Source of the DNA: Caulochytrium protostelioides | Taxonomy: Eukaryota > Chytridiomycota > Caulochytriomycetes > Caulochytriales > Caulochytriaceae | Direction of reading: 5' to 3' | DNA length: 64,000 bases | Assembly: GCA_003615045.1 (NCBI GenBank) | Contig: ML014207.1 | Span: 1 to 64,000 of the forward strand | Part shown: positions 1 through 64,000 of the stretch, piece by piece | Layout: each line of letters opens with the position of its first letter | How positions within the stretch are numbered: position 1 is the first letter of the stretch | Translations under genes and position numbers: made by a program | Notes under the pieces: generated by a model | The model's database searches: none | What the model was told of the DNA's origin: nothing | Seen by the model: only the letters and a program-made list of their open reading frames with translations

Positions 1-5
1 TGTCG

Positions 6-75
<70 letters not shown>

Positions 76-350
76 AGTGGGACTGGGAGTAGTAGTAGTA
101 GTAGTGGTGGTGGTGGTGGTGGTGGTAGGTGTCGTCGTAGGGGTAGGAGTAGGAGTAGGAGTTGGAGTGGTGGTGGTGGTGGTGGTGGTGGTGGTGGTGG
201 TGGTGGCAGTAGGTGGAGTCGTTGTCGTCGTCGTTGTCGTTGTCGTCGTCGTCGTCGTTGTAGTGGTGGTGGTAGGGGTCGTAGTCGTCGTCGTAGGAGT
301 AGTAGCGGTGGTGGTCGTGGGGATCGTAGTCATCGTCGTCGGCGTCGATA
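1..350. repeat. Trinucleotide repeats (GTC, GTA, GTG arrays)
   Basis: Long runs of TCG, GTA and GTG triplets. They keep one reading frame on the minus strand, where they encode Thr and Pro, so this looks like a coding microsatellite rather than non-coding satellite DNA. Confidence 0.85.
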
Positions 351-681
351 ATACAGATGTCACGGATGACGTGATCGCCGAAATGACAGAGCTCGTGGTC
401 ACCGAGGTTGATATGATCGTTGTCGTCGATGTAGCCATCGATGCCGAAGTTGTAGTGCGCAGCGTTGTGGTTGGGGTAGCGGTTGTCGTTCTCGTTGTCG
501 TCGTCGTACATGGTTGGCCGATGATCGGCGACAACAGGCATCCGATGGTGGTTATAACCGGCAATTCAAGGCCGCGTGGTTCTAACTCAACATGGTAGTT
601 GGCTGAATACGCCTCGATCTTGGCGATCAGTAGGCTGCTGATGAACAGCACTAGTACCAGCGGATGCTTTGAATATTTCAT
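1..681 (-). CDS. Putative secreted Thr-rich (mucin-like) protein, 3' end outside window
   Basis: On the minus strand an ATG at 679-681 opens a frame of 227 codons that stays open to the left edge. The first 25 or so residues look like a signal peptide: MKYSKHPLVLVLF, then a hydrophobic run ending near KIEAYS. A short unique stretch with two cysteines follows, ending near IIGQPC. The rest is almost entirely Thr with some Pro, Ser and Ala, encoded by ACG, ACC and ACT codons. This composition suits a heavily O-glycosylated wall or secreted protein. The plus-strand reading of the same DNA gives an implausible poly-Val protein. I see the signal peptide and the Thr tract directly; secretion and glycosylation are inferred. 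The 3' end, and any anchor or catalytic domain, lies outside the window. Confidence 0.6.
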
Positions 682-3180
682 GATTACTAAAACGATCTGG
701 CTCGGTGGATGATGGAAGAGAAACAAATCAGCAGAAATTGAAAGGCTCTAACAGAGTGCTGAGTGTGAAGAGCGTGGTGGTGGGTGGCTGTTCTTTGGGA
801 TGCATGGGTAGAAGCTCATGATGTAGAGCTGTTCATGCGTTGCCACAGGCATTTCTCGCTTTCTCATATACGTCTACCCATTTGGAGCGCACGATCAACT
901 CGACGGGATTCATCACTACAAGAGTCCGCAACAACAGCAGCGGCCCTCGTCATAGCACAGCGACTGATCCAGTGGAACCAACGAGCAGGAAACGTTTGTC
1001 ATGGAGGGCCAGCTGCGTCACCGTCATGGCGGGAATGGCAAGCCATCCTGCTGGGTAAGTGAACATATCACCACATGAGAGCAAGGCTGCCGCTTGACGA
1101 GCTGTTCCTAATGAAAAGACATATCGGGTCCAGGGGTTCATGTGTGGGCGTGAGGATCAAGCCTGGGTGGCTTTGATTCAATGGTTGGCTTCAAGCTCAT
1201 CCATCCGCATACGCGAAGCCATTCGCAGATGACCCAGCCGGCTGGTGGATCATAATTGCGGACCCCACCGCGTAGACACGGGGCTAGCCCCCGGAAGGAA
1301 GTCACGAGTCCACGCGAGATGTTCATGTGCTTTTCTTGAGATCACCTAGTGGTCGCACCTGGTGAGTGGGCTGTCATGTAATAGACCCGTTGGCCATGCC
1401 ATCATCCCCCGAGACCTAGACACACAAAGAACATGCGTTACACGAGTTTCATCAGGGTCTTGTCATGGGGGGCGACGCCTCGCTGTCGCCTCGCCCAAGC
1501 CCTAGATGGTCTGCGCGATGCAGCATGTCCGACCCCTTTCGTTTTGCCGACGATGGCTCATGCCTTCACTCCGTCAGAAGCCGATGTGGCAGGGGCCTCG
1601 TGATGACATCCACGGCGCTAACCCCTTCTGCTGGGTGAGAAGCCGTCCGATTGCTTCGAATTCCTCGAAATCGATCGCGCCGCCCGTCTCGAAGGACTTG
1701 GTCAGACCCCGAAACCTCCTGTTCCGCCACGAAAGGTGCGGTCTTTCCAAATCGCCCATGTTCTGCCAGACAGATGGACAGTCCCGACGTTCCAAGCCTA
1801 GAGCCATGAGACGGCGGGCGCGCCCCACGTCAACAACATCCCGACAACACGAATGTCAGGTTTGACCACAGATACTTGCCGTCTCAGACAAGCCGTGGTC
1901 TCGCTAAAAGTGTGTAAGGGAATATGTCTTCGGCGCGTTTCGACGCCTCGATGGCGTCTCATTCAGACATGCTCCTAGGTTAAGCCGCATGACAAGCCAT
2001 TCGCTTCAAGGTAAAAATGACTCATGGCTTCATTGATGGGGTCTCAAGACCGCTGCTCGATGAACACAGCACTGCAGCACCGTGGCTTTGAGTGTCCGCG
2101 GGCTGAGGACTTCCATTAATGATCGCATAAAAGCCAACGAGGGTGTCATGCCTGAGCAGATTAACGGCCTTCGTTCCCGCAGGCGAGCATACATGAGGCT
2201 GTGGCCACCAGGAGAAACGACCGTGACCCTAGCGCCCCCGAGTCCCGCCGCCCCGAGCCTCGAGCGGCTCAGAGGGTGACGCCATGACCGGCAAAGCCGG
2301 CCGGGGTTGGCCGTGCTTGGCGTTGTCGCTGCTTCGCTCCGCCCTTCCGCTGCGCGCCACGCGTGCGGTGATGTGCGTAACGTCACGCGGGTCCGACTCA
2401 CGGTGGGCCTTCGCTCTCCCCTAGCTTTCAAAGCCGTGGGACGTCCGCTTCCGCTTCCAATTTCCGATTCGGGGTCAGCCATGGGACGATGGGAGGGTGG
2501 CGATCGGGTCTGAGCGATCCGGCCGGGGGGCGGGGAGGGTCCGCCGCCGCCGCGCTCAGGTGTTGTGCACAGAACGGCCCCGCGCGCCTGTGTCAGGATG
2601 ACCTTCACCGCCGCCGCGGCCAGCATGTCATGTTGGCCGAAGGAGGATGTTCCGGGGCCTCCTCTCGTCACGATTGGCGCGCCGTCATGCGGGTACCTGT
2701 CGAGCTTGACCGAGCCGAACAGAACGGAGCGTTGCCCTTCGTGACGTGACTGCTCACGAAACCCGATGGCGAAACCGCGAACATTGGATGGGTAACCACG
2801 GCCTCCCGTGGCACTGGGGGCCTTGGCCGGGGACGAAGGAAACAAATCCGCGATGATTCGGCTATGATTCGGCTATGATTCGACAATGATTCGATAATTC
2901 TTCGGTCAATGGAGTCAATGGAACGACCGATGAATTCGCCGAATCACGCAGGCCGGGCGCCGAGCTCGCCTATCCGGCCGGTCCCCCATCCACCCCGCGT
3001 CGTTTGGAGATCACACTCAGCACTGCACCGCCACCGAATGATGGTGTAGAAAAAAAAAAGGAAAAGAAACAAAGCGTGTTCAAATGTCTACGTGATGGGA
3101 TTTTATAAGTATGGGGGTTCATGGGTGGATGATGCCAAAGCATTTTCACTCATCACGCTCAAGCGGACAAAAGCGCCTAT
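682..3180. other. Gene-poor region, no supported gene
   Basis: About 2.5 kb with only short overlapping frames of biased composition and no recognisable domain. The longest (2030-2845, minus) is Arg/Pro/Gly-rich and low in complexity. Four tandem 11-bp units lie at 2853-2896. The last 100 bases probably hold the 3' untranslated region of the zinc-finger gene. Confidence 0.6.
2853..2896. repeat. 11-bp tandem repeat, four units
   Basis: Units of ATGATTCGGCT at 2853, 2864, 2875 and 2886. The first two are identical and the last two diverge at their 3' ends. Confidence 0.85.
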
Positions 3181-4581
3181 TTAAAAGCTGGTCGAGTTGT
3201 AGCACGCCGTGCCGGGTCTTGTGACATGGCGCTTGAGCGCATCCTGACGCGCAAAGACCTTTTCGCAACGGTCGCACGTAAATGGTCGGGAGCATGTGTG
3301 CACTGAGCCCATATGGCGCTTGAGGTCGTGGTGCCGACGGAACGACGCGTCGCACCCGTCTTCCTGGCACGCAAACGGTTTGTCCGGATTGTGCGTGCGC
3401 AAGTGGCTCTTTAGGTTGAGCGGCGTCATAAACATCTTGTCGCACCCGGGCATCGAGCAGGGGATGTGTGCCAACAACGGTTTGATGTGGCGCCCGCTCT
3501 CCATGTCCGCGCGGTGCTTCTGGCGCAGTTCTTCCGCCGTCGGCAACGTCTTCTTGGACTTGGAGACCTTCGGCGCGCCGAGAACCCGCATCGCGCGGCG
3601 GGTCTTGAGGCGCGGCTGGGAGGAGCCGCTGGCATTGAATCCGCCATACTCTCTGCGTGAGGGCGACGAAGAAGAGAACGGTGCGGTGTTGACCGTGTTC
3701 ATGGCAGGATCCTCGAGGCCGAGACTGAGGCCGTGGAAGGAAAGCAGCGAATCGGCTCGGGCCATGCCGTCACCGTGAGGGGGATGGTGCGAGGACGCGT
3801 GATGCACGGGTGCCTGCGGATCGTAGGGGCCATTCATGGACATGGCACCGTTCGTGTTTGCAAAGCAGTTTACCGTGTCGGCGGAGGGCCCGCTCGTCGC
3901 CCAAAACAACTCGCCCGACGTATGCCCCGAGTTCCCGCCATGCGGCGGCTGCGCGGTATGGTTGGCCTGCGGTGTCATCTGCGCGGAGTGGAAGTGAGTG
4001 AGGTAGTTGGCATGGTTCTGCTGTGGGGAGGTGTGCGGCGAGTACATGCCGTCGTGGAGGGCCAGGTCGGCGTGGGCTGAGGGCCCGCCCGTGGGCGGCG
4101 AAAGATAAGCACTGGCACCATCTTGGAGCACGTTGAGACGGTGGTTCTGGAACATAAGCATAGCGGCTTGAGCGGCATGGGCCGAGTCCATGCCCTCGGG
4201 CAAGAAGGCTGGAATCATCTCCGGCGAGAGCTGGCCCATGGCGTGGCTGACCTGCGTCGCATATACGTGCTGGACGGAGTTCTGGAACCCAGTCTCCGAG
4301 ACGCCTGAGGAGCGCGACGGCGTCAGGGACTCGCAGGATGCCGAGTGCGTCATGTAGCCGCCACCCGTCTTATAATCCGATGAGTTCGGCGCGGCCGCGA
4401 GGCCCATGTTCAGGCCGCCATGAAGGCCGATGTCGAAGTGGCGCGGCATCGGCTTGTAGTCGCTCGGCCCGGCGTTGACCGTGCCAGGGCCCGCGGGCAG
4501 CGACGCCGGGGGGTCCAAGTCGATGCCGATGAGACCCACGTTCGCCATGGCTTGTGGCACAAAGAAACTGTTGACCTCCAT
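3181..4581 (-). CDS. C2H2 zinc-finger transcription factor
   Basis: A protein of 466 residues if translation starts at the ATG at 4579-4581 (MEVNSFFVP). The frame stays open upstream to 4779, but that part is Arg/Ser-rich and unlike the rest, and a TAG-like 3' splice site lies just before this ATG, so a leader intron is possible. The first 300 residues are low-complexity, rich in His, Ser, Asn and Gln, as in fungal activation domains. Three C2H2-type fingers close the protein: CSMPGCDKMF with HLRTH, CQEDGCDASF with HMGSVH, and CDRCEKVFARQDALKRH, whose last ligand seems to be Cys. This layout resembles fungal Crz1/FlbC-type regulators. A nuclear DNA-binding role is well supported; targets are unknown. 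Confidence 0.85.
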   Translation of the reverse strand: MEVNSFFVPQAMANVGLIGIDLDPPASLPAGPGTVNAGPSDYKPMPRHFDIGLHGGLNMGLAAAPNSSDYKTGGGYMTHSASCESLTPSRSSGVSETGFQNSVQHVYATQVSHAMGQLSPEMIPAFLPEGMDSAHAAQAAMLMFQNHRLNVLQDGASAYLSPPTGGPSAHADLALHDGMYSPHTSPQQNHANYLTHFHSAQMTPQANHTAQPPHGGNSGHTSGELFWATSGPSADTVNCFANTNGAMSMNGPYDPQAPVHHASSHHPPHGDGMARADSLLSFHGLSLGLEDPAMNTVNTAPFSSSSPSRREYGGFNASGSSQPRLKTRRAMRVLGAPKVSKSKKTLPTAEELRQKHRADMESGRHIKPLLAHIPCSMPGCDKMFMTPLNLKSHLRTHNPDKPFACQEDGCDASFRRHHDLKRHMGSVHTCSRPFTCDRCEKVFARQDALKRHVTRPGTACYNSTSF

Positions 4582-7073
4582 CGTCCTAGCAGATGACAGG
4601 GACGGCAGGGTCCGGGAAGGCGATCGGCTAATCACCCGGCAACGCCACCAGGCGGCGGGAGCACAAAAGAAGCGAAAAGAAGGCGAAACACGTGGCACGA
4701 CGATGGCGCAGCAGCGACTTGCGGCCGACGGGTGGCGCGTGGTCGGGCAGAGTGCAGAGAACAATGCACGCAAACTCAAAGGAGTCCTTCCGTCAGGAGC
4801 ACGCCGTGGGAGTCGGATGTGCAGGGACTAAACAACGAAGGCGAACAGGGGTATGATGCGCAAACAACGACGAGTGCCGGATGCGGAACTGAAGACGGGG
4901 GTCGTTAAACCCAAGAAAAGGAAGCGAATGTGACCAACGCAACGGGCCAACGGTTGACGGCAACGCAAAAAAAAAAACGACCCGACTCGGTAGGGAGAGC
5001 AGATCACGTTTCGGCCGAAATGTGAGACGTCACGGATGCGAAGTTGAAGATGAAGGGCATCCCAGTCCGACGATGACCGACCCAAGCATGCGCTACGAGC
5101 AAACCAGATATCCTTCACGAATGGAACACATGCGATGGACATGGTCCACCACGAGACAGGCGAACTGCAGACGACATTAAAACCGATGCACGATTATGAC
5201 CATTGGCATGTCCGCTGCCGCTGATGACGCATCGGTAATGGTCGGTCCTCGAAGGTCGCTATCGACGACGTCGACAACCCATGACCAGATGGTTCGATGC
5301 CTAGCGATCCAACGTGATGCGATGCAATGCGATGCGATGCGATAGGCCGGCGTGACATGCGCGTTTCCCTTCTTCGCCGTGTGCGTGCGAGAGACGCAAA
5401 AACTTGCCAGGTGACTCGTGCGATGTAGAGAAAACCTATATATAGAATTCTTCTGTCCTCTGCCAGCCAGATTCCTCCATGGGCCCCAAGATGGATGGCT
5501 GGTGCCGGGCGATGTCGGCGCGGTCCGACCCGGGCCCAACACCCTGCCGAGAAAGGTGGAATTTTGGCGTCGCCAGAATTTGACAATGTCGTTCATCATG
5601 GGGCTGTGAGATGCAGGAGACGCGGAATACAGCCAGAATCCAGCCAAGTTCAGGCGCGTCGGCCGGCCTTCTCTCGCTTCTTTGAGTGCCGTCCCTTCCA
5701 CGACCGCGAAAACGTTGACGATTGGCACCGCGTTAGAAAATGCAGTCTGGCCTGGAGTCCCCTCACCTTCTCGTTTGTTCAAGCGAGCGGGCTTGCGGCC
5801 GTGGTTTCGCTCATATAGAGTCATCACCCGTGATGCTCGATGCATTCGATCAGGCTCAGCGCCTTTGTCATCTCGTATGCGCCCACAGTTCAGGCCGCTC
5901 GTCCTGTTCACTCGCTGGCTGCGTCGTTGCTTTAGACTGCCGAATTCACCGGGGGTTCACTCTGTTTGTCGTCGACGTTTGTTATCGATTGAATGAGCGG
6001 CATCAAACCAGAATCGCGTCGCGTCGTGTCGTGCGACGTGCCATGCCATGCCATGCCCTGACAGGCGTGCGTGCAAGGAGAGAGATCACGCGAGCGTTCA
6101 TCCGGCCCTCCGGTTCATGCAGGCGCGGTATGCCCTGAGGGATCAACACGACATGCGGCCGTGCGGCCGTCGCCAGTGTGACGGGAACCAAGTCGGTGCG
6201 GGCGTTGGGAGGTGATTCCAAACAAGCCCTCACCTTTTCCCGGCGATGAGGCTCCCGAACGCTGAGGGGACCGGCATCGCCCATGCCAGCCCACCCCCGA
6301 TGCCGGTGTGGCCCCCGCATCTGTCGGAGTTATCACCTCTTCCGCCAACACCAATGAGCATCCGCACCCAAGCACGCGATCGAGCGGTCAATCGGGGTTG
6401 GGGGCACGCCAGTTGCGACCCACAACAAACTGAGGGCGACGAATGGCCCATCACCACAGCGATCGATGGGTGAGACGGAGACGGGACAGCGAGCCCGCGA
6501 GTTGCGCATCGCATGACGCGGGCTCGCTTTCCCGTGGCGCGACGCGCAAGCCAGATCGTGTGCCGGGGAGACAGCGGCACACGACAGCCCCTGGGTGGCA
6601 TACTCGCGCGTGAGAGTGAGCGGCACCTGTCGTGCTGACATCGCTAGGCCCCCCACATCCCCGGCCCATAGCGGAAATGCCATCAGGGCACGTGGTGGTC
6701 GCGACTCGACAGACGACGCGCCAAGAGATCCGGACCCGCTCAGCCACATTGCGCGCCGAACGAGATGAGAACGAGAAGGCAGCACCCGAGTCCCTGACGG
6801 CTTCCGCTGTTGCGCTGGCGCCTAGCTGGCCAGCCTGGAAACGGAGGCCCTGCATCATCCTAGGTCATTCCATATCATGGTGGGTCGTTTCGTTACGGTG
6901 CCACGCGCGAGTCTGGCAAACGAGGCCTGCTGGGGGGGATGGCGATCGGGAGCGACCAGCGTGTGTGTGTGTGTGTGATGGAGGCGGTCTATTTATATAA
7001 GGTCGGATTTCCTGACTCAACACGCACACCAATCTTCGGTGGTGCCCCCTAGGGGTCCCCCGAGCATTTTGGT
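4582..7073. other. Intergenic region, no supported gene
   Basis: About 2.5 kb upstream of the zinc-finger gene. No frame shows a conserved domain. Features seen are a run of GATGC pentamers at 5318-5345, GCCATGCCATGCCATGCC near 6040-6056, a GT dinucleotide run at 6960-6977 and TATA-like elements near 5438 and 6990. The first few hundred bases should hold the zinc-finger gene's promoter and leader. Confidence 0.55.
5318..5345. repeat. GATGC pentamer repeat
   Basis: Repeated GATGC/GCGAT pentamers in an intergenic position. The same pentamer (read as GCATC) recurs upstream of the ETF-QO gene near 59056-59112. Confidence 0.8.
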
Positions 7074-8190
7074 TCAGTGTCGGATGACTTGGCCGACCAC
7101 AGACCACAACCTGGTTTGCTCTAGGTTGCGGCACAACGCTATCGGTCTGTCCGGTAAGGCCAGACAGCATCGGAGGTTCAACGCGGCATGGAGGTCGCGG
7201 TTCACCAACTTGCTGTGGGTGGCTTCATTGCCGTTGGTAGCTTGATACCACAGCAACCCTCGAATCACGGTTCCCTGGCGCCGGTGTGGACCGGGTTTCA
7301 GGACTACATGCGTCTGGGCATACACCCGGATCTTGCCGACCAGGGGGGCCGGCGTCGGCTCAGTGGAGGAAGCACCCGCGCGAGCACGGCGGGGCGGGTT
7401 GACCCGCGTCGGCGCCGTCGAGCGAGCGCTCGCCCCCGGCGGGAAGACGCGAGAGATCGGCACTTTCGTGGGGTCCCGGCTTTTCACCTTGGTCAGGATC
7501 TCGTTCATCTCGGCATGCACCTGGGTCGTCCGGAACTCGTCGACCAGGATGATGCGAAACGGCTGGGCACACGCCTGGTACGCGCGATACTGTTGGAAAG
7601 GCGACCTCGCCTTCGCCGCCGGGGGCAAACTGGGAGGCGCCATAGGCGATCACCACTTCAGCGACGACGGGCGCCATCGCCGTGGCCACCTCCTAGGCGA
7701 CGCGGTTCATGAACTAGGCAAACACGCGCTGCTTGCCGCTAGACAATCGCAGGCGCTGGCTGGGCGCTTGTTTGTCCACCGCGATGCCCAGCACGTGGCA
7801 GTGCGCAGCCACCGTCTGCATCATTAGCGGCCACCGCTCCACGGCGGGCAGGTCCTGACGCGGCTTCCGGCCGCAGATTCCGTGCAACATCCAAAGGCGT
7901 TGGGGGTCCGTCAGGCCGTTGGCCGCCTGGAAGACGCGCAGGTACTGCTTGACCTGCGCCTCGAAGCTGAACTGGAAGTGTTTGACAGATTGGTCTTGAA
8001 CTTGGTCGCGCCGGCGACGTAAATGTTGGTGTCGCCGAGGTGGCGCTGCTTCGGCAGTCTGGCGGCCAGCTGCGGGTAGTCCCGATAGTAGTCACGCACG
8101 TAAGGGTCTAGCTTCCTGGCGCTCGCGCCGCCCAGCATGAGTTGCTGATAGAGGCTCCCTTCCCCCTCTACGTTGGAAGCTTCATTTTGA
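7074..8190 (-). pseudogene. Decayed Fanzor (eukaryotic TnpB-like) RNA-guided nuclease gene
   Basis: The minus strand carries, in order, pieces of one protein in shifting frames. First comes a helical segment (LDPYVRDYYRDYPQL, 8100-7990). Then, after a frame change near 7985, comes KHFQFSFEAQVKQYLRVF, then AEVVIAYGASQFAPGGEGEV, then, after a further frame change near 7600, FRIILVDEFRTTQVH, VIRGLLWYQ and VNRDLHAALNLRCC. The FAPGG, DEFRTT, RGLLWY and NRDxxAALN motifs are those I associate with Fanzor1/TnpB RuvC-like domains; the Asp in NRD would be the last catalytic acid. Two in-frame stops (7714-7716 and 7693-7695) and at least two frameshifts break it, and the usual zinc-ribbon cysteines after DEFRTT are missing. 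No start or N-terminal domain is visible beyond 8190. It is a relic, not a working nuclease. Confidence 0.75.
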
Positions 8191-8678
8191 GCCTACATCG
8201 TTTGAGCCTACATCGTTTCAGTGTCGCTATGATGCGATCATGTTACAAGGACTTTCTTGTTTGACCGTTTTTGACCGGCCGCTCTCCGTCGCAAGGTGCA
8301 AGGGCATCTTATTTACAATATGACTAGAGTGTGGCCCAAGTGACGCCGGCGCTTATTATACATGTTCAGGATCCTGTGTGGGCGAAGCCACAACGTAATC
8401 AATCATCAGCAGGTTAAGAGACGTGAAATTCTAGTCTAAAGTAATTTTTAGACATGTAATTTGGAAGGCTCTTTCGTGAGCGGCTTGGAAATGAGATGCT
8501 CGGATCTCCATGCGTTGTTGCTGCAAGCTCATGCATGACGGAAGGGCGACGAGCCTCGAAACAGAACGGAGCCTCTATAGTGCACGTCACTAGACAAAAA
8601 CGCGGACCGTCACGATGACGAAACGCGTGCCATCAAACAGGAGCATCCGAAGACCTTTGTTAGCGACACTAAGCTCCA
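8191..8678. other. Intergenic region between Fanzor relic and F-BAR gene
   Basis: No coding signal. A 15-bp direct repeat (GAGCCTACATCGTTT) occurs twice in tandem near 8191-8221 beside the 5' end of the Fanzor relic. It could be an end of the former element, but no matching copy was found on the other side. Confidence 0.5.
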
Positions 8679-10429
8679 TCAAGCGCCATCGCAGAAATTG
8701 GACGGGAACAGCCCGACCCGACGCCGCCCATCGGCCTCGACGGCAATGCCTTCCCACCAACCGTCAGCATTCTTAGCGATCACTGGAATGCTCTGGCCCT
8801 TCACCAGCGTCAGCTCTTCCGGCGCCTGCGCCGCGTAGTCGTACAGCGCCCGCACCGTGCACAGGACGTCCACCGTCTCGGGCACATTGTACGGATCATA
8901 GGTATACCCGGCGTCCGGGGCTGCGGCAGCGCCCCCGAGGGCCGCGCCAGAAACCGCGCTCGACTCGGACGGCACCACGGCCGACGGACCCGCCAGCGCG
9001 CCGCCGCTACCGCCCACGCTCGCACTGCCGCCCAGCGGGCCGGCGTTCGCGATTCCGCCCCCGCCCGACAGCGAGGCCACCGAGCTCTGGGCCGCGTCGT
9101 AGCCGCCGCCGAGGGACGCCCCCGCGGGAACCGCCGTCGGGGCGGGCGCGAGGCCGTTGGAGCCAGGCAGGCTCTCGGCACGGCCGCCGTAGCCGTAGGG
9201 CGGCATGGCGGCGCCGCCCGGGCCGAGACTCGGCGCGACAGACGGCGGCGCGCCGGCGTTGTAGGCCATCTCAGCGGCATGGTAGGACGTCGAGGCGGCC
9301 GCGCCGGCGCCGGCCCGGTCGGGCCCGAGGTCTTGGGAGCCAGCGCCATAGCTGCTGACAGGCGCCGAGATGGCCGGGTGATTTGGAGGCTGAGAGGGCC
9401 GCGCAAAGGCCGAGGCGGTGGAAGCGTTGGCATACTGGTGCGGAACAGGCACCTGGCTGCCGGTCATCTGGCTCGAGAGGAAGGTCATGAGATCCTTGCT
9501 GATGTCGCACTTCTCGAGCGAGGAGCGGATGTGCTCGCAGGCCTCGTCGTCGGCGACGCAGACGGTGGAGAAGAGGTTGGCGTAGGTCCACAGGTGCGAG
9601 CGGATGTAGTCGATGCGCTTCTCCTCAAGCACCTGGCACTCGCGACACGCGGCGGTCCAGTCCTCGACCCATTTCTGGTGCAGCTCGTGGAGCTTCTCGG
9701 TGCCGCCCAAGTATTCCTGGTCCGCGCCGCGGGCCGCGAGCTGGGCCTTCTCCATCTTGATCCGGGTCTTGTCGTTCGCGTTGGCCATCCCGCCGGCTTG
9801 GAGCCGCGCGACATCGGCGGCGCGCGCATCCGAGCGCTCCTTCATCTTGAAGACGGCCACTTCCTGAGCGTGCTTGGCCTTCATTTGCTTCTCGACCTGG
9901 GTATGGTGGGATTTGCGGATCGCGCGCTGCTGCGCCATGAACTCCGCCGTCGGCGCCGCGAGCTGGGTCTTAATGTCGACGGCCAGCCCACCGTGTGCTT
10001 TGGCCGAGGTTTCCAGCTCGTTTTTGACGACCTCAAGACTCTCGCGTAATGTGCCGATCTCTTCCTTGATCGTGAAAGTCTTCGCGAGCTTGACGAGTTT
10101 CTTTGAGTATTCTTCTTCGATCAAAGCGCGCTCGTTGAACAGCGACAAGATCTGATCCGTGATGTGTTTGCCCTGGCGCATGCGCGCCATTAACACATCG
10201 AGACCGCGATCGCCCTCGCCCTACATGGCCGCCCATAGGATCATACCGCAACCAACAACAAAATAAAAAGATGACGGTGAGCACCACATGGCCATCACCA
10301 TCCCATGTCAGGTCCATGACAGCGGCTGCGGCAGACGGATTGTGCGTTAGGAGGAGCACGCCATCATCTTACCCAGAAGGCGGTCGAAAAGTCGGGTTTG
10401 ACATCAAGGGCCTCAGTAGGGCCAGACAT
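8679..10429 (-). CDS. F-BAR and SH3 domain protein, PSTPIP/Cdc15/Imp2 family
   Basis: Two exons: 10429-10373 (19 codons, MSGPTEALDVKPDFSTAFW) and 10220-8679, separated by a 152-nt GTAAGA...TAG intron. The junction restores FWGEGDRGLDVLMARMRQG, the conserved opening of F-BAR domains, which fixes the start. The product is 532 residues: an F-BAR domain (about 10-270) rich in charged coiled-coil helices, a Gly/Ala/Ser/Pro-rich linker (about 275-465), and a C-terminal SH3 domain (about 468-530) with ALYDY, the Trp pair of DGWWEG and GLFPSNF. Family members bend the plasma membrane and recruit formins, WASP and myosin to the cytokinetic ring or endocytic sites. Domain assignment is firm; the exact orthologue (Cdc15, Imp2 or Hof1) is not settled. 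Confidence 0.9.
10221..10372 (-). other. Intron of the F-BAR gene
   Basis: Donor GTAAGA at 10372 and acceptor TAG at 10221, phase 0. Splicing joins the Trp of AFW to GEGDRGLD. Confidence 0.85.
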
Positions 10430-12242
10430 GGCAACGGCGGGAACGTTGGATCGCGGGGAATCCTGGATCAATCAGAACAGGAGGGCCGTCCGCAGCGCCG
10501 TGCAGCGGAGAGAAAAGAAGCCGTTGGCCGAGCCGTCAACGGGCGTCACTCGGTCGGAGCGGATGCGGCGGATCAGACGTGGCGGAGACGCCAACAGCGA
10601 GGCCGGACCTGCTTGGATCGCGAGAGTATGAAAATAAAGAGGGAAAGGCAGCGGCCGTCGTCATGGCAGCACGTGGTTCTGAATCGTGCACTGCGTGGGA
10701 CATGTCAAGCCGGTCTCGGGTCTTTGTGAAGCGCGGACGTGAAGCGTGGATCGGCCGACGTAGCACGTGGGAATTCGCGGCCTTTCGGGCCCGCCATCTG
10801 CCGATTTCGCTAGGGCGCAGGCGGCGCGTTTCAGTATGACGCCGCTGGCCAAGGTGGATCAGCGTGATCGACGCCGAAGGCACCGGGAGGGGCGGGAGCG
10901 ATCGGACCCGGCGCGCCGTCTGAGCCCGTGAGCGGCACCCGGCCGCTTATGCCACGCGCCGCCGTGAGCCCGTGGCCACTCGCATGTCCGACCCACGCGA
11001 GCGGAGATTGCTGCCGCTCGCTTGCTGGGGTCGGAGTGCCGGCAGCGGGGCGGGCGATCCGAGCGGCGGGCGGCGGCGTCGCAACACTGGGCGCGGGGCG
11101 GGCATCCACCCGAGCGTGCGTGGCGCTGCTGCTTCGCCGGAAAGGCCGCTCGAGAGAGGAGCGGTGAGATTGCGCGGCCGACGCGCGACAGAACACCGCC
11201 GGCAGGGGCGACGGGGTGCCGAAGGATGCCGCGGCCGCGGCCTAGGGAGACGATGATGGCGACGACGATGGCAATGGCGATGGCGATGGCGTCGGCCATG
11301 TCGGCCACGGCCACGGTCAGCGACGAGCCGGCGGCCGATGACGACCCAAGAGCGCGCGCCGGCTGCCCGGCCGCAGGTCCCTGGTGCTGGCCTCCCTGCG
11401 GCGGCGTCGACGCGTGATCCGGACCCCAAGCGGTGTGCTCGGGTGAAACGCAAGCCCCCGCGGTCTGCGACGGCGCAGGCGGCCGACGCGCGCCGGGATC
11501 AGCGGTATGCGCGGCGTCCCGCCCGCAATCCCCCGCGCGAATCAAGACGGCAAGCGATGGCAGCAGTGCTCGAAGCGGCGTAGCCGAGATCGGTGACATG
11601 GCCCAGACAGCGTGTGGAACCTCACGCGTCGGTTGGGAGATGAGCGCGTGCGTGTGCTCAGCTTATGCGCTGGTATCTCCAATGAACCATGCGCTATGCC
11701 ATTGATGACTGGGTATCGACTGGGTATCGTCTCTCGTGGCGCTGCTTCCAGACGCATGCCAGGTGAACTTGGTTCAGCGGTCCGAGTGCTCATCGTTGAT
11801 GGGCCAAGAGAAGCTCACCGACACAATATTCCCCCTGCGCCTTTGACGACGGTTCTGCATCGTTCTGAGGCGTCAGATATGGTTGTAACTGATCATACGT
11901 TCTCGCTGTTCCAGCAGTGATGGTCGCCAGTGACACCACCGCGAAGGGCGCTCTGCTGCGACGCCACGCGTCTCGAAGGATTGGGCCCTCAGTCCCTGGC
12001 GCCCCGCTCCTTCCCGCGTGTTTCCGACCACGTGGCCATCGCGTGGTCATGATCGCGTGTCGTCGTGGTTTCCAGCCACGCCCGAGCCCCGATGAAGTCC
12101 TTCGACCTCATGAAAAACGAAATACTGAAAGAAATGGATGCGTTAAAAAGGAGAAAGAATGCGGAATGATTCATGCTAACCGCGTCTTGTCACGACGACT
12201 TCGGGCGTTGTTGCGATGCGCTTGAGCACCACAAGAGCGCAC
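10430..12242. other. Intergenic region, no supported gene
   Basis: About 1.8 kb. A minus-strand frame at 10859-11599 has a hydrophobic run, but this comes from a GATGGC hexamer array at 11250-11300. Nothing else looks coding. It should contain the F-BAR promoter and the aldolase 3' end. Confidence 0.5.
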
Positions 12243-13568
12243 TTAGTAGACGTAGGACTTAACGTAGAGCGACTCGCCGGCGCCGGCAGCGCCCGCGGCA
12301 TCGCCCTTGTAGATGCCCTGGCAGGCCTCGGAGTTGGCCTTGGCACGGGCGAGGAGAACATCCTGGGCGGCCTTGACGTTCTCCGTCTTGCCGGCCCAGG
12401 CCTTGATGGTAGACGCCTGGAGGGCACGGCCGTACGAGAAGGTGAGGGCCCAGGGCTTGGGGCCAGGCACCTGGTTGATGGCGTTAAGGTGGAGTGTGGC
12501 GTTCTCCTCAGACTGGCCGCCCGAGAGGAAGGTGATGCCGGGGACGGCGGGGGGCACGCCGCGACGCAGGGCCGTGACGGTGGCATGGCCGATCTCGGCC
12601 GCCGAGTAGGTCTTCTTGCAGTCGACGCCGGGGGTGACCATGTTGGGCTTGAGCAGCGTGCCCTCCAGGAAGACCTTGTGGTCGGCGAGAGCCTTGTAGA
12701 CGTAGGCGAGCACCAGCGAGGTGGCCTCGACGGCACGCTCGAGCGAGTGGTCGCCGTCCATCAGGATCTCGGGCTCGACGATGGGAACAAGGCCGTTCGC
12801 CTGGCAGATGGAGGCGTAGCGGGCGAGGACGTTAGCGTTCTCGAGCATCGAGAGGTTGGACGGCTCGTTGGCGCCGATCTTGAGCACGCAGCGCCACTTG
12901 GCGAAGCGGGCGCCGGCGTCATAGTACTTCTGGCAGCGCTGGGCCAGGTCGTCGAGGCCCTGGGTGGTGGTCTCGCCGTTGGTGCCCGAGAGCGGGACAA
13001 CGCCCTTGTCGACCTTGATGCCGATCACGACGCCGTTCTCCTTGAGGACATCGGTGAAGGGCTTGCCGTTGGCCGCCTTCTGGAAAAGGGTTTCCTCGTA
13101 GAGGATGCAGCCGCCGACGTACTTGCCGAGGTCAGGGCCAGCGGTGAACAGCAGCTCGCGGTACGCGCGGCGGTTGTCCTCGTTGTTCTGAACACCGATC
13201 GGGTCAAAGCGCTTGCCTATCCAGAACGTATCCGAGAGGGAGGGAGACACCGTCAGTCACAAGGCAAAAGAGCACAACGACGAAATGACGCGTGAGCGGA
13301 AGGATGATTTCACCTCAATGAAAAAAAAGGAATCTTGCTGGTCGCATCGACTGTCTGTGCGGTATCGACTATCGATGCAGCATCGGTTATGTGGTGGTCA
13401 TCCGCGGCAGCACTGATGTCGCGTCATTGTCGCCAGCCATCCCAGTCATCGAGAAGACTTACCAATCGTGCCGGTGGACTCGTCAGCAGCGAGGATACCC
13501 TTGCCCTTGGCGACAATGGCGGCCGCCGTGGCGACGAGCTCTTCGCGGAACTTGTTCTCGTGAACCAT
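12243..13568 (-). CDS. Fructose-bisphosphate aldolase, class I
   Basis: Two exons: 13568-13463 ([12 protein letters not shown] to STGTIG) and 13216-12243, with a 246-nt GTAAGT...TAG intron. The junction gives [18 protein letters not shown], as in animal aldolases. The product is 359 residues, close to the 363-364 of vertebrate enzymes. It converts fructose 1,6-bisphosphate to dihydroxyacetone phosphate and glyceraldehyde 3-phosphate in cytosolic glycolysis and gluconeogenesis. Seen here are the Schiff-base Lys (K225) in [10 protein letters not shown], the loop [27 protein letters not shown] and the conserved C-terminal Tyr (ending KSYVY). Most fungi use the unrelated zinc-dependent class II enzyme, so this family is noteworthy. 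Codon use matches its neighbours. Confidence 0.95.
13217..13462 (-). other. Intron of the aldolase gene
   Basis: Donor GTAAGT at 13462, acceptor TAG at 13217, phase 1. It splits the Gly codon of STGTIG. Confidence 0.9.
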
Positions 13569-14608
13569 CTTGAACAGAAAGGTGGTGGTGTGTAAAGGGG
13601 AAAATCGAAAGTAAGACAGGGTCGCGGATGCAAGGTCGTGGAGAGTGGTTCACGGCTTTTCACGTGCTTCCTTCATGGAGCCCCTCCCACAAGCCCCTCC
13701 TGCTCCCTGTTCTTGCATCGAAGCGTGCGCGAGCATACTGAGCATGCAGGCAGCACGTCATCGGAAGCAGATATGGCCCGCACGAAAAGGCGCGTGCTCG
13801 ACCACGTTTCAAAACGCGGTTGCATGCCGCGCGCGCACGCCGGAAGCGCCCTCGGGAGCCGGCGCCGGCCACTTGGGCCCGCCTCGGAGGCGGAGGCGGA
13901 GAGGGACCTTGGCGTCGACGTCGGCGCCGGCATGGCGTGATGGCATGCCGTGGACGCGGCCTCCCGACGCGTTGCTGCCGAGTGCGCCGGCGCACTGGTT
14001 GCTCGGTGCGCTGTGCGGCCGCGGCTGCGACCCCCCGCTCGTTGCGCCGTGCAGGAGCCGTCCGAAGTCCCGGCTACAGGACCGGTGTCGTCGCCCTCGC
14101 CGGAGCCAGCGCGGCCACGCCAGACCGACGCGACGAGGGTCGCCGGCGCTGTCGCCGCCGCGCGGGTGTCGTGGACGCCGACAAGCCGCACGAGCCAGGA
14201 AAGCAAGAAGCGCCGCGACGGGTAGCGGCGGGCGAGTCGCAGAAAGGACCGAATGTCTGCACCGCACCAGGCGTCCAAGAAAAAAAAAGAAAGGCGCGCC
14301 GTCCCACTCGTGAAAGAGAGGCTGGCAGCACCTCAGGGGCCACGCGCGTGGACACCACCGCCCTGACCGCCTTGCTTGGCGGTGCGTCCGCGTCGATATC
14401 GCTTTGAGGGGAGGTTTCGCCAGCCGTCCCGAGGCGACGGATGATCAGATCACCGCGAGATGGGTCATGTGATGCGGATCATGCTACAGCACGCATGACA
14501 GCGTTCACCAGCAAAAGGGTCATGCGGTATCCCCAGGGGATCACGCGTTCATGGGATACAGTGACATAGAACAGAGAAGAGCATGGTTGCGACGGCAGGT
14601 CCGCGCGG
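13569..14608. other. Intergenic region, no supported gene
   Basis: Upstream of the aldolase and downstream of the bromodomain gene. Only Arg/Ala/Pro-rich overlapping frames typical of GC-rich DNA. No domain or RNA gene seen. Confidence 0.5.
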
Positions 14609-17146
14609 CTAGACGCGGCGATTCGAGGGAACCAGAGGCCGCGCGACCGCCGCATGGCGCAGCGCAGGGTTCACCGCTATCATGGCGCCACGGTTCACGG
14701 CCATCGCCGGCACGCCGTTCGGCATCGCTGCAGGCATGCCGCCGCCACCAGGCGGCGCCGCAGCCATCGGCATCGCCATCGGCGCGTTGCCCGCCGCGGC
14801 GGCTTGCGCGGCCGCGGCCAACTGGGCGGCCTGCGCGGCAGCAGCCGCAGCGTTGGCCTGCGCCACCATGGCCGTGATGGGATCCGCCGTGACGTCCGGC
14901 ATATACACCACGCCGACCGTCGGGTCGTACGAGGGCACGCGGCGCGGCGGCACGGCGCCCGCATTGACGGCAAAGCTGTTGCGGCCCGCCCAGTCGGACG
15001 GGTATGTGAAGCACAGCTCGTGCGGCAGCTGCCCGCGGTACGCGGGGTCCTGCCGGCGGGTCCATCCCGCGAGCGTCTGCCGGACGCGCGCGATGTCGGT
15101 GAGCACGCGGCGGTCATCCGCGGCGGCAGCGGCGGCGCCGTCGTCACGCGGCAGGGCCGCGGCGTTCGGGTGAGCCTGCCCGCACTGCATGACGAGCTGG
15201 CCCAGCAGCCGGGAGAGGCGCGCGTGCTCGGCCGTCTCGTCGGCGGCAGGCAGCGGCGGCCGCACGTGCGCGTTGTGGAACCGCTTGTCCTGCGCCGCCT
15301 GGAGCGCGAGGATGGCCGCTGCGGCTTGGTCGAGGGCTTCTGCCACCGAGAGGACTTCGACCTCCGCGGTCGGCGCGGCCGGCAGTGCCCCCTTCGCATC
15401 CGTCGGTTCGGAGGGCGATGCTTCGCGCTTGATCCTGTTGTCTGGGGCAGCCGCACCAGCATCGGTATCGATCTCCATGGCCGATGCATCCGTGACCGGC
15501 TTGACGAAGTCGGCCGCGGCCGCGGCGTCCTTGGCCTCAACCGTCGTCGGCGTCGCCACGGCGTCCGCGGCCATCGCGTCCGCATCGGCATCGGCATCGG
15601 CATCGGCATCGGCATCGGCATCGGCATCGGCGTCCGCAGCCGCAGCCGCAGCCGCATCGCCGTCTGTGTCGCCATCTACGTCTGATTTGCCGTCCGCGGA
15701 GGAGGGCGGCTGCAGGAGGTCGTTCAGCATGGACCGCGCTTCGGTGCGCGAGACGGGCTTTAGCGCGACGGCGTCGGCCTGGCGGATCCATCGCGCCATC
15801 TCGGCGGCCTCGCGGGCGCGCTGCTCGCGCTGCGACGGCGCCGCTTCCGTCTCGGCGCTCGGCGCGGGGCCCGGGATCGTGGACGCCGCGAGCGGCACGG
15901 CCGGCTCGGCCGCCACGGCCCACGGCGCCGTCGGCATCAGCGCCTCGCTGTCGACGGCGGCGTCGGCCGCGTGGGGGTAGCCGTCGTGGGCGCCGTCAGC
16001 CGCGCCACCCGCATCCGCGACGGCGCCGCGGTAGACGCGCAGCGGCTCGTGGACGGCGTCGGGACGGCCCGCAAGCACGGCGCGGCGCGTCGCAAAGTAC
16101 AGCACGGTGCTCTCGGCGATACTGAGCGCGGCGGTGGAGCCGTCGGCGACGGGGGCAAAGGACGCGAACGGCCGCTGGTGCAGGAACTCGACGGCGGTGG
16201 GCGCGGCTTCCTTGCCCGGCGTCGGGCGCACCAGCGGCCGCCGCTGCGGCGGGTAGACGCCCGCGTTGGCCTGCGGGTGGTTGAAGGCGACGGGCATGCC
16301 GCCCGGGTACAGATGCACGGGCAGGTGGCCGAGCCGCGGCTGGTGCGGCGGCGCGGTCAGCTCGGACCCGTCGGCGGGCGTCGGCTTGCCCGGCGTGGGC
16401 ACGATGCGCGCCACGGCGACGCCGGCCCGCGTCGCCGTCGCGGGGATCTCGGACCGCGCCGAGAGCGCCGAGTAGTAGAAGAGGCCGTTGGCGCCGCGCT
16501 GCAGCAGCGTCCAGCGCTGGTGGCGCAGACGGCCCTGGCGGGCGCGGAGCATGCTGCGGCTGATGGGGTGGCGGGCGCGGTCGCGCCGCGGCAGCGCGTA
16601 CTTGGAGTGCGGCGGGGCGTCGTAGTGCTGCGCGAGCACGGGCCGGACGAAGTGGCCGAGGGCCTCGGCAGCGCGGTACGCCAGCGAGCCGACCGCATAG
16701 AAGTCGAGCGCGTTCTGCAGCAGCCGGTCCACGTCGTCCTCGACGTCCTCGAGACAGGTATACGTGCCGTCCGTGACGCGCTGGCGCATGATCGCCCAGT
16801 CCACGTGGTGGGGGACCGAGGCGGCATACTCGGGAAACGCCGTCGGGTCCGGTGGATGCGCAAAGAACCGGTGCGTGTCGACGCGCGACAGCATCGTAAT
16901 CAGCTTGAGCAGCAGCGCCTGGTGGGCCTCTGTCAGGGGTGGCGGCGGCGGCAGCAACGGCGGCGGCGGCGATGGCAGCGTTTCATTCGACGGCGGCGGC
17001 GACCGCGATGCGGCGGCGGCGGGCGGGGGAGGCGGTTTCGACGATGCCATCGACGATGCGGCGGCCGGCGCGGCCGGCGCTAGGGGATGAGGCGCGGCCG
17101 GCGCGGCCGCCGGCGGCTGTTCCGCCGTGGCCGCGGCGGCCGCCAT
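14609..17146 (-). CDS. Bromodomain protein with substituted acetyl-lysine pocket
   Basis: The frame is open from 17569, but the likely start is the ATG at 17144-17146 (MAAAAATAEQPP), giving 845 residues; upstream residues are Pro/Ser repeats. After a Pro/Ala-rich head there is one bromodomain (about residues 75-165): RFFAHPPDPTAFPEY, HVDWAIMRQRV and QNALDFYAVGSLAYRAA. It is closest in style to BRPF/BRD7-type bromodomains. In these the pocket Asn follows NAxxY; here that place is Tyr (NALDFY). The remainder is Ala/Pro/Asp-rich, with an Asp-Ala repeat near residues 500-530 and a Met/Ala-rich tail, and has no recognised domain. A chromatin role is probable; acetyl-lysine binding may be altered or lost. 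It could be a subunit of an acetyltransferase or remodelling complex, but nothing here shows which. Confidence 0.75.
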   Translation of the reverse strand: MAAAAATAEQPPAAAPAAPHPLAPAAPAAASSMASSKPPPPPAAAASRSPPPSNETLPSPPPPLLPPPPPLTEAHQALLLKLITMLSRVDTHRFFAHPPDPTAFPEYAASVPHHVDWAIMRQRVTDGTYTCLEDVEDDVDRLLQNALDFYAVGSLAYRAAEALGHFVRPVLAQHYDAPPHSKYALPRRDRARHPISRSMLRARQGRLRHQRWTLLQRGANGLFYYSALSARSEIPATATRAGVAVARIVPTPGKPTPADGSELTAPPHQPRLGHLPVHLYPGGMPVAFNHPQANAGVYPPQRRPLVRPTPGKEAAPTAVEFLHQRPFASFAPVADGSTAALSIAESTVLYFATRRAVLAGRPDAVHEPLRVYRGAVADAGGAADGAHDGYPHAADAAVDSEALMPTAPWAVAAEPAVPLAASTIPGPAPSAETEAAPSQREQRAREAAEMARWIRQADAVALKPVSRTEARSMLNDLLQPPSSADGKSDVDGDTDGDAAAAAAADADADADADADADADADADAMAADAVATPTTVEAKDAAAAADFVKPVTDASAMEIDTDAGAAAPDNRIKREASPSEPTDAKGALPAAPTAEVEVLSVAEALDQAAAAILALQAAQDKRFHNAHVRPPLPAADETAEHARLSRLLGQLVMQCGQAHPNAAALPRDDGAAAAAADDRRVLTDIARVRQTLAGWTRRQDPAYRGQLPHELCFTYPSDWAGRNSFAVNAGAVPPRRVPSYDPTVGVVYMPDVTADPITAMVAQANAAAAAAQAAQLAAAAQAAAAGNAPMAMPMAAAPPGGGGMPAAMPNGVPAMAVNRGAMIAVNPALRHAAVARPLVPSNRRV

Positions 17147-18476
17147 GGTGATGATGGGAGCGGCTCGGGGGATCCGATCGTTGCAATCCGTCGGATCGGC
17201 GTGTTGCCCGAGCACGCGCGTCGGTGGGTCTCGGATCGATGCTTGGCGGACGGCGACGCTCGAACCGGGACGGCGGCCGCGCTCGACGGTGGCGCGGCTC
17301 GTCGTCAGGCTCCAGGGTAAGGCCTGCGGCGCGGCAGCTGATGGCGGGGATAAGGGCGGCGATAAAGGCGGGGTCAGCACGAACGGCGACGGCGACGGCG
17401 GCGGCGGCGACGGCGGCGACGGCGGCGGCGGCGACGGCGGCGGCGACGGCGGCGACGGCGGCGGCGACGGCGGCGACGGCGAGAAGTGCAGGCGCCGCGA
17501 GAACGCACGCGCGAGGGCGTCCGGCAGCGAGGCGCCCCAGTAGGGACGGCTGAATCCGGCGCGGGCCAACCGCGCGCGTGCGATGCGGATGCCTGCGGAT
17601 GCGCCAGGACGACGCGTGTCGACGACGCGGCTCGCGCCTGCTGCTCACGCCGTCCGGGTGCGGGTCCGCGGCCGACCGCGGCACACGCATCCTGCACGCG
17701 GCGGATGGCGCCCCAGCGCCGTGGACCGGCACGCGGCGCGCGGCGGCGGGCGGCCTCCGGGCGGCGGCGACGGCGCTTTTCCTTTTGCCTTGGCGGGCGC
17801 GGCCCTCCGCCCGTCCGCGAGCCGATGCCGCATCGGCCACCACGCGGATCACGCTTCCCGGCACCCGTCTCGAGGGCCTCGATGGGCACCCACGAGGCTC
17901 GCGTGGTCATGGAACGCGCCACCGCCGGTCTGGTGCAGGGAGGTGCTGTCAGGACCGACGCTGAGCTGAGGACCGCCGTCAGGATCGGCTCAGTATGCCT
18001 GCGCTGTTCGACCATCCGCGCGGCGGATGGCAGCCACGGAGGGGCGTCCTGCAGCGCGACGTGCGCGCCGTGGCGCGGGTCCATGAAAGAGCCGCAAGCG
18101 CCCGTGGCGAGCGGCCTTCGGCGGCGCCGGCCCTGGCACGCCGCCGGCTCCCGGAGGCGACGCCCGTCCAGGCGACCCCGCGATGCGTTTATCCAGGGAC
18201 GCGTCGCCTCCATGCAAGCGCTGCCGCGCCGGGTGGCCGCGCTCCTCGGCATCCCGTCTCCACGTGGACTCGCCACCGCGTGGACGAAGCGCGGGGGCTT
18301 CATCACGCGACGGACCATCGACCATGCCGATCACGGGCCCGCGACGTCGACCGATGCGCTCGATCCTCCACGCCTCCGCTCGCTTCGCGCGCCTTGAGCC
18401 CTCTCTCACGCTCTCACGCTCTCACGCTCTCTCGGTCGGCGGCTCGCACCCGACGCTGTGACGCGGTCACGAGGTC
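17147..18476. other. GC-rich intergenic region with triplet and nonamer repeats
   Basis: A divergent promoter region between the bromodomain and NDUFAF4-like genes. A dense GGC/GAC array lies at 17395-17482 and CTCTCACG octamers lie at 18407-18436. Long frames exist on both strands but are Arg-rich shadows of one another without domains. Confidence 0.55.
17395..17482. repeat. GGCGAC-rich tandem array
   Basis: Interleaved GGC and GAC triplets forming imperfect GGCGGCGAC nonamers, about 90 bp, upstream of the bromodomain gene's likely start. Confidence 0.8.
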
Positions 18477-19355
18477 ATGGGCCACTCGGCGTCCAAGACG
18501 GCCAAGGCGGCCTCCACGGCCGCCGCCGCGACCCCACCGACCCGCGTGCTGCCGCGCGTCATAACGCCGCGCGCCGCCGCGCCGGCCCCGGCAGCCGCGC
18601 CGTCCCCGGCAGCCGCGGCGCCCGTCCCGCCGCCGCCGGCATCGGCACCGGCGCCAGCAATGGCGCCCACCGTCGACGCGCGCACCACCACCGTCACCGC
18701 CGCCGACGTCGCTCACGGCCGCGCCGGCGCGACGTCGACGCCGCCCGCGGCGCCGACGGTGGTCCGCCCGCGCCCCGAGCGGCCTGCCATCGGGATGCCG
18801 ATGCCGGCGCCGCGGCGGCCGGGGCGTCCGGGCCACGAGCCGGCGACGGCGCCGGACGCCGCGGCGCTGCAGGGCGGCGAGCAGGAGTTTGCGCAGCTCC
18901 AGGCGAACTTCCTGCAGATGCAGTATCGCATCGAGTCGCACGACGTGGACCGCGGCCACCGCCACCAGATGGACGCCGCGATCCAGCTGCTGCACCGCCG
19001 CGCGGAGCGCCAGGACGAGGACGCGCAGGAGGACGCCGCGGCGTTCTACCACGAGGCAGCGCCGCGGCGGCGGCGCTTGAACGTGGAGCAGCTCGAGGAC
19101 CTGTGCCGCGACCACCGCTCGCAGCAGCGCGGCGGGCAGGACCTGGCCGTCCTCGCGGACCAGTATGGCATCCCGCCCGCGGCGCTCTCGACGCTCTTCC
19201 ACTACGTCAACGTGCCCGAGGTCACGACCGATCCGCTGACGCAGCGCGCGCAGGCCGTCTGGGTCGAGGACATCGTGACCCTGCGCCGGCAGGAAGCGAG
19301 CCAGATGGACGACTCGCTCAAGCCCAAGTCGTCGGCGCGGATCGAGCCCATCTAA
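18477..19355 (+). CDS. Probable complex I assembly factor, NDUFAF4-like
   Basis: A 292-residue protein starting MGHSASK, a possible N-myristoylation site. Residues 20-130 are Ala/Pro-rich and disordered. The C-terminal half is helical. Segment LNVEQLEDLCRDH followed by LADQYGIPPAALSTLFHYV resembles the C-terminal region of NDUFAF4 (C6orf66/HRPAP20), where a helix is followed by a short helix-turn-helix ending in a Leu-x-x-Tyr-x-x segment; both proteins start Met-Gly. NDUFAF4 helps assemble the Q module of mitochondrial NADH dehydrogenase, whose subunit NDUFS3 is encoded 18 kb away. The match is by pattern only and the protein is longer than the human one (175 residues), so the call is moderate. 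The alternative is an unrelated myristoylated helical protein. Confidence 0.5.
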   Translation: MGHSASKTAKAASTAAAATPPTRVLPRVITPRAAAPAPAAAPSPAAAAPVPPPPASAPAPAMAPTVDARTTTVTAADVAHGRAGATSTPPAAPTVVRPRPERPAIGMPMPAPRRPGRPGHEPATAPDAAALQGGEQEFAQLQANFLQMQYRIESHDVDRGHRHQMDAAIQLLHRRAERQDEDAQEDAAAFYHEAAPRRRRLNVEQLEDLCRDHRSQQRGGQDLAVLADQYGIPPAALSTLFHYVNVPEVTTDPLTQRAQAVWVEDIVTLRRQEASQMDDSLKPKSSARIEPI

Positions 19356-19989
19356 ACCACGCGTGCGTCTGCATCGCCGTGCCTTTCTATCTATTTATCG
19401 TACGTATGAGTCGTCGGCCATGAGGACGGGCGGCGTCGGGGATGCAGAGGGCCTCGGCGGCAGCCAGCCAGCGGCGGCGCGTGGCGGCGACCGGCGGGGG
19501 TCCCGGTCTGGAGGGGGCGGGCCGGTCAGGGTCTCGCGTTGGCCGGGCGTCCGCCATCCGCCATCCGCCATCCGCCATCGCCTTCGCCGGCGCGTCTCTC
19601 TCCGCGAGGTCGGACACGCGGGTGACGAGGGCTGCGCTGCGCTGCGCGTGTCGCCGCGGCGGCCGCCCAAGGGATCGGCGCTTCCTCACCGACGCGTTGC
19701 CGCTGAGCGCGCCGTCAGCACGCCGCCGCCGTGCGGGGTCGCCGTCGCCGTCGCCGCTCGAACGGTGCCTCGGTGCCTCCGCGCCATCACGCGGAGCGGC
19801 GGTGGCTTCAGAACAGGGACCTGACCCACGTGGACGGCGGGATCGGGGGCTGGGCGGTCGCCGCGGCTTCGGTCCGACCACGCCAAGCAACCCGCGTCCC
19901 ATGACGGCGTGGCCGCAACTCCGACGGCGGTCCCGTGACGCCCTGACATTCTCGATCTCTCGCGCCGTGCCGACGGCAGCGACGGCGCC
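19356..19989. other. Intergenic region upstream of Tel1
   Basis: No coding signal. GCCATCC heptamers repeat at 19553-19580. The 3' end of the NDUFAF4-like gene and the Tel1 promoter should lie here. Confidence 0.5.
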
Positions 19990-22900
19990 ATGACGGATCC
20001 ATTGCACGATGCCGTGGACCGCATCGGGTCCGGCAAGGCCAAGGTAAACGCTGGCAGGCCAGCCCCACCACTCCCCCCGGCGTCGGCCGGCACAACGGCC
20101 GACCTGGCCATGGCCATGATCGCCCCTCGCTCACCCGCAGCATGCATCGCCCCTTGCCCCTTGGATGTCTGGTTTCGGTATGCTTGATGGCGGATGGATG
20201 CCTGACGCGGCATCTCCGTGTAGGACCGCCTCGTGGCCGTCGCGACGCTGCGCGCGATCCTGCGGCATGACGGCGCAGCGCGGCGCGGCCCGCCGTCGCT
20301 GTCCGCGGCCGACTGGCGCCGCGTGCTGCTCGCCCTGCTCCGCATGACGCGCGACGCCGCCCGTGCCTGGCGCGCCACCCACGTGGACGCCACGCGCCGC
20401 CGCCTGACCGCCGACGCCGGCGGGTATCTCGACGATCTGCGCGCGTATCTGGCCGCGGCGATGGCGGCCGATGCTGCGGCCGATGCGGAGGGTCTGCTGC
20501 CCGTCCTCGGCCCCGTGCTCGACGCCGGTCTCGACCTCGTCGGCGACGATCCGGGCGGGACCGCGGGCGACAGCGACGCGGACGCCGACGCCGACGCCGA
20601 CGCCGATAGCGACACCTGGCTGCCGCTGCCGTGGCGGGTGCCCGCGTGGCGGCTGCTCGCCCTCGTCCTCGGGCAGCCGCCGCTGCTGGAGCATGTCCCC
20701 GCCAAAGCGTGGCGCGACGTCGTCCACGCCGTCTCGCGCGAACTGCTGGACGCGCTGCCGTCGAGCCACGACGGCGCGTCGCGCGCGGGCGTCGACCCGC
20801 TGTCCGCGGCGGCGGCGCCCCGCAAACGCATCAAGCTGACGCAGATGACGCTCGAGACTGCGTCGCAAACCGCGTGGCCGATGGAAACGCCCATGACGCC
20901 CGCGACCCCGGCGGCGGCCGCCGCCACGGGGACGCCGACCGTCCCAGCGCTGGAATCGCGAACGAGCGACGCCGGCATCAGCGCCACGCCGCACGCGGCG
21001 ACGGTCGAAGCCTGCCAGTGCCTGCTCTTCCTCAACACGTCCATGATGGCCTTCCAGTGGGAAAAGTGCCGTCTGCTCGAGACCGTCAGCCGGTTCCTCA
21101 TGCACAGCCCGCAGCTGAACCGGTGCCACGCGCTGCTGCTGCCCGTGTATGCCTCCCTCATCCACCAGACGCACGTGGCGCGCTGCGACATCGCCTTCGC
21201 GAGCCTGCTCACGACGCTGCCGTCGCTGCTCAGCGTCTACGCGAAACTCCGCAACGCCGAGCGTCTGACGCGCCTCTGGATCCTCGAGCTCAGCGACCGC
21301 TTCCTCGCGCTGGCGGCGCTGCCGGGCGCGGCCGCCGCGCCCGAGACCGACGCCGCCGTCGGCCGCCTCGTCCACCGCCTCGTGCGGGAGCTCGTCCGCG
21401 CCCTCCACCGCACGTCCGCCCCGTTAGCCCTATGGACGACGCTCCTCCGCGCCGCCACGTTCGCGGAGTCCGACGACGACGCGCGCTGGCGCTTGGACGA
21501 CGCGCCCGAAGACGGGGTCGTGCTCGCGCGCACCGCGGACCTCGTTGGGGCCGCCACCGCCCATCCCGCGTCGTCTCCGTCCGAGGCGCTGACGCCCTCG
21601 ACGGCCGCCGCGGCCCTCACGGAAAGCGAGGCCGCCATCTCGACGCGCCCGTGGAGGGCCGCGACGCCGATGCTGATGACGGTACCGCCGCGCAGCGCCC
21701 CGACGACGCCCGGGTCGTCCGCGGCCGCCTCGCCAGCGCCCTCGTCGGCGTTCTCGACGGCGTCCTCGCCCCGAGGCACGGGGCCCCGCCCCCCGCCCGT
21801 CTCGCCGTGCCACGCGCTGTGGCACGAGGTCGGCGAATCGCTGGACCGACGCGACTGGCACGACGACGAGGCGCGCGCCATGGCGCTGCTGCCCGGTCTC
21901 TACCTGCTCGTGCGGCTCGCATGGGCCGCTCCGAAAGCGACGGCGGCAGCGGCGGCGATGGGGCCGATCGCCGCCGATGCGGCCGTCCGGCTCGAGACCG
22001 CGCTCGCGCGACATGCGGAAGCGATGGCCCGCGGCGCCGCCATCGCGCCGGCGCGGGAGGTCGTGCTGGCCTCGCTGGTCGCGCTTGCGCGCGATGCCCC
22101 CGGCGACGCTGCCCTCGTCCGGCCGCTGCTGGCGCTGGCGTGCTCGGACCGGGTGCATCCCGCGCTGCGGGAGCAGAGCCTGCGCGTCTGCCTCGACCGC
22201 GGCCGCCTTCGCGCGCACCAGCAGTGGACGGCGGCCACCCGCACGCGCCTCTCGGACGCCGCGCTGCGCCACGTCGCGCCGGGCGTAGCGCAATTCCGTC
22301 TGCTGGACCAATGGTATGCCACGTGCCCGGGGCACGCGCCCGATCTGCCGATCGGCATCGACCGCGTGGCGGTGCTCTTTGCGACCCTGAGCCGGATCCC
22401 GGCGCCGTTCGACGTCGGCCAGCCGCGGTCGGCGCGGCGCGGCGCGTGTCCCGCGTGGCGGTGGACCGCCTTCGGCCTGCTGAACGCCATTCAGGCAGAC
22501 GTGGGCAGCGTCCACGCGATGGATATGCCGCCCGATGACCCGCCGCCGCGCGTCGCGCTCCCCTGGACGATGGATCCCGCCGTGCTGTCCGCGCTGCATG
22601 GGTGGCTTCTGCAGCGGTTCCGCGCGCCCCCCGCGGAACCCCTCAGCGACGGGACGACGGCCGACGCGGACCTTCCGTGGCCGTCGCCGCGGGAGATGTG
22701 GGCCTTGTCTCTGTTCTTGGATGCGGTCTCCTCCCATCGTGATGCGGGGGGCCATGATAGCCTGGATGCCGGGGAGGAGGAGGCGGAGGCCGCCGCAGCG
22801 CCCATCTGGGCGCTGCTGGACGGCTACTTGCTGCATTGGTTCGCGTCCCTCACCGACGTCCTCTCGGCGCCGTTCGACGCCGTCTTTTGGATCCATGCGG

Positions 22901-25900
22901 TGATGCTGGACCGCACGCAGCGCGGCCCGCCACTGCCGCCCGCGCTCGCGACGGCCGCCCTGCATGCCGCGCGCCTCGCGGTCGTCGAGACGCTCGCCGC
23001 GGTCGATCGCTCGCGCGTGCCGCGGACCCACGTCGCCGTGCACCACACCTTCTACTCCCAGGAAGCCGAGTCGATGCCGCGGTACGGCGGCGCGGGCGCC
23101 GTGCCACCGCCCTGGCCGGACCGCACCTTTGCCGCATGGCTCGCGATGCTCATGGATACCACGCATGCGCTCCTCCGGTCCCCGCCCGCCGAAGCCGCGG
23201 CGACGATGGATGCGGCGCCATTGGCGCAGGCGGCGCCAGCCACCGATCCAGCGCTCTCCGCCGCAGCAGCGCCACGAGCGCCAATGCCGACCTGGCGGGA
23301 GACGATTGACAAGCTCGATGGCGAGCTCGTCGTGCTGCTCACGGACGCGACGCTGTTCCGCGCGCTGGCCACCGTGATGGTTCCGTTCCTCGTGTTTCTC
23401 GGGCACGCGCGCGGCGAAGTTGTCGTCGACCGCCTCGAGGCGTGGTCGGCGCATCCCGACCTGCAGCGGTCGCCGCTGATCGACATCAGCCATCTGCTGC
23501 TCGCGACTCAGCACCGTCTGAACCACGCGGCCGCGATCCAGCGTGGTGCAGCACTGCCATTTCTGAACGAGGCGCTCCAGCCGTATCGGTGCTGCTGCCA
23601 CGCGACCCTCCGTCCGACCAGCACGGAACGGCCGCTGGATGCCTATCTTGAGCGGTATCGCGAATTCGCGCTGTCCCGCACCCAAAACCCGCGGCTGTTG
23701 CGCATGTCCGTGTTTCATTCGCTGCTCTGCCTCGACCTGCTGGCTTTGCTCGTCCATGACAGCGGCGCTGGCGAGACGTCGACGGCGATGGATGCGGCGC
23801 TGCAGTCTGATCGGCTCGCTGACATTCTGCGCTACGCGGTGAAGCGATGCGATCCCGACGCGCTGCGCCATTGGCTGGGCGGCGACGCCGCCATCGAGCG
23901 TATCCTCGAAGCGCTCGTCATGAAGCCGCTCGCCATCCACTTTCTGGTCGGCGCTCCCGACCTGGCGGACGGCTCCAAGCAGGACGACAAGCCACGCGTT
24001 ACCGCCCCGTCGGCATCGCCGCCGCTGGGCCTGCGGTACTGGTGCGGCGTGTATCATGCCATGGCGCATCTGATGCGGGCGCGCGAGGGCGCGTATGCCC
24101 GCGAACTGCTGCGGATCAGCGCCTCGGCCGGCTACGATGGCCCCCGGGTCGTCCGGCTGCTCGCGCAGTGCATCCCACCCCACCCGCACCACGTGGCCTT
24201 GGCGGATGTGTCGGTGGCCCTGCTGCGTCACGCGCCGTGCGGGCACCCGCCGCCGCGGCAGCGACTCGGCGCGCCGCTGCCGCGCGGCTTTGCGCTGCAG
24301 CTGTTGCTCTTCCAGCCCGAGCTGACGCGCGAGTCTGTCGCCGCGATTGCGGCCGCCGAGTCGCCGCGTGGCCTGGACGCCGCACAGCGGCTGGCGTATG
24401 CGCCGGCGATCCTCGCGCATCAGCTGGTGATGCTGCCCGTGCAGCGCCCCGTCGTGCCTCGCGACCGTCCGAAACGACGGACGCGCGCCGAGACGCTTGC
24501 CCAGACGATGAGCGACGACGACGAGGATCCCAATCATAACGATGACGGCCGTCGCCGCGATGCGGCCTGGGGTTCGGCCGCGCTCGCGTCCGTGAATGCC
24601 CTTCTGGCGCAGGACATGACCGCGGCGCTGGCGAGTGCGGCGACCGAGACGATGTGGATGCTGCTCATGATGCCGGAGCCGCTCACGCGCGACACGTATG
24701 CCCTGCTGCGTGCGCGCGAGCTCCCGCGGCCCGGAGCGCAACCGCTGTGGGCCCGTTTTCTCGACCGCGTGGTCGCCCCCCTCGCGATGCCGGCGCCCCC
24801 GCCGCCGTCGGCGGCCGCCACAACGCCACGGACGTATGCTGCCATCTATGCTGCGCTGGTCCGGCTCGACGGCATGCTCGCGGAGGGCATCGCGAGCGCC
24901 GCGCGGTGGTGCCGTCTCGTCTGGAAACTCATCACGGCCGTCGATGCCAGTCCCGTGGCCGACGAGCGGTGCCACCGGCTGACGTCGGGCCTGACGCTGC
25001 TCGTGCTGCTCGCCATCGAACGATGCGACGGCCCGCGGGACGCGGGGTCGCTCCGTGTGTTGACCGAGCGCTTGATGCTGTGGCACGACCGCGAACCACA
25101 GAGCGCTTTGGCGGCGTTCTGCCGACGCATGGCCGTCTTTCTGGCCGAACTGGCGGCGCACGGTCGGCCGGACGCGGCCGCGCCGCAGACCGCGGCGGCT
25201 GTCCTTGACCGGCTGAAGCGCGGCTGGCTCGCCACGTGTCTGGGAGGCCGAGAGGACGGCGACGGCGACGACCCCATGGCTAGCCACGTGGATGACCACG
25301 CGGACTGGCTCGTGCATGCCGCTGGCCTGACACACGAGGACAACGCCGAGCCGAAGGCGGCAGCAGCGACCACGGAGGCGATCGAGGCGGAGTCGGGGCT
25401 GGCGCAAGTCACGGCCGCGGTCACGGCCGCGCTGCCATACGTGGCGCCGAGTCCGCTGAGCCAGCGCGTCCTGGACGCCCTCCTGGCCGCGTGGCAGACC
25501 CGCGTCGAGTCGACGCGCCTCGGGCCTGTGGCGCAGCAGGCGCTCGATCAGCTCGTGGGCGTGCTGCGGAGCCGCGGGTGGGTGGCGTTCCACGACGCGA
25601 TCCGAGGCCGGATGCCGCGGCTCCTGCCGTTCACGGCGCATCCCGTGAAGCACGGCGCCCCCGTCGTGTGGCGTCCGGGCGACCGCGTGGCCCGGGTCGA
25701 GGCCGACGACGACGACGATGACGACGCCGCCCGGTCGGCGTCACAGCGCGTGCGGTCCGCACTTGGCGTGGTCGTCGCGTGCGTGTACGATGTCTGGCTC
25801 GCGCACCCGGCGTATGCGCAGACCTGTGCGCTGCAGCTGAGCCGTCTCGCGGCCATCGTGTCCACGAAGCCGGCCCTCGCGCCCTCAGGGGACCGTCCGC

Positions 25901-28900
25901 GCAGCGCAGGGACGGGCGATTCAGCGACCGTGATTGATGTCGATGCCGTCGACGACGAAGGCGACGCCGACCACGGCTATGGCCCCCGCGATGGCCGCGA
26001 CTGGGACGCATGGAGGCCCGTGCTCGCGATGGCCGAGGTCGTGGCGACCACGCCGCTCGCGCACGTGGCGGACGCGACGCCGCCGCTCGAGCGGCTCGGG
26101 CGGTCGCATGACACGCCGTGCGCGGCATGGCTGCACCGGCTGCTGCCAGCTTCCACGTGGCATGCCCTGCTGCCCCTCGTCGGGCTCTGTCCGCCGCTGG
26201 ACCACGCCTTGCAGGCGCTCGTTCTGGACGACGTGGAGGGCGTGCCGCCGGCCGGGGCCGCTGCGCCGCCTGGCGCCGCTAGCCGCGCAGTCCAGGACCA
26301 GATGGAAAGTATGATGGCCGAGCAGCTCAGAAGCCCCCATGCGCCGTCGCAAGCGTTTGCCCTCGCGCTGTATCATACCTGCATGGTCCGCCGCGCGCGT
26401 TGGCATCCGCCTCGGCCGCCCACGACCAACACAGCAACGACCAAGACAACAACGACCGCGACGACGACGACGGCCGTCGCAAGACTTCGCAAGCTGGAAA
26501 GCCCGACGGCGTCGGAGACGCTGCCGCTGGCGCCATGGCAGCAGCTCGAAGGGCGGTACGCGGGATCGGCGTACGCGTCCGCGCTGCTGACGACGTTCAT
26601 GCGCCCCGCCATCAGGCTCGACGTGCTCGCCGAGGCCGCAGCGAAGCAGCAGCAGTGGCACCTGGCCATTTTCTTTGCCGAGACGCATGTCATGACGCAG
26701 CCGGCCCCCGGCCTCGACGAGGTGTATGCCGCGTGGTCACAGGCGCTGCAGCACGTCGACCCGGAAAGCTATGAGGCGCTGCTCGCCGTGCAGGCGCGCC
26801 GCGGCACGACCGCGTGGGGCCGCGAGCCCGCGCTGTTGCCCTTGTACCAGCGCCGCTCGGCCGCGCTCACCTTTGCTGCGCTGGAGCGGCAGCTCCCCCC
26901 AGCGGCCGCGGCTCCGCCGCTTGCGACCGTGAAGACGGCCACGGCCACGGCGGCCACGGACGGGTCGATGGCGCCGCTGCTGGAGCATCTCGCGGCCCAC
27001 GACCACTTCCGCTTGCTTGACCGGCTGCTGCACGACCGTCCTGCATCCGTGATGAACGGTTCAAGGGCGGCGATCCGGCCGGTCATCGCCACGGACGGCC
27101 TGACCCTGTCGGGCGACGCTGCGAGCGACGGACGGGACGGTACGTGGGACCCGGCGATGCGCGAGATCGAAGCGGAGTGCTTGTGGCGTAACCGGCGGTG
27201 GGATGACTTTGAGGCGCCGACGCCGGCGCTGGTGGCGCCGCCGCTGACCGCGGTCCGCGGCTTCCACGGCCGTGTGGCACGCATCGTGAGCGCACCGCGG
27301 CGCACGGCGCGCGCGCCTGTGGCCGACCTCCTGGCCGACGCGATGGCGCAGCACGACGGGACCGCGACCGAGCACCACCTGCTGGCCCAGCTCCACGCGA
27401 CGTCGCGGTGGATGGACCGCGCGCCCGATCTGCCGAGCGCTCACCGCTGTCTCGCCGAGCAGATCGACGGCATGGCCCGCCATCCCGCGCGCGTGCTCGA
27501 CGGCCACGCGCTTGAAACGCTGATGGCGCTGCAGACGCGGCTGATCGAGAACCGCCTCGCGGTGCGCGGCTGTGCGCCGCAGCTCCGCGCTAAGCTCGCG
27601 CCCCTGCTGCCGTGGCTCGCGCGGCGCCAGCTCCGCCAGAGCGCCGCCCACGGCCGCTGGGACGCCGCGCAGGCCCTCATCAACGCGATGCCCGACGGCC
27701 TGCGCCGGCGCCCGGACGTCGAGCAGGTCGCGATCCAGTGTGTGTGGCATCGCGGCCTCCAGAACGTCGCCATCCACGCGCTCGAAGGCTTGGCGACGCA
27801 GCCCGCGACGCCTGCCCGGCAGGCCGATGTGGCCACGCTGCTGGCGCAGTGGACGGCGACGACGCGCGCCAAGGGCCCGCGGCACTGTATGGCGCTGTAT
27901 GATCAAGCGCTGGCGCGGCTCGCGGCCGCCGAGGCGCGGCCGCCCCCGCCGACGTCGGCCGGCGCCCTCGATGCGGCCGCCGTCACGGAGCGGTCGACGC
28001 TTCACCACCAGTATGCGACGTTCCTCGATGCGCAAGCGGCGACGATGAAGAGCGACGAGACGATGGCGCGGCTCGAGCAGGTGATTGCCTGGCGCGAGCA
28101 AGAGCTGCAGCAGATCCGCGCGATGGGTCGCGGGTCCGCGCCCGCGCCCGAGACTCAGCGCCATCTCGCGGAGTCCCGCGCCGAGATCGCGGCCGAGAAG
28201 CAGGCCGTCCAGGCCCACCGCGCGCAGCTGGCCCAGTTCACGGCGGCCGCCATCGACCACTTTGCCTGGGCCCTGAGCCTGGACCCGAGCGACCACAGCG
28301 CCATCTTTACCGTGACGAAGCTCTGGTTCGATGCGGAAACGACGCCAGCGATGGCCGCGAGTCTGCTCCGCATCCCGTCCCACCAGTGGCTGCCGCTCGC
28401 GTACCAGCTGGCGGCCCGTCTGCAAGCCGAACTGCCGCACCCGCCCGCCGAAGGCGACGAGGCGACGCTGTTCAAGCAGGCGCTGGCGACGGTCGTGCGC
28501 ACGGCTCTGCGGGATCATCCCTACCACCTCATCTTTCCGATCGAATGCATCCGTCACCGCCACCGCGAAGCCGTGCCGGCGTCGAAGTCCCGCTCCCGCT
28601 CCCGCTCAAGCACGACGCACACGCTCTCGACGCTGGATGCCATCGTGGAGCAGCTGGCCGCCATGGACCCGCGGTTCCGCGCGCTCCTGCCCGTGGCCAC
28701 CGCGTACCGCCAGGCCTGCCGGCAGCTGGGCCAGCTCGAGCACCCGGCGAACGAATCACGGCCGGCCTTCCTTGTCCCCGTGCAGGCGAAGCTGCGCACG
28801 ATGGGCGCCATCGCGCTGCCCGTGTCGACGGCGACCTTGCCCGTCGAGCCGTCCGCGGCGTATGCGGCCGTGCCCACGATGCACGCGTATGGCCCGAGCT

Positions 28901-29964
28901 ACCGCCTCGCCGGCGGCCGCAGCCGCCCCAAGATCCTGACCGTCACCGATACCCGCGGCGTCGTGCATCGCCAGATCCTCAAGGCCCACGACGATCTGCG
29001 CCAGGATGCGATCATTGCGAATTTGTTTACGATCATGAACCGGTTGTTCGAGCGGCATCCCGACTGCAAGGGCCGCCAGCTGGCGATCCGCACGTACAAC
29101 ATCGTGCCGCTAGCGTCATCCCTCGGCCTCGTGGAGTGGGTGGACGGCGCCGAGGTCATGTACACCTGCCTCGAGCGCCTCTACCGGCGCACGCAGCTCA
29201 ACACGTGGTCGCTCGAGCAGTGCCGCCGGTATGCGAGCCAGCAGATGGACGTGCTCGTGCAGCCCGTCGACGCCTGCGTCGCCGCGTTCCACGAGATCCA
29301 GCGCCACGTGCCGCCCGTGCTGCGGCTCGCGTTCTATGAGTCGTTCACCTCGATCCAGCACTGGCTCGCGCAGCGCGACCGCTACACGAATAGCGTCGCC
29401 GCCACCTCGATCGCCGGGTTCGTCGTCGGCCTCGGCGACCGCCACCTGTCCAACATCATGCTCCATTCCCAGAGCGGCGAGGTCGTCCATATCGACCTGG
29501 GCATCGCCTTCGGGCAGGGCAAGATCCTGCGCGTGCCCGAGCGCGTGCCCTTCCGGCTGACCGCGAACCTCGTCGATGCGTTGGGCACGCTGGGCGCCGC
29601 GGGGGGCTTCGAGCAGCAGTGCATCCGCGTCCTCACGGCCCTCCGCGAGTCGCCGCTCGCCATCGAGACGACCCTCGACATCCTGCGGTATGCGCCGCTG
29701 TCCACGTGGCTCCCGGCCCACGTGGCGACGCGGCTCGAGCGCGACGAGCGCGACGAAGCTGTGGCCGGGGACGCCGCGGCGCCCGCGACCCGTCGCGACG
29801 AGCGTAACCAGGGCTCCAAGGCCGCGATGCATGCCGCCCTCTCCGTGCGGCGGCGCCTCACCAGCGCCGTCAGCGTCCGCAGCCAGGTCCGCGACCTCAT
29901 TGCGGAAGCCTGCGACGCGCGCAACTTGGCGCAGATGTTCCGGGGCTGGCAGTCTTGGCTCTAG
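19990..29964 (+). CDS. TEL1: Tel1/ATM checkpoint kinase
   Basis: Two exons: 19990-20043 (18 codons, MTDPLHDAVDRIGSGKAK) and 20224-29964, with a 180-nt GTAAAC...TAG intron. Splicing creates SGKAKDRLVAVATLRAIL, a match to the N-terminal TAN motif of Tel1/ATM; without it the long frame lacks an ATG there. The product is 3264 residues. A long helical HEAT-like solenoid is followed by a FAT region (about 2150-2800) and the PI3K-like kinase domain: ATP-site Lys in GGRSRPKIL (K2921), KAHDDLRQDA, catalytic GLGDRHLSNIM (D3090) and HIDLGIAFGQGKIL (D3109). The FATC tail ends RNLAQMFRGWQSWL, the ATM form rather than that of ATR or TOR. It senses DNA breaks and telomere ends with the MRN complex in the nucleus. 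Low-complexity Ala/Asp inserts are scattered through the solenoid. Confidence 0.95.
20044..20223 (+). other. Intron of the Tel1 gene
   Basis: Donor GTAAAC at 20044, acceptor TAG ending at 20223, phase 0, directly inside the TAN motif. Confidence 0.85.
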
Positions 29965-30692
29965 GACCTGGCCCCCGACCCGCGTGGCGCAGCTCTCGGT
30001 GGCTGAGCATGCCCAAGACGGCGTTGTGGCGTTGCCGCAGCCAACGAGGGGCCTGATGCCCTCGTTGGAGAGACAACCACCACCACACCAGCCGCCGGAA
30101 GCCCGGCGACCTCCAAGCCTCGCGCTCACACGTCGTGGCCATACCCGACGCCATCATAACCTTCTGGTGGAGGCCAGGCTCAGCTCGCCGGATCGCTCGC
30201 GGCGTCGCTGTCATTGCGACGCGCCCTTCTGCGTCTTATCGGGGCCGTCCCGGCAGCATCCGGCAAGTCCGACGCGACGGCGGCTGCGCGTGCCATTGCC
30301 AGCAGCCCCTCCTCCACGCCGCTCGCCCTCTTCTGCGGCGCCCTCCATCGCTCGCCCGTCGTCGCTCGGCTCTGTCCCCCGCGTGCTGCGCGTGACCATC
30401 GCGCACGCCCCGACGCCCATGGCCGCTGGCCGTCCCTCGTGCGCCCGTGCCGCCGCTCCTCGCGCGCCTCGCTCAATCGACCGCGCCTGCGCGATCGCGA
30501 CGGTCCGACGCGGCATGCACCGCAGGAGGGCGACCTCCGTCCTCCCCGCCGTCGTCTCTCACCGGTGCGCCTGACGACGGCGCGTGAGGACGGCAGCAGC
30601 GACGGCGGCGTTCGCGGCGGCCACGACGGCGGCGGCGGTGGTGGTGGTGGTGGTGGTCACCGCCTCGCCGCGGACGCCGCCGGCGTTCCAGA
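29965..30692. other. Intergenic region between Tel1 and Mps1
   Basis: About 730 bp in a tandem arrangement. No domain seen in any frame. A GGCGGTGGT-type array lies at 30628-30658, shortly before the Mps1 start. Confidence 0.5.
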
Positions 30693-33600
30693 ATGGCCAC
30701 TCCGGACGCCGCGGCGTCGACGTGCGAGGATATCGTACGCGAGCTGGAGGATGCGCTGTCAGATAACCGCGCGACGGCCGAAGCGACCGACCAACTCTAC
30801 AGGACGGCGATCCGGCAGTCGCTCGCGGCGGCGCCGCACCGCCGCACGGCCCTCTTCGCGTGGCTCGAGCACATCGCGTCGGCCACGCAGACACGGTCCT
30901 ACGAGTACCGCCGCCGCTGCTTTCAGCGTTTGCATGCCACGCATGCATGGAACGCCGACGCCGAACTCTTCCTCGCTTGGGCCCACCTGGAGTGGCGCGC
31001 CGGCCACGTGGACCGCGCTAAAACGGTGCTCGTCAACGCCACGAGCCAGCATGCCAAGCCCGCCGATCTGATCCGCAAGGCGCTCTTGCATCTGGTCCAA
31101 GGGCATCCGCTCCCGGATCTGCCGTCTTGGACCCTTCCTCGCGCGCCCGTCGCCGTCTCGATGGCGACCTCGGCATCCTCGGCGTCAGCCACCTCGTCGT
31201 CCTCGTCGTCCTCGAGTCCGCGTGACGCCGTCGCCGCAGGGCCGCCGCCGCCGCCGTCAGTCATCGCAGCAGCAGCACCAGCAACAGCGACCCTGTCGAC
31301 GCCGGCGTCAGGGATGATTGCGGCGCCGCAGGCCACAGACGCGGCGGCGTTCCACGGCGCGGAGCCTTCGACCGCCGCGGCGCGGGCGCCGTCCGTCAAG
31401 GGCGTGCGGTTCCAGCACGACCGCCTCGAGACGCCGCCGTCGTTCTGGACCGACGCGTCCCACGGCGCCGCCAGCACGGCCTCGCCCTCCGCGTCGCTCG
31501 CCACAGCGTCCGCATCAGCATCGACCCCGTCCGCGTCAATCGCCACCCTGGCGGCGCTCCAAACACCGCGGCGTCCTGCGCTGCTCGGCGACGACGATGA
31601 CGACGGGGCCGACCGCCCACGGCGCGCCGACCGCCGCGACCGCGAGTCCAGCGGCAGCTCGTGCGCGAGCACCACGCCGGGCCACCCGACCACCAGCACC
31701 ACGCCGGGCTACCAGACCGCGAGCAGCAGCACGAGCGGCCATACGCGGCTCTCGCTGAGCTCATCGGGCTCGGGCGGCAAAGCCACCGTCACGTTCCCCA
31801 CGCTGCCCGCCGTCACGGCACCGCGGTCCACCGATGAGCGACTTCACCTCCGGACGCCCGGGACCGGGACCGGGACCGTTCCCGCGGCGTCAGGGACGGG
31901 CGCCCCGGGCAGCACGCTGCCTGCCCCGAAAAGCAGCACGCGGCGCCGCATGCTCGGCCCGCCGGCGCGCATCCAGAAGTCACTCGTGCCCTTGGACGAC
32001 GACGATGACGACGATGGCGCCCACGTTTTCTCCACGCAGAACGATACCTTCGGGCACCTGCATCCGCCGAGCCTTGCCGGCACCGCCACCGCCACCGTCA
32101 CCGGCATCGCTTTCCCTGGCAGCGCCGCGCCGCTGTCACATGCGCACGCGATCCTCACGCCTTCCGCGGCGCCGCCGCCGGCCTTGCTTGCGCCCGCCGC
32201 TGAAGAAGCCATGCTCGCGCGCGAGCCCTTCGTCCGGCCCACGACGCGCCCACCGCAGCGTCCGACCGCGGCTGTAGCGGCGTCCGCGACCCCGGCGCCC
32301 GTGGGCGCGCCATCGCCGGCGGGAACGACGTCATCCACCACGACGCCGATCACACCGTCGACGGCCGCGGCGGCGCCCTCGCCGACGCCCGCGACAGCGG
32401 TCGTGACGCCCTCGGCCGCGCTCTCGCGACGCCGCCACCACGACGGCCGTCACGAACCTGACGACGCGCCGTACCGCCCGCCCGGCATCGGCTCGCTGCA
32501 CAGCACGCCGGCTTCCGCGGCGCCGCACCTCTTCCTCGCCTCGCCGCAGACGACCTCATACCCCTTCCCGCTCCTTGCGCCGCCGCATCTGTTCGATCCG
32601 CATCCGTCGTCAGCCGCGGCGCCGCCATCCAGCGCTGCCGCCACGGCGCCTCTCGCGCCGCCCGCCTCCTCCCGTCACGGCGATGTCTTCCGACAGGCGC
32701 CTGCCTCGCCGCGCGTCTCGTCCGCCATTCCTTCCGCCACGCCCGCGGCAATGGCGACCGATCCTGCGTCCGAGACCGTGTCCGTATCGGCATCCGAGGC
32801 ACCGATGCCCGCCCCGACGGCGCCGCCGAAACGGCGCTCGCCGGACGACGACGACGGCCACGACGGCGGCCACGCGGCGCCGGCTTCCCGCGCCCGCAGT
32901 CCGCCGCCACCGGCCGCCGCCAGCCTGCCCGTACCGCCGGCGTCGCTGGCGGCCGCGGCGCAGCGCGCCTCGGGCCCCGCGCTGCTCGGCGGCCTCGCCG
33001 GCGACGCGAGTCCGGCCCCGGGCCCGGCGCTCCTCACGACGCGGCCGCTGCGCGACGCGCTGCCCATCAACCACCAGCCGCGGACCGCGACGGCCGCCCG
33101 GTTCTGGGCACCCGCCGCGGCGCCGCCCGTGCGCGAGAACGCGAAACGCCCGGCCTCGCCGTCGTCGCCGCCGCCGTCGGCGGACCTCCCGACGGCTGAC
33201 GCGCCGGCGGCCACGCCGTTTGCGCCGCCGCGCGCCGCGTCGGAGCTGACGGGCGCGAGCCCGCTCAAGTTCGTGCCGCGCACGCGCCAGCGCATGGAGC
33301 CCGGCAAGCCGACGTACCGGGTCCCGGCCTCAGGCTTGCCAGCCGCGTCCGTGTCAGCGACCCCCTCGTCGGCTTCCGTGGCGGCGGCAGCGGCGGCGAC
33401 CACGACCGCAACGCGGGGCGACGTGCAGCCGAGCAAGACGGCGTTCACGCTGGGCGGCAAGCCGTACCAGCGGCTGCAGCTGATCGGCCGCGGCGCGAGC
33501 TCGAAAGTGTTTCTCGTGCTCTCGGAGTCCGACGGGCGGCTGCTCGCCATGAAGAAGGTGCGGCTGCGCGGGCAGGACCCGCACGTGGTGCAGAGCTACC

Positions 33601-34379
33601 GCAACGAGACGGAGCTCTTGTCGCGGCTCGCGTGCCACGAGCGGATCATCCGACTCGTGCATGTGTATGAGGACGTCGCGGCGCAGACGCTGTACATCCT
33701 GCTCGAGTATGGCGAGATTGATCTCGCGCACCTCCTGGCCAAGGAGGAGCGCCACGGCCTGCTGAGCATGAACTTCGTCCGGCTCTATTGGGAGCACATG
33801 CTGCTCGCGGTGCATGCGCTCCACGAGGCGAACGTGATCCACAGCGACCTCAAGCCCGCGAACTTCCTGCTGGTGCAGGGCTCGCTCAAGCTGATCGACT
33901 TTGGCATCTCGAAGGCGATTGCGACCGACACGACGAACATCCATCGCGAGAACCAGACCGGCACGATCAACTACATGCCGCCCGAGGCCATGACCTGGGT
34001 CGAGGGCCCTGCGGGCACGGCGTCGCGTCGCGTGACCCTCGGCCGCGCCAGCGATGTCTGGAGCCTCGGATGCATTCTCTACCAGATGGTGTTTGGCCGG
34101 CCGCCGTTCGCGCACATCGAGCCGATCCTCACGCGGCTGCAGTGCATCGTGAACCCGCAGTATCGCATCAACCTGACGCTGCCGCCGACGGCCGCTCAGT
34201 CGGGCGGGCTGGATCCGCTGCTGCGCGATGTCATCGAGCGGTGCCTGGTCCACCGCGCCGCCGACCGCGCCACCATCCCGGCGCTCCTCGCGCACCCGTT
34301 CCTCTCGCCGGAAAAGTACCTGCGCCCCGAGATGATGGCCCAGCCGCGGCCGTCCTCCTCCTCCTCCTCCTCCTCCTAA
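30693..34379 (+). CDS. MPS1: Mps1/TTK spindle-checkpoint kinase
   Basis: A single-exon protein of 1228 residues. The N-terminal 140 residues are helical and fit the TPR-like domain that targets Mps1 to kinetochores (AELFLAWAHLEWRAGHVDRA). A long Ser/Pro/Ala-rich disordered linker (about 150-900) follows. The kinase domain spans about 920-1215: glycine loop LIGRGASSKVF, Lys in LLAMKKVRL (K954), catalytic HSDLKPANFLL (D1052), DFGISKA (D1069) and the activation segment GTINYMPPEAM. SSKVF, HSDLKPANF and NYMPPEA are characteristic of Mps1. It phosphorylates Knl1/Spc105 and other partners to start the spindle checkpoint and may act at spindle poles. It ends in a poly-Ser tract. It follows Tel1 on the same strand. 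Confidence 0.93.
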   Translation: MATPDAAASTCEDIVRELEDALSDNRATAEATDQLYRTAIRQSLAAAPHRRTALFAWLEHIASATQTRSYEYRRRCFQRLHATHAWNADAELFLAWAHLEWRAGHVDRAKTVLVNATSQHAKPADLIRKALLHLVQGHPLPDLPSWTLPRAPVAVSMATSASSASATSSSSSSSSPRDAVAAGPPPPPSVIAAAAPATATLSTPASGMIAAPQATDAAAFHGAEPSTAAARAPSVKGVRFQHDRLETPPSFWTDASHGAASTASPSASLATASASASTPSASIATLAALQTPRRPALLGDDDDDGADRPRRADRRDRESSGSSCASTTPGHPTTSTTPGYQTASSSTSGHTRLSLSSSGSGGKATVTFPTLPAVTAPRSTDERLHLRTPGTGTGTVPAASGTGAPGSTLPAPKSSTRRRMLGPPARIQKSLVPLDDDDDDDGAHVFSTQNDTFGHLHPPSLAGTATATVTGIAFPGSAAPLSHAHAILTPSAAPPPALLAPAAEEAMLAREPFVRPTTRPPQRPTAAVAASATPAPVGAPSPAGTTSSTTTPITPSTAAAAPSPTPATAVVTPSAALSRRRHHDGRHEPDDAPYRPPGIGSLHSTPASAAPHLFLASPQTTSYPFPLLAPPHLFDPHPSSAAAPPSSAAATAPLAPPASSRHGDVFRQAPASPRVSSAIPSATPAAMATDPASETVSVSASEAPMPAPTAPPKRRSPDDDDGHDGGHAAPASRARSPPPPAAASLPVPPASLAAAAQRASGPALLGGLAGDASPAPGPALLTTRPLRDALPINHQPRTATAARFWAPAAAPPVRENAKRPASPSSPPPSADLPTADAPAATPFAPPRAASELTGASPLKFVPRTRQRMEPGKPTYRVPASGLPAASVSATPSSASVAAAAAATTTATRGDVQPSKTAFTLGGKPYQRLQLIGRGASSKVFLVLSESDGRLLAMKKVRLRGQDPHVVQSYRNETELLSRLACHERIIRLVHVYEDVAAQTLYILLEYGEIDLAHLLAKEERHGLLSMNFVRLYWEHMLLAVHALHEANVIHSDLKPANFLLVQGSLKLIDFGISKAIATDTTNIHRENQTGTINYMPPEAMTWVEGPAGTASRRVTLGRASDVWSLGCILYQMVFGRPPFAHIEPILTRLQCIVNPQYRINLTLPPTAAQSGGLDPLLRDVIERCLVHRAADRATIPALLAHPFLSPEKYLRPEMMAQPRPSSSSSSSS

Positions 34380-35060
34380 TGGATTTCACCCCATCAGCAG
34401 TCGATGTCGATCGATGCATGGTCGCGCCACGCGATCGCTCAAGCGTATGGTCGTGGCCGACAGCGACGGAGGTATGCCGGGCAAGGGTTCTAGCGCCTTG
34501 GCGGCACGCGGAATCGGGCTGAGCCGGCGAGCTCGCTTTGGCTGGGGCTGGGTGGGGCGGAGTCGAGAGGCGAATGGGGCGCCTCGGCGGAGGCGGGGCC
34601 ACCGCGAGCATTGGCGGCCGCCCGCCCGTCCGCGCGCCCTGAGGACCCCGCGGGCTCACTCCGCTCCGGCGCGGTATAGCGAACCTCGCAGGCCCGTGAG
34701 CCGCGCGCAGGCCCAGGACACGCAGCACGTGCGCGGCGCATCTACCGGCATGGACGTCCCCTCGAGCGCGCCCTCCGCGACCACGTGCCGCGCCCTGCGC
34801 CGTGGACGGGTCGCCGGTCTCCGCGTTCGCTGGGCAACCCCGCTGGCCGACGCTGGCCGAAGCTTGCTCGCTCGCTTGCTCTCGCTAGCTTGATGGCTGG
34901 CTAGCTTGATGGCTGGCTAGCTTGATGGCTGGCTGACTGGCTAACTGGCTAACTGGCTAACTGGCTAACTGGCTAGCCTCGCTGGCCTCGCTGGCCTCAT
35001 TGCGTTGAGGGCTTTCCTATCCACGCGCCCGGCCCCCGACTGCCTCGCGCGCGCCTCGCC
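34380..35060. other. Intergenic region with short minisatellites
   Basis: No coding signal. From 34862 to 34992 there are nested repeats: GCTTGATGGCTGGCTA three times, then AACTGGCT octamers, then GCCTCGCTG units, ending just before the bL31m leader. Confidence 0.6.
34862..34992. repeat. Nested minisatellite upstream of bL31m
   Basis: Three successive arrays with related units (16-bp TTGATGGCTGGCTAGC, 8-bp AACTGGCT, 9-bp CTCGCTGGC), consistent with stepwise slippage from a GCTGGCTAG core. Confidence 0.8.
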
Positions 35061-35546
35061 ATGCCGCTCTTCCCTGCCGCCGCCGCGTCGCGGCGCGCCG
35101 CCGCCGCCGCCGCCGTCCTGATCGGGCCTCGCATGCCGGCCTCGCGCCTGGTGCCCCGCGCATGGGCGTCGGCCTCGGCCGCAAAGCGTCCCGCCGACCC
35201 CGGCGCCAACCCGCTCAACTACACCGTCCCGGCGACGCGGCTGCCGTTCTTCAACCAGACGGTCGCGCACAGCGACGGCGCGACGTTCACGATCCGCACG
35301 ACGAGCCCGAAGCCCATCCTCAAGCTCATCAAGGACACGCGCAACCATCCGCTGTGGAACGTCTCGGGCGAGACGGTCGACCAGTCGAGTCCCGAACTGC
35401 GCCGCTTCGAGGACCGCTTCGGGCGCATGGACGATCTCGCGGCGCTCTACGAAGCGGCGCCTCAGGCCGCGCCGGCGGCGCCCGCCAAGCCCAAGACCGC
35501 CGCCGCTGCCGCCGCTGCCGCCAGCAAGGGCAAGGGCAAGAAGTGA
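35061..35546 (+). CDS. Mitochondrial large-subunit ribosomal protein bL31m
   Basis: A 161-residue protein. The first 40 residues are Ala/Arg-rich without acids, as in a mitochondrial targeting sequence. The core LPFFNQTVAHSDGATFTIRT, then TSPKPILKLIKDTRNHPLWN, matches the fungal bL31m (Mrpl36-type) signature of a beta-strand, a SDGxT motif and the KDTRNHPLWN element. A short FxxRFGRM segment and a Lys/Ala-rich tail close it. It would bridge the two subunits of the mitoribosome. It converges on the uS7m gene with 138 bp between stop codons. Confidence 0.85.
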   Translation: MPLFPAAAASRRAAAAAAVLIGPRMPASRLVPRAWASASAAKRPADPGANPLNYTVPATRLPFFNQTVAHSDGATFTIRTTSPKPILKLIKDTRNHPLWNVSGETVDQSSPELRRFEDRFGRMDDLAALYEAAPQAAPAAPAKPKTAAAAAAAASKGKGKK

Positions 35547-35684
35547 TCGGGTCACCCTGCCAACGCGCCTTGCTGAGCGCGGGGAGCGGTATGGTGGGCC
35601 CGACGCCGGGTCGCGACGCGAGGGCCGTTGTCTATTGTATTTAACCGGTGTGTGTTTATCTTTTTTTTTGATGGATAGGACGGC

Positions 35685-36521
35685 CTAGAAGAAGCGGCGC
35701 TTGATGGGGCGGTCGGTGAGCAGCACGTTCGAGCGGTTCGCCAGCGCGGTGATGTAGACATTGCGCTTGCGCTCGAGGGCGGCGCTCGTGCCCTCGTGGA
35801 TCTTGATCAGCTCGTTGCCGAGCAGCTGCCCCGTGGCGATGCGGCGGTGCTTGCGGCGGTTGATGGCCTTGAGGATCCACTTCATGGCGGTGCGGCGGCG
35901 CGCGCGCTCGCCAATGGGCACCGGCGACACGACGGCCTTGGCGCCACGCGACTGCGAGTTGAGCTTCATCAGCGGCGCGACGCGGTCAATCGCCTGCACC
36001 AGGTACTGCCGCGGGCTCATCGCGGTCGTGTGGCGCTGCACGACGTGCAGCGCTTCGGCGACGACGGCGCGCGCGACGGCCTTCTTGCCGTCCTGCATCA
36101 CCGTGTTGATGAAGAGCTCCACGACCGCGTCCTCCTCCGAGAGCAGCGGCACGGGGCCCGCACGCGGCGCCGGGAACGTCTGCGTGGTCTGCGGCGCCAC
36201 GGGCGGCGCCACCGTCGCCGGCGATGCGGCAGCGAAGGCCGACGCGAAGGCGCCGAGCGATGGGAAGGCCGAGGCCGAGGCCGATGCTGGCGGTGATGCT
36301 GGCGCTGACGCAGAGACGCGCGGCGCGCGGTCTGCCAGCGGCTGGGCCGGGGCCGGGTTCATCATGCCGTCGATGCGGGCCGGACCGGCCGCGGCGCGCG
36401 TGGCGACGGCGCGGTGTATCGGCCACGCGCGGGGCGAGGTCCTTGTGGCGAGCGCCGACGGCGCCGGCAGCCGCAGCGCGGCGAGGCACCGCACGCCCGA
36501 CGGCATCCACGGGGCGGCCAT
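35685..36521 (-). CDS. Mitochondrial small-subunit ribosomal protein uS7m
   Basis: The likely start is the ATG at 36519-36521 (MAAPWMPSGVRCL), giving 278 residues. The frame remains open upstream through Gly and Arg repeats that look non-coding. The first 110 residues are an Ala/Arg/Ser-rich presequence and linker. The rest is a complete S7 domain: NTVMQDGKKAVARAVVAEAL, APLMKLNSQSRGAKAVVSPV, then GERARRRTAMKWILKAINRR, ending in NVLLTDRPIKRRFF. uS7 nucleates assembly of the small-subunit head on 3' rRNA. It is convergent with bL31m. Confidence 0.93.
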   Translation of the reverse strand: MAAPWMPSGVRCLAALRLPAPSALATRTSPRAWPIHRAVATRAAAGPARIDGMMNPAPAQPLADRAPRVSASAPASPPASASASAFPSLGAFASAFAAASPATVAPPVAPQTTQTFPAPRAGPVPLLSEEDAVVELFINTVMQDGKKAVARAVVAEALHVVQRHTTAMSPRQYLVQAIDRVAPLMKLNSQSRGAKAVVSPVPIGERARRRTAMKWILKAINRRKHRRIATGQLLGNELIKIHEGTSAALERKRNVYITALANRSNVLLTDRPIKRRFF

Positions 36522-36989
36522 GACGGACACGGAGGAGGGAAGGGCACCGCCTGCGGGAGAAGCGGGGTCCGTCAATGGGAGAGAAGCGAGGAACGCGGCA
36601 GCGGGCCTCGGCAGCAGGCTCGACAGAGAGCGAGCAGCCAGCGCGACCGACGCCGAACGGGCCTGCCACGCAACAGCCGCGCGTGAAAGTCCGACCCCCT
36701 GCGCTGCTGCCGCCGCCGCCGTCGCCCGCGCCGCGTGCCGACGCCCGCTGGACCGGGCCTTGTCTAGTATCTGTTCGGCATGACCCGGTTGCGGCGATCG
36801 CTCGAAAGGGCTCGGCCGCCGCGGTGCACCCGGCGGCCCGCGGCGACGCGAGGCCGCGCGAGGCCTCGCGAGACGAGACCGGCCAGACGGGCGGTGCGGC
36901 CCGCCGCGGCGAGCGCCATCGCCGCCGCCCTCGCCGCGGCGGGCAGGCACGACAAGCTGCGCCACCACGGCGAGAGGTCGCCGCCGGAG

Positions 36990-37039
<50 letters not shown>

Positions 37040-37469
37040 GCATGGACGCCCGCCTCCCACTCGCGCTCACGAGCCGTCGTCGAACGCTCTAGACCTGCGG
37101 CCACGAGTCATCCCCACGAGTCCTCCTCCACGAGTCATCGGCAGCGCTCGCCCAACGCCGAGAAGCCGGGACGCCGTCCTTACCGCGCGATGCAGCTGAA
37201 GCAGCGACGCGTCGCCCTCACCCTACAACTCGCCCGTGGCCTAGTGTCCACGCCTTCTGCTCTCGAGCCCTCGTCATCGCCGTCGCCGTCGCCCTGCGTC
37301 CGCTTGCCGCTTGCCGCTTGCTGCTTGCCGCTTGCTGCTGCTGCCGCCGCCAGCTCCTCCTGCCGACATCCTCCGTCTGCCCCACGCTCGATACCCACGT
37401 GTGACCACGTGTCGCTGTCTCGTGGCTGCGAGACCGTCTTCTGCCTGCTCCGTCTTCACATTCGCCGCG
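36522..37469. other. Divergent intergenic region between uS7m and NDUFS3 genes
   Basis: No supported gene. A GCC triplet run lies at 36990-37033 and CTTGCCGCTTGC repeats at 37303-37336. It probably serves as promoter for two nuclear genes for mitochondrial proteins. Confidence 0.5.
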
Positions 37470-38687
37470 ATGGTCCTGCCGTCGTCGTCGTCGTCGTCGT
37501 CGTCGTACGCGTACGCGTCGCGCATGGCGATGCAGGGCCTGCGCCGCGCGGCGGCGGCCCGCCGTCCCCTCGTCGTCCCGAGCCGCTCGGCCGCGCCGGC
37601 CGCTGCCGCGCGCGCCGCGGTGCGCTGCTTCACGGCCTCGGCCTCTCCAGGTAACGTTGCCATTCGGCGTGGCGGATCCCTGGGATGTCCCTGAAGATGT
37701 CCCTGAAGATGTCCCTGAAGATGTCCCTGCCGTCCCTGAACGTGCCACGTGGGCGTGCCACCCCGGCGTCGCCACGTGCTTGGCGATACCCCCTCCGGCC
37801 GCTCAGGAAAGGACGGTCCCATGCCCGTTGACCGCGCATGATCAAGGACCGGCTCCTGCCTGCGGTCGTGGTCGTGGTCGACAGCCGGCGATCGGTCTTT
37901 CTTTGCTTGTTGTGCTCACCCCCTTGTTCGTCCGGGTCGCTACGGCGCCCTTTCTTGACCCTATGCTCCCGCGGATGGTCCAGCCGCAGCCACGCAGCCC
38001 GAGGGCTTGACACCGACCCCGCAGCAGCTCTCGCTGGAGAAGCGCCACCGCCAGTACCACGAGCTGGGCCGCTACATCACGAACTGCTTGCCCAAATACA
38101 TCCAGCAGTTCAGCGTGTACAAGGACGAGCTGACGCTGTGCGTCGCGCCGAACGCGATCGTGCAGACGTGCACGTTCCTCCGCGACCACGTCAACTGCCA
38201 GTTCACGATCTGCACCGACATCGCCGGCGCCGACTACCCGGGCCGCAGCAACCGCTTCGAGGTCGTGTACCACCTGCAGTCGCCGCGCTTTAACCAGCGC
38301 GTGCGCGTCAAGACGTATGCCAACGAGTCCAGCGCCGTGCCCTCCGTCGTGCCCATCTGGCCGGGCGCCAACTGGTTCGAGCGCGAGTGCTACGACATGT
38401 TTGGCGTCTTCTTCACCAACCACCCAGACCTCCGCCGCATCCTCACGGACTACGGGTTCGAGGGCCACCCGCTCCGCAAGGACTTCCCGCTCACCGGGTA
38501 TACCGAGCTCCGCTACGACGAGGACAAGAAGCGGGTCGTCTACGAGCCGCTCGAGCTCGCCCAGGCCTTCCGCCGCTTCGACGCCCAGTCCCCCTGGGAG
38601 CCGCACGGCGACGGCGTCCGTGTGCCCAAGCTCACCGACCCGCAGCCCGCGGCGACCGAGCCCCTCGAGGCCGCCAAGAAGCCCTAA
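37470..38687 (+). CDS. NADH dehydrogenase 30-kDa subunit (NDUFS3)
   Basis: Two exons: 37470-37650 and 37984-38687, joined across a 333-nt GTAACG...CAG intron. An equally in-frame acceptor would start exon 2 at 37990. With the ATG at 37470 the product is 294 residues; an ATG at 37524 would shorten the presequence. Exon 1 encodes an Arg/Ala-rich mitochondrial targeting sequence. Exon 2 encodes the whole 30-kDa domain: [33 protein letters not shown], then [14 protein letters not shown] and [13 protein letters not shown]3 is a core Q-module subunit of complex I in the matrix arm. Length and motifs are normal. Confidence 0.95.
37651..37983 (+). other. Intron of the NDUFS3 gene
   Basis: Donor GTAACG at 37651; CAG acceptor ends at 37983, or at 37989 as an alternative. 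Phase 1. It contains a 12-bp tandem repeat at 37684-37731. Confidence 0.8.
37684..37731. repeat. 12-bp tandem repeat inside the NDUFS3 intron
   Basis: Four units of GATGTCCCTGAA, the last with two changed bases. The period is a multiple of three, but the location is intronic. Confidence 0.85.
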
Positions 38688-39255
38688 AGCCCGCTCTCCG
38701 CATCGCTCTCCGCATCGCTCTCCGCATCGCTTTCCCGCCGTCGCCCCCCCGGTCGAGGCGTTCACGCCATCCCGTCGGATCGCTGGTTCCAGATCCTCTG
38801 CGGCGGTGGTCTGCGACAGGCGTCGGGTCTCTCAGAACGTGTCGAGAGGTCCGTCGCTCGTCTGCTCTATATATAAGTCACGTGTTATGAAAAAATGACA
38901 TGGTCATTCAGGAAACGAATCATTGACTCGCTGCCCAGGCCCTGTCGGCGGAAAGAGAATCGTTCACGCGATCCTCGCCTGATGAGCGGGCGAGCCTGCT
39001 TGGATCGCCGCCGCGTTGCTTCTCCACTTACCTGTGATGAGCAACAAGAGGATTCATTGTGCTTAAAAAAAAAAAAAAAAAAAAAAAAAACAAAGAAAAC
39101 GAGAATGAGGGGGTCTAGGCAATCACCTAGAAATAAGAGAAAAAGGTCGTGTCAGTCCGAAACGGAAAAGAAAATGATCAATGAAAAAAATGGGAAAAGA
39201 ACTCACAAACAACTCGAAATGAGAGAGGAAACTAAAAGAAGAAAGCAAGGAACGG
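38688..39255. other. Convergent intergenic region, AT-richer, with long A-tract
   Basis: Between the 3' ends of NDUFS3 and the beta-glucosidase gene. It includes TATATATAAG at about 38869-38878 and an uninterrupted run of about 26 A at 39065-39090. Both probably relate to 3' end formation. No gene seen. Confidence 0.55.
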
Positions 39256-41094
39256 TTAGACCAAGCTGGCGAGCAGCAGCGAGGCGGGCGCCAAGCAAGC
39301 GAGGGCGAGCCCGCGGGCCGGCACGACCTCCCCCGCGCTGCTGGACTTGCTGCCGAGCGTCGACGTCGCGCCCTGCGTCTCGCGGCCGTCCGCGTCGACG
39401 TGCATCTCGTTCTCCGCGTCGGAGGCCGCGGAGGCCGTGACGCCCGCGACGCCGGCGGCCTGCGCCTTCGTCCAGCGCGCGGCCGGCGCAGCGGCAAAGT
39501 AGGCACCGAGCCACGGTCCCGAGGGGCGGACCGTGCGCGTGCGCTCCGGCGAGGCCATGTCGACGCCGATCACGCCGAACCGCGACGTGTAGCCCTGCAT
39601 CCACTCGAAGTTGTCGAGCAGACTCCACGCCAGGTAGACGACCACGGGCGCCGCGCCCGTCGCCAGCGGCTGGGGGGCAGACTCGCTGACGGCCGTGCCG
39701 AGCACGGACGGCATCGGCGTCGCGGCCGACGCCGGCACCATCGCCAGCCCGAGCGCGCGCAGGTGCTCCTCGAAGAACGTGATGCGCGCCGGATCCTGCG
39801 GCCCGCCGTCCGTCGCGACGCCGTTCTCGGTCACCCACAGGTCCATGCCCGGGTAGCGGTGCGCGAGCCAGCGCGTCAGCTTGGTGAGGCCCGCGGGCAC
39901 GCTGCGCTGCCAGTCGATGGCGGTCGGCGGGCCGATGGGCTCCGGGTGGGCGGCGCTGCCGCGCACCTGCTGCAGCCGGAACGCGCCCTCCGCCGCGTCC
40001 GCGGCGTCGTCCGCCGCGGCCCACGACGCGGTGTAGTAGTTGTAGCCAATGAAGTCGACGGTGCCCTTGATGGCGCGCTGCTGCGCGGGGGTGAAGACGG
40101 GCAGCACGCCGTCCGCAAGGCGCAGGTCGGCGCGCATGGAGGCCGGGTAGTCGCCCGTGACGAGCGGGTCGACCGCCCACCCGAAGTTGTACTCGAGAGC
40201 GCGCTGCGCAGCGGCCTCGTCGGCGGCGCTGTCCGCGGTGAGGGGCTCGTACCACTCCGTGTCGGCGGCCAGGCCGACCCACGCGGCCTGGCCGGTGCGC
40301 TGCGCGCGGTCGCGGATGACGGCGGCTGCCGCGGCGTGCGCGAGCACGTGGTTGTGCATGCACGCGTAGGTCAGGCGGGCGTCGTTGAGGCCCGGCGGGA
40401 AGAAGTGGTCCGCGCGGTAAGCCTTGGTGCACTCGGCGCGCGGCTCGTTGAACGTCAGCCAGTACCGGATCTTGTCGCCGAACGCATCGACGACGGCCTC
40501 GGTGTAGGTGCGGAAGGCGTCCACGATCTGTGGCGAGGTCCAGCCGCCGCAGGAATCCATCAGCGAGGCCGGCAGGTCCCAGTGGTAGAGTGTCGCGACG
40601 GGCTGGGCGCCGGACGCGATCATGGCGTCGATCATGGCGCGGTAGTGCGCGACGGCGGCCGCGTTGACCTGCTTGTTGTCGGGCTGCATGATGCGCGACC
40701 AGCTCAGCGAGAAGCGGTACATGTTCGGGTGCATCTGGTCCTTCATGAGCGCAAAGTCGGACGCGTAGCGGGCGTAGTGGTCGGACGCGATGTCGGCGTT
40801 GCTGCCGTCGGCGATCGTGTTGGGCCGGTGCGACCACTGGTCCCAGATCGAGGGTGAGCGGCCGTCCGCGCGAACGGAGCCTTCAACCTGGAATGCCGAC
40901 GTCGAGAAGCCCCAGTGCAGCGGCCGCGGCGGCGACGACGACGACGACGACGAGGCTTTGGACGAGACGGCGTCAGCCCCGTCGGCCCGCGAGACTAGGA
41001 GCGTCAGCGCGAGCAGACTCAGGATGGACGCCGCGAACCGGCAAGGACCCGCAAGGGCCCGCGGGGTGGGCAACGGCATGGTGGTGGCGAGCAT
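39256..41094 (-). CDS. Secreted GH1 beta-glucosidase, possibly GPI-anchored
   Basis: The start is taken at the ATG at 41092-41094 (MLATTMPLPTPRA), giving 612 residues; an in-frame ATG exists at 41193. A signal peptide is clear: hydrophobic FAASILSLLALTLLV then SRADGADA. A Ser-rich linker follows, then a complete glycoside hydrolase family 1 barrel: WGFSTSAFQVEGS, LYHWDLP, acid/base Glu in TFNEP (E217), nucleophile Glu in WVTENG (E423) and LAWSLLDNFEWMQGYTSRFG. It cleaves terminal beta-glucosides such as cellobiose. The C-terminus has a Ser/Ala/Gly region, a spacer and a hydrophobic end (LALACLAPASLLLASLV), the layout of a GPI-anchor signal. A role in plant or algal polymer use, or wall remodelling, is inferred. 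Confidence 0.93.
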   Translation of the reverse strand: MLATTMPLPTPRALAGPCRFAASILSLLALTLLVSRADGADAVSSKASSSSSSSPPRPLHWGFSTSAFQVEGSVRADGRSPSIWDQWSHRPNTIADGSNADIASDHYARYASDFALMKDQMHPNMYRFSLSWSRIMQPDNKQVNAAAVAHYRAMIDAMIASGAQPVATLYHWDLPASLMDSCGGWTSPQIVDAFRTYTEAVVDAFGDKIRYWLTFNEPRAECTKAYRADHFFPPGLNDARLTYACMHNHVLAHAAAAAVIRDRAQRTGQAAWVGLAADTEWYEPLTADSAADEAAAQRALEYNFGWAVDPLVTGDYPASMRADLRLADGVLPVFTPAQQRAIKGTVDFIGYNYYTASWAAADDAADAAEGAFRLQQVRGSAAHPEPIGPPTAIDWQRSVPAGLTKLTRWLAHRYPGMDLWVTENGVATDGGPQDPARITFFEEHLRALGLAMVPASAATPMPSVLGTAVSESAPQPLATGAAPVVVYLAWSLLDNFEWMQGYTSRFGVIGVDMASPERTRTVRPSGPWLGAYFAAAPAARWTKAQAAGVAGVTASAASDAENEMHVDADGRETQGATSTLGSKSSSAGEVVPARGLALACLAPASLLLASLV

Positions 41095-43283
41095 GGTGGC
41101 AACACGCACGTTGTCGCAGGGGCGGCAGCGAAGCGGGTAGCGGGGTATGATGGGTATGATCGGGCGACCAGCGGTCAAGACGTCACAAGGCACAATCGGC
41201 GGGCGGCCATGCAGCGCAAGCGTTTTCAGAATGAATCAGAATCACCACCGAAACGAACGACGACAATTAACCGTGCTTTTATTGGCGAGAAGCCGCGACG
41301 CTGGCCAACCGACGAGACGACAGAAAGACAGAACACACACAGAGAGAGGCGCCAGCACGCATCCGAACTCCATGAAGGCGTTGTTCCGTCGCCTCACAGC
41401 AACAATGCGTGACACGTTGGTGGAAGAGAACTGGGAAAAAGACGTCTCGGTCTCGATGGGTACGGGTATCGGTATCGGTACCGATCGTCACAGCGACCTG
41501 GATTTGAGCGACGGCAGTCGGCCAAGGGAAAAAAAGAATAAGAAAATAGCGAACGGGAGAAGCATGCAACGCGCAGCGTGCAGCATGCGAGTACAAGGTC
41601 GGGGGAGCAAGCGGGAGCAGTCTCACGTCGCGGAGGAGCGAAACACAATCACCGAGCGATAGGACGGCGTGGGTTGGGACTGCTGGCGGCGACAGTATCG
41701 TACGGGGCGCTTGCTCCGCACAGGTCGAAGAACAATGGGCGCGCGAGAGAAATCGGCAAAACCAGTCAACAGAAACCCAACGGGGTCGCCGCGTGGTCGG
41801 AGCGCGGAACCGCACGCAGCATCAACCATCGCCGCCGACGTGACGCGTGAAGGACACCGAGAGAAATCGGATCATCGATCAAGTGCGGAACGGGAAGGGC
41901 GACGCATTGTGGAGTCGCCAGAGGCATTTGCACGGCCTCACGAAGGCGTTGCATCCGGCGCACTCCGGATGACGTGAATCGCCGCATGCAGAGACCAAGA
42001 ACGAGGGAAAAACAAAGCGAGGCGCATGCGGCCCTTCGCATGCGGCACGACCGTCGGGGCGGCCGATCCCCCCCGGCGATACCCCTCTCTGGCGCTCCGG
42101 CGCGTTCTCCTGGACGCATCGGCATCCACCGGTAGCCTGCATGCGGTGTCCTGCATGCGTCAGCAGGGATCATGCGCGGGCAGCGTGAAAGGTGGACGGC
42201 GCCGCGCCATGGCCCTCGTCGGCCCGCTTCGGCCCTGACCGCGAGAAGGCGGCTGGCATAGGTGCGAAGGCGAGCGAGCCGGCATCGGCGCGTCGGCATC
42301 GGCGGACCACCTGACTGCCCGCCGTCCCTGCCACGCGTGAAAGCGGAGGGGCTTGCGATGCGATGCTTGGCGTTGCCATGTCAGGGCAGGCCAGGCCAGG
42401 CTCGTCGGTCCCAAGACCCACCGCGACCCACCACGGGGCCCGTCACGGGGTACGGGCTCAGGCATATGCGCAGGCACAAAGGTCCATGAACAAGCACCGA
42501 TGCAAGCATCGATGCAAGCACCGAGGCAAGCACCGAGGCAAGCACCGAGGCCGGCACAGGCCGTGAACGCGGGGCCGCGGGACCCGTCGCAGGCCTCCAC
42601 GGTCTTCGCGACCGCGAGACGGCGCCGGCGACATGAACACCGAGGCATGCGATGCGCCGCGCCCTCTGGTGACCACGCGGAAGAAAGAGAGCGGGCGACT
42701 CGTCCGCGAGAGCCATGCGGTGCAGTGCGGCGGGCACGAGTCGCGGACGCGTCGTGCGGGCCGTCGCATCGCCCCTGCCGCGATGCCCTGCCCGGGAACA
42801 CTCGCCTCGCCAGGAGGGTGGACGGTCATGCGCCTGAAGGCGGCCCAGGCCACGCCGTGCTGCGCTGTCCAGGGTTGCGTCTATGCCGAAGCCGGCGCCG
42901 GAGCCCAAGCCGAAGCATGCATCCACGCACGCATCCATGCATCGAGCACGCTGCTCCGCTGGGCGGCTGAGGATCCCGCCGCAAGCTTGCCATGCACTGG
43001 CGGCCAACCCCCAAAGAGCCCGCGCTGAAGGCCTGCGCGAGACAGGGATATCACTCCTCGATCGGCTGTGGGCCCTGTCTTGGGCAGCCATGGCCGGGCA
43101 TCGGCCCGACGACGAGGGGCCGCTGTTTGAAAACAAGAATTGGTGCATTGATTACGTAAAGAGATGGGGAGGCAGACACAAAAACGTCCTGATTGCTGCT
43201 TGAACGGCGGCAACCGGAGGACGCGGATGAACGGACATCGCATCGCATCGCCGTTGGCACCGCCGTCGGCCTCGCCGAAAGAC
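41095..43283. other. Intergenic region with 12-bp minisatellite, no supported gene
   Basis: About 2.2 kb between the beta-glucosidase 5' end and the acyl-CoA oxidase 3' end. Many short Arg/His-rich frames but no domain. A perfect-period minisatellite lies at 42491-42550 and GCATC pentamers at about 43236-43251. Confidence 0.5.
42491..42550. repeat. 12-bp minisatellite, five units
   Basis: Five units of CAAGCACCGAGG with substitutions at two positions in the first two units. Confidence 0.85.
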
Positions 43284-46200
43284 CTACGCCTCGCCCTCGT
43301 CGTCGCCCTCGTCGTCCTCGTCCATGTCGAGGACGTTGTCGTCGCCGACACGGCGGTGAAGCAGCGGGTAGATCTCGCGGGCAAAGTACGGCGGCACGGC
43401 CGGGCCGCCGGCGGCGCCGTGGACGGCACCGCGGGCGCCGATGCCGACACTGGGCTGGCTCGGGTGGGAGCGGCGCACGGCCTCAAAGTAGCGCTCATAG
43501 ACGTTGCCGTCGTAGGCGCCGAACGGCGAGTTGACCATGAAGTCGGAGAGGCCGAACGCGTCGACGAGCGGGACGGCGTGGCGGCGGACGGTGGCGCAGA
43601 GCCGGGCGACGGCGGCGCGGAGGGCGTCCATCTCGCTCGCGCGGAGGAAGCCCTGCTGCAGCAGCAGCGCCGGCAGGTCGCCGGTCGCGAGCGCGTGCAG
43701 CCCGTAGAGACGGCACAGATCGGTGAGGACCGGGCCGAGTCCGTGGCGTGCGTCGGCGGCCGCAGGGTGGTCGAGCGCCGCGTGGAACCGGTGGAAGACG
43801 TAGCCTGCGCAGTGGACGCGGGCGGCGAGCAGCCGCGCGGCGCTGCAGACTTCGTGGGCCTCCTCCTCGGGCTGCGCCGCGCCGCGCGCCTGCGCGTCCG
43901 CCAGCGCTGCCTCGAACTGCTCCGAGGCCGCACGGACGGCTTCGCGCGCGACACGGCGGAACGCTTCGGCGATCCACGCCAGACTGTGCAGGTCAGCAGC
44001 ACCCGCATCAGCACCGGCACTGGCGGACGACTGCGGGCCGAGGTATGCAACGCCCTCCGGCAACGGCCGCGGCGTCGCGTTCTTTTTGGACTTGCGCTGG
44101 CTGAGGCCGTTGGCGTCACGATAGCATCCGACGAGGTAGCGCCCGGCCTGGAGGGTCAGGATGGTGTTGTCGCCCTCCCAGGTGCAGTTATGGACGGCCG
44201 TCCAGTCCGCGAGCAGGAAGCGCTTCGTCGTGCCGTCGACCTCGAAGGAGTAGAATGTGTTCGTGCGGCCGGGCTCGGTCGGACCTGCGGCCGCGACCTC
44301 GAGGTGGGCACGCGTGCGCTGGCCCGCACTGACTTCGTGGAACGCCGCGAGGCGCTTGGGCGCCACGTGCATGTGCGCCGAGACGTGTTCCTGGCCGGGA
44401 CCGGCGAGGCGCAGCACGCGAGGCGAGGCGGCGACGACGCCCTCGTCGTTCTGGCCGGACGGCGGCTGGGACGCGCGGGCACGTGGCCCTTGAGCCGCGC
44501 CACGTGCCTGCTCGCTGCAGACTTCACGCGCGTGCACGAGCCCCAAGGAGCGGCCGAGAAGCTGGACGTCGTCGACAAGACGCGCCGCATCGTCGTTTGA
44601 CGGGGTGAACTGCCAGACGGGCGTCGGCTCGGGCGAGGACGGCGTCCGCGCGTCGAGCGAGGCCGCGTCGTCGTCAACGCGCATGCCCGCGTCCGAGTCG
44701 CACAGGCCCGCGAGGACCTGGCGGCGCACCGTGGCGGGCGCATACAGGAACGCCGGCGGGATGTGCTTGTTCATCCCGTCTGCGCCGGTCAGACCAAAGG
44801 CGTCGAGGGCCTCGCGGAGGCGGTGGCCGTGCGTGTGGGGCGCGCTCACATCGTCGATGGCGACGCGCCAGCATCCGCCGACCTCGACGGCCTCGTCCTC
44901 GGCGACCTTGTCGAACGGCACGTCCGTGGACGCAGCGGCGTCGGCCGCGTCGCGATGAGCCACGTGGACGGAGCGGACCTTGAATCCGAGGGGCGCGTAG
45001 AACTGACGCAGACGGTCCAGGACCGACGTCTCGCGGCCCGCCGACTCGATAGTGGCGGACGTGGGCGAGCCGCCGCCGAGCCAGAGCCCGAGGAAGTACG
45101 GATCCAGGAGCGCGTGGTGGGCACGCAGGGCAGCAGGCACGGCCGCACTCGCGAGCGGCTCGGGCCACGCGTCGACGACCGTGCCCCGGAAGCCGCCAAA
45201 GACCGACTTCAGCGGATGGCGCGCGTCGAGGCCCGCGTAAGCGTCGGCCGTGATGTCCACGACGTCGCCGCGGCGAACACGGTCCGGCTGCTGGTCGAGC
45301 CAAGCGACGCACTGGCGCGTCAACTCGGCGTCCGCGGCAGCCTCGGCAGCGCTCGCCATGGCCTCGGCCGTGCCCGGCGCCCCAGCGTCGCTTGACGGGA
45401 CGAGGGCGCCGTCGGCACCCCGGGAGAAAGTGGTCCAGCGCCACTCGGGCTGGCCAGCGGCGTTGCGCGCGGCCCACTGCATGCGCGCCGCCCCGAACGC
45501 CGGCGACGCATGGATACGGTACGGCGCCGCCTCGCAGCGCAGACTGAGCAGGTGGCCCGGGGTCACCTCGTAGGCCATCACGTTCTGTCCCTGTGCCTTG
45601 CCCGTGATGGCGCGGGTCTCGGCTTCGATGGCCAGGACGGGCGTGCAGACGCGGGTGACGCGGCCATGCTCGTCCAGCAGCGCATCACCGGTCGCGAGGT
45701 CCTCCACGTTCACCCGCGCCAGCGCATGGTCGCGGATCGCCAGGACGGGCGTGCCCTTCACGAGGCAGTGGACGGCAAAGTCCGCATAGGTGCTAGCGAG
45801 GCCCGTGTAGGAGCTGTAGCCGTGCCCGCCGCAGGCCTGGCGGCAGGTATCGATCGTGTGGAGCGTCGACCACGTGCAGAAGGCCTTAAGGCCCGCGGAG
45901 GTGCCGTGCATCTCCTTGAGCGTGTCCACAAGGTTGTCCATCGCAGCGCGCCCGCCGGCACCGGGGCCCTTTTCGGCGGCGGCGGTCATGTGCGCCATCA
46001 GCTCGTTGTACATGCGCGTGACCTCGCGCGCCGTGAAGCGGAACGCATACGCCTGCGCCAGCAGCGGCATGAGGCGGTATTGGTGAATCGCATAGTCCAG
46101 GATCTTGGTTTCGGCGGGCGCGACTGGCAGGGACGGCAGCGGTGGCGGTGGCGTATACGAGCCCGCATGCGCGGATGCGGGCGACGGGAGCCCGTGCGGC

Positions 46201-47255
46201 GGCTCCGGGTGCGCGGTCATCGTCGCGCTCTCGTTGGTATCGGCACGCGCGGCGGTCGCCTGGCCCGTGAACTGGCGCCGCACGGCGGCGTAGCGGACGG
46301 CGATGACGAGGGCTTTGCCGGCCACGTTGGCGGCGTCCGTGACCATCGTGACGCGGCCCGTGATGAGCGCGCCATAGGCGAGCTGCGGGATGCTCTTCGA
46401 GCGGACGGTGCCGTCGCGGGCGACGTGGACGTGCTTCATGAGCAGGTGCGAGCGCGGCACGCGGACGGCGGTGAACTGGATCCACCCGTTGTCGGTGCCG
46501 TGGCGGCCCATCTTGGCGCCGATGTCGCCGATGCGAATCCCCGGGCGCAGCGCGAACGTGTCGACGTCGCGGAGCTGGACGACCAAGGTCTTGACGCCGT
46601 GGTTGACGCCGTTGACGATGAGCTGCGCGAAGACGGCGGCGTGCGTCGCGGTCTGGGCCGCGCCGCCGATCCACCACTTGGTCGCCGTCAGCGTCGGTGT
46701 ATGGACCACAAACTCGTCGGCGGCCGGGTCGAACGTCGCCGTCGTTTCGAGGCCAGCGACGTTCGAGCCGTGCCCGAGCTCGGTCATCGCGAAGCAGCCC
46801 GTCAGGCCGTTCAGGCCCATCGCGCCCTGGGCGATCCAGTGCGCGAACTGGCTCGGCGTGGCTTGACCCTGCAGGGCGCCCAGGAACAGGCCGAAGTGGA
46901 CGCCGATGCGGGTCCACGTGCCCGGATCGAGGATGGCGAGCATCTCCATGCGCAGCTTGAAGTGGTCGATCGGCTCGGCGGTCACGTACTCCGCGAAGCG
47001 GCGGACCTTGGCCATCGTGCGCTCGCGGACTTCCGCGAGCGAGAGATCGGCGTCGTTGGGGTCGACCGTCGCAAAGACGGGATCCCGCTCGAGCTGCAGC
47101 ATGATCGTGTCCTTGCGCTGCGTCAGGGCGGGGTCGTTGTTGTCGAGAAACGACCGCATCGCGGCCACATCGAACGTGCCATGCGCGCGTTCAGCCGCAA
47201 GGTCCTGCATGGGTCTACCGGGCGTGATTAGCGATGGTTGATGTGGCGAGAGCAT
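43284..47255 (-). CDS. Acyl-CoA oxidase precursor interrupted by an intein
   Basis: One continuous frame of 1323 codons. ATG at 47255 is the longest start; ATG at 47210 (MQDLAAERAHGTF) fits family N-termini better. Numbering is from 47255. The first 496 residues are an acyl-CoA oxidase: FDVAAMRSFLDNND, the FAD/substrate motif CFAMTELGHGSNVAGLET, KWWIGGAA and ACGGHGYSSYTGL. A Pro/Ser-rich insert of about 48 residues follows RRQF (about 333-380). At residue 497 an intein of 527 residues begins. The oxidase resumes at C1024 with CTWEGDNTILTLQAGRYLV, whose Glu (E1027) is the expected catalytic base, and runs to 1323 with the C-terminal ACOX helices. Excision would leave 796 residues. The enzyme catalyses the first, H2O2-forming step of peroxisomal beta-oxidation. 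The acidic end (DDEGEA) carries no PTS1, so import would need another signal. Confidence 0.93.
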   Translation of the reverse strand: MLSPHQPSLITPGRPMQDLAAERAHGTFDVAAMRSFLDNNDPALTQRKDTIMLQLERDPVFATVDPNDADLSLAEVRERTMAKVRRFAEYVTAEPIDHFKLRMEMLAILDPGTWTRIGVHFGLFLGALQGQATPSQFAHWIAQGAMGLNGLTGCFAMTELGHGSNVAGLETTATFDPAADEFVVHTPTLTATKWWIGGAAQTATHAAVFAQLIVNGVNHGVKTLVVQLRDVDTFALRPGIRIGDIGAKMGRHGTDNGWIQFTAVRVPRSHLLMKHVHVARDGTVRSKSIPQLAYGALITGRVTMVTDAANVAGKALVIAVRYAAVRRQFTGQATAARADTNESATMTAHPEPPHGLPSPASAHAGSYTPPPPLPSLPVAPAETKILDYAIHQYRLMPLLAQAYAFRFTAREVTRMYNELMAHMTAAAEKGPGAGGRAAMDNLVDTLKEMHGTSAGLKAFCTWSTLHTIDTCRQACGGHGYSSYTGLASTYADFAVHCLVKGTPVLAIRDHALARVNVEDLATGDALLDEHGRVTRVCTPVLAIEAETRAITGKAQGQNVMAYEVTPGHLLSLRCEAAPYRIHASPAFGAARMQWAARNAAGQPEWRWTTFSRGADGALVPSSDAGAPGTAEAMASAAEAAADAELTRQCVAWLDQQPDRVRRGDVVDITADAYAGLDARHPLKSVFGGFRGTVVDAWPEPLASAAVPAALRAHHALLDPYFLGLWLGGGSPTSATIESAGRETSVLDRLRQFYAPLGFKVRSVHVAHRDAADAAASTDVPFDKVAEDEAVEVGGCWRVAIDDVSAPHTHGHRLREALDAFGLTGADGMNKHIPPAFLYAPATVRRQVLAGLCDSDAGMRVDDDAASLDARTPSSPEPTPVWQFTPSNDDAARLVDDVQLLGRSLGLVHAREVCSEQARGAAQGPRARASQPPSGQNDEGVVAASPRVLRLAGPGQEHVSAHMHVAPKRLAAFHEVSAGQRTRAHLEVAAAGPTEPGRTNTFYSFEVDGTTKRFLLADWTAVHNCTWEGDNTILTLQAGRYLVGCYRDANGLSQRKSKKNATPRPLPEGVAYLGPQSSASAGADAGAADLHSLAWIAEAFRRVAREAVRAASEQFEAALADAQARGAAQPEEEAHEVCSAARLLAARVHCAGYVFHRFHAALDHPAAADARHGLGPVLTDLCRLYGLHALATGDLPALLLQQGFLRASEMDALRAAVARLCATVRRHAVPLVDAFGLSDFMVNSPFGAYDGNVYERYFEAVRRSHPSQPSVGIGARGAVHGAAGGPAVPPYFAREIYPLLHRRVGDDNVLDMDEDDEGDDEGEA
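44187..45767 (-). mobile_element. Intein with LAGLIDADG-type endonuclease domain in acyl-CoA oxidase
   Basis: Residues 497-1023 of the precursor (527 residues) have every splicing block. Numbers here count from the first intein residue. Block A is CLVKGTPVLAI with Cys1. Block B is VTPGHLLSLR with Thr69 and His72. Block F is FYSFEVDGTTKRFLLAD. Block G ends AVHN with penultimate His526 and Asn527, followed by Cys as the +1 nucleophile. Between them lies a homing-endonuclease domain of the yeast VMA type: FLGLWLGGG (225-233), NKHIP (333-337), VLAGLCDSDAGM (351-362) and LLGRSLGLV. The first motif has Gly232 where the catalytic Asp is expected; the second keeps Asp359. Cleavage is therefore probably lost while splicing looks intact. 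GC content and codon use match the host gene, suggesting long residence or a close donor. Confidence 0.93.
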
Positions 47256-49048
47256 GGCGAGAGTATGACGCGAGCCCGGCGTCGCATTGGAGCAAGATCA
47301 GCCATTGAATAGGATATGAGTCACCAGATCCATCCGATCCCATCCATCCATCCGCCTGGAATGCAGCGACGGCGACGCGTCACCCGACGACGCCGCCAGT
47401 GGTCAGCAGCAGAGGGCACGTTACTGTGAAATGGCCGACTGCGGCGGCGCCGGACTCATCGAGACCGGCGGCGATGGGGTCGCCATCGCGAAGAGACGGG
47501 CGGGTGGTAGGGGGTGGAGGGCCGACGTGAAGGCCGCCGTCCAGCGGAGCGGAGCGAAGCAGCAAATCGGACAACAGCGAGCAGTGATGCGGGCGAACCC
47601 TGTTCGATATCGATCAGGATCACCACTGGTCAAGCAGCGGGGTAGGAGACCACTCGAGCGCCGCCAACGAACGTGGAGCTCACCGCAGATCCAACGCACC
47701 ACGGGCTAACGCGACGAGCCCACTCTCTGCCGATGAGACGATCGTCGTGACGCGGTCAACATGAGCATGATCCCCGAGGGATGCGAGATCGAGCGGGTCG
47801 AGCGCTCATCATGTGTGACCCTGGGGTGATCTCGATTGTCTGCATCAAGGCGGCAACGAAGGATGGTGATGTGGCATCAGCCCGATGCCGACGCCGCCCT
47901 CCCCGGGCGCCTCTGCCGCTGGGGGGGCAAGAAGGAGCCCAAGACGAGGCTTCCGGGCCCGGCCGTCACGTGTCGCGGCATCTGCCTTCTCTCGCTCGTT
48001 CGGGTGAAGCGCCACCGCGCCATGCGCTACGGGCCCGCGGCCGGTCTCGCAGCCACGGCTGCCGGTCATCGGCACCAGCTGACCACGCCAGCATATGAGC
48101 CGGAGACGCCGCGGGGAGCGGCCGGAAGCTGCCGCGGAAACAGCGGCCGCCATGCCTCCGCATCCGCATCCGCGTCCGCCATGTCGCCTCGAGTCGGCCA
48201 CGGCCGGCGGGGCCCCGGTGCGACTCGGCGCCTCGCTCCAGACGTCGCCGAGCGGGGCTCTGCACGGATGGTCCGGCTTCTCGAAGCCCTCGGCATGGAT
48301 GCGGCACAACACAAGGAGCGAGACGGATGGTCATGCATGCCTGCATGCAGGGCTGGCGGCTCCGGGAGAATCGAAACGCCACGTGGGGCGGAGAGCTTCT
48401 GCCGGGGGGCCGTGCCCGTGACCGCGAAGAGGCGCGGGCACCTCGGCGTCGGTCATGGGTGACGAAGCGACGGGGTTCGATAATCGACCTTTTTCATGGT
48501 GGAGCGAGACGTCGACCCCTGACGACGGACACGAGGGCCAGGATCGTCGTACGAGTTTCGGCGGCGGCCGGGTGGAAAGGTGGAGAGAGGGGGCGAGCTG
48601 AGAGGGCTGCGGATAAGACGGGCGCGACCGAGAGAGAATCACGAACAATGACTGCACCATGTCGACGACGGTCATGGGGACACCGAGGCACCGGAGCAGC
48701 GCGCGTGGAAGTGTCTATCTACGGATCGGCTGGAACGAGGGCAACAGCGACTCGGGGGCACCGCATCGCCTCCGCTCATCGGCTCTGCTATGCTCGCACC
48801 AGGTACAGGACGATGCCCATGTTGTGGACGAGATGCCCCGTTATCGTGCCGTTCGGTTTTAGGATGTGTGGAATTATATAACGTTTAGTGACTATCTAGC
48901 GCCATTAGGCGCGGCAGTGGCGATCCGAGCCGGCTGGTGGTGCTTGCTCGATGCACTCCGTCTCACGCCCAAGCTTTGAATCGCGACTTGTCCTAACTGC
49001 CAAAGATGCTAAAGAGCGGAATGCCGCAAAACGGTCCAGGCATTCAAG
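47256..49048. other. Intergenic region, no supported gene
   Basis: About 1.8 kb upstream of the acyl-CoA oxidase gene. No conserved frame. CGCATCCGCATCCGCGTCCGCC repeats near 48159-48180 and a TATATAACG element near 48886 are the only distinct signals. GC content drops from about 48.8 kb onward. Confidence 0.5.
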
Positions 49049-50875
49049 CTATGGGGCATGGCGCGTGATATCCATCACGTGACGAGCAAGAGGCCCCACA
49101 GCAGGTGAGCCAGCTCCGGCATTCGAAGGTCCAGAGCCACCCTCCTGACGCAGCAAAGCGGATAAGCCCGCTCCGGCAGTTGCAGTAGAAGGCCCGGTGC
49201 CAGCAGTAGAAGGCCCGGTGTCAGCTTGGTGTTGCTGTGCAGCACGTCCGTCGGCCGAAGAGGCACTATGAAAAGTACTTGCGTTGCTCCACAGGCGCGA
49301 GTATAAATCGAATACATCGGGATTTGCAAGAAACCCATCGGTGGTGAGCATGGGAAGAGATTCCTCTGGGATGCCGAGGTCTTTCACAGTTCTTTTGAAA
49401 ACCTCAACAAACTTCTGGGAATTCTCGTCTAGCTGACTCAGCGTGGGCGCCATGGAATCCCAGCTCAGGCTAGGGTCGGATTGGAGCGCTGACTTCAACC
49501 TCTGAAAAAACAAACTTGCGGCATCGGAAACTGGTTCAATCAACAACTGTTCGAGGTTAGAACCCATTGTTAAAAAGTCATCAGCGATCGACACGTCATC
49601 AGTACCAGAGAACTTCCGTTCAAGACCCGCACAAGCCAACTGGTATACGGCGTTTTTGCGCAGGTCTTGGCTTCTGCGCCGCCCCCAACCGTCCGGAGTC
49701 GAGTCGGCAATACCTTCTGTGTCCAAGATTCGCTTGAACCGGTCGGCGTTTGCACGGAAGGCTCGGACCATTGATTCGACCTCTCCGATCGCCCCGGCAC
49801 GTGGCGGATACGCTAAGAGCATGTGAGCTCGAGAGAATCCCGTCGCCATTGAATCGGCGTGTTGAAGCATCCTCGACCGAAGAACATCCCATTCGGTGGG
49901 GCCGCCGAATGGGACACGGTGGAACTGTCGAAGCTGATTGTACAAGTCATCTCTGAGGCCGACCAATGTCTTAATCAGTTCAGAGTCCATTAAGGGGGAA
50001 TTTCCTTCGAGCTTGAGAGGCTGAAGCTGAATACGGAGATGATACATAAGAGCTCCCTTGTACAGGAGATCTATGTTTAGTCTACAGCGGACGTCTTTGG
50101 CCATCGACCGTTCCCAAAGCAAATACCACTCGTTCGACGCAGACCAAAACTTCTCCATCTCGCTGAGGGTAGACTGCCAAACTTTGTTCAGTTTATCGTT
50201 GCCAGCTGCTGGGAGATTCATCGACAAGGCCAGGAAATTGATCTGTTGCAGAAGAAAGTTCTGATATAAAATGATTCTTGGATGGGTATCCCTGTTTGGG
50301 ATCTGGGCGATTGACGATCTTGTGTTGCCTTTTTTGAACGCGTAGTACAGTGCGCTCACCATTGTAGCGGGCTCCGGGACTGGTGAAATCGTGGTGAAAG
50401 ACTTCGATAAAAATGAACGCCATTTTTTGAGACTCGGGTGATTCTGTTCTATGGCTGGTCCTATGGCTTCGGGATTGGCAGCGCTCGAAGAAGCCCCGCC
50501 GAAGCGCGGGGGGGGTACCCCGTCCGGGAGGATTTCCCTCAAGCGTTTGGACGGAAACTCATCATGGGCGTTTCTCTTCGCTGGAGTGATCGTCGGCGGG
50601 GCCGGAGCTACAGACGGACTAAAGATAACATCGGAACCACCTGTAACGACCTGTGACGGGATGGATGTCGTTCCTGTCACGTCATGGGAACCACGCCAAA
50701 GTTCGGCCAATGCCGTCAACCCGCTTGCTGCTTCTAGCTCGTCACGCCCCAGGTTGAGCAATCGGTTGTTCACGTCGGGTGGTGCGGCCGTGACGACGAG
50801 GCACATGAGGAGGGCCAGAATCAGGACGGGCAGCAGGATAGGCAGCCCATGGCCGCCCCGCATGTTCATCGACAT
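49049..50875 (-). CDS. Putative secreted protein of unknown function, lower GC than neighbours
   Basis: The frame is open from 51160, but ATGs at 50875, 50869 and 50863 precede a clear signal peptide (MRGGHGLPILLPVLILALLM, then CLVVTAAPPD), so translation from 50875 (608 residues) is preferred. After a Ser/Pro segment there is a basic cluster, PAKRNAHDEFPSKRLRE, resembling a bipartite nuclear signal. Then come about 350 residues of mixed helical sequence without a domain I recognise (KWRSFLSKSFTTI, KVWQSTLSEMEKFWSASNEW, LRKNAVYQLACAGLERKF). The tail is Gly/Ala/Ser/Thr-rich with repeated TGPSTA units. Codon use is visibly less GC-biased than in the housekeeping genes. A secreted, lineage-specific or effector-like protein is possible; function is unknown. 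Confidence 0.6.
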   Translation of the reverse strand: MSMNMRGGHGLPILLPVLILALLMCLVVTAAPPDVNNRLLNLGRDELEAASGLTALAELWRGSHDVTGTTSIPSQVVTGGSDVIFSPSVAPAPPTITPAKRNAHDEFPSKRLREILPDGVPPPRFGGASSSAANPEAIGPAIEQNHPSLKKWRSFLSKSFTTISPVPEPATMVSALYYAFKKGNTRSSIAQIPNRDTHPRIILYQNFLLQQINFLALSMNLPAAGNDKLNKVWQSTLSEMEKFWSASNEWYLLWERSMAKDVRCRLNIDLLYKGALMYHLRIQLQPLKLEGNSPLMDSELIKTLVGLRDDLYNQLRQFHRVPFGGPTEWDVLRSRMLQHADSMATGFSRAHMLLAYPPRAGAIGEVESMVRAFRANADRFKRILDTEGIADSTPDGWGRRRSQDLRKNAVYQLACAGLERKFSGTDDVSIADDFLTMGSNLEQLLIEPVSDAASLFFQRLKSALQSDPSLSWDSMAPTLSQLDENSQKFVEVFKRTVKDLGIPEESLPMLTTDGFLANPDVFDLYSRLWSNASTFHSASSADGRAAQQHQADTGPSTAGTGPSTATAGAGLSALLRQEGGSGPSNAGAGSPAVGPLARHVMDITRHAP

Positions 50876-51186
50876 GACGGCCCGGCTGATTTGTAGGCAG
50901 GCGACAGCAATGCGGAGGACGAAGGGTTGAGTGCGGCGGGGAGGGGAAGAAGCACGGGAGCATGGATCAGGTGACGACAAATGTCGGCTGGGATCACGAG
51001 TGCACCCCCGTATCGAACCAGTCAGGGCAGTCGACGACACCCACCCATTGGCGGAGGCGACGATGGCATGTAGGCCCGAGTTCGCTTCGGCTACCATGCT
51101 GCCTGTCTCGCCCCGGAACTCGGGCCTCATGATGCGCGTGCAGCGGAAGCGCTGTCCCATCCATTGATGCCCATCGGTCGTCCATG

Positions 51187-51202
51187 CGCCGTCTTATATA
51201 CT
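51187..51202 (-). promoter_or_regulatory. TATA-like element upstream of the secreted-protein gene
   Basis: Minus-strand CAAAGTATATAAGACG, about 315 bp before the preferred ATG at 50875. Transcription beginning near 51160 would leave a leader of about 285 nt, which supports not using the ATG at 51160. Confidence 0.4.
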
Positions 51203-51723
51203 TTGTGACGGCTAAGCCGCGCAGGATGCAGCTCGACTTCCGCTGTCACGGAGACAGCGACGGTGACCACCGAGCTCGTCAATTGAACTCCGACGGGTCC
51301 AACGGACCCGACGCGTACCGAGCTCGACCCCCAGCTTGGGACCTGGCCCATCGGTCCATCTTCGCCAGGGGACCGACACGGCGGAGAGCAGGGACGCGTT
51401 GCGAGTTTTATCTTTTGACACCCAGGTTCGTAGCGTAGCGGTCCTGTGGAGTGTGGGACTTGGCAGAACGACTCACCCACGAAACCCCCGTAGCGCCTCA
51501 GACGGCCGAGTTTCGTTCGCTTCGGCGTCGGCGTAGGACGCGCTGCGGCAGAGATGCTTCGACCTGACGTTTTGCGCTGGCTTCACAAGCCATCCCGTCT
51601 GCGTAGGATAGCGAGCGGACCGGGGTAGATGAGACTACGCAAGCCCACCTGCGCCAGCCATGCCTTTCGCGGCGGGCGCAGCCGGCTTGAGCGGAAGAGG
51701 GTTGCGATCCCTGGACGCCGGAT
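51203..51723. other. Intergenic or decayed sequence before the virus-like fragment
   Basis: No intact frame. It may contain the eroded N-terminal half of the following pseudogene, but I could not align it with confidence. Confidence 0.35.
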
Positions 51724-52097
51724 TACCCTATCGCAGGTCCCGACACGTTCGTCGACGCCTGGACACAGGTCGTCTTTGGCGAGGGGGATGAGGAAGGACT
51801 CGATACCCGTGCGTACAGCAGTTGCGAGAACAAATGGATGATGCTACTGATGAAAGACAGGGGCCGCCCCCCGACGGTTTTCATCCGATGGAATCCAAAC
51901 GCATTCGTCGACTCTCACGGGAGAAGACATGGCAGCTGCTTCAAACAGAGCGATAGGACCGGAAGTTGCTCGTCAGTGACCCCGAAGAATTGGACGCCCG
52001 TATCGGGGTGTACCCGGTTCGGCTATAGCATCACTTGGATCCCTGGAAATCCAGATCGAAGACCTCTTTTTATGACGGTTTCGACATCGAGATGTAG
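51724..52097 (+). pseudogene. Frameshifted fragment resembling a large-DNA-virus/protist protein family
   Basis: One frame reads PDTFVDAWTQVVFGEGDEE, then AYSSCENKWMMLLMKDRGRP and TVFIRWNPNAFVDSHGRR. After a frame change near 51955 the similarity resumes as LLVSDPEELDARIGV, meets a stop at 52026-52028, and ends with SFYDGFDIEM before a stop at 52095. From memory, the pattern SCENKxMM, RPxVFIRxNPxxxxD, a xxDxxExxxRI segment and a final FYDGF belongs to uncharacterised proteins of algal and protist large DNA viruses, also found in oomycetes and some fungi, possibly with a nuclease-like fold. With a frameshift and an internal stop it is not functional. The family assignment is tentative. Confidence 0.45.
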
Positions 52098-52221
52098 AAA
52101 GGGGCAGCTTCCCAAGGGGGAGTTCCCCAAAGCGGCAGTCCGAGTTGGACTGACCGCCACCTGGGTCCAAGGACGGCGTTCACGCCGATGGCCAGCCGTG
52201 CGTGGTCATGAAGACGACGCC
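51913..52221. repeat. 309-bp direct repeat, copy 1 (left of gap)
   Basis: Identical as far as I can read to 52402-52710, and ends exactly where the run of N begins. Most likely the same locus assembled twice across a scaffold join. Confidence 0.9.
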
Positions 52222-52401
52222 NNNNNNNNNNNNNNNNNNNNNNNNNNNNNNNNNNNNNNNNNNNNNNNNNNNNNNNNNNNNNNNNNNNNNNNNNNNNNNN
52301 NNNNNNNNNNNNNNNNNNNNNNNNNNNNNNNNNNNNNNNNNNNNNNNNNNNNNNNNNNNNNNNNNNNNNNNNNNNNNNNNNNNNNNNNNNNNNNNNNNNN
52401 N
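52222..52401. other. Assembly gap of 180 N
   Basis: Unresolved bases bordered on both sides by the same 309-bp sequence. Frames reported across the gap have no meaning. Confidence 0.99.
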
Positions 52402-52710
52402 TCTCACGGGAGAAGACATGGCAGCTGCTTCAAACAGAGCGATAGGACCGGAAGTTGCTCGTCAGTGACCCCGAAGAATTGGACGCCCGTATCGGGGTGT
52501 ACCCGGTTCGGCTATAGCATCACTTGGATCCCTGGAAATCCAGATCGAAGACCTCTTTTTATGACGGTTTCGACATCGAGATGTAGAAAGGGGCAGCTTC
52601 CCAAGGGGGAGTTCCCCAAAGCGGCAGTCCGAGTTGGACTGACCGCCACCTGGGTCCAAGGACGGCGTTCACGCCGATGGCCAGCCGTGCGTGGTCATGA
52701 AGACGACGCC
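52402..52710. repeat. 309-bp direct repeat, copy 2 (right of gap)
   Basis: Begins exactly where the N run ends and repeats 51913-52221. It carries the second copy of the last third of the virus-like fragment. Confidence 0.9.
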
Positions 52711-53168
52711 GCACGCCGAGACGGCCAGCTTCCGCGGGCTTGGCCCCGAGGGCTTCGGCGGCTGCATCGAGCGAGAGCTCACGCAGCGCGTGTCCTTCTG
52801 AGCCGGCTGCGAGTCCTTCGACCATGTCTCGGACGGAGCGCCCGCCATCGGGTCCATGTTCACGCGCCATCTGGCCCCACGCCACGGCCACGACCACGGC
52901 TGGCGCCAGTGCCGCTCGCCCCACGAACGGCGGCGCAGGTTCATGCAAAGAAAGGCCCCCCCGATCAAGCACGATTGGACCCTGGCGCCCATTGCATCCC
53001 CCTCGCGATCGCACGGATCAGGCAGCCGGATACCGGACGACGGGCCGGCCTCGAAGCGCGATGCCGTCCAGCATCCCGCGATTCCATGGCCCACGCCTCG
53101 CCCGACCATCGCCAGCGACCGTCCACGTGCGCCTGGCCACGCGCGCCATCGCGCTACGCCGGACCGCG
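52711..53168. other. Sequence between repeat copy 2 and the membrane-protein gene
   Basis: The plus frame is open from 52740 but its product is Arg/Pro/Ser-rich without features. Probably the promoter and leader of the next gene. Confidence 0.4.
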
Positions 53169-54911
53169 ATGTGCGTGCCCGCCCTGCCGCCCGCCGTCCC
53201 CGGAGCCTCGGGGCCCCTGGTGGCGCCGGCGCGCGCAGCCGAAGCCGTCCTGGCCTACGCTGCGCGCTGCTATGCCGTGCAGGCCTATGCGACCGCCTAC
53301 GACGCGTGTGCGGCCGGCCTCCGCTCGCTCTCCACCGCGGCCGAGCAGCCCCACCACACGCCGGAGCCCGGCGAGGCCGGCCGCGCGCTGGCAGACGCCC
53401 GCATCGCGCTCGTAGGCCTGGGCGTGCTTGCGCTCGTCGGGCGATACCATCGCCCAGCGCCGCCCCTCTGCGGGCGGTCGCCGCCGCGGCCATGCCGTCG
53501 ACCGCGGCGTGGACCCAGCGACGATCCGAAAGACGATCCGAAAGACGATCCGAGCGATGATCCGAGCGCCGGGACGGCGGCGCTGGAGCGGGGATTCTGG
53601 GAGGACGCCGCGATGCTATGCGAGCTCGCCGGCGTCGCGCTCGACCCTCCCGCCGCCGCTGCTGCTGCTGCTGCGCCTGGTGTTTCTGCTCCTGCCGTCG
53701 CATCGGCGGTGCGCCTCCACGTGGCGCGGGGCGCGATGCTGCTCGCCTTGGCGCGGAGAGCATCCGCTCCCGCGTCATCCTCCGCGTCCTCGGCAGCGCC
53801 GTCGCTGGTGGACCTCGGTGCCTGCGATCTGTCGCCGGCCGATCTGCAGCGGGTGCAGGCCTTTGTCGAGCCGTGCCTGGCGCCCGCATCGCCCGCATCG
53901 ATAGCGGCGTCGACGAGGGGTGCGCGTTTTCCGGCGACGCCGTACGCCGTCACGCTCGACGTGTACGCGGCCGCCTTCCTGCCCACGTTCGCGCCCTGGC
54001 TGGCCCCCGCGACCGACGCGCGACGCGACCCGGCGCCTCTCGCCGCCGAGAGTGGGACGCCGGTGCCGGTGCCGTCGTCGCCGCCGCCCGATCCCGAGCT
54101 CCAGGGCCTCGAGGCCGCCATGGCGTATCTGCAGCACTACCTCGCCTTGCTTCCGGACGGCCCGGACGCGACTCCGGAAGCTTGCCACGCGGCTGAGCGC
54201 GTAGACGACGACGACGACGACGACCCCACAGATGCGGATGTCGCCGAGAGCGCGGACAGCATCGACGGTGAGGGGCCGGACTGCGAGGCGGAGAGGCGCC
54301 GGCGCCACGCGCACGCGCTGCTGTCCGCGCTGGACGCGCGGCTCCAGCACCACCGTGCGCAACAGCGCCGCGCGGGCCCGCGCGAGGGCGCCGCGTCAGC
54401 GACGGCGTCGGGGTCGGCGTCGGCCGCCGCGTCGCCGTTCACGGGCGTCCCGCCGCGCGCGCCCGCCGCGCCGTCGCTGCCGTCCACGCCGTCCACGCCG
54501 TCCGCGGCGTCGCCCTCCGCGCGCGCGTCCGAGGGCGGTCGGCCTCCGCGGGTCGACGCGCCGTCCGCCGCCGACGCCGGCGCGCCGCCGACCGCGGTGG
54601 CGGTCGCATGGCGCCAGGCGCTGCAGACGGCGCTGGCCGCGTGGCAGCGCGGGGAGCGCGGCGCCCGGCTGGCGCAGTGGGCGGCCGAGGCGCTCGGCGT
54701 CGCCGCGGCGCTGTGGTGCGTGCTGCGGCTCGTGGCGGCGTGGCGGCGTCGTCAGGCGTGGCGGACGCTGCTGGCCGGCCCCGGCGGACGCCCTGGTCGC
54801 CGGCGTCGCGCGCCGGCGGGACAGGATCTGCCGCGCTGGCTACAGGCCACGTGGCATGGGTTCCTGGACCGCGTGGCGGCCACGGCCCGCATGGGGCTGA
54901 CCACCGCCTAG
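53169..54911 (+). CDS. Unknown helical protein with a C-terminal membrane segment
   Basis: From the ATG at 53169 (MCVPALPPAVPG) the product is 580 residues; the frame is open further upstream. The N-terminal region has Ala-rich amphipathic helices of TPR-like look (VLAYAARCYAVQAYATAYDA). A DDPKDDPKDDPSDDPS repeat lies near residue 120, and further helical pairs run to about 350. An acidic stretch and a Pro/Ser/Ala linker follow. One hydrophobic segment near residues 500-525 (LGVAAALWCVLRLVAAW) is followed by Arg clusters and a tail of about 55 residues. This fits a single-pass protein with its N-terminal bulk in the cytosol. A PEX26/PEX15-type peroxisomal anchor has a similar plan, but I see no decisive motif. 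Function is unknown. Confidence 0.5.
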   Translation: MCVPALPPAVPGASGPLVAPARAAEAVLAYAARCYAVQAYATAYDACAAGLRSLSTAAEQPHHTPEPGEAGRALADARIALVGLGVLALVGRYHRPAPPLCGRSPPRPCRRPRRGPSDDPKDDPKDDPSDDPSAGTAALERGFWEDAAMLCELAGVALDPPAAAAAAAAPGVSAPAVASAVRLHVARGAMLLALARRASAPASSSASSAAPSLVDLGACDLSPADLQRVQAFVEPCLAPASPASIAASTRGARFPATPYAVTLDVYAAAFLPTFAPWLAPATDARRDPAPLAAESGTPVPVPSSPPPDPELQGLEAAMAYLQHYLALLPDGPDATPEACHAAERVDDDDDDDPTDADVAESADSIDGEGPDCEAERRRRHAHALLSALDARLQHHRAQQRRAGPREGAASATASGSASAAASPFTGVPPRAPAAPSLPSTPSTPSAASPSARASEGGRPPRVDAPSAADAGAPPTAVAVAWRQALQTALAAWQRGERGARLAQWAAEALGVAAALWCVLRLVAAWRRRQAWRTLLAGPGGRPGRRRRAPAGQDLPRWLQATWHGFLDRVAATARMGLTTA

Positions 54912-55050
54912 CCGTCCCCGCGGTGGCCAACGTGTGGTGACGAATGCCAGTCAGTCGGGCGATGCGATCTCGATCTCGATAAGTCTAGAAGAAGAAGAAG
55001 AAGAAGAAAAAAAGGAATACATGACAGCACGAGACGGAGGCCGGGAGGCC

Positions 55051-55656
55051 TTAGGCGGTTGAGGCGGAGGGAGGCGGAGGGGCATCGGCATCGGCCATCA
55101 CGGCGTCGGCGTCGGCATCCGCGTCCGCTGCGGCGGAGGGCGACGGCGACGGCGACGGCGCCGGCGGCGCGGCCATGCACTGGACGCCGGCGATCGCACC
55201 AGCGCCGGCGCCGGTGCTGCCTGTGGTCGCGGCCAGCAGGGTCTCGACGGCGCCCAGCGTGGCGGTCAGCGCGTGGGCGGAGCGGGCCCGCGCGGCCAGC
55301 GCCTGCCGCGTCGCGTGCGCGCGCCGATACAGCACGCCGTTGAGCCGCGCAAAGTCGTTCAGCACGAGCGCTTCCTTGAGCTCGGACGTCAGGGCCAGCA
55401 GCTGCTCCGCGGCGCGGACGAGGTTGCTTGCGGCGACGGTGGCCTGGTAGCGGTCGGCCTCGAGCGCGAGCGGGGCCTTGAGCACGGGCCCTGCGGCGGC
55501 AGCGCGCGCGAACCCCGCCGCGGCCGGGGCGCTGGGCGTCGTGGTCGGCTGCGCGGCGCGCAGAAGCGTGCCCAGGTTCGCTTCGAGGGCGTCCATCTCC
55601 AGATCGAGGCGCTTGTTGTAGTCCTCCTCGACGACGAGGGCCGAGGTGGCGGCCAT
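55051..55656 (-). CDS. MED22: Mediator complex subunit 22
   Basis: From the ATG at 55654-55656 (MAATSALVVEEDYNKRLDLE) the product is 201 residues, near the usual size. YNKRLD, EMDALEANLGTLLRAA, RYQATVAASNLVRAAEQLL and ELKEALVLNDFARLN follow the Med22/Srb6 pattern: an N-terminal coiled coil, the xAxNxVRAAExLL helix and the LKxxLxLNDF element. Med22 pairs with Med11 in the Mediator head and contacts RNA polymerase II in the nucleus. The C-terminal 60 residues are Ser/Pro/Asp/Ala-rich and not conserved. The frame upstream to 55779 is Arg-rich and probably untranslated. It is divergent from the polyQ gene. Confidence 0.78.
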   Translation of the reverse strand: MAATSALVVEEDYNKRLDLEMDALEANLGTLLRAAQPTTTPSAPAAAGFARAAAAGPVLKAPLALEADRYQATVAASNLVRAAEQLLALTSELKEALVLNDFARLNGVLYRRAHATRQALAARARSAHALTATLGAVETLLAATTGSTGAGAGAIAGVQCMAAPPAPSPSPSPSAAADADADADAVMADADAPPPPSASTA

Positions 55657-56329
55657 GGCGGCAAGCAGGCGCCCGCGGCGCGCGGCGGGAACGGGGAGAG
55701 GCGTCGGAGCGGCGCGCGGGCCGTCGTCACAGGTCGAACGCCGACCGCCAGGAGGGCGGAGGTCGCGGGAGGTGCACACGGCGGCATCACGCGCCGCAGC
55801 GGTGGTCGTGCCGGCGAGACCGCGGCGAGACCCGAGTTATATTTGTCTTGCGCTTGAGGACGCGGGTGCCATGATCGGAAGCGGGCGACGAGGCCATCAG
55901 GGCGGCTCGGCAGCGAGGCAGCGAGGAGCAGACGTCGAGCGGCGCGTGCTGTCGGCCGGCCGATCGTCCGAATGATCCTTCCAAGCGCCGCCATGGCGCG
56001 CGCGCGCGCTCGCTGGGACCCGGCGAAGCGCCGCCGCCGCCGCCGTGGCGCCGCGCGCGCCGCACCCGTGTCGGAGCTGGCGCGGGGCCGCGGCCGAGCA
56101 AGGGCGCAAGGGGCCCGCCGCCGCCGCCGCGAGGGCCGAGGCCGCGCCGACGGCGTGCCGACCGCGCCGCCGCCGACCGTCGCGCGCGCATCGGATCAGC
56201 AGGCCGATACGAGCGTAGAAGGCCTGGCGGCACGTGCGCGTCTCGGCCAGAGGGATGCCGACGACGCCGGCGACCCGAGGCATGGGCCCGCGCCCGCGCG
56301 CCGGGAAGGACCGCCGCCGCCGCCGACGA

Positions 56330-56361
<32 letters not shown>

Positions 56362-56464
56362 CCGACGCCGACGCCCTGTGCCTGCTCGCTCGCTCCGCCG
56401 CCTGTCCGCCGCCTCCTGCCGATTCTCTGCGTGTTCCGCTGTCTCCTGCCCGCGACCTGCCGCC
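55657..56464. other. Divergent intergenic region between MED22 and polyQ genes
   Basis: About 800 bp, with GCCGCC and GACGCCGAC arrays (56028-56050, 56325-56372). Frames on both strands are Arg- or Ala-rich shadows. No gene called. Confidence 0.5.
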
Positions 56465-56809
56465 ATGGCCGAGACGCACGAGGCCCCGCCGTCGGCGGGC
56501 GCAATGGTGCCGATCGCGTATGCGGTGACGGACGACCCGGCGCTGACGGGCGCGCTGCCCGTGGCGGCGAGCACGCCCGTCATGGAGGTCCTCTCCCACG
56601 TCGTCGACGCGACGCGCGAGGTCGCCGACGCGCTGTCGGACCTCGCGGGGATCCCGGTCAAGCTGATCCCGAACGTCGCGTTTCGCCAGACCGCCGCGGC
56701 CAACACGGAGCCGCCGACGTGCCGCGACGCCGCGGACCTCGTGCGCCACGCAGCCCTGCTCGTGCTCTCGCCCGAGCCATCGCTCTGCACGCTGGTGGGC
56801 CACCTGCGC

Positions 56810-56849
<40 letters not shown>

Positions 56850-56992
56850 CCGCCGGCGAGGGGTCTGCCGACGTGGCCCCGCTGCAGGCGGCGCTGCGCC
56901 AGGCCGAGGCGGACCGCGACACGGCGCTGCAGACCATCGACGTGCTCAAGGCCGAGATCGCCTCGCTGCGCGAGAAGACGGCCGCGTCCTAA
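56465..56992 (+). CDS. Small polyQ coiled-coil protein of unknown function
   Basis: From the ATG at 56465 (MAETHEAPPSAG), preceded by CTGCCGCC, the product is 175 residues. Residues 1-110 form a folded-looking region (PVMEVLSHVVDATREVADAL, LIPNVAFRQT, LVRHAALLVLSPEPS). Twelve Gln encoded by CAG follow (56813-56848), then a heptad-like helix (LQAALRQAEADRDTALQTID). The composition is that of a small complex subunit, and its divergent partner encodes Mediator subunit 22, but I recognise no family. Confidence 0.55.
56813..56848 (+). repeat. CAG repeat encoding 12 Gln
   Basis: Twelve consecutive pure CAG codons inside the small coiled-coil gene. Confidence 0.95.
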
Positions 56993-57151
56993 TCGACCCC
57001 TGTCGGATCGCGGGAGCTTGCTGCGGGAAAGCCAGCCATGACGGCGACGGCAGTCGTCATCCAGGCCGCCATCCGGGTCGCCCTCATGGGCGGCCATCTC
57101 TCGCCGGGTTTTGGAGAGCGACCCCGCGCGATCGAGCGTCGACGAGGGATG

Positions 57152-58199
57152 TCAGAGGGGCGGCGGCAGCGATGCGTTCTGCAGCCAGGCGCCGCCCACG
57201 ACCGAGCGGTGGACCGTCTGCTTGAGGGCCCCCGCATCGACGCTGCGGTCGCGCCACGTGGACTTGCGCAGCTTGAGCGGCCGGTTCCCGAGGTACTGCC
57301 CGTCCATCTCGCGCATCGCCTGGGCATAGTCCTTGCTTTCGCGGAAGCTCACGAACCCGTAGCCGCGAGTCTTGTTGGTGCGTTTGTCCCGCACGACGCG
57401 GGCCTTCTGGAACGACGGGTACTTGGAGAACGCCTCGGCGAGCAGCTCGTCGGTGACTTCGTTGCCCAAGTCGCCGCAGAACATGCGGAAATCGGCTGTC
57501 CATCCAGCCATCATCGAACGCGACCACACCCCCATCACCATCATCCGAATCATACGCAACACACAGCATCGCCCACATTCGTGTCCCAACCGCGTATTCC
57601 ATCATCAACCAAACCAAACCAAACCAAACCAAAAAAAAAAAAAGAAGAAGCGTGAGTGGCACTTGCTGGGGCGTGGGGGCAGGGACGTCGTTGTGGCCGC
57701 AGGCAGACGCCCGCCGTGCATGACACTTACTCGCGTCCCACTCGGTCAGCGTTGGGTCGCGCCAGATCTGGCCGCCGGCCACGCGGACACTGGGCTTCGG
57801 CGGCTTGGCGTCCTTGGTGTCGGACGGCGCCTCCGTCGCCGCTGTAGGAGCGGCTGCAGGAGCGGCGGCGGCGGCAGGAGCGGCTGCGGCGGCGGCGGCG
57901 GCGGCGGCGGCGGCAGGGCTCACGCCGGCAAGCCCGCCCAACGGCGCACCCGCGACCCGCACGACCTTCACGGACGACGCCGACGGCACATAGCCTGCCG
58001 GATAGGGCACGGCGCCCTCGGCGGACTCGACGGCGAACCCGGACACGGACGCGGGGTCCACGTAGAGCGACGCGTGGTGCGCCGCGGGGTCCCGCGCGCG
58101 GCGCTTGGCGGCGCGCAGGCCGGCGGTCGCAGCGGCATCGGAGGTCTCGGGCGGCGCGCGCTTGCGCGAAGCGGCGGCCGGCGGCGTGGTGGGGGTCAT
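57152..58199 (-). CDS. RBM42-like RRM RNA-binding protein
   Basis: Two exons: 58199-57731 and 57495-57152, with a 235-nt intron (GTAAGT...CAG, phase 1). The junction restores TEWDATDFRMFCGDLG, matching the conserved run in RBM42 that leads from the IWRDPTLTEWD segment into its RRM. The product is 270 residues. Exon 1 has a basic N-terminus, a poly-Ala tract and VRVAGGQIWRDPTLTEWD. Exon 2 holds one RRM: RNP2-like FRMFCGDLGN and RNP1-like TRGYGFVSF, followed by NRPLKLRKSTWRDR. RBM42 homologues associate with hnRNP K and splicing or stress-granule particles; in fungi the role is little known. The intron contains an AACCA repeat next to an A-tract on the plus strand, giving a strong polypyrimidine run before the acceptor. 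Confidence 0.92.
57496..57730 (-). other. Intron of the RBM42-like gene
   Basis: Donor GTAAGTGTCATG at 57730, acceptor GGACAG ending at 57496. It carries a T-rich and TTTGG repeat stretch in the sense strand near 57600-57645. Confidence 0.88.
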
Positions 58200-58434
58200 C
58201 TCGGCGGCAGCGGCGGCAGCGGCGGCGGCAGCAGCGGCGGCAGCAGCGGCAGCAGCGGGAAGAGTGGGACGGCCGCGCGCAGGTCAGGAAAGAGCGCGCA
58301 CAGCGGTCGACCGGGCCCGACGACCCCGTGGCGCCGCGATCCGCGCGGCGACGGCGGCGCTTGCGTGCTCCCGCCGGGCGGCACGCGTCACGGCCGCGCG
58401 ACGCGTCGACTTGAAGAGCGGCGATGAGCGCTGC

Positions 58435-58472
<38 letters not shown>

Positions 58473-59324
58473 ATCATGGTCGCGACCCCGGCGCCGTGAA
58501 GCCGCTCCTCGACTCCGCCGCGCCGCCTCGCGCGGCGGCGTCGCCCTCGACCCACGCCACACCAAGAAAAGGGTGGCCGGCGCAGCGGCGGCCGTGGCGC
58601 CGGCACGCGCGGCCCTGCGGTGGCCGTCCCGTGACTGTGGGTCGGATCCGCTCGTGGCGCTGGCGCCGCGGGTGCGCGAGCGATCCGCCATGCGATGCGA
58701 TGCTCGGCAATGCTCGGCTCGGCGAGGCGAGGCGAGGCGAGCCGAGGCGAGGCGAGGCCGGAGCCCGGCACCCTCGCCGCGGCGCCGCGCGGCGCTCCAC
58801 GGCCCGGCGGCGTCCCGGCGCGTGATCGCCGCGGTCACGCGACCGCGACGGCTCCGGGCGCCGCGTGGGCTTTCACCGACCGCGGCCGGCGGTCGTTGTT
58901 CCCGCGTGCCGCCGCCAACGCCGCCGCCAACGCCGCCGCCGGCCCGCGGGGAAAGCCGGGGGCCGGCAAGCCGCCCGGGCGGAGCCGCCACCGTTGACGC
59001 CGCGCATCGCGGACAGCGAAGGCTTATATCTTGGGATCTTGCGGACCGGAGCCGATCGCATCGCCCGAGATCGCATCGCATCGCATCCCATCGCATCCCA
59101 TCGCATCGCGCGCATGAATGGAAACGCGCGTCCGAGACCCCCAACCACCGGCGCGCTGACCCCAGAATCCACGCCCGTCTCGCGATCACCGCTGCTGCTG
59201 GCGACTGTGTCCTTGAGACGCGCGCGATCCCCGTCACGGCGAGACCCCTGCTGCTTCGCCTCCGTTGGCGCGATCCCTTGGCGAGACCATCCCTCCCGCG
59301 TCCGCGGCGCTGCTCGCTCGGACC
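58200..59324. other. Divergent intergenic region, RBM42-like and ETF-QO genes
   Basis: No supported gene. Repeats include GGCAGC/GGCGGC arrays (58204-58260), GAGGC pentamers (58724-58757) and GCATC pentamers (59056-59112). CTTATATC at about 59023 is a plausible TATA-like element about 300 bp before the ETF-QO start. Confidence 0.5.
59056..59112. repeat. GCATC/GCATCCCATC pentamer array upstream of ETF-QO
   Basis: Repeated CGCATCGCATC with CCATC variants, about 35 bp downstream of the TATA-like element, so it may lie in the transcribed leader. Confidence 0.8.
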
Positions 59325-61423
59325 ATGTTCATGCACCGCGCCTCGGCGGCCCTCGCCGCCCAGCGCCGTCGCGCCGCTGCCGCTGCCTCCGCCGCCGCCG
59401 CGCTGTCGGCGCGACCGGCATCGACCTTCGCCGTCGCCGCCATCCGCGCTCGCCAGCCTCCCGCGGCCGTCACCCCCGCCGTGGCCCGTGGCCGCCGCGG
59501 CCTCCAGACGCAGCGTCCGCTGATGGCCGACGTGACCGAGGCGATGCCGCCGCCGCCGGCGTCAGGCGAGGCCGCCGAAGCTGAGGCCGAGACCGAGCGC
59601 TTTTCGGAGCAGGTCGACGTCTGCATCGTCGGCGCAGGCCCTGCCGGCCTCTCGGCGGCCATCCGCATCCGCCAACTCGCGATCGCACAGAACAAGGAGA
59701 TCCGCGTGTTTGTCGTCGAGAAGGGCGCCGAAGTGGGTAAGTGGTGCTCGCGGACGTCGCCGAGACCGATGCCTCGGTCGCTGTCAATTTCGGGCATGGC
59801 GCCTGATTCCCCCCGAATGACCGATGCCGGATGGGGCATTGGGAAGACTCACCCTATCTGCTTTCGATCGGATCGCCATGCGATGGCATCACAACCCCTC
59901 GTCTAGGCTCGCATATCATCTCGGGCAACGTGCTCGAGCCCGGTCCGCTGTGGGAGCTGTTCCCGGACTGGAAGGAGCGCAACGCGCCGCTGATTCAGAA
60001 AGCGACGACGGACAAGATGTACTTTCTGACCGAGTCGTCGGCGATCCCGATCCCTCACCCGCCGCAGATGCACAACCGGGGCAACTACATCGTCTCCCTG
60101 AACGACGTCGTCCGCTGGCTCGGCGAGCAGGCCGAGGAGCTTGGCGTGGAGATCTACCCGAGCTTCGCGGGCGCCGAGATCCTCTACCACCCGGACGGGT
60201 CGGTCAAGGGCGTCGCCACCGGCGACATGGGCATCGCCAAGAACGGCACGCGCAAGGACAGCTTCGAGCCCGGCATGGAGATTCACGCCAAAGTGACCCT
60301 CTTTGCGGAGGGCGCGCACGGGTCGCTGACCAAAAAGCTCATCCGCAAGTTCGATCTGCGCAAGCACAGCTCCCCGCAGACGTATGGCCTGGGCCTCAAG
60401 GAAGTGTGGAAGCTCGACCCCGCGAAGCACCAGCCCGGCCTGGTGATGCACGCGATCGGCTGGCCGATGTCCTATGACACCTACGGCGGCTCGTTCATGT
60501 ACCACGGCGCCGAGAACACGTGCCACGTGGGCCTCGTCGTCGGCCTCGACTACAAGAACCCCTACATCCGGCCGTACAGCGAGTTCCAGCGCATGAAGCA
60601 CCACCCCGTGTTTGCCAAGTATCTGGAGGGCGGCGAGCTGCAGTCCTACGGCGCGCGCACGCTCAACGAAGGCGGGCTCCAGAGCATTCCGAAGCTCACG
60701 GTCCCGGGCGCCGCGCTGCTCGGCTGTGCCGCCGGCTTCCTCAACGTGCCCAAGATCAAGGGCACGCACAACGCGATGCGCAGCGGGATGATTGTCGCCG
60801 AGGAAATCATGAAGGCCGCGAGCCGCGAGGACGCGGCCGACGCCGCCACGTGGGACGTGGCGGGCTACGAGGACGCCATCAAGCAGAGCTCGATCTGGAA
60901 GGAGTTGCACCAGGTCCGCAACGTGCGGCCCTCCTTCAACACCCGCCTGGGCCTCTTTGGTGGCGTCGCGTGGTCCGGCCTCGATACGCTCCTCCTGCGC
61001 GGGCACGCGCCGTTCACGTTCCGCCACGACACGCCCGACTATGCCATGACCGAGGAGGCGAGCAAGCACACGCCCATCGAGTACCCGAAGCCCGACGGCA
61101 AGCTCAGCTTCGCTCTGCTGGACAACGTCGCGCGCACCGGCACCGGCCACGAGGAGGACCAGCCCGTGCACCTGCGCCTGAAGCAGGGCCAGGGCCCGCA
61201 CCTGACCAACTCGCTGCCGCGCTTCGCAGGCATCGAGAACAAGTTCTGCCCGGCCGGCGTGTACGAGTACGTCGACGACAGCGCGAACCCGGGCCAGCAG
61301 CGCTTCCAGATCAACGCGAGCAACTGCATCCACTGCAAGACCTGCGATATCAAGGACCCCAACCAGAACATTGACTGGACCGTGCCCGAGGGCGGCGGCG
61401 GCCCCAAATACGTCGGTCTATAA
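59325..61423 (+). CDS. Electron-transfer flavoprotein-ubiquinone oxidoreductase
   Basis: Two exons: 59325-59736 and 59907-61423, with a 170-nt GTAAGT...TAG intron, phase 1. The junction reads [19 protein letters not shown], as in the family. The product is 642 residues (human 617). An Ala/Arg-rich mitochondrial presequence precedes the FAD-binding [20 protein letters not shown]. Further motifs are [27 protein letters not shown]-like [20 protein letters not shown], and the C-terminal 4Fe-4S site with Cys in FCPAGVYEY and [16 protein letters not shown]. It passes electrons from ETF, charged by acyl-CoA and amino-acid dehydrogenases, to ubiquinone in the inner membrane. Its presence indicates mitochondrial beta-oxidation beside the peroxisomal oxidase. 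Confidence 0.95.
59737..59906 (+). other. Intron of the ETF-QO gene
   Basis: Donor GTAAGT at 59737, acceptor CTAG ending at 59906, phase 1. It interrupts the first FAD-binding region right after EKGAEV. Confidence 0.92.
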
Positions 61424-61528
61424 AACCCCTTCTCCCGTGATATATACGTTTAAAAAAAATCCACGCGACCCCGTCTCGTGGAGGCGGCGATGGGTCCGCG
61501 GTCTGCAAGGCGACCCTCCCCAGCGACA

Positions 61529-62387
61529 TCAGGCGCCCACCTGGACACCGAGCGCGCTCCTGCCGAGGGCGCTGGTCCCCGCGGCCCCGGCGGCCTCGGC
61601 AACGCGGCCGGGGGCACCCATGAGCCCGGCCATCCCGACCTCGCACGCATCGGCGGCGGCCGGCCGGCCGGCAGCCCGCAGCGCGCGCGCGAGCTCCGCA
61701 TACGGCGCGGGCCGCGTCCGGTCATCGTCCATCGCGCCGCCGCCGTCCGCGTCCGACGCGTCGGCGTCGGCGGCCGCCGCGAGGGCATCGACGCTGTCCG
61801 GAAAGGGCAGCAGACCCGCGGGCGGCGGCGACGGCGGCGCGGGCGGGAGCCGGCCGCGGGCGTCGGTGTGGGACGCGAGCGACGCGGTGCTCGCCGCGGG
61901 CACGGCCTCGGGGCCGAGACCGAGCCAGGGCGACGCGTCGAGCGGCGGCCGCTCGAGCGCGCGCTGGGCATCGCGCTTCGCGGCCCAAAAGATCTGTCGG
62001 GTGCGTCATCCAAGAAACCATGTCGCATGCAACAAAAAAAAAAAAAAAACAGAGCGGTGAGTCACGAACCACCGCACGGTGCCGCGAGCGCGGGGAGGGT
62101 GTGGCGTGGTTCTTACGCTTTTGGCATAGTCCTGGACCGCGGCGGCATGGTCGCCGCGGCAGACATGGAGGCGCGCCACGAGCGCGTGCCACCAGCTCGT
62201 CAGGCTCGGGTCTACGGGGATCGCCGGCGTCGACGCGGCCATGCCGAGCGCCGCGAGGCCCATCGCCAGCGTCGCGTTCGGGCGGGCCGCCGCCGTGGCC
62301 GAAGCGCCCGCCGCCGCGCCAGCTGCGGGCGGACCGCCGTGGGCGGGCGAGTGGCCGCGGGTCGGCGGCGCGACGGACGCCGGGCCC

Positions 62388-62418
<31 letters not shown>

Positions 62419-63175
62419 CGGCGCCGCTGGGCACGGCGGACGCGCCGGCCGAGGACGCCGCGGTCCGCGCCGGCGATCCGAGCCCTGATACGATGTCCGA
62501 GCCTCCGGCGGAGCCGCCGATCGAGCCGCGCGGGGCCGCCGAGGCCGAGGCGGAGGACACGGCCATCACGGCGGCGCCGACGTCCAGCCCCGCGCCGACG
62601 GCGCCGGCGCGCCGTGCGGCGACAGCCACGAGCGGCAGGCACGCGGCGGCCTCGTCGACGTTGCCGAGGCCCAGGTGCGCCTCGAGGATCGCGAGCCACG
62701 CGACGGCGACGTGGCGCAGCGCGGCGTCGCGGCCCCACGTCGAGAGCACGAGCGCGCCGAGCCCCGTGCCCGCCGTGAGGCGCGCGGCCGGCGCGCCCGG
62801 GCCGGCGGTCGCGGCGACGCCGGCCGTCGAGGTCGTGAACGCCAGCGCGTGCGACGCCGCCGCCAGCGCGACGGCCCAGTCGCGCCGTCGCGCCGCCCGC
62901 ACGGCTTCCCGCGACGCCGTCGCGTGCGCCGTGCGCAGCGCGCGGCGCTGCGCTGCATCCCGCTCGGCCCGCGCCGTGGTCGAGGCGCCGCCGGGCGCGC
63001 CGTCGGCCGCGCGGCGGCGGCTGCCGGTGCTGCCGATCCTGTGCGGCGCGCCGGGGCCCGCGCCGTCGCCGCGGTCGGGGCGGTCCCGGGGCCGCGCGAA
63101 GCGCAGCGCACGCGGCAGGGCGCCGCCGGCGTCGTCGTCGCGGCCGGCGTCGTCGCCGTCGGTCGACACGAGCTT

Positions 63176-63206
<31 letters not shown>

Positions 63207-63586
63207 ACGTCGGCATCGGCGGCGGCATGCGCCGGCGGCGGCGGCGACGCGACGCGGCCGCCGCGCAGGACGGCGATCGAGCGGCAGAGGCGCTGGTGGA
63301 GGGCGTCGTCGAGCCGCGCGTGGTCGCGGTCGCACCAGAAGGCGACGGCGCAGGAGGCGCACGTCAGCGTCGCGGGCCGCGCGCAGAGCTCGCAGGTCGG
63401 CGCGCCGAGCGGCGGCGCGACGCCGTGGCGGTCGGGGGCGCCGCCGCGCGTGGCGCCCGCCGGCGCGGCCGGCCGCGGGTGCGCGTGGACCGCCGCGTGC
63501 GACGCCACGAGGTGGCCGGTCAGCGCAGCGCTAGCCGCCGCCGGCGCTTTGGGCCGCGCCAGCGGCTGGAACGGAACGAACGGCAT
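61529..63586 (-). CDS. MYND zinc-finger protein, ZMYND12-like (ciliary)
   Basis: Two exons: 63586-62117 and 61993-61529, with a 123-nt GTAAGA...CAG intron, giving 644 residues. The start MPFVPFQPLARPK is preferred to the ATG at 63631. Near residues 60-100 there is a MYND finger: CELCARPATLTCASC, then FWCDRDH and HQRLC. Spacing and sequence resemble human ZMYND12. After an Asp/Ala/Gly linker come TPR-like helices (REAVRAARRRDWAVALAAAS, LAILEAHLGLGNVDEAAACL), which also parallel ZMYND12. The rest holds long Ala/Ser/Pro inserts. DYAKSIFWAAKRDAQRAL spans the splice site. ZMYND12 with TTC29 takes part in axonemal dynein function, which would fit a zoosporic fungus. The MYND finger is clear; orthology is moderate. 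Confidence 0.62.
61994..62116 (-). other. Intron of the ZMYND12-like gene
   Basis: Donor GTAAGA at 62116, acceptor CAG ending at 61994, phase 0. It includes a T-tract in the sense strand (A-run 62034-62049 on plus). Confidence 0.75.
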
Positions 63587-64000
63587 CGTGCCACGGCGTC
63601 GATGGGCGATCGAAGGTGGCGCGATCCGCAAGAATCAGCGAGTGAGGGTATTGCGAGCGAGGATCGATGCGCAAGACGGGCGGGGGCAGCCGGATCGACA
63701 ACGACGATCTTGCCGCAGCAACAGCAGCAGCAGCAGCAGCGTGGTGTGATGACAATCCCGCTCGAACGTCGCAACCGCCGCGATTCAGATCGCTGACGAC
63801 GAAGCGGTCGACATGGCGCCCCTGGCTCGCCGACGCGCACAAGACGACCTGATGGCGGCATACGAATCGTCGCTGGCCCCAACGGCACCGCGCGTCGGAG
63901 ACCGCCGCTGGCGCGGAACAGAGAGATCGGCAACCACAACCGCGAAGGGCGGCGGCGGCGAATTGCAAGAGGAGAAAGAGTCCCGCTCGGCCGCAGGCCG
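63587..64000. other. Right-edge intergenic sequence
   Basis: Upstream of the ZMYND12-like gene. A CAG-type triplet run lies at 63717-63741. No gene can be called before the edge. Confidence 0.45.

Follow-up and report, generated by a model that had tools for sequence, protein, structure and literature searches.

The acyl-CoA oxidase (ACOX) gene of Caulochytrium protostelioides, a fungus placed by the NCBI taxonomy in the class Caulochytriomycetes of the Chytridiomycota, appears to be interrupted by a self-excising class 1 intein whose endonuclease is probably dead and which most likely descends from Prp8 inteins by an ectopic move. The probability of this composite reading can be put at about 0.86; the statement that the insert is a translated intein, taken alone, is close to certain. 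The gene lies on the minus strand of the analyzed window (positions 1 to 64,000 of contig ML014207.1, 64,000 nucleotides in all), in a genome described in the genome paper as showing a haploid pattern (PMC6784888), and comprises the following features.

43284..44186, minus strand: ACOX C-extein, CTWEGDN..., stop codon included
44184..44186, minus strand: Cys+1 codon, the first of the C-extein
44187..45767, minus strand: intein of 527 codons (1581 nt), CLVKGTP...AVHN
44187..44261, minus strand: intein blocks F and G, ending RFLLADWTAVHN, with His526 and Asn527
44343..45113, minus strand: LAGLIDADG endonuclease region (intein residues about 219-475), matching free-standing endonucleases
44685..44729, minus strand: second LAGLIDADG motif, VRRQVLAGLCDSDAG, with Asp359 retained
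45072..45074, minus strand: Gly232, replacing the Asp of the first LAGLIDADG motif (LGLWLGGG)
45540..45572, minus strand: intein block B, YEVTPGHLLSL, with Thr69 and His72
45729..45767, minus strand: intein block A with the nucleophile Cys1, CLVKGTPVLAIRD
45768..47255, minus strand: ACOX N-extein (residues 1-496 of P0001), ending ...YADFAVH and including a probable 123-nt intron
46124..46246, minus strand: probable spliceosomal intron, GT...CAG, 123 nt, within the N-extein frame

The frame at 43284-47255 is free of stop codons over 1,323 residues and contains both ACOX and the insert, which is in frame within a conserved and otherwise unbroken protein. In a Pfam search of the whole frame, four ACOX domains (PF14749, PF02770, PF22924, and PF01756) were found flanking the insert. 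The closest relatives of solved structure, by sequence, are acyl-coenzyme A oxidases 3 (5ys9) and 1 (5y9d), presumably both Yarrowia proteins, and in the alignments with them the two host halves join at a single Cys preceding TWEGDN, which locates the insert, to the residue, after His496 and before Cys1024 in precursor numbering. We take the Glu in CTWEGDN to be the catalytic base of ACOX. Uninterrupted ACOX proteins, the search for which had been proposed in the earlier note, do exist: the chytrid protein P0025 reads NDFAVHCTWEGDN, and P0026 and P0028 have AVQCTWEGDN at the corresponding site. Frame, domains, and alignments thus agree with the original observation, made from the sequence alone, that ACOX stops at FAVH and resumes at CTWEGDN 527 residues further on with no intervening stop, and the coordinates then given for the insert (44187-45767) proved exact.

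An open frame of this length is by itself weak evidence, since this GC-rich DNA has several other long overlapping frames, so that homology, the predicted fold, and codon-position composition have to decide. The residues by which the insert had originally been recognized (a first Cys, a TxxH block B, and a His-Asn pair preceding a Cys) are all there. Cys1 is shared with 29 of the 32 other rows compared (2 of the 32 have Ser); block B has Thr69 and His72 in VTPGH, residue 69 being N in 24, T in 6, S in 1, and A in 1 of these rows and residue 72 being H in 31 and N in 1; and the insert ends in His526-Asn527, followed by Cys. The predicted fold is that of an intein with a LAGLIDADG endonuclease, including the Hint fold. 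Together with homology to Prp8 inteins over the full length and the failure of intron models, these motifs support the proposal of a class 1 intein in a nuclear ACOX gene. Of the intein profiles recommended for checking it, PF05204 does match the insert, yet below its cut-off (E value of 0.12, 12.9 bits against a cut-off of 21.1). PI-SceI was matched by sequence with an E value of 0.14, and the protein search matched inteins. No intein match above the cut-off was obtained with Pfam on the whole frame or on the insert or with NCBIfam on the whole frame, and none of the six intein and endonuclease profiles searched against the genome detected the ACOX intein. Because the protein search did find inteins, the missed detection by Pfam and NCBIfam looks like a limit of sensitivity.

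The GenBank model of the gene, CXG81DRAFT_8311 (P0024), treats most of the same stretch as a spliceosomal intron, leaving out residues 495-1011 of the open frame; the model also lacks a second, much shorter stretch (46124-46246), and apart from these two stretches and the two joins its protein is identical to the product of the frame. The implied intron is as follows.

44223..45773, minus strand: pseudo-intron implied by P0024, GTCCAC...ACGAAG, which leaves RFLLADWTAVHN in the protein

Such an intron would be compatible with an insert length divisible by three and with the presence of frame-keeping GT...AG pairs, but several observations make it very improbable. Removal of 1581 nt with the ACOX junction kept exact is possible at six offsets, and none of the six combines a GT or GC start with an AG end. 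A wider listing took donors (GT or GC) lying up to 60 nt from the 5' junction and AG acceptors lying anywhere from 150 nt ahead of the 3' junction to 20 nt past it, and FAVHCTWEGDN was not restored by any of the in-frame, stop-free pairs listed; hence, no GT/GC-AG removal among those tried restores ACOX. The junction in P0024 fuses ADFA to RFLLADWTAVHNCTWEGDN, dropping VH and retaining, ahead of CTWEGDN, the conserved intein C terminus RFLLADWTAVHN; as this stretch resembles the endings RFLLGDWTVMHN and RFMLADWTVVHN of Prp8 inteins, the model evidently keeps a piece of the intein beside CTWEGDN. Codon-position composition, along with the full-length homology to Prp8 inteins, indicates selection on the protein: GC fractions at codon positions 1 to 3 are.757/.543/.877 in the insert and.657/.500/.899 and.780/.513/.890 in the exteins, as opposed to.677/.641/.579 and.665/.675/.663 in two flanking stretches taken as intergenic. 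As to transcript support for the model, the main text of the genome paper (PMC6784888) has no occurrence of "RNA-seq" and one of a word beginning with "transcript". In this case a gene predictor appears to have concealed a translated intein by treating it as an intron, a point relevant to the true rarity of nuclear inteins.

A much shorter stretch of the N-extein, 46124-46246, is probably a real intron: it is not in P0024, is unmatched in the Yarrowia ACOX alignments, and has lost the coding GC pattern (.707/.732/.829 at codon positions 1 to 3). The precursor is accordingly likelier to have 1,282 residues and the mature enzyme 755, and the sizes first suggested (1,323 and 796 residues) are each probably 41 too large.

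With all the standard class 1 residues there, excision of the intein and ligation of FAVH to CTWEGDN are expected. The insert would be translated within the precursor, where a split Hint splicing domain would fold around the LAGLIDADG domain; a thioester formed at Cys1 would be transferred to Cys+1, and cyclization of Asn527 would release the intein and leave FAVH joined to CTWEGDN. That the intein has decayed and has stopped splicing, or cleaves without ligation and leaves ACOX dead or split, seems improbable. Such decay would fit with an endonuclease that is probably dead (Gly232) and with two other ACOX-family genes that could cover the loss, but Cys1, Thr69, His72, His526, Asn527, and Cys+1 are all in place, the exteins are free of stops and retain four ACOX domains, and the GenBank model P0024 has 55% identity to a chytrid ACOX; intact exteins and this level of identity suggest selection for a working product. 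The two paralogs, on C23 and C41, read VTYEGEN and MTAEGDN at the site and are located as follows.

L040 1895-4102, minus strand: ACOX-family paralog without the insert
L041 1627-3546, minus strand: ACOX-family paralog without the insert

Given these paralogs, the proposed dependence of peroxisomal beta-oxidation on splicing is too strong a claim, and the cell may be able to burn fatty acids without the intein-bearing ACOX.

In the predicted-fold comparison, the endonuclease region was matched by the free-standing endonucleases 2dch (219-474), 1mow (219-475), and 5ak9 (222-470). An active enzyme would be expected to have two motifs, each with its catalytic acid. Asp359 of the second motif is retained here and in 32 of 32 other rows, but the first motif carries Gly232 at a position occupied by Asp in 29 of these rows and by Asn in the other 3; by comparison with PI-SceI, we take the Asp at this position to be catalytic. 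PI-SceI, an active endonuclease, requires both catalytic acids. From its sequence, then, the ACOX intein endonuclease is probably inactive, and the intein is now probably inherited vertically.

The nearest known relatives of the ACOX intein are Prp8 inteins inserted between DPLEVH and CLDFPN (the metagenomic P0023 and P0029-P0033), which are homologous across the whole insert with identities of up to 34% and have the same block order, ending, and H/C junction, but reside in Prp8 rather than ACOX; with ACOX as its host, the element is not an allelic Prp8 intein. Five Prp8 proteins have DPLEVH to the left of the intein and CLDFPN to the right. The first catalytic Asp is kept in five of the six Prp8 rows and is Asn in P0029, in contrast to Gly in the ACOX intein. 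PI-SceI, the intein of yeast VMA1, differs in both host and site and has about 18% identity in a structural alignment. The Cryptococcus neoformans Prp8 intein 6mx6, which we take to be located at Prp8 site a, can be superposed on the predicted ACOX splicing domain to 1.8 A, with 142 of 143 residues aligned at 27% identity; its solved chain of 143 residues, unlike the ACOX intein, has no endonuclease domain.

A maximum-likelihood tree of 35 rows, none dropped (32 metagenomic inteins, the ACOX insert, and two other inteins of the genome), groups the ACOX intein with six Prp8 inteins at 100/100 and, within them, with P0029 and P0030 at 92/94, which is below the program's mark of 95/80. Unusual composition was noted by the program for three rows (ACOX, P0029, and P0031), and the Caulochytrium inteins of VMA1 and eIF5B were marked as having long branches; P0031 has no recognizable intein start. 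Direct horizontal transfer into ACOX of a bacterial, phage, or giant-virus intein, instead of a Prp8 intein, is unlikely: the more remote matches of the insert, inteins whose metagenomic host proteins carry helicase, RecA-like, and AAA domains, would be consistent with such a source, but both levels of grouping in the tree, the common H/C junction, and the RF(L/M)LxDWTxxHN ending shared by ACOX and Prp8 inteins speak for Prp8. The junction is in itself a suggestive hint of relationship. Descent of the ACOX intein from the Prp8 inteins of the DPLEVH/CLDFPN site through a rare ectopic move is thus the most likely origin, the direction being inferred. Ectopic movement of inteins has been considered likely to be very rare by Goodwin and others (PMC1635734).

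The Prp8 of Caulochytrium itself is empty at the DPLETH/CLDFPN site and reads DPLETHCLDFPN. The DNA around this site and around the ACOX site matches at 7 of 20, 9 of 30, and 23 of 60 positions, not above chance against a background of 16406 in-phase and 241 Cys-codon positions from 11 frames, those of the two ACOX paralogs and of nine further intein hosts, Prp8 among them; hence, no homing route can be seen. A slip of the endonuclease at a look-alike site was considered and is unsupported, similarity of the ACOX and Prp8 site DNA being at the chance level.

As far as the open-access literature goes, ACOX is a new intein host, while the element itself is of a standard intein kind. Searches of that literature found neither an ACOX intein nor a paper on Caulochytrium inteins. 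A 2018 survey (PMC5784728) reported 257 inteins from 231 eukaryotic species, with no fatty-acid oxidation gene among the seven most common nuclear hosts, and cited Fusarium fujikuroi, with its three, to illustrate that one genome can hold several; "acyl-CoA" and "oxidase" are absent from its main text, and its Table 1 bears out the other nuclear hosts named in the earlier note. The text of PMC8778642, as searched, mentions inteins and does not name Caulochytrium.

Profile and sequence searches, with the frames read by eye, put the total for this nuclear genome at 14 inteins, distributed over 11 genes, a count that may be low because the profiles missed several, the one in ACOX included. The ten other hosts are listed below; their names agree with Pfam at the family level, subunits and amino acids having been assigned by reading.

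L007 1705-7671, plus strand: RPC1 with an intein
L008 1622-9385, minus strand: RPB1 with two inteins
L011 2342-7594: RPB2 with an intein
L009 3061-6438, minus strand: TrpRS with an intein
L010 1871-6991, minus strand: IleRS with an intein
L036 2904-6266: ThrRS with an intein
L034 1730-6730: eIF5B with an intein
L035 3196-6261: VMA1 with an intein
L033 3140-9976, minus strand: PRP8 with apparently three inteins, one of them a 163-residue mini-intein
L051 2856-9887, minus strand: large membrane-like protein with a glycosyltransferase domain and an intein, CIAAGTPV...VVVHN, followed by Cys

Four of the 14 (in ThrRS, the first in RPB1, and the second and third in PRP8) are weaker cases, recognized by mutual homology and by their place inside conserved proteins; they end in Gly-Asn or Gly-Gln, and the one in ThrRS matches TIGR01445 below the cut-off (E value of 0.0145). 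With some 14 inteins in a single fungal nuclear genome, C. protostelioides should be a strong system for studying how inteins spread between unrelated genes.

It is conceivable, if doubtful, that inteins of this chytrid lineage move often between unrelated genes, at least 11 of which have been colonized, and that the copy in ACOX, whose nucleophiles Cys1 and Cys+1 lie in an enzyme that generates H2O2, serves as a conditional switch for the amount of active enzyme made. The idea of a feedback in which H2O2 blocks splicing is weakened by a reporter assay: for the C. neoformans Prp8 intein, H2O2 had no effect, whereas copper, zinc, and reactive nitrogen compounds were effective (PMC6805012).

The inteins of RPC1 and the second of RPB1 are 86% identical over 422 columns and occupy matching sites, which points to recent copying between these paralogous genes. 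Both begin with Ser and end in Lys-Asp, followed by Thr, rather than in His-Asn. The inteins of TrpRS and IleRS also form a related pair, sharing 25% identity (E value of 3e-27). The metagenomic Prp8 fragment P0030 carries two inteins, one at the DPLEVH/C site and another that matches the third Prp8 intein of Caulochytrium with 42% identity.
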